22,426 nucleotides of DNA from a virus. The stretch spans positions 1-22,426 of the IMG/VR virus record IMGVR_UViG_3300042924_001095; one strand, written 5' to 3'. Of this stretch, positions 1-22,426 are shown in pieces. Numbering within the stretch: the stretch's first letter is position 1; every line of letters begins with the position of its first letter. Below the pieces are notes generated by a model that saw only the letters and a list, made by a program, of their open reading frames with translations, did no database searches and had not been told where the DNA came from. Made by a program: the position numbers and the translations under genes.

Positions 1-96
1 TGACAAAAAGCTAGATGTTGTTTGGCTTTGCCAGCCATGCCACAAACAAAGACACAAAGAAATAAATTCCATGTTACTTATGAAGGAGTAATTCTA

Positions 97-384
97 ATGG
101 AAGCCTACAGAGTTGGAAAAACGGAGGTTCTTCAATGCACCACGGCCAGGAACTCCTCACGAGGATGCGGTCTATCCGTTCCCGAAAGGCTTATTATGAG
201 CAACTGGAAAGAGTTAATCGAGAATCAGACAAGGACAGAAAAGTTCAGACCCGTAGAAGAAATCTGGAGGGAGCGCGGCTGGATTCCACCGTCAACCGAG
301 TGCCCAGACACAATGGCAAAACATAAGGCTTTTCGGGAGTGGTCGATCCGTGGAATCGTGGATCAACCTTATCAAGCAGGTTAA
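97..384 (+). CDS. Small hypothetical phage protein (start uncertain)
   Basis: I do not recognise a function. The ATG at 97 has a good Shine-Dalgarno site (AAGGAG, 83-88) eight bases upstream, giving 95 residues. Only the second half reads like a conserved phage protein, with a segment around VEEIWRERGWIPPS followed by KHKAFREW. The first 33 residues are unconvincing, so the real start may be the ATG at 196 (AAAGG at 185-189, 62 residues). A different frame (135-326) also opens with a strong GGAGG site and overlaps this gene, so a frameshift or overlapping genes are possible. The gene runs opposite to the late genes and overlaps the next plus-strand gene by 35 bases. Confidence 0.45.
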   Translation: MEAYRVGKTEVLQCTTARNSSRGCGLSVPERLIMSNWKELIENQTRTEKFRPVEEIWRERGWIPPSTECPDTMAKHKAFREWSIRGIVDQPYQAG

Positions 385-607
385 GAGTTCTGACCTTGAG
401 GAAATAAGGGCAGCGTATGAAAAAGCGTTGCCCTTTGTTGTTCATGACTGGGCGCTCATGGTCTTGCGAGTGCCTAAAGCCAAACGTTTAGATCTACTGG
501 AAAAGATCGACAAAGTGCATGGTGAGCATATAGGGCAAATGGTGCGCGATAAGGTTATTGCTTTGCACAAACTGCGCTCACATAACCCTGGAGGCCAGAC
601 AGTTTAA
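350..607 (+). CDS. Small hypothetical phage protein, helical, converging on Rz
   Basis: An 85-residue protein starting at GTG 350, with a GGGAG ribosome site at 335-339. It is probably all-helical. Its layout (an acidic N-terminal helix, then a RVPKAKRLDLLEKIDKVHG segment, then a charged C-terminal helix) resembles a group of small proteins found beside lysis or early genes in proteobacterial phages. That resemblance is from memory, and the role is unknown. It overlaps the preceding plus-strand gene by 35 bases and its 3' end overlaps the 3' end of Rz (opposite strand) by 53 bases. It therefore probably marks the end of another transcription unit entering from the left. Confidence 0.6.
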   Translation: MESWINLIKQVKSSDLEEIRAAYEKALPFVVHDWALMVLRVPKAKRLDLLEKIDKVHGEHIGQMVRDKVIALHKLRSHNPGGQTV

Positions 608-1019
608 CGCTTACTTGGTCAGCTTCTGCCGCCATGCCTGCAAGAGTTTCTGCACACGCTCGGAAAAGTTCGCGCTCTGTGGCTCCATAAGCTCCGGTGC
701 TGGAGGCGGTATCTTTGCCGGTTGACTGATTACGGGAAGCGAGCGAGTGGCGCAGCTGCTCAAGCTCAGACAAATTAGCAGTGGCAGCGCTAGCCGCTTG
801 GCGTTTAGATTGGGCATATTTAACCTCGGCTTGATGTTTCTCGGCGGTTAGTCGTTGTTCGATTTCTCTGGTTTGCTGCTCTAACTCGATGATTTGGTTT
901 TGCTGCTCAATCATGGCTTTATCTAGAGCAGACTTGCCTATACTGCGACCCATCCAAACGGCAGTGCCGTGCGTGAGTACAAGCGTAACGATAAGAGCAA
1001 CGAGCCGCCAGTCAGTCAT
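555..1019 (-). CDS. Rz: Rz-like inner-membrane spanin (i-spanin)
   Basis: Inner-membrane subunit of the spanin complex, which spans the periplasm and disrupts the outer membrane at the last step of Gram-negative lysis. The 154-residue protein has one N-terminal membrane segment (about residues 5-25), then a long Gln/Glu-rich coiled coil (about 38-80), as expected for a type II signal-anchored Rz. I chose ATG 1019 because it overlaps the lysozyme stop as ATGA and has AGGGG just upstream. An upstream GTG at 1037 would add six residues without a better site. Rz1 is encoded wholly inside it in another frame. The 3' end overlaps a plus-strand gene by 53 bases. Confidence 0.9.
   Translation of the reverse strand: MTDWRLVALIVTLVLTHGTAVWMGRSIGKSALDKAMIEQQNQIIELEQQTREIEQRLTAEKHQAEVKYAQSKRQAASAATANLSELEQLRHSLASRNQSTGKDTASSTGAYGATERELFRACAETLAGMAAEADQVSVKLSGLQGYVSAVCAKQ
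611..817 (-). CDS. Rz1: Rz1-like outer-membrane lipoprotein spanin (o-spanin), nested in Rz
   Basis: A 68-residue lipoprotein encoded entirely within Rz in a different frame, the arrangement known from lambda. The sequence shows a basic start, a hydrophobic stretch and a lipobox L19-S20-S21-C22, so signal peptidase II should cleave before Cys22 and the mature protein should be lipidated and anchored in the outer membrane. The mature part has a proline-rich stretch (about residues 33-46, including PPPAP) typical of Rz1. A GAGG site lies about six bases before ATG 817. The two spanins meet through their periplasmic C-termini. The lipobox, nesting and context make this a firm call despite its size. 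Confidence 0.9.
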   Translation of the reverse strand: MPNLNAKRLALPLLICLSLSSCATRSLPVISQPAKIPPPAPELMEPQSANFSERVQKLLQAWRQKLTK

Positions 1020-1477
1020 GCTTTCACCCCTATGCACTGTCGATATTCGTCTTTCCTGCGCTTGGTGAGCCCTGCAAGCGTCTTACCTTGGAACTTGTCC
1101 CATTTCAGTAATTCTTTACAGGCTCCAGCGTAATCCCTGGCCTTTAGCTTCTTTACCAGCGTTGATTTGCAAGCAGCTCCTGATCCTACGTTGTAGGCCC
1201 ATGAGATGTAGGCCTCCCATTCGTGCTGATGCAAAGGAACATCGCCAATGCAAGCCTTCATCTCTGATTCAAACCGGCTTACATGCTCACCAAGCCTAAT
1301 CAATGCCCTAACCGGATCGGTCTTGTCTGTTGGCTTGACGTTGGTGGCGTCACCAAATCCGATAGTTAGCCGATCGCCTTTGACAGGGATGATCGGACGA
1401 TCAGAATAGCCCTCGTGCACAGCGATACCTATCAAAGCTGCCGCACTAAGCGATAGGCTTGCAATAGCTCTACGCAA
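1016..1477 (-). CDS. Endolysin: phage lysozyme (GH24), probable SAR type
   Basis: Muramidase that cleaves peptidoglycan. The family motif is clear: HEGYSDRPIIPVKGDRLTIG, with catalytic Glu22 and the conserved Asp35/Thr38 of the GH24 lysozymes. I chose TTG 1477 because a strong GAGGAG site lies about six bases upstream and it gives 153 residues, the family's usual length; the longer open frame to 1633 would lie entirely inside the phosphoesterase gene. The N-terminus (about residues 4-20) is a weakly hydrophobic Ala/Ser/Leu/Ile segment without a signal-peptidase site, as in signal-anchor-release endolysins, which the Sec system exports and which are freed when the membrane collapses. It overlaps the phosphoesterase by 8 bases and couples to Rz through ATGA. 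Confidence 0.88.
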   Translation of the reverse strand: MRRAIASLSLSAAALIGIAVHEGYSDRPIIPVKGDRLTIGFGDATNVKPTDKTDPVRALIRLGEHVSRFESEMKACIGDVPLHQHEWEAYISWAYNVGSGAACKSTLVKKLKARDYAGACKELLKWDKFQGKTLAGLTKRRKDEYRQCIGVKA

Positions 1478-2405
1478 TGGCTTCTCCTCGAAAATAGGCT
1501 GTTCCTTCGATGACCTCGACCAGCTCAGGCGGTAAGAGTAGACCATCTGTAAAGTGCAGCACAGCAAAGCCTGAGCACCAAGGCAAAGGATTATCCTCGG
1601 TATATCCAAACTGATTGCCGCATGGGTCTGCAAGCATTCCTGTGCTTACACCATAACGCCTACCGCGATAGTCGCCCCAGCCTTTAACATCCAGCAGGTG
1701 TGTATGGCCGCTCACGGTCGATATGCCAGCCTTCAAGACGTTGTTATAACCAGAGTGAATACCGCCATGCTGAAGCCTGTGCTTTACCATGCAGATGTTA
1801 TTGACCATCACTGACCAGCTTACAGACCACTCAGGTAAATGATCTTTAAGTGTTGTTCCTGCGATGCCTTTGAACTCAGGTACCGTACCCGCTAGCTTTC
1901 TATCGAAGCGGATGTCATGGTTGCCGGTAGTGCGATGCAGAAAAGTTCCTAAGCCCTTGCAAGCCTTGACGATCTGATCCATATGCCACTGCACTGCTTC
2001 GAGTTCGTCGCGCAGGCTAGTGACTGGTTCCCAGTCCATAGGTCCGTATCTTGAAATGGTGCCACCGTCGAGGATGTCTCCGTTTGCAATGATTGCTTTA
2101 GGTTTAAGTGTCTTGATAAGTTTTAAGAGCGCATTAAAGCCCGCAGAAGGCTCTCCAGGCATGAAGTGAGCGTCAGAGAATACGATCACATAACCTTCAG
2201 TTTCTAGCGTCGCTCGTTTACGATTCTCAGGTAAGGTAAAACGAGCGTCTTTTGTTGGTAAAAGGATGTTGTATTTTTTCTCGATTGCCCTTCGTCGCTC
2301 GTACACATTGCGAAGCGTAAGACCTATGCGATCTGCAATCTTAGTTGGACTGCCTAGCTCTTTCCAGACCCTGATGAATTCTTCATCTTCCGATTTTTTA
2401 CGCAC
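1470..2405 (-). CDS. Calcineurin-like metallophosphoesterase with N-terminal HTH-like region
   Basis: A 311-residue protein carrying the ordered metal-binding motifs of calcineurin-like phosphoesterases: D78-x-H80 (SDAH), G109-D110-x-x-D113, G161-N162-H163-D164, H209, and G233-H234-T235-H236. It should hydrolyse phosphomono- or diesters, or nucleic acid ends, with two metal ions; the substrate is unknown. The first 50 residues (VWKELGSPTKIADRIGLTLR and following) look like a helix-turn-helix, which suggests nucleic-acid binding. I chose GTG 2405 because AAAGG lies about seven bases upstream; an in-frame start at 2492 would lie deeper in the preceding gene. It sits within the lysis block, overlapping the gene before it by 52 bases and the lysozyme by 8. 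Confidence 0.9.
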   Translation of the reverse strand: MRKKSEDEEFIRVWKELGSPTKIADRIGLTLRNVYERRRAIEKKYNILLPTKDARFTLPENRKRATLETEGYVIVFSDAHFMPGEPSAGFNALLKLIKTLKPKAIIANGDILDGGTISRYGPMDWEPVTSLRDELEAVQWHMDQIVKACKGLGTFLHRTTGNHDIRFDRKLAGTVPEFKGIAGTTLKDHLPEWSVSWSVMVNNICMVKHRLQHGGIHSGYNNVLKAGISTVSGHTHLLDVKGWGDYRGRRYGVSTGMLADPCGNQFGYTEDNPLPWCSGFAVLHFTDGLLLPPELVEVIEGTAYFRGEAIA

Positions 2406-2650
2406 TGCCAAGCCTTTCGCTCGATGCTGATAATCATCTTGCGAGGAATTACCAAGCTCTGAGCAATAGCGTCGTCCGTAATAGACTGACAAATCTTCAA
2501 ACCCTTTTTATTCTCAGCGACTAAGTATCCAACGCTGACAATGACAGGTACTTGAAACGCTTTGGCTTTTTCTAGGCTTTCACCCCAGCCTAGTGTGTCG
2601 TGAGCGGCATCCTCCCAAACAACTTTAACTATCGGAGGATAAACTCGCAT
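2354..2650 (-). CDS. Small conserved phage protein of unknown function
   Basis: A 98-residue soluble protein. The core (VVWEDAAHDTLGWGESLEKA, then PVIVSVGYLVAENKKG, then ITDDAIAQSLVIPRKMIISI) resembles a widespread small phage family of about 70-80 residues with the layout 'V-W-D ... SVGYLV ... IP ... V-I'. I know the family pattern but no function. The final 20 residues beyond ISI are charged and low in complexity and overlap the phosphoesterase start, so they may simply be read-through tail. The ATG at 2650 overlaps the holin's end by 26 bases and has only a weak AGAAGA site, so translation may depend on coupling with the holin. Confidence 0.72.
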   Translation of the reverse strand: MRVYPPIVKVVWEDAAHDTLGWGESLEKAKAFQVPVIVSVGYLVAENKKGLKICQSITDDAIAQSLVIPRKMIISIERKAWQCVKNRKMKNSSGSGKS

Positions 2651-2843
2651 TCTTCTTGTCTTTTATAGCGTGATACCACTTCCAGACAAGCCATCCGGAC
2701 TGTAACACAATGTAGATCAGCGTGGCAATGGCAACCCATTCATTAATAGTCATACCGCCGACAGTCACGGCAGTAGTGATCGCAATCGGAGGTGCGGCTT
2801 TTGCTGCTTCGCTAATAACGTCTGACTTTTGCTCGGGTGTCAT
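2625..2843 (-). CDS. Holin, T7 gp17.5-like (holin superfamily II)
   Basis: A 72-residue membrane protein placed just before the endolysin block. After an acidic helix come a weakly hydrophobic stretch (AAPPIAITTAVTVGGM, about residues 15-31) and a strong membrane helix (INEWVAIATLIYIVLQSGWLVW), ending in a charged Lys-rich tail. The order 'AAPP..., small residues, NEW..., IxYxVxQ' matches the T7 gp17.5 holin family. It would form inner-membrane lesions that trigger lysis; if the endolysin is a SAR type, depolarisation would release it. The ATG at 2843 lacks a visible Shine-Dalgarno site, as the 24-base gap upstream is AT-rich. Low initiation could help delay lysis, but that is inference. Confidence 0.85.
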   Translation of the reverse strand: MTPEQKSDVISEAAKAAPPIAITTAVTVGGMTINEWVAIATLIYIVLQSGWLVWKWYHAIKDKKNASLSSDS

Positions 2844-2867
2844 GGCTAGATTTTAATCGAATGATTG

Positions 2868-3152
2868 CTATTCAGGCATTGGAGGCCACGGAAGATCAGC
2901 CTCGTTTTCAAAAGCAACATCGTCCGGTGTGTTTTCTGGCATGTCCCTCAGAGCTTGGCGATATGCCTGCCACTTTAATCGGGTAGCTTCTGGCACATCT
3001 GGTAGCTGTGTCCAATCTGTAGCAGCTAGTCGTGAATTACGAAACGGCCTTACCATTTCTTTTTGGCTTGAGTAAGGTATTTCTTGCCATTCCGTAGTTA
3101 CTGGCTGGCCTTCGTCGTGTAAATGCACTAAGACTCTTTTAATTACTGGCAT
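2868..3152 (-). CDS. Tail fibre/tail assembly chaperone-like protein
   Basis: A 94-residue protein following the tail fibre gene. It carries the signature of the phage tail assembly chaperone family: 'RNSRLAATDWTQLPDVP' (about residues 38-54), followed by an LKWQAYRQALRDMPENTP segment and a proline/tryptophan-rich end (PWPPMPE). Members of this family (Pfam Phage_tail_APC-like) lie next to tail fibre genes and are thought to help fibre folding or assembly. ATG 3152 has AGGA about eight bases upstream, and the gap to the fibre stop is 9 bases. The family match is by recognisable motif; the chaperone role is inferred from context and family. Confidence 0.82.
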   Translation of the reverse strand: MPVIKRVLVHLHDEGQPVTTEWQEIPYSSQKEMVRPFRNSRLAATDWTQLPDVPEATRLKWQAYRQALRDMPENTPDDVAFENEADLPWPPMPE

Positions 3153-3161
3153 GATTGTTTC

Positions 3162-4469
3162 CTATTTAACACCGTAGAGTATCCAATAACCTGTTGCGTT
3201 AAATTGTATGGATGTAATCGAAGCAGACGCACTATAACCCCCCGAGAATATTGTAGTAGTACTTTGGCTTCCTCCCCCTCCAGATACTACAACCCCACCT
3301 AAAGCGCTGTTACTACGAGTGCATATATTAAGAAAGAGGCTGCCTCCGTTCTGAATAGTGCTATTAGATATTGAGTTTGAACCCGTAAAATAGTTATAAC
3401 TGCTGCCATAAAGTGTATAGTAACTATATCTGGTAGCAGTATCGTTATTGAAACGTATAGTTGATATATCACAGTTTGAACCAGTGTTAGCCGCTGTACA
3501 AATTAGAGTGTAATATTTATAAGCATTGAAATCCAAACTGACTGAATATGAAGTCGATGATGAGGCATAAGCTGATGTAATCTCAGTCATGCCGACAGAT
3601 GTTGAAACGGTTATACCGCCTGTTGATGCGCTAACCGATATGCCTGTACCCGCTGTTAGCGATGTAACGCCCGTATTGGTAATGGTTAAAGACCCCGAAG
3701 ATGTAATAGGGCTTCCAGATACGCTTATGCCAGTTCCTGCGGTTGCACCAACAGATGTAACCGTACCGACTGATAAATTGCCAGAGCCAAGTAGACTTGA
3801 GCTATTTACAGTTTTTATGTTAGTACCGCTAACAAGATGAGCCTGAACGTCCGTACCGATAGCAAGCCCTAGATTTGTCCTGGCTCCAGATTGTGTCGTT
3901 GCGCCTGTACCACCGTTAGCAATTGCAACAGAGCCTGTAATCTTAGAGGCATCAAAACTTTGACCAGCTGCAAATGTGATATTGCCGGTCATTGTGCCGC
4001 CAGTAAGAGTTAGATAACTCCCTGCTGGCAAATAGCTTGCGACCCATGCGCTACCACTATAGACACGCATTTCGTTTGCTGTCGTGTTGAAGTAGAGCGC
4101 ACCTGTAATCAGTGCATTACCGTCGTTGTCTACGCTAGGATCGCTGCTCTTTGCGCCTAAGTAGCGATCGTCGAAGCTGTCATAGCTAGCAGCGGCAGCT
4201 GATGCGCTTGCGCTAGCGGCACTAGCAGATGATGAAGCTGCGCTCGCTGAAGATGAGGCTGAACTGGCAGATGACGCAGCAGCGCTTGCTGATGAAGCAG
4301 CAGCGGTTGCAGAGGCATCAGCAGCGATTTCGTCAGCATTAACAGCAGCGGCTAAAGCGTTGGCCTCGGTTGCAAAGTCCGGTAATGCTCCCAAAAAAGC
4401 ATCGGCTCTGGTTGCGAAATTCGCTGGGTCATCTCTGCTCGGCGGTGTTGGTAATGCGGTGATTGTCAT
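3162..4469 (-). CDS. Tail fibre protein with Ala/Ser-rich shaft and GGTGAT repeat
   Basis: A 435-residue fibre. From the N-terminus: a short Pro-containing attachment region (residues 1-45); a nearly pure Ala/Ser segment (about 46-95) expected to form a trimeric coiled coil; a module typical of phage fibres, containing YLGAKSSDP, ALYFNTTANEMRVYSGSAWV (about 103-143); a knot-like module with LTGGTMTGNITFAAGQ (155-170) and VAIANGGTGATTQSGARTNL (181-200); a Thr/Ser/Gly repeat with two TAGTGISVS copies; and a distal Ser/Tyr/Asn-rich tip (about 295-435), the likely host-binding end. It follows the tail-tip gene with an ATGA overlap and is followed by its probable chaperone. The tip shows no recognisable enzyme domain. 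Confidence 0.88.
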   Translation of the reverse strand: MTITALPTPPSRDDPANFATRADAFLGALPDFATEANALAAAVNADEIAADASATAAASSASAAASSASSASSSASAASSSASAASASASAAAASYDSFDDRYLGAKSSDPSVDNDGNALITGALYFNTTANEMRVYSGSAWVASYLPAGSYLTLTGGTMTGNITFAAGQSFDASKITGSVAIANGGTGATTQSGARTNLGLAIGTDVQAHLVSGTNIKTVNSSSLLGSGNLSVGTVTSVGATAGTGISVSGSPITSSGSLTITNTGVTSLTAGTGISVSASTGGITVSTSVGMTEITSAYASSSTSYSVSLDFNAYKYYTLICTAANTGSNCDISTIRFNNDTATRYSYYTLYGSSYNYFTGSNSISNSTIQNGGSLFLNICTRSNSALGGVVVSGGGGSQSTTTIFSGGYSASASITSIQFNATGYWILYGVK

Positions 4470-5365
4470 ATCAAACCCTCGATTTCAATGCGGCATAGTG
4501 AGCGCGTTGGGTACGCAATATCAATGCTGAAGTCTCTATAAAAGCCATAAACTACAAGTGGCTCATAATCCTCGTCGCTTGAGCCTATGTAAACGGACGG
4601 GATAGCGCGAACGTCGGCAAGTATTTTCTGAACCGATTTTAGACTCGTATTCGGCAAGTAAAAAGATGCGCTCATTCGCTTGGAATAAGCGCGTTCTTGG
4701 AAGGTTACAACGCCCGTGTCGGGGTCGGTGTCTTTTTTGCTGTAGTCAATAATACCTATGGTTGCGCCTAGCTCCGTCCCGTAGTCGCCTAGCGTATACA
4801 TCGTGCCGAAAAGAAGCTCCCCAATGGCAATAGACCCACCAGTAAGAATCACGGTCATTTCTGCGCTGAGTCTGATCGGTAAGCCGGTTATGACAAGCTG
4901 ATCTTCCAGGCTAAAGGGTTCGAAAAAGTATTCATACCAGTCCGTTACAACACTGCTCTCAAGGTCAAATGTCTGGTCGTAAATCGGAGGGCTTGCGCCG
5001 TTGTCCGTAATAATGACTCGACATGCAGTCGCGCTGATATTGATAAGCGCAATCGAGTCTACAAAGTAAGGGCTCGGAATGAGTCTTACGGTCAAATTAG
5101 TTGTTGCCGTGGTCTGCGTCGATAGTTGACCGTCGAACATGGCATGTGTGTTATCTGAGCTATAGAAAGCCCAGTATGTAGAGCCTGCTTCGTCAGGAAT
5201 ATGGTTTGTGTTGTTGTTTACAAGGCTTATGTAGTAGTGCGTTGCGTAGTCAACGATTGCGTCTTTGGCATAAGTGGTTGCCGATGACCAAGCAGCATAA
5301 GTTTCTGGTGCGTTGCTGTAATCAAGCATCGCCGGAGTGAAAGTAACTGGCTTTAAAAGTTTCAT
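4466..5365 (-). CDS. Tail-tip/distal tail protein with carbohydrate-binding-like module
   Basis: A 299-residue protein encoded directly after the tape measure, overlapping it as ATGA and overlapping the fibre start the same way. The N-terminal part, WSSATTYAKDAIVDYATHYY followed by NNNTNHIPDEAGSTYWAF, has the layout of small carbohydrate-binding modules (a W/A-x-x-Y-x-x-x-x-x-V start, an N-x-x-x-x-P turn and a final tryptophan). The middle is beta-rich with a conserved DWYEYFFEP segment, and the end reads YGFYRDFSIDIAYPTRSLCR. I recognise this as a protein common in proteobacterial siphovirus tails, downstream of the tape measure. It may serve as the distal tail protein or adsorption adaptor; the exact role is unproven. 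Confidence 0.75.
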   Translation of the reverse strand: MKLLKPVTFTPAMLDYSNAPETYAAWSSATTYAKDAIVDYATHYYISLVNNNTNHIPDEAGSTYWAFYSSDNTHAMFDGQLSTQTTATTNLTVRLIPSPYFVDSIALINISATACRVIITDNGASPPIYDQTFDLESSVVTDWYEYFFEPFSLEDQLVITGLPIRLSAEMTVILTGGSIAIGELLFGTMYTLGDYGTELGATIGIIDYSKKDTDPDTGVVTFQERAYSKRMSASFYLPNTSLKSVQKILADVRAIPSVYIGSSDEDYEPLVVYGFYRDFSIDIAYPTRSLCRIEIEGLI

Positions 5366-8300
5366 ACAGTCACCGTCTCAAGTGGCTGGTCAACATCGGT
5401 CTTGACCGTCAGGCCACGAACGTCCCAGTTATCTTGCAAGCGAGCCATCTTCGCACTGTTGATAGCCGTAGCACGAGCCTCAAATCGCAGTTGCACGACC
5501 TCATCTCTCAGCGACCTAATCTCTGCTGCTACGACGTTTTCGCCGCCGACAGCAGGGTTGTATTGTGCTGGCACGACCGCTTCGCCTTTGTGCAGCATAG
5601 CAACCATATCGCTTGGCACAAAGTTTGTGCCAGTGGCTAGGCCGGTTAAGTCTTGGTCATAGTCTTGCAAGCCAGAGCTGCCTCCGCTGCCCGCACCAGG
5701 CGATGTGCCTCTTGCTCGACCAAGCGCAGCTGCAATAGCGTCAGCAGCACCAAAACTAACCTCGGATTGGAACTGCGCCGCCGCTTGCTCTGGCGTGAGT
5801 GATTCGCTGTAGTTCCAAGCGTTAGGGCTTGAGACGTTATCTCCAAATGTTTGACCTGTGGTCAACCTACCACCTAAGAACGTGCCACCTTTGCCATTTT
5901 TCGAGCTTTCAAGTCCGAAAGCGAGGCTTTCGACCATAGCTGCGCTGCCAAGACTGCTTAATTGAGCATTTATTGACGCAACATAATCGTCGATTTGTGA
6001 TCTTATCTCTGGGCCTTGTATCTCACCTCCGGAAGGACCGCCTGCAAAGGATAAACCAGAGCCCCTAGTCCACGAATAACGACCGCCCTGGCGTGTTTCG
6101 CCTCCGTCTAAAACAGACGCAATAGCAGCGGCTCCGAGTACGGCTAATCCAGCAGGTCCAAGCGCTGTAGCGGCAGCAGAGATACCTGAGCTTATACCGC
6201 CAGCAATTGCGGTAGCTCCAGACGCAATAGCTGATCCCGCTGCTGCAACATTCGACCCAATAGCACTTAAGACACCGCCGCCAGCAGCTGCAGCTCCTGC
6301 GCCTTCACCAAGAACTGCAAGACCTCCCTGACCAATGCTAGTAGCGGCAGCGCCGCCACCAATAATGCTAGCAGCGGCAGCTCCTCCGGCTGCAGAAGTG
6401 GCTCCTGGTAAAGTTAACCCAAGGCCGCTTGCTACAGAGCTCATTGTGCTTTGAATTACGCCCGTAATTGGGCTCATAATTGATGACACGAGAGACTTGA
6501 TTGACAAGGTAAGTGGATTTGTCAGAGCTGTGATGCCCTCAGCAACACCGTCCATGAAAGGCTTGATGATTGATTCGGCAACGAAAGCCTTAAACTTGTT
6601 TCTAAGCACGTCGAGCAGGTTGTCGAAGAAACCTTTGCCAGATTCAAAACCGCGCATCAACGCATCGGTTAAACCTCTCGAGAGTTCATCGGTTGTTTTC
6701 TTCCAAGCCTCAGCAGCATCTTTTGCGGATTGAACGTGTACGCCTTGTTCTTTTAGGTCGGCTAATTCTCTAAGTCTAACGGCTTGCAGTCTATAATTCT
6801 CTGCCGTTTCAGCGTCAAAATCAGCCTCCAACGCAAGCTGTGAGGCACGATCCATCGATGCTGCTCGATCTCTGATTTTTGCAACCTCTAAAAGCCCAAT
6901 CTCTTTAGCGGTAAGCCCGACCTGTGACTGGCTCTCTCGGAGCTTTGCAATCTCAGCGTCGATGCCTTCAATAGTCTTTCTTTGCTGATCGTAGGATTTT
7001 TGTTGAGCGTCTTTGTATCTACCGTAACTTGCCTCACCGTCTTTTAAGGCCTGATTCAAATCTTCTTGCTCGATCAGCTCTTCTATCAACTGACGAATCC
7101 TAATTTTCTGATCGTCGTTTAGTTTATTGAGCTCTGGCAAGTATTTGATTAATACATCATAAGCTGCTCTTTGTCCGGCAGTCATTTCATTGAGCGGACC
7201 AAGACCGTCAGCGAGCTTTTGGATTTGATCGCTAATTGAGCTGGTAACCTTCTCGTAAGCCTTTGTTTGCTCTTCGGCGGCTTTCTTCGCATCCTCGCGT
7301 TTTTTAGCCTCGGCTTCTAGTGCGATATTAGCGTTCAGAATCTCCACGATCTCTTGCTTGCGCTGCTCGGTGAGCTTAAGCGTGCCGTTTTGGATTTGCA
7401 GCATAACGTCCAGGGCTTGCCTTTGCGCCGCTGTCAGCTTGCCGTGATTGGCTTCCTCAAGCAGCATTTCAGAGTTTTGCTCGCGCAACTTCTCAATGAG
7501 CTTCTTGTAAGCCTCTTCTTGCTTTTCAATCTCTTTGATCTGTTCTTTAGTCAGTGCAATTTGTTTCTGTTGCGCTGGCGAAGCGTTTGCTTCTAAGAAT
7601 GCAGCGCGTTGAGATTCTGTTTCATAAACCGCCTTGGTCGCGGACTCGGCTTTCTTGTTCTCAGCAACCATTGCGCTTATTGCGTTGACTGCTGGCACAG
7701 CGGCAGCAGTTACAGCCATGATTGCAAGCGCAACCGGATTAGCAGCAAAGGCAGCAGATAGAGCGATCACGCCGGTCGTGAGAGCGCCAACAGCGGCAGT
7801 GATAAGCGGCAGAGCAGCAAGCAGAGCGCCGCCCGTAAAGATTGCAGCCCAGATCATCAGCTGTGTCTTATTGCGCTCAATAGCGTCGCCAAGCGTCGTT
7901 ACGCCGCTTCCAAGACCTGATAGCAGCGATGTTAGTCCACGCACAGAGTCGAGCAAAAGATCGCCAAACAAGCCCTTGTTGACCGTCCTAAAAAGCTCAT
8001 CCCAAGTGTCGCTAAGGTTGCTGATAGCACCGTCAAGCGTGTTTGCTCGATTCTCCATTGCGCCAGCAAAATCAACCTCGCCTATCGAGCGAAGATACTG
8101 CGTAATCTCGGCAGCGTTCTTGCCAATGTTGGTGCTCACGCCTCGGAAAGTTAACGTTACGCGGTCACCCTCAGCGTTGGCCTTGATGCCAAACTCTTTG
8201 AGTCGCTCAAATTCACCTGTTGCAGCATCAGCGATAGCTTCGATAAGATCATTGAGGCTCTTACCCATCGCGCTCGCTGTGTTGCCATAGCTTTTAAGAG

Positions 8301-8679
8301 CATCTGCGCTAGCGTCTAATCCTAACGCCTTCATCTTAATAAATGCGCTAGTTACTTCCGCAAGGCTAAAAGGCGTGGTGGCTGCGAAGTTCTTGATCCA
8401 AGCAAACTCGATCTCAGCGTTGCGGCTGGAACCTGTAACCGTAATCAACGATGAGTTGAGAATGTCGAACTCGCGCTGCACTTGGATGAGCTTAGTTGTA
8501 AAGGCTTGTACGGATAAAGCACCGGCAATGGCACCAATAGCAGTCGTGACGCGATCAATAGACTTTTCAACGCTACCCATCGCGCTGTCTACCGTCTTTT
8601 TAGCCTTGTCCATGTCCTGCTGTAGCCGGACAATGTTTGCAGCCATCTCAATCGTAAGCGTTCCAACTGTTCCGTTCAT
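5362..8679 (-). CDS. Tail length tape measure protein
   Basis: At 1105 residues the longest gene in the window, in the expected place after the tail chaperones. The N-terminal ~260 residues form the typical tape-measure region (helical, then ITVTGSSRNAEIEFAWIKNF and PFSLAEVTSAFIKMKALGLD). A hydrophobic Ala-rich stretch (about 273-335) could cross the host membrane on DNA ejection. A long charged coiled coil (about 345-690) contains two related repeats (about 413-455 and 497-540), and a Gly/Ala-rich part (about 735-860) precedes the C-terminal domain. It spans the tube lumen and sets tail length; by the usual ratio of about 1.5 Angstrom per residue the tail would be very roughly 150 nm. ATG 8679 overlaps the chaperone stop as ATGA and lacks a strong ribosome site. 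Confidence 0.95.
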   Translation of the reverse strand: MNGTVGTLTIEMAANIVRLQQDMDKAKKTVDSAMGSVEKSIDRVTTAIGAIAGALSVQAFTTKLIQVQREFDILNSSLITVTGSSRNAEIEFAWIKNFAATTPFSLAEVTSAFIKMKALGLDASADALKSYGNTASAMGKSLNDLIEAIADAATGEFERLKEFGIKANAEGDRVTLTFRGVSTNIGKNAAEITQYLRSIGEVDFAGAMENRANTLDGAISNLSDTWDELFRTVNKGLFGDLLLDSVRGLTSLLSGLGSGVTTLGDAIERNKTQLMIWAAIFTGGALLAALPLITAAVGALTTGVIALSAAFAANPVALAIMAVTAAAVPAVNAISAMVAENKKAESATKAVYETESQRAAFLEANASPAQQKQIALTKEQIKEIEKQEEAYKKLIEKLREQNSEMLLEEANHGKLTAAQRQALDVMLQIQNGTLKLTEQRKQEIVEILNANIALEAEAKKREDAKKAAEEQTKAYEKVTSSISDQIQKLADGLGPLNEMTAGQRAAYDVLIKYLPELNKLNDDQKIRIRQLIEELIEQEDLNQALKDGEASYGRYKDAQQKSYDQQRKTIEGIDAEIAKLRESQSQVGLTAKEIGLLEVAKIRDRAASMDRASQLALEADFDAETAENYRLQAVRLRELADLKEQGVHVQSAKDAAEAWKKTTDELSRGLTDALMRGFESGKGFFDNLLDVLRNKFKAFVAESIIKPFMDGVAEGITALTNPLTLSIKSLVSSIMSPITGVIQSTMSSVASGLGLTLPGATSAAGGAAAASIIGGGAAATSIGQGGLAVLGEGAGAAAAGGGVLSAIGSNVAAAGSAIASGATAIAGGISSGISAAATALGPAGLAVLGAAAIASVLDGGETRQGGRYSWTRGSGLSFAGGPSGGEIQGPEIRSQIDDYVASINAQLSSLGSAAMVESLAFGLESSKNGKGGTFLGGRLTTGQTFGDNVSSPNAWNYSESLTPEQAAAQFQSEVSFGAADAIAAALGRARGTSPGAGSGGSSGLQDYDQDLTGLATGTNFVPSDMVAMLHKGEAVVPAQYNPAVGGENVVAAEIRSLRDEVVQLRFEARATAINSAKMARLQDNWDVRGLTVKTDVDQPLETVTV

Positions 8680-9134
8680 TTTTTAGCCTGAATAAATGCC
8701 TTGAATGCGTTTCCGAGTTTCTTGCTTACTGCTGCGCGGTCAAACGTGTTTACTGGGTCGCCATACGGCGGTGGTCTATCAGGTGACTCAGCCTGTCTGA
8801 ATTCGTCCAAGTATAACCGCGACATAGCCAAAAGAATAGCAAACTCCCAGGGTTGCAAATCAATGCAGATGGAGTCTGCCCAATCTTTCACGGTTGATGG
8901 AGATAAAGGGCTTGGGCCTTGGCCGTGATTTTCGACCATGCCAAGCGATGTCCAGTATCCAAGGAGATACTCGGCTTGCAGCTCCGGCATGAGCGGAGTG
9001 CCGCCACGATTCAAAATATCCTGCTGCCGCGTGACAGGCTTTTCTTTGCTTACGGACTCTGACCTTTTAGGGGTGGAGTGAAACCACCCGAGCTGGCGAG
9101 CGTAGAGCGTTAATTCTTCTGCGACTTCTGCATA
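8676..9134 (-). CDS. T part of tail assembly chaperone G-T, made by -1 frameshift from the G gene
   Basis: This frame is open from the slippery site to 8676 without stops. Its first ATG/GTG/TTG is only TTG 9014, which has no ribosome site. Read from the slip it begins YAEVAEELTLYARQLGWFHS, which looks like real protein continuing the G product. The join of 9514-9134 with 9134-8676 gives 279 residues. As in lambda gpG/gpG-T, G should coat the tape measure and T should recruit tube subunits; neither is in the finished virion. The T part ends in a DLQPWEFAILLAMSRLYLDE segment, typical of this family, and stops at the tape measure ATG. If there is no frameshift, the ORF would start at 9014 (112 residues). 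Confidence 0.82.
   Translation of the reverse strand, partial: YAEVAEELTLYARQLGWFHSTPKRSESVSKEKPVTRQQDILNRGGTPLMPELQAEYLLGYWTSLGMVENHGQGPSPLSPSTVKDWADSICIDLQPWEFAILLAMSRLYLDEFRQAESPDRPPPYGDPVNTFDRAAVSKKLGNAFKAFIQAKK
9071..9089 (-). other. Small hairpin downstream of the frameshift site
   Basis: On the minus strand GGGTGG and CCACCC form a perfect 6-bp stem around a 7-base loop, beginning about 45 bases after the slippery heptamer. Stimulatory structures usually lie 5-10 bases from the slip, so this one is rather far and may be irrelevant or act only with other pairings. Confidence 0.35.
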
Positions 9135-9514
9135 AAATTTGACCAGTCACCAATATGCTTGTTGACTTGTTCGCTAATAAATCCAATCGTCGCGTCAAGA
9201 TAAACCGCTTTGAACATCTCATAGCCGGTCAGGTCTTTGTAACCAAAGTTATTAAAAGACACAGTGCAGGATGCCAAGAACTCTGCATCGAGCTCCCGCT
9301 GCTCGTTGTCCTTCATCTTTTTGCCACCCTTTTTTACGAACTCCAGCACTGCGCGATTGCGGATGCTTTGAGCTTTCTGAAAGGGCTTTGAGCCTGGACC
9401 GTAGATCGTGATGCTTAGCGGCTGACCCTTTTCGTTATGCAGAGGGTCGCCATCAGGCGTTTCAAGTTCAACAATCGTAGTGTCGTTGACAGCAAGCGTA
9501 GAAATATCAAACAT
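9110..9514 (-). CDS. Tail assembly chaperone G-like protein
   Basis: A 134-residue chaperone encoded between the tail tube and the tape measure. ATG 9514 (MFDISTLAVNDTT) has AAGGAT nine to ten bases upstream. The frame stays open further up to about 9610, but that segment is Pro/Arg-rich, overlaps a hairpin and has no ribosome site. The family layout is visible: an N-terminal beta domain (VELETPDGDPLHNEKGQPLS), helices with Lys-rich turns, then VSFNNFGYKDLTGYEMFKA and GFISEQVNKHIGDWSNF. The last segment holds the slippery site. Its partner T frame is produced by frameshifting near the end, so the short product should be in excess. Confidence 0.88.
   Translation of the reverse strand: MFDISTLAVNDTTIVELETPDGDPLHNEKGQPLSITIYGPGSKPFQKAQSIRNRAVLEFVKKGGKKMKDNEQRELDAEFLASCTVSFNNFGYKDLTGYEMFKAVYLDATIGFISEQVNKHIGDWSNFMQKSQKN
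9134..9140 (-). promoter_or_regulatory. Programmed -1 frameshift site, heptamer A-AAT-TTT
   Basis: In the G reading frame the codons run TCA AAT TTT ATG, giving the canonical X-XXY-YYZ heptamer A AAT TTT. After slipping back one base both tRNAs re-pair on AAA and TTT, and reading continues as TAT GCA GAA into the T frame, which is open for 152 codons. The G stop lies only seven codons downstream (9112-9110). This position, codon phase and gene context match the lambda G/G-T type frameshift in siphovirus tail chaperones. The efficiency cannot be told from the sequence. Confidence 0.82.
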
Positions 9515-9526
9515 GGTAAATGATCC

Positions 9527-9572
9527 TTCGCGGGGATGTTTGCCCTTACCCCCAGCCCGTTGACCCCGCGAA
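9527..9572 (-). repeat. Inverted repeat enclosing a G-quadruplex motif, upstream of the G gene
   Basis: TTCGCGGGG (9527-9535) and CCCCGCGAA (9564-9572) form a perfect 9-bp inverted repeat with a 28-base loop. On the minus (coding) strand, 9567-9543 reads as four G tracts of 4, 3, 5 and 3 with loops of 5, 2 and 3 bases, a full G-quadruplex consensus. The stem and the quadruplex share a G tract, so they are mutually exclusive folds. The stem's 3' end runs into the ribosome site of the G gene (GAAGGAT), so the hairpin could partly mask it. No U tract follows, so it is not an intrinsic terminator. Confidence 0.6.
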
Positions 9573-9610
9573 GAGTCAGGCGGACGTGGGGCAGGTGCTT
9601 GGTTTTCCAA

Positions 9611-10087
9611 TTAAGCAGCTAACGCTTCGACAATGCCAACGCCAGCAGAATTGGTGGTAATTTCGAGCGAGCAGGTTGCAGTGGTGATCGAATCGACCGA
9701 ACCAACGCTAACCTTGAAGTTCATGACCTTGGCACGAAAATAATACTTGTCGCCGTTTTGAGTCGTGACCTTGAAGCTGTAATCGTTGTCAGAAAGCGAA
9801 GCTGCTTTCATAATGATCTGACCAGCATCGTCGGTATCAAGGCCGAGCGAAAGCGACATCGTGCCTTCGTTGAATGAACCCTTAAACTTTTGAGTGCCGC
9901 GAGTGCCGACGGGATTGTGCGTCACCAGCGCAAACTCTCGGCCAAACTCGCCAAGGTCGGTGATCTCGCCAACCAAAGCAGGTGCGGGCGATGCGTTAAA
10001 GAGCGTGTTGTAACCGCTCGAATCATAGGTTGCAGGTGCAGACGATGTGACCCTGAGGGTTGAGCCTGCGGAGGTTGCGACAGTCAT
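9611..10087 (-). CDS. Major tail tube protein
   Basis: A 158-residue protein upstream of the tail chaperones, where the major tail subunit normally lies. The sequence is beta-rich, with few charges, and has the look of tail-tube folds: an N-terminal arm (residues 1-30), LVGEITDLGEFGREFALVTH, then GSFNEGTMSLSLGLDTDDAG and repeated Thr/Ser strands to the end. It would stack as hexamer rings around the tape measure to form the tube. ATG 10087 has GGAG about seven bases upstream, and a terminator-like hairpin lies just before the ribosome site. The call rests on size, position and composition rather than one decisive motif. Confidence 0.85.
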   Translation of the reverse strand: MTVATSAGSTLRVTSSAPATYDSSGYNTLFNASPAPALVGEITDLGEFGREFALVTHNPVGTRGTQKFKGSFNEGTMSLSLGLDTDDAGQIIMKAASLSDNDYSFKVTTQNGDKYYFRAKVMNFKVSVGSVDSITTATCSLEITTNSAGVGIVEALAA

Positions 10088-10101
10088 GGTTTTCTCCAGT
10101 T

Positions 10102-10118
10102 AAAAAGCCCCGACGGGG
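10102..10118 (-). terminator. Short terminator-like hairpin before the tail tube gene
   Basis: On the minus strand CCCC-GTC-GGGG is followed by C and five T (10106-10102), directly after the stop codon of the tail-terminator gene. The 4-bp all-GC stem with a 3-base loop is short, so at best it is a weak or partial terminator. It could trim transcript levels between the neck and tail tube genes, or protect an mRNA end after processing. Confidence 0.4.
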
Positions 10119-10517
10119 TCACTCGTAGTACATCAACATGTAATCGGCTGGCTGAGTCCAGACACCAATATCATTGTCTCGGTCCACAGGGCCGATATTG
10201 TCTAAGCGGCAACTCACAATAAGATGCCCCAAAACAGTATCATTATGCTTGAAATCGAGCAGAGTTCGCAATGCAGTAAGTATTTGCTTCACTGTAGCAA
10301 TGTTTTTTGCAAGCGGATTGAATTGGATTCGAGCGCGAGCCATTTGATCGGCTGCTTGATAAGCCAGCACTGGGTCAGGCGTTGTCTCAATGACCGTGTA
10401 AACCAAGGCAGGATAGTTTGTATTCTTTGGAAGCTGCACAAGCGCATTGCGCGTACCGATCAGTGCAGTAATCGACGCGTCTTTTAGCAGCTCTGCAACG
10501 ATTAGTTCCGCACTCAT
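10119..10517 (-). CDS. Tail terminator/tail completion protein, DUF3168-like
   Basis: A 132-residue protein with the layout of the DUF3168 tail completion family: an N-terminal helix (ELIVAELLKDASITALIG), NYPALVYTVIETTPDP in the middle, a helix VKQILTALRTLLDF, and an aromatic acidic end (PADYMLMYYE). Family members such as lambda gpU-like proteins cap the finished tail tube and allow its joining to the head. The ATG at 10517 overlaps the neck protein's stop as ATGA, so the two are translationally coupled. The order neck, terminator, tube is standard. Confidence 0.85.
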   Translation of the reverse strand: MSAELIVAELLKDASITALIGTRNALVQLPKNTNYPALVYTVIETTPDPVLAYQAADQMARARIQFNPLAKNIATVKQILTALRTLLDFKHNDTVLGHLIVSCRLDNIGPVDRDNDIGVWTQPADYMLMYYE

Positions 10518-11068
10518 CTTAGCTTTGCAACCTCAATAGGCAATCTGTTTTCAACGTACAACCTAAAAGCATCCATCGCTTCTTTTTGCTTGCGGTCGAA
10601 TGCTTTACGCATAAAAAACGTGGGCTTAATACCTGGATGAATCACAGCATTGCGAATAACAAAGCCACCAGGTGTGTTGAATTTTAGCCTCTTCGCAACA
10701 GTGTTCGCCGTTTTCCTCCTGCCGATCGTCGCTTTTGGGATGCGATAGGGCTGACGCTTACTTCGACCGCTTCCAGCGTAATAGCTGGCTGTCCCGAATT
10801 CGAGCATGTGAGCGTAAAAAGCACCGCCTTTATTGCGATCGATTCTGACGTATCCGTATGCCTTGCCACGACGAACGTCTGACTCCGACTTGATGGACTT
10901 GCGAAGAAAACCGGAATCTTTAGGGACATTAGCCCTTGCCTCATCTCGAAACACAGCAGCGCCAGCTCGCAAAGCACCACGAGTGATGTTGCGCTCGATC
11001 CTTACGGGTAGTTCTTGCAATGCTGTGTAGAGCTCAGCAAGACCAGTGACTTCAAATTCCCGTTCCAC
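10514..11068 (-). CDS. Neck protein, HK97 gp10-like
   Basis: About 184 residues with the HK97 gp10 family layout: an N-terminal EREFEVTGLAELYTALQELP, then RGALRAGAAVFRDEARANVP with the typical KDSGFLRKSI turn, AFYAHMLEFGTASY in the middle, and PGIKPTFFMRKAFDRKQKEA near the C-terminus. Such proteins connect the tail to the head below the connector. GTG 11068 has GGA at a suitable distance; TTG 11074 would add two residues. It overlaps the gene before it by 17 bases and the next gene by 4 (ATGA). Arg/Lys content is high through residues 60-135. Confidence 0.9.
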   Translation of the reverse strand: MEREFEVTGLAELYTALQELPVRIERNITRGALRAGAAVFRDEARANVPKDSGFLRKSIKSESDVRRGKAYGYVRIDRNKGGAFYAHMLEFGTASYYAGSGRSKRQPYRIPKATIGRRKTANTVAKRLKFNTPGGFVIRNAVIHPGIKPTFFMRKAFDRKQKEAMDAFRLYVENRLPIEVAKLR

Positions 11069-11423
11069 TCTCAATCCAATTTAGAGTCGATTCGTCCCAA
11101 CTGTACATTTTTCCGTCAGCGGGCATCGCTACTGGCGCTTCCCACTGAGCGTCTGAGTTAAGCGTCCAACTGGCAAAAGGCTTAGGCGGCACAAACGCGT
11201 CAATGTCTGCTCGGTAGGTGTAGCCAATCCCTGCGTAATTCTTCCTAAATGATCCGTTGTAACTTGTTTGCTTCCAAGCCAAATACCCGTTTGACCAGTT
11301 AATTAAGAAATCAATCCCTTTATGTTCTTGTTCAACGCCATTTTCATCAAGCAGCTCATTGTTGTGAACGACATGCACCTCAAGCACGACATTGTTTTCG
11401 TCTAGTTTTGCAAAGTGAGCCAT
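11052..11423 (-). CDS. Small conserved aquatic-phage protein, probable structural accessory
   Basis: A 123-residue protein. ATG 11423 (MAHFAKLDENNVV) has an excellent AGGAG site six bases upstream, so I prefer it to the in-frame TTG/ATG extension to 11462. The segments WKQTSYNGSFRKNYAGIGYTYRADIDAFVPPKPFASW are very characteristic of a small family seen in many cyanophages and other aquatic phages, often near structural genes. The function is not known. The C-terminus (EAPVAMPADGKMYSWDESTL) repeats an acidic 'P-x-D-G-x-x-Y-x-W-D-E' theme. It forms one cassette with the two upstream genes, lying between connector and neck genes. Confidence 0.78.
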   Translation of the reverse strand: MAHFAKLDENNVVLEVHVVHNNELLDENGVEQEHKGIDFLINWSNGYLAWKQTSYNGSFRKNYAGIGYTYRADIDAFVPPKPFASWTLNSDAQWEAPVAMPADGKMYSWDESTLNWIESGTGI

Positions 11424-11431
11424 CTGCACTC

Positions 11432-12328
11432 CTAGAATGTGATGGAGCCGTTGCCGGTCCATTTGTAAATACGATAACCGCCAGAGACTGTGATCGTTGG
11501 CGAACCTGTAGTTGAGGTTGCTGCGGCATAGCTGTCTGCGTAACGGATGATGACTACACCGGAGCCGCCTGCGCCGCCGCTATACGACGGCGTTCCACCA
11601 CTTGCTACTGCCCCCCCTCCACCGCCACCACCAGTGTTTGGCGATCCACCTGTTCCATCGCCTGATTTACTGCCAGCACCACCCCCGCCAGCACCACCAG
11701 AACCTGCCGCTGTCTTAAAGCTAATAATCCCACCGCCACCGCCGCCAGCATAAGTTACCGATGAACCCGTTATAGAAGATGCTGAACCAGCGCCGCCATT
11801 ACCAGCCGTCCCTCCGCTGCCATTACTTCCAACGGCACTTGCACCACCGCCACCGCCAGCTCCGTTATCAGATGAAGCAGCATTACCCCCGTTATTTCCT
11901 TGAGATGGGCTAGTGCTTGGTGTATTCCCAGACCCAGGAGATCCTGGAGCCGATCCGCTGGAACCTTCACCACCCCCCGATCCACCATTGTTTCCTGTTT
12001 CCGATGCAGCAGATCCTGTGGCACCAGCACCACCTCCACCGCCACCAGTTGCTGTAATCGTAGAAAAAACAGAGTCGGTTCCATTCCCGCCTTTAGCACC
12101 AAAACCAGCTCCGGAAGCAGCACCAGCAGCACCTACTGTTACCGTAATTGCTACCCCAGCAGAAACAGCAAACCCACTTGCCGTTCTATATCCACCAGCA
12201 CCGCCGCCACCACCAGCCCTTCCACCGCCCCCGCCCCCGCCAGCAACAACTAAATATTCAACGGAGGGAGGCGGTCCTGAAGCCTCAGCAAAAATGGAAG
12301 CCACCATCGCCGTGAGTGCGCCAGCCAT
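11432..12328 (-). CDS. Glycine-rich surface/adhesin-like protein
   Basis: 298 residues, about half Gly/Ala/Ser. ATG 12328 overlaps the preceding stop as TAATG and has GGAG about eight bases upstream. After a short start, VEYLVVAGGGGGGG opens a long region of G-rich blocks (about residues 25-245), separated by Ser/Asn/Pro spacers, followed by SGVVIIRYADSYAAATSTTG and a C-terminal domain ending YRIYKWTGNGSITF. That N- and C-terminal pair is common in Gly-rich phage proteins; polyglycine-type folds are known in phage adhesin tips. A surface or adhesin role is inferred. The G-rich blocks make long Pro-rich reading frames on the opposite strand, which are not genes. Confidence 0.78.
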   Translation of the reverse strand: MAGALTAMVASIFAEASGPPPSVEYLVVAGGGGGGGRAGGGGGAGGYRTASGFAVSAGVAITVTVGAAGAASGAGFGAKGGNGTDSVFSTITATGGGGGGAGATGSAASETGNNGGSGGGEGSSGSAPGSPGSGNTPSTSPSQGNNGGNAASSDNGAGGGGGASAVGSNGSGGTAGNGGAGSASSITGSSVTYAGGGGGGIISFKTAAGSGGAGGGGAGSKSGDGTGGSPNTGGGGGGGAVASGGTPSYSGGAGGSGVVIIRYADSYAAATSTTGSPTITVSGGYRIYKWTGNGSITF

Positions 12329-14337
12329 TAGGTCACTCCCGCTCCAGAGACATACCAAGTATCAGTTGCGACCTTGAGCAAAGTTGCCATGCCTTTTGTT
12401 GCCACCGTCCTGTTACCTGTTGCGCCGTTGGCTAGTTGAAACGTAACACCAGCACCAGAGATCGTTAAATTACCGCTGTTGTTGTTGACAACAAGAATCG
12501 TGGTACCAACATCTATCGGCGTTGTTGTGTTTGTATTGACGGTAAGCGTCGCAGTTGAACCGCCTGTAAAGTAAATGTGCTTACCTGCATCGCTTGCAGC
12601 TACGGTTGTATTGGTGCTTTGCGGCGCTCCAATGTAACCAACCTTATTAGTGCCATCGACTGTACAGTTGCTCAAATTGCCGGATGTTGGCGTACCAAGC
12701 ACAGGCGTTACAAATGTTGGCGTGTTTGCAAAAACAAGCGCACCTGTGCCAGTTTCATCGCTAACAGCAGCGGCCAAATTAGCCGATGTTGGCGTTCTTA
12801 GCCATGTTGCTATGCCAGAGCCAAACGATGTAATGCCAGTGCCACCATTAGCGACAGCCAAAGTTCCAGTAAGCGTAATAGTTCCAGATGATGTTATTGG
12901 GCCACCAGACGTTGTAAGACCAGTCGTGCCACCAGAAACATCAACCGAAGTAACCGTACCCGATCCACCACCAGTAGTTGAGAGTGTTCCTGCGCTAAAA
13001 CTAAGGCCGGCACCTATGGTGACGTTACTGAAGCCACCGGAGCCATTGCCGTACAGAATCGAAGTGCCGCTCGTTGCAGGCGCATAGTCTGTGCCGCTTG
13101 TCGCTGTTGTAAATCCTGATCCGTTGCCCTTAAGAATCCCGCTTAGGCTAGTCGTGACAGCAATCGTGTCGGAAGTTGTTACTGGAGAATTGGCAACCGT
13201 AAACCCACTGGGCATGGTTAAACCAACAGATGTGACTGTTCCTGAGCCTCCGCCAGTAGCGGTTAATGTTCCGCTGCTTAGACTGAGCCCTGAGCCTACA
13301 GTAACGTTGGAAAAGCCTCCAGAGCCATTGTTGGCAAGCAATTGCGCGTTTGTACCTGTAGGGCTTGCCGGTACTCCTAAAGCTGTCCTTGCGCCTGACT
13401 CAGTGGTCGCACCAGTGCCTCCGTTTGCAATGGCTACAGTACCAGTGACATTCAAGGCTGTGCCTGTCGTATTTTGATTGAACGTAGGCCATGTTTGACC
13501 AGCAGCAAAGCTGATCGCCCCTGTCATTGTCCCGCCAGCTAAAGGCAGCTTTGTGCTGTCTGCAATCGTGATATTTGCGGTGCCATCGAATGACACGCCG
13601 TTGATCGTCCTGGCGGTCTGTAACGCTGTGGCAGTTGCCGCATTACCTGATGTGCTCTGATTGAGCGTCGGAATATCAGCAGCGACTAGAGCCCTAAACG
13701 TAGGCACTCCAGACGATCCGTTAGGTGCAGCAAGCACATAGTTTGCTGTCTTGGCCGCATAAGGATTAGTCGTGTCGCCATATGCCGTGGCAAGAGCGAT
13801 AGTCCCAGTGCTGGTAATCGTGCCACCACTTAAACCTGTGCCAGCAGTGACGCTTGTAACACCTCCAGAGCTTTCTTCTCCCCACTCTACGTCAGTCGCG
13901 CCAGCATTGACCTTAAGCACCTTCGTAGCGTTACTAGCATATGACGGGAGTAAGTTAACCCTTGCAGCATAAGCAGTGCTAGCCCCAGTACCACCGTCTG
14001 CAACCGCCAGGTCAGTGATTCCAGCAATTGATCCTCCAGTAATTGCAATCGATGACGCGTCTTGGGTCGCTATAGAGCCAAGACCAAGATTGGTTCGAGC
14101 ATTTGATGCTGTAGTCGCACCTGTGCCACCTTGGTTTAGTGGCACTGTCCCAGTGCTTACAAGCTCGCTGTCTGAGTTTGTGAAAACTGGCTTAGATGCA
14201 GTCAGATTGCCAATAACTAAATCGGCAATATCGCCAGCGGAGATTTTGAAATTACTAGCGCCGCGAGTAACCGGAATTTCATCGGCAGATTGAGCTGGCG
14301 ATCCGTCGTTTAACTGTGAGATCTTTACGTCGGCCAT
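12328..14337 (-). CDS. Fibre-like structural protein with GGTGAT repeats
   Basis: 669 residues, rich in Thr/Ser/Gly/Ala and low in charge, like phage fibres. Four copies of a GGTGAT-type knot motif appear (about residues 68-86, 112-130, 302-321, 494-510). A 39-residue unit (NGSGGFSNVTVGSGLSLSSG and following) occurs twice, at about 337-372 and 431-466, and LPLAGGTMTGAISFAAGQ lies at 264-281. The last 75 residues (TILVVNNNSGNLTISGAGVT and TDTWYVSGAGVT) are a C-terminal domain I recall from many aquatic phages. CTGGAG lies just upstream of ATG 14337. It sits between connector and neck genes rather than with the tail fibres, so it may decorate the neck or head. Confidence 0.8.
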   Translation of the reverse strand: MADVKISQLNDGSPAQSADEIPVTRGASNFKISAGDIADLVIGNLTASKPVFTNSDSELVSTGTVPLNQGGTGATTASNARTNLGLGSIATQDASSIAITGGSIAGITDLAVADGGTGASTAYAARVNLLPSYASNATKVLKVNAGATDVEWGEESSGGVTSVTAGTGLSGGTITSTGTIALATAYGDTTNPYAAKTANYVLAAPNGSSGVPTFRALVAADIPTLNQSTSGNAATATALQTARTINGVSFDGTANITIADSTKLPLAGGTMTGAISFAAGQTWPTFNQNTTGTALNVTGTVAIANGGTGATTESGARTALGVPASPTGTNAQLLANNGSGGFSNVTVGSGLSLSSGTLTATGGGSGTVTSVGLTMPSGFTVANSPVTTSDTIAVTTSLSGILKGNGSGFTTATSGTDYAPATSGTSILYGNGSGGFSNVTIGAGLSFSAGTLSTTGGGSGTVTSVDVSGGTTGLTTSGGPITSSGTITLTGTLAVANGGTGITSFGSGIATWLRTPTSANLAAAVSDETGTGALVFANTPTFVTPVLGTPTSGNLSNCTVDGTNKVGYIGAPQSTNTTVAASDAGKHIYFTGGSTATLTVNTNTTTPIDVGTTILVVNNNSGNLTISGAGVTFQLANGATGNRTVATKGMATLLKVATDTWYVSGAGVT

Positions 14338-14339
14338 AT

Positions 14340-14768
14340 TTACTCCAGAATCAAATAATTGCCGTTTTCGAGGATAAGAATATCGCCGTTTTCAAGCGTG
14401 AATTTCTCAATTTCTCCCTGCAAGACAATGCCAGAATCTTTACATTCAAAAACAATCGACTTCCGATCTTCCTCGATGTCATAAGCAGCGGCAATACTGT
14501 AAACGCGATTTTGGTAAACGATGCGCCGAGAATCAGTAATCGAGGCAGGCAGGAAATTGACGTTGTAACGTACGGTGATTTCGTGCGTAATGTCTGGGCT
14601 AAGTTCAAAAGCCTTAACCTTCTCTCGCGCAGATGTTGTTTTGACAGGCTTAATCGCTGCCCAGACAATTGCAATATCTGCCCAAGTCTCAATCTGCTGC
14701 CCGTAATCATCGACGGAAAGACTCTGCTCTTGTATCCGAATGCGTCGGTTAAGTTTGCCAGCTCGCAC
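14340..14768 (-). CDS. Head-tail adaptor / head closure protein
   Basis: 142 residues. The N-terminal ~110 match the head-tail joining family (SPP1 gp16 / Phage_H_T_join): AGKLNRRIRIQEQSLSVDDY, then a WADIAIVWAAIKPV turn, HEITVRYNVNFLPASITDSR and YQNRVYSIAAAYDIEEDRKS. It stacks below the connector to close the portal and receive the tail. The start is GTG 14768 behind a GGGGATC stretch. The C-terminus extends beyond the family's usual length by about 25 residues, with a double LENG motif (TLENGDILILENGNYLILE) that looks like short beta-strand repeats. An ATG at 14770 in another frame gives only a shadow. Confidence 0.85.
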   Translation of the reverse strand: MRAGKLNRRIRIQEQSLSVDDYGQQIETWADIAIVWAAIKPVKTTSAREKVKAFELSPDITHEITVRYNVNFLPASITDSRRIVYQNRVYSIAAAYDIEEDRKSIVFECKDSGIVLQGEIEKFTLENGDILILENGNYLILE

Positions 14769-14769
14769 A

Positions 14770-15369
14770 TCAGATCCCCATCTTGATTCGATAAGGTGTC
14801 AAAAGGTGCATCATCCCAAGCGGATAAGCTGTGACCATGTTTCCGACGTTGACGCTCTCTCTGTTCTCGTACAAATGCCCGATCATCATAAGCATCGCTT
14901 GATAGATCGGTTTCGGAAGGTTCCAGCGCGTAGGGCTTCCAGCTGCATAGCCAGCAACAAAAGTAACCGTAACTGCGTTCTTTTGTGCCTTAGTCTGAGG
15001 CCATGCGTCAACGTATTGCAGGACCGCTGGCTTGTCGTTAGGGTCTAAACGATAGGCGGTCGACGAAAGCGTCTGAGTATTTCCATCACTATCGACATAT
15101 TGAACAGACGTAATCGATCTCACCGGCCAAATACCAAGGTCTAAATCGTCTGTGGGGAATTCGTCGTAATAGGCTACGAAAGTTTGCTGCGTCAGCGCCA
15201 AGCCCGTATAGTTCTCAGCATCCTGCCGAGCAACGGTGATGAGTGCAGATACTAACGAATCATCTGGATGCTGCCCAGCCTCCAAATCCAAGCGCAAATG
15301 CAACTGGGCCTGTGCCAGCGTAATAGGCTCAACGGATTGGTCGCCCTGTGCGATCAGCTTGGGTAGCAT
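14770..15369 (-). CDS. Head-tail connector protein, phiE125 gp8 / HK97 gp6-like
   Basis: 199 residues with the layout of the phiE125 gp8 family: PITLAQAQLHLRLD at the N-terminus, DDSLVSALITVARQDAENYT with the following TGLALTQQTFV, then LGIWPVRSITSVQYVD and a helical end (PKPIYQAMLMMIGHLYENRE). These connectors form a ring under the portal. ATG 15369 lies inside the end of the glycosyltransferase gene (41-base overlap), with AAGGA about eight bases upstream. The spacing to the next gene is one base. The N-terminal acidic and amphipathic helices and the final hydrophobic helix fit the family well. Confidence 0.9.
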   Translation of the reverse strand: MLPKLIAQGDQSVEPITLAQAQLHLRLDLEAGQHPDDSLVSALITVARQDAENYTGLALTQQTFVAYYDEFPTDDLDLGIWPVRSITSVQYVDSDGNTQTLSSTAYRLDPNDKPAVLQYVDAWPQTKAQKNAVTVTFVAGYAAGSPTRWNLPKPIYQAMLMMIGHLYENRESVNVGNMVTAYPLGMMHLLTPYRIKMGI

Positions 15370-16063
15370 TCTTGCCGTCCTTATCGTTCATGTAATACTG
15401 AGAATCTGCCCCGAGCCATTCTCTCAGTTTTGACCCATCGCGGTCAAATTCTCCATAGAAATGTCGATCATGCCCTGAGCCTATACCTGCTCGCCCTGGT
15501 AATCCTTTGATGCCGACTGTGAGCTGCGAGTCGAACAAGTGTCTTGATTTAGCCTTTTCCCATAGCACGATGTCGATGAATTTGTACTCGGTTGTCGCAA
15601 TATCTCGAAATAGTGTTAACGCATTGCTACGCATAGCCGTGGAGCACAGGCTAGCGTGAGTCATGTTCTCCATGCGTCGCCAAATGTTGGTTTGCACATT
15701 GTAATAACGAGCACGTCGTTCGCCTATGAGCTCAGCGTTCTTAAACTGACCGAAAATAGTCTCAAGCCATTGTGGTGCGTAATAGTCGTCATCTTCAATG
15801 ATGACAACCCACTCGATGCCGCCAATCTGTGCAAGCCCTGCCTGTAGGTTCCTTGCTTGTGTGTTTGAGCCATCCCAGAACGGCTCCGGTCTTACAAAAA
15901 CCAGCTCCCAGTGCTTGCGGCTGAATGTCGTTTGTTGTTGCTGCTTACCATCGTCTACGATGACCCAGCGAACGGGTCCGCTATAGGTCTGCCTTGCCAT
16001 CCAGATTTGGCACAAATCCCAAGCTCGCTGCCTTTCTCCGGTGGTTGTCAGTAGGGTTAGCAT
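15329..16063 (-). CDS. Glycosyltransferase, GT-A / family 2-like
   Basis: 244 residues with GT-A fold signs: an N-terminal LLTTTGERQRAWDLC that pairs with VRWVIVDDGK (nucleotide-sugar site, V36-D38), then WVVIIEDDDYYAP (residues 85-97), an acidic DxD-type metal site. The C-terminal part (HLFDSQLTVGIKGLPGRAGI, then GHDRHFY) resembles phage glycosyltransferases near head genes. Sugar donor and acceptor are unknown; candidates are a virion protein or the host surface. ATG 16063 overlaps the stop of the morphogenetic-type frame by 7 bases, so the two genes are coupled, and the 3' end overlaps the connector gene by 41 bases. Confidence 0.85.
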   Translation of the reverse strand: MLTLLTTTGERQRAWDLCQIWMARQTYSGPVRWVIVDDGKQQQQTTFSRKHWELVFVRPEPFWDGSNTQARNLQAGLAQIGGIEWVVIIEDDDYYAPQWLETIFGQFKNAELIGERRARYYNVQTNIWRRMENMTHASLCSTAMRSNALTLFRDIATTEYKFIDIVLWEKAKSRHLFDSQLTVGIKGLPGRAGIGSGHDRHFYGEFDRDGSKLREWLGADSQYYMNDKDGKNATQADRTGRPIR

Positions 16064-16698
16064 TGGTCTATCGGTTTGCGTTCAAAGCATGTCAACGTAG
16101 TGTGTCTGCTTGCGTTGATAACCTCTACGCCTTGCTTTTGCAAGTCTGCTGCAAGCCTTGGGAATTTAGCTCGCCAGAGCTCATAGGGCTGTGTTGTTGT
16201 TAGCGTTGGCGGATGCTGGCCGAACCAGTGCGCTTCGCCTTTTAAGCTAGGGCCGCAATCAAACCCAAGCAAGATGATTCTGTCAGCGCCCCAGAGATAC
16301 GCAAGATTGATAGCCTGATAGCCACTGTTGCCGCCCTGATGAATCTTGTCATGAAGTCCAAGCCCAGGATGCGATTCAGAGCCTATGCGATGGATTCCGT
16401 ACTTTGTTGCGGCAAACTCGTCTTGAGTCCATAGCTCGCCTTTGAAGGCCTGCCTCGCTTCTTGGTGGTAGACCTTCCACCATTGTCCATCACATGCGTA
16501 GAGAACGTCTGCAAAGGGGGCTCGTTTGTAACTGTCGTTGATTGCGATAAATCGCCAAGGCTTTGTGCCAGCGAGCTCGCAATCCTCTGCGGTGAGACTT
16601 GGGCCGGAGGCGAAGATACAGACAGTCTCGCCCCGCCAGCGTCCGTGGTCTCTGAGGCTGACGGCATTGTGCGAACTGTCCTGCGAGGGTTTAGGATT
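16057..16698 (-). CDS. Morphogenetic-type protein (MptE/DUF115-like) without its own start codon
   Basis: This frame is open from 16698 to 16057 and encodes a convincing ~190-residue domain. TVCIFASGPSL sits near the N-terminus, followed by FIAINDSYKRAPFADVLYAC, LWTQDEFAATKYGI, GGNSGYQAINLAYLWGADRI, LLGFDCGP, EAHWFGQHP and VINASRHTTLTCFER. The order matches phage proteins often labelled 'norphogenetic' with a GPSL nucleotide-sugar-like motif. No ATG, GTG or TTG exists before GPSL, so translation must enter from the preceding ORF by a -1 shift (see 16686-16692), use a rare start, or the gene is broken. It overlaps the glycosyltransferase ATG by 7 bases, which supports it being translated. A start at TTG 16272 would lose the domain. 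Confidence 0.7.
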   Translation of the reverse strand, partial: NPKPSQDSSHNAVSLRDHGRWRGETVCIFASGPSLTAEDCELAGTKPWRFIAINDSYKRAPFADVLYACDGQWWKVYHQEARQAFKGELWTQDEFAATKYGIHRIGSESHPGLGLHDKIHQGGNSGYQAINLAYLWGADRIILLGFDCGPSLKGEAHWFGQHPPTLTTTQPYELWRAKFPRLAADLQKQGVEVINASRHTTLTCFERKPIDQC

Positions 16699-16826
16699 TC
16701 AACGCAACCGGCTGACTCTAGCTGTTCAGCGAGTCCAATCGGTAGTTTGAGGCGTTGCTTGCGTGTGACGCTTCCAATTCTGGAGTCTGCAAAGTGTTGC
16801 AGTGCTAAGACTTCAATAAGTTGCAT
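16383..16826 (-). CDS. Small head-region protein; N-terminal ~47 residues look genuine
   Basis: ATG 16826 opens 147 codons. The first ~47 (MQLIEVLALQHFADSRIGSV ... KLPIGLAEQLESAGCVEIL) resemble small proteins next to phage capsid genes with the pattern 'V-x-V-L ... G-x-x-x-x-P ... A-x-x-L-x-x-x-G-x-V-E'. The rest overlaps the conserved frame below in another phase and is Ser/Thr-rich, with an AT-hook-like KKRGRPSKAS near residue 120; it may be non-functional. At codons 45-47 the frame carries the heptamer A AAC CCT, which could shift ribosomes into that frame, giving a 256-residue fusion. The ribosome site is weak (AAGAAA). A terminator-like hairpin lies just upstream. Confidence 0.55.
   Translation of the reverse strand: MQLIEVLALQHFADSRIGSVTRKQRLKLPIGLAEQLESAGCVEILNPRRTVRTMPSASETTDAGGARLSVSSPPAQVSPQRIASSLAQSLGDLSQSTTVTNEPPLQTFSTHVMDNGGRSTTKKRGRPSKASYGLKTSLPQQSTESIA
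16686..16692 (-). promoter_or_regulatory. Candidate -1 frameshift heptamer A-AAC-CCT
   Basis: In the 16826 frame the codons CTA AAC CCT form a formal X-XXY-YYZ heptamer. Slipping back one base gives AAA CCC then TCG CAG, entering the conserved frame 16698-16057, which has no start of its own. CCC in the A-site position is not a favoured slippery codon set in studied systems, so this is a hypothesis that explains the missing start, not a firm call. Confidence 0.35.
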
Positions 16827-17005
16827 AATTTCTTCGCGGGTGATGAAAAAGGCCCAGGGCTTGTGACCTTGGGCCTATTCTGCCATGTCGCGTAGCAAAA
16901 GGCTGCGCGTTGTGCCGAGTCAGGGAAATCGCGTCTTGCTTCGGAGTCAGATATACAACGGCTGACAAAATCGCGTTCGCTTTCTCCCGTCCTCGGCGTT
17001 GGCAT
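16805..17005 (-). CDS. Small conserved phage protein after the capsid gene
   Basis: 66 residues. The start MPTPRTGESERDFVSRCISD, followed by DFPDSAQRAAFCYATW, is a recognisable short phage motif ('E-x-x-F-V-x-R-C ... D-x-P-D-x-x-Q-R-x-A-x-C-Y-x-x-W'), often found near head protease and capsid genes. It has two Cys and one Trp in fixed spacing, but its function is unknown. ATG 17005 overlaps the capsid stop as TAATG, so it is coupled to capsid translation. The C-terminal third (PKVTSPGPFSSPAKKLCNLL) is encoded across a terminator-like hairpin and overlaps the next gene's start by 22 bases. Confidence 0.7.
   Translation of the reverse strand: MPTPRTGESERDFVSRCISDSEARRDFPDSAQRAAFCYATWQNRPKVTSPGPFSSPAKKLCNLLKS
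16846..16876 (-). terminator. Intrinsic-terminator-like hairpin inside the 3' end of the small gene after the capsid
   Basis: On the minus strand AGGCCCA (16876-16870) pairs with TGGGCCT (16856-16850), with two more G-C pairs possible after one mismatch, and the stem runs directly into a T tract (16850-16846). This is the best terminator shape in the window. It lies within coding sequence, so passing ribosomes would open it; it may set the high capsid mRNA level relative to downstream genes. Confidence 0.6.
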
Positions 17006-18177
17006 TAGAACGTGCCTTTGATAAAGGCGGCAGGACGGTAGACCGTCAGAGCGAGACGCTCTTCGGCCAGCAGCGTTGCCATGTTCTTTTTGAAGTTGTC
17101 GCCATCTTCATAAGAAATCTGGACAGCTGCGTCCATGCGATCCCAAACCTGAGCGCCCATCGTGAAAGCACCAACCAAGAACGTTCCTTCAGCGATCGAG
17201 TTGGTAGCGACAACGCGCTTGCCCCAGAGCTGAGGGCCAGCAAGTGCCATTGGGTTAGCCATGATGTACTGACCATCAGTTGCTTTGGTCAGTTCGATGG
17301 CTTCCCAGTCCTCAGGGTTGATAACAATCGCGTCGGCTGCGTACTCGCTCAGTGCTGCCTGAGTGATTGCCTTGCGAAGGGTATCGATGCGGGTGTCGCC
17401 AGTTGCGCTGCGGTTGTAGGCAGTGTTATTGCCGCTTGCCAACAAACCAGACAACGAACCGGAAGTGCCAGCGCCGTTAAGCAGCTGATCTTCCTCCTCC
17501 AACTTCAAGCCATAGAGCAGACGGCCATTGACGTACGACTCAAGCTGAGGCGCATCATCGAGAACCTGACGGCTAACAGGGATGAAGTGAGCAAGTGTCA
17601 CGACAGCAGCGTTTGCGAGCGTGAAGGTGATGCCGCTCTCAGGCTTGGTAACGTTCTCACGATTTGGGCTGCTGTACTGCGCTGCAGCGTTGTTCGTGTA
17701 AACGTTTTCCTTCGTGAACTGCACAAGGTTGCTAGCAGTGCGACCAACGGGCATAAGATCACGAATCGTCAGTACGCGATTGGGATTGTTGATAATCCCA
17801 GGTACGCGCATGTCAGCAACGAGTGGCTGATTCTGGCCGGTTGCGTTGACGATGGCGGTCTTGAGCTCAACGCGAGCAAACTTGCTGCGACCTGCTGACA
17901 TAGCCAAAAATGCTTCCGACTTGGTGAGTAATTCGCCCGCGGTTTCGCTCTTGCCTTCGGTCGAGCCAGCATCAGAGATGCGACGCTCAAGGTCTAGGCA
18001 CTTGTCAGTAAGTTCAGCGGCTTTCGTGCTGAGTTTGTCGAGAGCTGCTTTGGTTTCGCTGTCCAACTTCTTGACCGATTCAATCTCGTTGTTGGCTTTT
18101 TCCATCCAGCCCTTAAGCTCGCGGCTGGTGTCTAAGAGTTTGGCCTGGGTTTCGGCCAGTGCTTTGATTTCGTCCAT
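17005..18177 (-). CDS. Major capsid protein, HK97 fold
   Basis: 390 residues. Residues 1-85 are a Lys/Glu-rich coiled coil (the delta/scaffold region, removed by the head protease in HK97-like phages). The rest follows the HK97 fold layout: AFLAMSAGRSKFARVELKTA, a VLTIRDLMPVGRTASNLVQF N-arm/E-loop entry, ESGITFTLANAAVVTLAHFI, SRQVLDDAPQLESYVNGRLL (spine helix), LEEEDQLLNGAGTSGSLSGL, and AIVINPEDWEAIELTKATDG to AFIKGTF. It forms the icosahedral shell. ATG 18177 has AAGGA about six bases upstream. The gene lies between the protease and small accessory genes, the standard place. A 299-codon antisense ORF across it is a shadow. Confidence 0.97.
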   Translation of the reverse strand: MDEIKALAETQAKLLDTSRELKGWMEKANNEIESVKKLDSETKAALDKLSTKAAELTDKCLDLERRISDAGSTEGKSETAGELLTKSEAFLAMSAGRSKFARVELKTAIVNATGQNQPLVADMRVPGIINNPNRVLTIRDLMPVGRTASNLVQFTKENVYTNNAAAQYSSPNRENVTKPESGITFTLANAAVVTLAHFIPVSRQVLDDAPQLESYVNGRLLYGLKLEEEDQLLNGAGTSGSLSGLLASGNNTAYNRSATGDTRIDTLRKAITQAALSEYAADAIVINPEDWEAIELTKATDGQYIMANPMALAGPQLWGKRVVATNSIAEGTFLVGAFTMGAQVWDRMDAAVQISYEDGDNFKKNMATLLAEERLALTVYRPAAFIKGTF

Positions 18178-18185
18178 GATATTCC

Positions 18186-19178
18186 TTACAGAGTCCGTGA
18201 TTGGAGGAGGTTGAGCGCGATTAAACGCTGCAAATCGTCCGGCAATTTCGAATCAGACTCTCTCCGATTCAGTACCTCTTTGGCTCGTGCTGCCGTGGCC
18301 GTTGCCAAAGACTTAGAAAACCCACCTGCATCCCGCAAGAAGTTTTCAAATTCTCTCAAAGTTTTGATGCTTTCCAAAGAGCTTTTAACGCTTGCAAGGT
18401 CTACCCTAGCAGCAGAATCAGCAGGGAAAGTAACGATGCTTACCTCTGCGAGCTCGGAAATGTTCTTGATGATGCGAACATCCTCATGAAACTCAATGTC
18501 GTCAGGCTGAAGCATGTAGCCGATTGACAATCCGTCAATGGTGCCGTGTTGCATGGCAGCTTTGACTGCTTGCGCCTCTGGTATGCCTGGCGTGAATTCG
18601 CCTTTGACGTATAGGCCGTGTTCGTCCTCTTCCATCTTGATCCACTTGCCGATGGGCACATCCCAAGAATGGTGATTGACAAACATCTTAGGCATACGAG
18701 CTGCGCCAGCCTTGATGCGGTCAATGACAGACTTGTAAGCACCAGGCATGATCGTGTCGTTGTAGCTGTCAACGCCACCGAAAACAGACGCGTAGCCCTC
18801 AAACCCGCTATCTCCAGCGAACTTTAAGGACATCGAATCGAGGTTAATTGCCTTGCGTATCATTTTTTCATCTCCGATTTCCGCGAGTTTACGCTTCGCC
18901 CAAGCCCATCCAGCGTCGCCAGCCCATAATGCCCACGCTATACGCCCATTAGACGGATAACCATCCTCACCTTCGCGGAATCCTTCAGCATCTTTGTCAA
19001 CTTCGTGTCTTGCAAAGAAGCTGACCATGCGCTTGAGCGTATCTTCGCTTAAATCGCGTTTGTTCACAATGTCACGGGCTCTGGCGATGCCTACCTCAGT
19101 GCCGCCTCGCCCGAATTCGCTGCGCCAATCAAGCCCTCGCTGAGCTTCTCGCGCCATTTCATTGGTTGGGATTGGCAC
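18186..19178 (-). CDS. HK97-family prohead protease with N-terminal extra domain
   Basis: 330 residues in two parts. Residues about 1-98 (REAQRGLDWRSEFGRGGTEV, then RMVSFFARHEVDKDAEGF, GYPSNGRIAWALWAGDAGWA) are a conserved extension often fused to or encoded beside phage head proteases. Residues about 105-265 are the U35 serine protease: GFEGYASVFGGVDSYNDTIM, KMFVNHHSWDVPIGKW (catalytic His169 or His170), GTIDGLSIGYM (Ser218), AEVSIVTFPADSAARV. It cleaves the capsid delta region during maturation. GTG 19178 keeps the whole extension; ATG 19157 is an alternative. It overlaps the portal gene by 20 bases. Confidence 0.93.
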   Translation of the reverse strand: MPIPTNEMAREAQRGLDWRSEFGRGGTEVGIARARDIVNKRDLSEDTLKRMVSFFARHEVDKDAEGFREGEDGYPSNGRIAWALWAGDAGWAWAKRKLAEIGDEKMIRKAINLDSMSLKFAGDSGFEGYASVFGGVDSYNDTIMPGAYKSVIDRIKAGAARMPKMFVNHHSWDVPIGKWIKMEEDEHGLYVKGEFTPGIPEAQAVKAAMQHGTIDGLSIGYMLQPDDIEFHEDVRIIKNISELAEVSIVTFPADSAARVDLASVKSSLESIKTLREFENFLRDAGGFSKSLATATAARAKEVLNRRESDSKLPDDLQRLIALNLLQSRTL

Positions 19179-20379
19179 TTAAGTTCTCTAAGTTTGTGAG
19201 TGCTAACTGCACCGTTAGGATGTCTCCGCCGTCTTTGGGCGGCAGGTTTTCCAGTTGTCGGTACTCATTGCGCGTCATAAGGCCGTTATTGACCGCTGTC
19301 GACGCTGCTTCTAGGCGATCTCTAAACGATCCGCGCAAGATCGCGTCTAAGCTGAACTCGACCGTGTACTTTTCGCGCTGTCCTGGCGTTAATACGCGCC
19401 TTTCAATGGCTTGCTCAAGCCCTTCAAGCATAGGCCTGAGCCTGAACTTGTAAAAGCCTTCGATAAGCTCGGTAATCCCTGTTCCCCATGTGGTTGTCTT
19501 TGCTGTGTCGTTAATCATCACGCTTGAGACACCGAACCAGCGAGCAATATCTTCGACTGCGAACTTCCGAGTGTCTAGCAATTGCAAATCGGCAGGCGAA
19601 AGGCTTAATGGCTCGAACTTTGCGCCGGCTTCGAGCACCAACAAGTCATCGTCTGAGCCTTCAACGAGTCCGGAATAGTTCTTCCTGATCTTCTCGCGCT
19701 GCTCTTGCGTAAGCAACTTGTCAATCATGAATACACCTGGCCGCCTGCCGCTCTTGCGATAGCCCTGCTCGGTATGATTCTGAGATGAGATAGCAACACC
19801 GACCGAGCTTCGCATGTAATCCAAGCGGCTCATGCCATAGATTCCGTTGCCCTTGTCTTTCCAGTGCAAGATGCTCCGCTCGTCGTAGACGATGATCTTG
19901 CCCTCGAAGCTGTACTTGTAAATGACTTTGCCGGTTGAATCGACCTCGACCTCAACTTGATCGCTGCTCAAGGGTAGCAATTCGATTGCTTCACCTGCTG
20001 CATTACGAACCACGCGAGCATAAGCATTGCCTCGCAAGATAAAGTTCATCGTCATGAACTGCCAAAACTCCATCGGGGTGTTTCGGCGGTTAGGATTGTC
20101 GTGAAGCAGCTTCCAAAGGTCTGTCCCTCGGGCTAAGTTCTTGTGACCGTCTGCGCCTGGCTCGCGTTCGTAGACAAACAATGGTAAAGAGGCGATATTG
20201 TCGGAGAGCAGCTCGACGCAAGCCCAAACCGCCGAGACTTGCAGGGCTCCGTCGATCCCGTAATCCTTGTTGATGTCATATACTTTTGTAAAGGGCTCGC
20301 CGTATTGGATACCCTCTTGCTGTCCGGTCGATCCTACGTTACCGAACCAGCGTCGCAAGCTCTGAAAAAGTGTCGCCAT
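19159..20379 (-). CDS. Portal protein, HK97 family
   Basis: 406 residues matching HK97-family portals. Typical parts are SAVWACVELLSDNIASLPLF near residues 50-69, WKLLHDNPNRRNTPMEFWQF, NFILRGNAYARVVRNAAGEA, ILHWKDKGNGIYGMSRLDY, LSLSPADLQLLDTRKFAVED and RWFGVSSVMI, and a helical C-terminal stem (FRLRPMLEGLEQAIERR, then NGLMTRNEYRQLENLPPKDG). It forms the dodecameric ring through which DNA enters and leaves the head. The start codon lies three bases after the large terminase stop, without a strong ribosome site, so coupling is likely. The length is normal for the family. Confidence 0.97.
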   Translation of the reverse strand: MATLFQSLRRWFGNVGSTGQQEGIQYGEPFTKVYDINKDYGIDGALQVSAVWACVELLSDNIASLPLFVYEREPGADGHKNLARGTDLWKLLHDNPNRRNTPMEFWQFMTMNFILRGNAYARVVRNAAGEAIELLPLSSDQVEVEVDSTGKVIYKYSFEGKIIVYDERSILHWKDKGNGIYGMSRLDYMRSSVGVAISSQNHTEQGYRKSGRRPGVFMIDKLLTQEQREKIRKNYSGLVEGSDDDLLVLEAGAKFEPLSLSPADLQLLDTRKFAVEDIARWFGVSSVMINDTAKTTTWGTGITELIEGFYKFRLRPMLEGLEQAIERRVLTPGQREKYTVEFSLDAILRGSFRDRLEAASTAVNNGLMTRNEYRQLENLPPKDGGDILTVQLALTNLENLSANPNQ

Positions 20380-20382
20380 TGT

Positions 20383-21921
20383 TTACGCCAGTGCAAGAGG
20401 TGTGTCTAAAAACCCTTCGAAATCGCCTTCTTCTTCGTCGTTTTGCTTCGAAACGATGCCAAAGGCCATACAAAGCGCAACTGCCCCGTCTATTCTGCCA
20501 GTAGCGCGAGCTTTATTCAATTTTCTGTTACCTGCCGCATCCTTTTCGACCCTCGAATTAGCCATGCACATCGTCAAAACAGGGTTTGCAGCGTGTGAAA
20601 CCTGTTCGTTAAGCAGAGCCGTTTCGAGCGCGTCAATCGCTGGTGCCATGTCCCTAAAGCCCTGACCAAACGGGATTAGCGGCAATTTTACGCCTATTTC
20701 GTTGAATTCCTTGATTAAAAGGTCAATTCGCCAGCGATCAAAGGCCACAGACTCGATGGAAACATCGCCGAGTATCTCCGCAATGTCCTTGGCAACCGTC
20801 TCGTAGTCGATAGATGCCCCTGGTGTTGTCTTGATAAAGCCCTCTTTATGCCAGACATCGTAAGGTGCGCGGTCAGCTCTTGCGCGATCCGCTAAGCCTT
20901 TCTCTGGTGTCCAGAAAAAAGGCCAGACAAGCCATTTGTCTTTAGGCTTGCAAATCAGGACCATGCTCGTTAAGTCATTCTTGCCTGAAAGGTCTAGGCC
21001 TGCATAAACCGGATTATCATAAAACGCCGTGTGATCGACCTCGCCGCCGTTGATCTCCCATATTTTCTTGGATATAAACGGACTGACCATCTCTACGCGC
21101 TGATTCAGGATCAGGTTGCGAAAGGTAGGCTCAAAGCTCGGCATACGGCTTGCCCTATCCGCTTGTTCCTCAACATCTCGCAATGATCTAAACTTACCAA
21201 GCGCAGGGTTTGCAGCCTTCCACGCTTCGCGGTCTTGCAGCTCGCAAGATGCTGGCGCAGCGTACAGATGGCAGACAATTCTCGAATCCTTACTCTGTAT
21301 AGCATCGTCTAACCATATCGAGAATAAATCGCCATCGTTTGCCGCCTGCGTAGAAATAGCCAGCAGCAAAGCATTGTCATAAGCCCCCTGACTCGTAACA
21401 ATCGCGTCGATAAACTCAGAATGCGGACCTCTGACCTGTCCAACCTCATCAAGGATTGCAAGGATAGGGCTCTTGCCGTGTGCAGTCTTGCCTTCGGCGC
21501 TCACCGCTTGATATTCGACATTGCGAACCATGCCAATGAGCATCTTCTTGCTTGGCACAGTCTTAATGACCTTGGAAAGCTCGCTAGATAGGCTAACCAT
21601 CTTGCTTGCATAGTTATACACCTCTGCTGCTTGCTCCTTGCTCATAGCGCCGCTAATAATCCGGCTATTAAGCACTGCCTCAGGTCCGGCAATGTGAGCA
21701 AGCAAGATGCAAGCAATCGTCGCAGTCTTAGAGTTTTTGCGAGCAATAGAAAGGTAACCGCGCCTGGTTCCCGATGGATTATCGTAAATGTCGAGAATGA
21801 ATCGCTTTTGAAAGGGCTCTAACTTGATAGGCTTACCAAGCAAATCCCCTTCGGGCACGATGCAATAGCGTTCAATGAAGGCGCAAACCCGCTCGCCGCG
21901 AGTCAGTTTCTTGCGCCTCAT
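20383..21921 (-). CDS. terL: Terminase large subunit
   Basis: 512 residues with ATPase and nuclease halves. The Walker A-like loop is SIARKNSKT (R61-T66), and Walker B is LAILDEVG (D158, E159). The nuclease carries acidic residues at YAGLDLSGKNDLTS (D310), AFDRWR (D395) and GRIDGA (D478). It belongs to the phage Terminase_1/HK97-like group. It cuts concatemeric DNA and drives it into the prohead. It starts at ATG 21921, overlapping the small terminase stop as ATGA. The packaging type (cos or headful) cannot be told from this sequence, although HK97-like gene order is often linked with cos ends. Confidence 0.97.
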   Translation of the reverse strand: MRRKKLTRGERVCAFIERYCIVPEGDLLGKPIKLEPFQKRFILDIYDNPSGTRRGYLSIARKNSKTATIACILLAHIAGPEAVLNSRIISGAMSKEQAAEVYNYASKMVSLSSELSKVIKTVPSKKMLIGMVRNVEYQAVSAEGKTAHGKSPILAILDEVGQVRGPHSEFIDAIVTSQGAYDNALLLAISTQAANDGDLFSIWLDDAIQSKDSRIVCHLYAAPASCELQDREAWKAANPALGKFRSLRDVEEQADRASRMPSFEPTFRNLILNQRVEMVSPFISKKIWEINGGEVDHTAFYDNPVYAGLDLSGKNDLTSMVLICKPKDKWLVWPFFWTPEKGLADRARADRAPYDVWHKEGFIKTTPGASIDYETVAKDIAEILGDVSIESVAFDRWRIDLLIKEFNEIGVKLPLIPFGQGFRDMAPAIDALETALLNEQVSHAANPVLTMCMANSRVEKDAAGNRKLNKARATGRIDGAVALCMAFGIVSKQNDEEEGDFEGFLDTPLALA

Positions 21922-22361
21922 GTTGCTAGCAATTCATCATCCGACAATTCAGACAAAGCCTTTTCAGCCTGCCTCTGTATCTTGCGAGCCTTTACAAGAT
22001 CCTCCTTGCGCTCACCAGCAGCAGTACCTCCAATGCGAAGTGCTCGCATGATCGCTAGCTCACGCTTGCAAAGCATCTCGATAATGGCAAGCCTTGCATT
22101 GGCTCGGTTGTCTACGACTGAGCCCTCAGCATCCAGCATTTCACTTTCGCGCTCGATGTCGGCTTGGCAACGAGCTAACTGTGCAGCTGCAACCAAATCA
22201 TTTTCCGTCCACTCGTCACGAGTGCGCGAGTGCATGATAGACTTCCAAAAAGGTTGATCGCAATCGCGCAACCTTATGAACGATGGTGGCTCAGCAATAG
22301 GTGCCGACGCATTGACCATCGCTCGAATCTGCGCTGATGTCGTGTTTGCTTTGTGCTTCAT
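21918..22361 (-). CDS. terS: Terminase small subunit (probable)
   Basis: 147 residues, directly upstream of the large terminase and coupled through ATGA. The protein is helical: FIRLRDCDQPFWKSIMHSRT, then DEWTENDLVAAAQLARCQAD, ERESEMLDAEGSVVDNRANA, and a Lys/Glu-rich end (RKIQRQAEKALSELSDDELL). The pattern 'W-T-x-x-D-L-x-x-A-x-x-L-A-R' is common in small terminases that lack an obvious N-terminal helix-turn-helix motif. It recognises viral DNA and regulates the large subunit. ATG 22361 has an AGAGAG-like site. Position and layout make the assignment likely, though small terminases diverge strongly. Confidence 0.82.
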   Translation of the reverse strand: MKHKANTTSAQIRAMVNASAPIAEPPSFIRLRDCDQPFWKSIMHSRTRDEWTENDLVAAAQLARCQADIERESEMLDAEGSVVDNRANARLAIIEMLCKRELAIMRALRIGGTAAGERKEDLVKARKIQRQAEKALSELSDDELLAT

Positions 22362-22426
22362 GATTTCTCTCTGTCGCGGGGTTACAACACCTTAGCCGGT
22401 TTTTGCAGGACACGCAAAAAAAGAGG
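22362..22426. other. Short non-coding end upstream of the small terminase
   Basis: Only the ribosome-binding region of the small terminase is visible here. A minus-strand TTGCGT, 17-base spacer and TAAGGT pair is too poor to call a promoter. A cos site, if present, would be expected close by, beyond the window's end. Confidence 0.3.

Follow-up and report, generated by a model that had tools for sequence, protein, structure and literature searches.

Gene organisation behind the capsid gene

The window, that is, the whole stretch of DNA analysed here, comprises 22,426 nucleotides (positions 1 to 22,426 of IMG/VR virus record IMGVR_UViG_3300042924_001095), and all the features described below lie on its minus strand. 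The cassette is anchored by the gene of an HK97-type major capsid protein (17005..18177; Pfam Phage_capsid, 8e-53). Behind it, a 66-aa ORF (16805..17005, MPTPRTGESERDFVSRC...), for which no convincing family match was found, separates the capsid gene from an ORF of 147 aa (16383..16826), with the start of which it shares 22 nt. The 147-aa ORF, the frame of which is referred to as the 0 frame, encodes a folded N-terminal domain of 47 aa followed by a basic tail containing KKRGRPSK. The -1 frame of the same region (16057..16698) runs from a first codon AAT at 16698 to a TAA stop at 16059-16057, and encodes a sialyltransferase-like / MptE-like domain (phrog_4603) with the motifs GPSL, HWFG and TTLTCF. 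The ATG (16063-16061) of the next gene, which encodes a family 2 glycosyltransferase (15329..16063), overlaps the end of this domain. When the 3.2 kb region was compared with phages by blastn, only capsid genes were matched.

The first-pass annotation had described the -1 frame as open from 16698 and start-less before GPSL, and all of its coordinates were confirmed. The frame contains no ATG, GTG or TTG anywhere between 16698 and 16057, and before GPSL no CTG, ATT, ATC or ATA was found apart from a single ATC, which lies inside the core strand directly preceding GPSL. Moreover, a TGA stop at 16699..16701 closes the frame just 5' of the proposed slip site, so that translation in the -1 frame cannot originate further upstream. 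The slip site itself, a slippery heptamer A_AAC_CCT at 16686..16692, is in phase with the 0 frame, which reads ATC CTA AAC CCT, just as had been noted at first pass. The length calculated there for the product of a -1 slip, 256 residues, was also found to be exact; 209 of these residues are read in the -1 frame 3' of the slip site, and the predicted fusion junction in the window phage is ILNPSQDSS. The N-terminal domain (MQLIEV...EILNP, 16686..16826) would be common to both products. Five nucleotides 3' of the heptamer begins a predicted stem, with its 5' arm GACAGTTCGC at 16671..16680 and its 3' arm GCGA(G)ACTGTC at 16621..16631.

Overlap, slippery motifs and stem in relatives

Loci with the second domain (171 in total) were gathered from IMG/VR, genomes, a D3-like set and phage records, and were dereplicated at 80% identity into 49 clusters. 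Whether the two domains are separate or fused in homologues had been raised in the first-pass annotation; in 41 of the 49 clusters the domain overlaps a 0-frame ORF, always in the -1 register. In the other eight (P1-like PmgO, PAJU2, phiNP and others) it stands alone with its own start; relatives with an ATG and no heptamer were confined to these eight, all of which also lack an upstream overlapping ORF. Three phages (L082, L085 and L096) carry two copies of the domain, a start-less frameshifted copy with C_CCT_TTG being followed by one with its own start, an ATG in L082 and L096. The overlapping arrangement was found in phage contigs and in prophages, including those of Pseudomonas, Solimonas, alphaproteobacterial and Omnitrophota genomes; judged from these sequences, it recurs across dozens of diverged lineages of tailed phages, Pseudomonas phage D3 among them.

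Most of the overlapping clusters have a slippery motif in the expected codon phase. An in-phase X_XXY_YYZ heptamer is present in 29 of the 41 clusters, whereas each of the other two phases has one in 5 clusters and codon shuffling predicts 7.4; a slippery heptamer lies at the matching place in 49 of the loci that were fetched. The motif itself varies (A_AAC_CCT/C/G, C_CCA_AAC, C_CCA_AAG, C_CCT_TTG/C/T, G_GGA_AAC/A and G_GGC_CCG/T), and such exchange of the motif while its position stays the same points to selection on slippage itself. The remaining 12 clusters have no perfect heptamer within the scanned stretch, although a C_CCN tetramer is present in most of them. In Psp6 a T_TTT_TTG lies upstream of that stretch, and in L081 and L095 neither a heptamer nor C_CCN was found within it. 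C_CCN occurs in phase in 36 of the 41 clusters, against 19 and 17 in the other phases and 24.6 by shuffling.

Assays in E. coli give some indication of how these motifs may perform. Of the 64 heptamers assayed with a pseudoknot, 61 shifted above threshold; C_CC.A_AA.G was among the strongest (54% with the IS3 pseudoknot), and the tetramers C_CC.U and C_CC.C were also shift-prone (PMC4066793). A_AAC_CCT of the window may have a low shift rate, since CCN second codons were weaker shifters than AAN or UUN and A_AA.C_CC.A was one of the three heptamers below threshold in the same assays (PMC4066793).

The stem was analysed in an ungapped alignment (A6) of the 27 loci in which the heptamer lies at an equal distance from GPSL. 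The helix is formed by columns 13-22 with columns 62-72, its first base lying 5 nt past the heptamer; 92.3% of the cells pair, and 8 of the 10 stem pairs show compensatory changes on both sides, as in the arm pairs GACAGT/ACTGTC, GGCGAC/GTCGCC and GACAAC/GTTGTC. Its covariation score was 0.503, compared with 0.212 in shuffles and reached by none of 500 shuffles, a test which kinship among the loci inflates; in slid controls, which retain that kinship, displacement by 1-3 columns lowered pairing to 54% or less. RNAalifold recovered the stem unaided, and it came out on top when all 6-bp helices were scanned. Folding relative to synonymous shuffles gave a mean z of -1.05 over 30 loci; for L002, which is identical to the window here, z was -1.75. 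Against dinucleotide shuffles the fold z-scores were weak in most loci, and the stem of the window alone (z -0.76) was not unusual in stability; covariation is stronger evidence for the stem than these z-scores. The D3-like group has a stem at the corresponding place, which was given less weight because the conserved GRW and ASGP codons partly dictate it.

The two predicted products and their selection

Within two clades, selection changes frame at the junction. Upstream of it, dN/dS in the 0 frame is 0.12-0.16, and downstream it is about 0.03-0.15 in the -1 frame for most of the domain, where synonymous change (dS) is reduced 55-110 nt past the slip site. Among 29 diverse sequences of the second domain 17 columns are invariant. 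This purifying selection bears out the first-pass view of the -1 frame as a living gene and not a decayed one. The 0-frame tail, which runs about 20-100 codons over the domain, was assessed in the 41 clusters by shuffling codons with the amino acids of the domain fixed. RGR occurs in the tail of 11 clusters, compared with 1.0 expected, and the charge of the 0-frame C-terminus is 4.6, compared with 2.0 expected; by this measure the tail is itself under selection. Since tail and domain are both constrained, both products seem to be used and appear functional. An AT-hook in the 0-frame product was considered and set aside, the Pfam match being weak (E 0.024), and RGR was treated as a basic motif. 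At first pass, the covarying stem and the selected 0-frame tail had been missed, as had the wide occurrence of the arrangement, which extends to D3.

The N-terminal domain (47 residues) was modelled by AF2 with a pLDDT of 92.6. In the window it gave nothing significant against Pfam and PHROGs, and 4 of 26 N-terminal domains match DUF7210 (best 1e-5). Its neighbours are small phage proteins, including DUF7210 members and a protein of the D3-like phage PP9W2. In the PDB, its fold matched the lambda gpFI C-terminal domain (2lsm) with a TMq of 0.79 but a weak Foldseek E of 0.1, and GINS subunits, which score equally. In a profile search the same gpFI chain ranked second with a weak HMM E of 0.48. 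The domain is a DUF7210-like phage domain and possibly related to the gpFI C-terminal domain. In lambda, gene FI lies directly behind the coat gene. The N-terminal domain gene likewise lies behind a capsid gene, an HK97-type capsid gene being found 18-76 nt upstream of it in 10 of 10 relatives tested. By analogy, a capsid-binding role of the domain is a lead.

The second domain was modelled with a pLDDT of 92.4 and is disordered before residue 14. It matches phrog_4603, labelled alpha-2,3-sialyltransferase, at 1.6e-46, and it scores 27.3 bits against Pfam MptE-like, below the curated cut-off of 34.6. The best fold match is 8sd5, an MptE-like 6-hydroxymethylpterin diphosphokinase (E 6e-4, TM 0.47), with sialyltransferases among the next. 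Although 8sd5 and the GT29/GT42 sialyltransferases are thus its best fold and profile neighbours, they differ from it considerably, with identities of about 15% or less and TM-scores <0.5. From the model and profile matches, we infer that the domain is a transferase, probably acting on glycans.

The genes 3' of the domain in relatives encode GT2-like glycosyltransferases, methyltransferases or head-tail connectors. Tight coupling to the glycosyltransferase, put forward at first pass, was seen as an overlap of stop and start in the window and in L009, L010 and L070, but in other relatives the neighbours differ. In L027 (3001-4557) the domain continues in frame into about 310 more residues (VLGMQGLGDNLHQR...), which have no Pfam match. 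Similar proteins with GLGDN occur in L044 and L173 as separate genes after the domain, and by eye the L027 extension and the GLGDN proteins seem to resemble heptosyltransferases. The P1 gene pmgO clusters with a glycosyltransferase gene, and is dispensable for lytic growth (PMC10695390).

Probable frameshifting mechanism and known phage systems

A programmed -1 ribosomal frameshift very probably joins the 0-frame ORF to the second domain. This was the reading favoured by the first-pass annotation, and it gains support from relatives, which keep the -1 overlap, in-phase heptamers, the covarying stem and the frame switch of selection. Most ribosomes would stay in the 0 frame and make the small protein consisting of the 47-residue domain and the basic tail. 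The stem 5 nt downstream would stall some of them at A_AAC_CCT (16692-16686), where, upon a back-slip by one base, AAC CCT would re-pair to AAA CCC and reading would go on in the -1 frame, yielding the 256-residue fusion of the N-terminal domain to the sialyltransferase-like / MptE-like domain. We infer that the slippage is ribosomal and partial. Ribosomes that did not slip would stop 320 nt before the overlapping start of the glycosyltransferase, and the glycosyltransferase gene may therefore also depend on frameshifting.

Expression of the second domain as a separate gene, from a non-canonical start within the overlap and by coupling to 0-frame translation, would be in keeping with the overlaps and coupling that are common among phage head modules. 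GTG, TTG or ATG does occur somewhere in the frame in 7 of the 41 overlapping clusters (D3, L033 and L077 included); most members of the D3 group have a GTG or TTG at -60, and L008, L033 and L077 have a TTG. However, the possible start at -60 is missing in the close relatives L160-L164, ATG, GTG and TTG are absent from the -1 frame in the other 34 clusters, and 17 of the 41, that of the window included, lack every one of seven start-like codons (ATG, GTG, TTG, CTG, ATT, ATC and ATA) before GPSL. In L161, L164, L170, L180 and L182 the frame does not open until the slip site, 36-45 nt before GPSL, which is just wide enough for that site. A start of this kind, which would also leave the in-phase heptamers and the covarying stem unexplained, is considered very unlikely.

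Slippage of RNA polymerase could join the frames where long homopolymers lie at the junction, as in a few relatives (nine T in L091 and L093, a run of A in L084), but in the window and most relatives there are runs of only 3-4 identical bases, and slippage by the ribosome is indicated both by the stem and by the dependence of the motif on codon phase. Transcriptional slippage was rejected as a general mechanism, its probability being put at very little indeed. In L091 and L093 the nine-T runs lie just 5' of GPSL, and transcriptional slippage could there stand in for ribosomal slippage. A start-less frame is also the usual sign of an indel introduced in sequencing or assembly, or of a decayed gene. 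Independent contigs (L002-L035, L058-L078) have the same frames, and so do finished phage genomes, those of D3 and Psp6 among them; together with the low dN/dS and the invariant columns of the domain this makes an indel or decay improbable in the extreme.

Head-protein -1 frameshifts are known from gene 10A/10B of T7/T3 and from Lactobacillus phage A2, and Ig-like domains are added to phage structural proteins in the same manner (PMC5009743). As in those systems, frameshifting here would give a head protein an additional form with an extra C-terminal part. In the known systems, however, it is the major coat protein itself that is extended, often by an Ig-like part, whereas here a separate small protein would receive an enzyme-like domain; moreover, a great distance separates the slip site from the 0-frame stop, which leaves a long overlap coding in both frames. 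The joining of a small capsid-neighbour protein to an enzyme-like domain would therefore be the new element.

The same -1 register, at the same place behind the capsid gene, was found in orf6.5/orf7 of the laboratory phage D3 (NC_002484) and in 00047/00048 of Psp6. The slip motif of D3 is C_CCA_AAG, and its basic RGR tail is shared with the window; that of Psp6 is T_TTT_TTG. Both pairs are annotated as two genes, the second starting inside the domain past GPSL. The start annotated for D3 orf7 (NC_002484 5951-6409; L038 2588-3046) is an internal ATG situated about 80 nt past GPSL, so that the annotated protein lacks GPSL and the conserved N-terminal strand; the Psp6 annotation has the same fault. 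Judged by its relatives, the start of D3 orf7 is probably misannotated, and the annotation of well-known genomes would be corrected accordingly. P1 PmgO, PAJU2 gp10 and phiNP have a homologous sialyltransferase-like domain but differ in that it stands alone with its own start and without the N-terminal domain. No earlier description of frameshifting in this gene pair was found in the open-licence literature, which probably does not include the older D3 papers.

The N-terminal domain may bind the capsid, in which case a minority of its copies would bring the second domain to the particle. A wider proposal, built by analogy, is that in HK97-type phages a -1 frameshift mounts a sugar-modifying enzyme on a capsid-binding protein at a set ratio, the particle or packaging complex thus carrying the enzyme, while the dual-coded RGR tail of the unshifted product contacts nucleic acid. 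We put this forward tentatively, as something that may well prove otherwise. An enzyme tethered on a capsid-neighbour protein would be a testable idea on the modification of phage particles.

In the tail module, the G/GT frameshift of the tail assembly chaperone (Xu, Hendrix and Duda 2004, as cited in PMC4378225 and PMC2628397) involves other genes. As far as it is represented in those citing papers, it resembles the present case in being conserved over distant phages despite a changing slippery sequence, and in having its first domain in both products. The pair behind the capsid gene would join the tail chaperone as another frameshift family that distant tailed phages keep even as its slippery sequence is replaced, and its set of exchangeable motifs would show which slippery sequences bacterial ribosomes accept in nature. 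The window also has the usual tail assembly chaperone frameshift, at 9140-9134 on the minus strand, where an in-phase A_AAT_TTT lies in the ORF 9610-9110 and a -1 slip continues YAEVAEELTLYARQLGW... into an ORF ending at 8676. This is presumably the first frameshift implied by the first-pass annotation, which had called the one behind the capsid gene a possible second.
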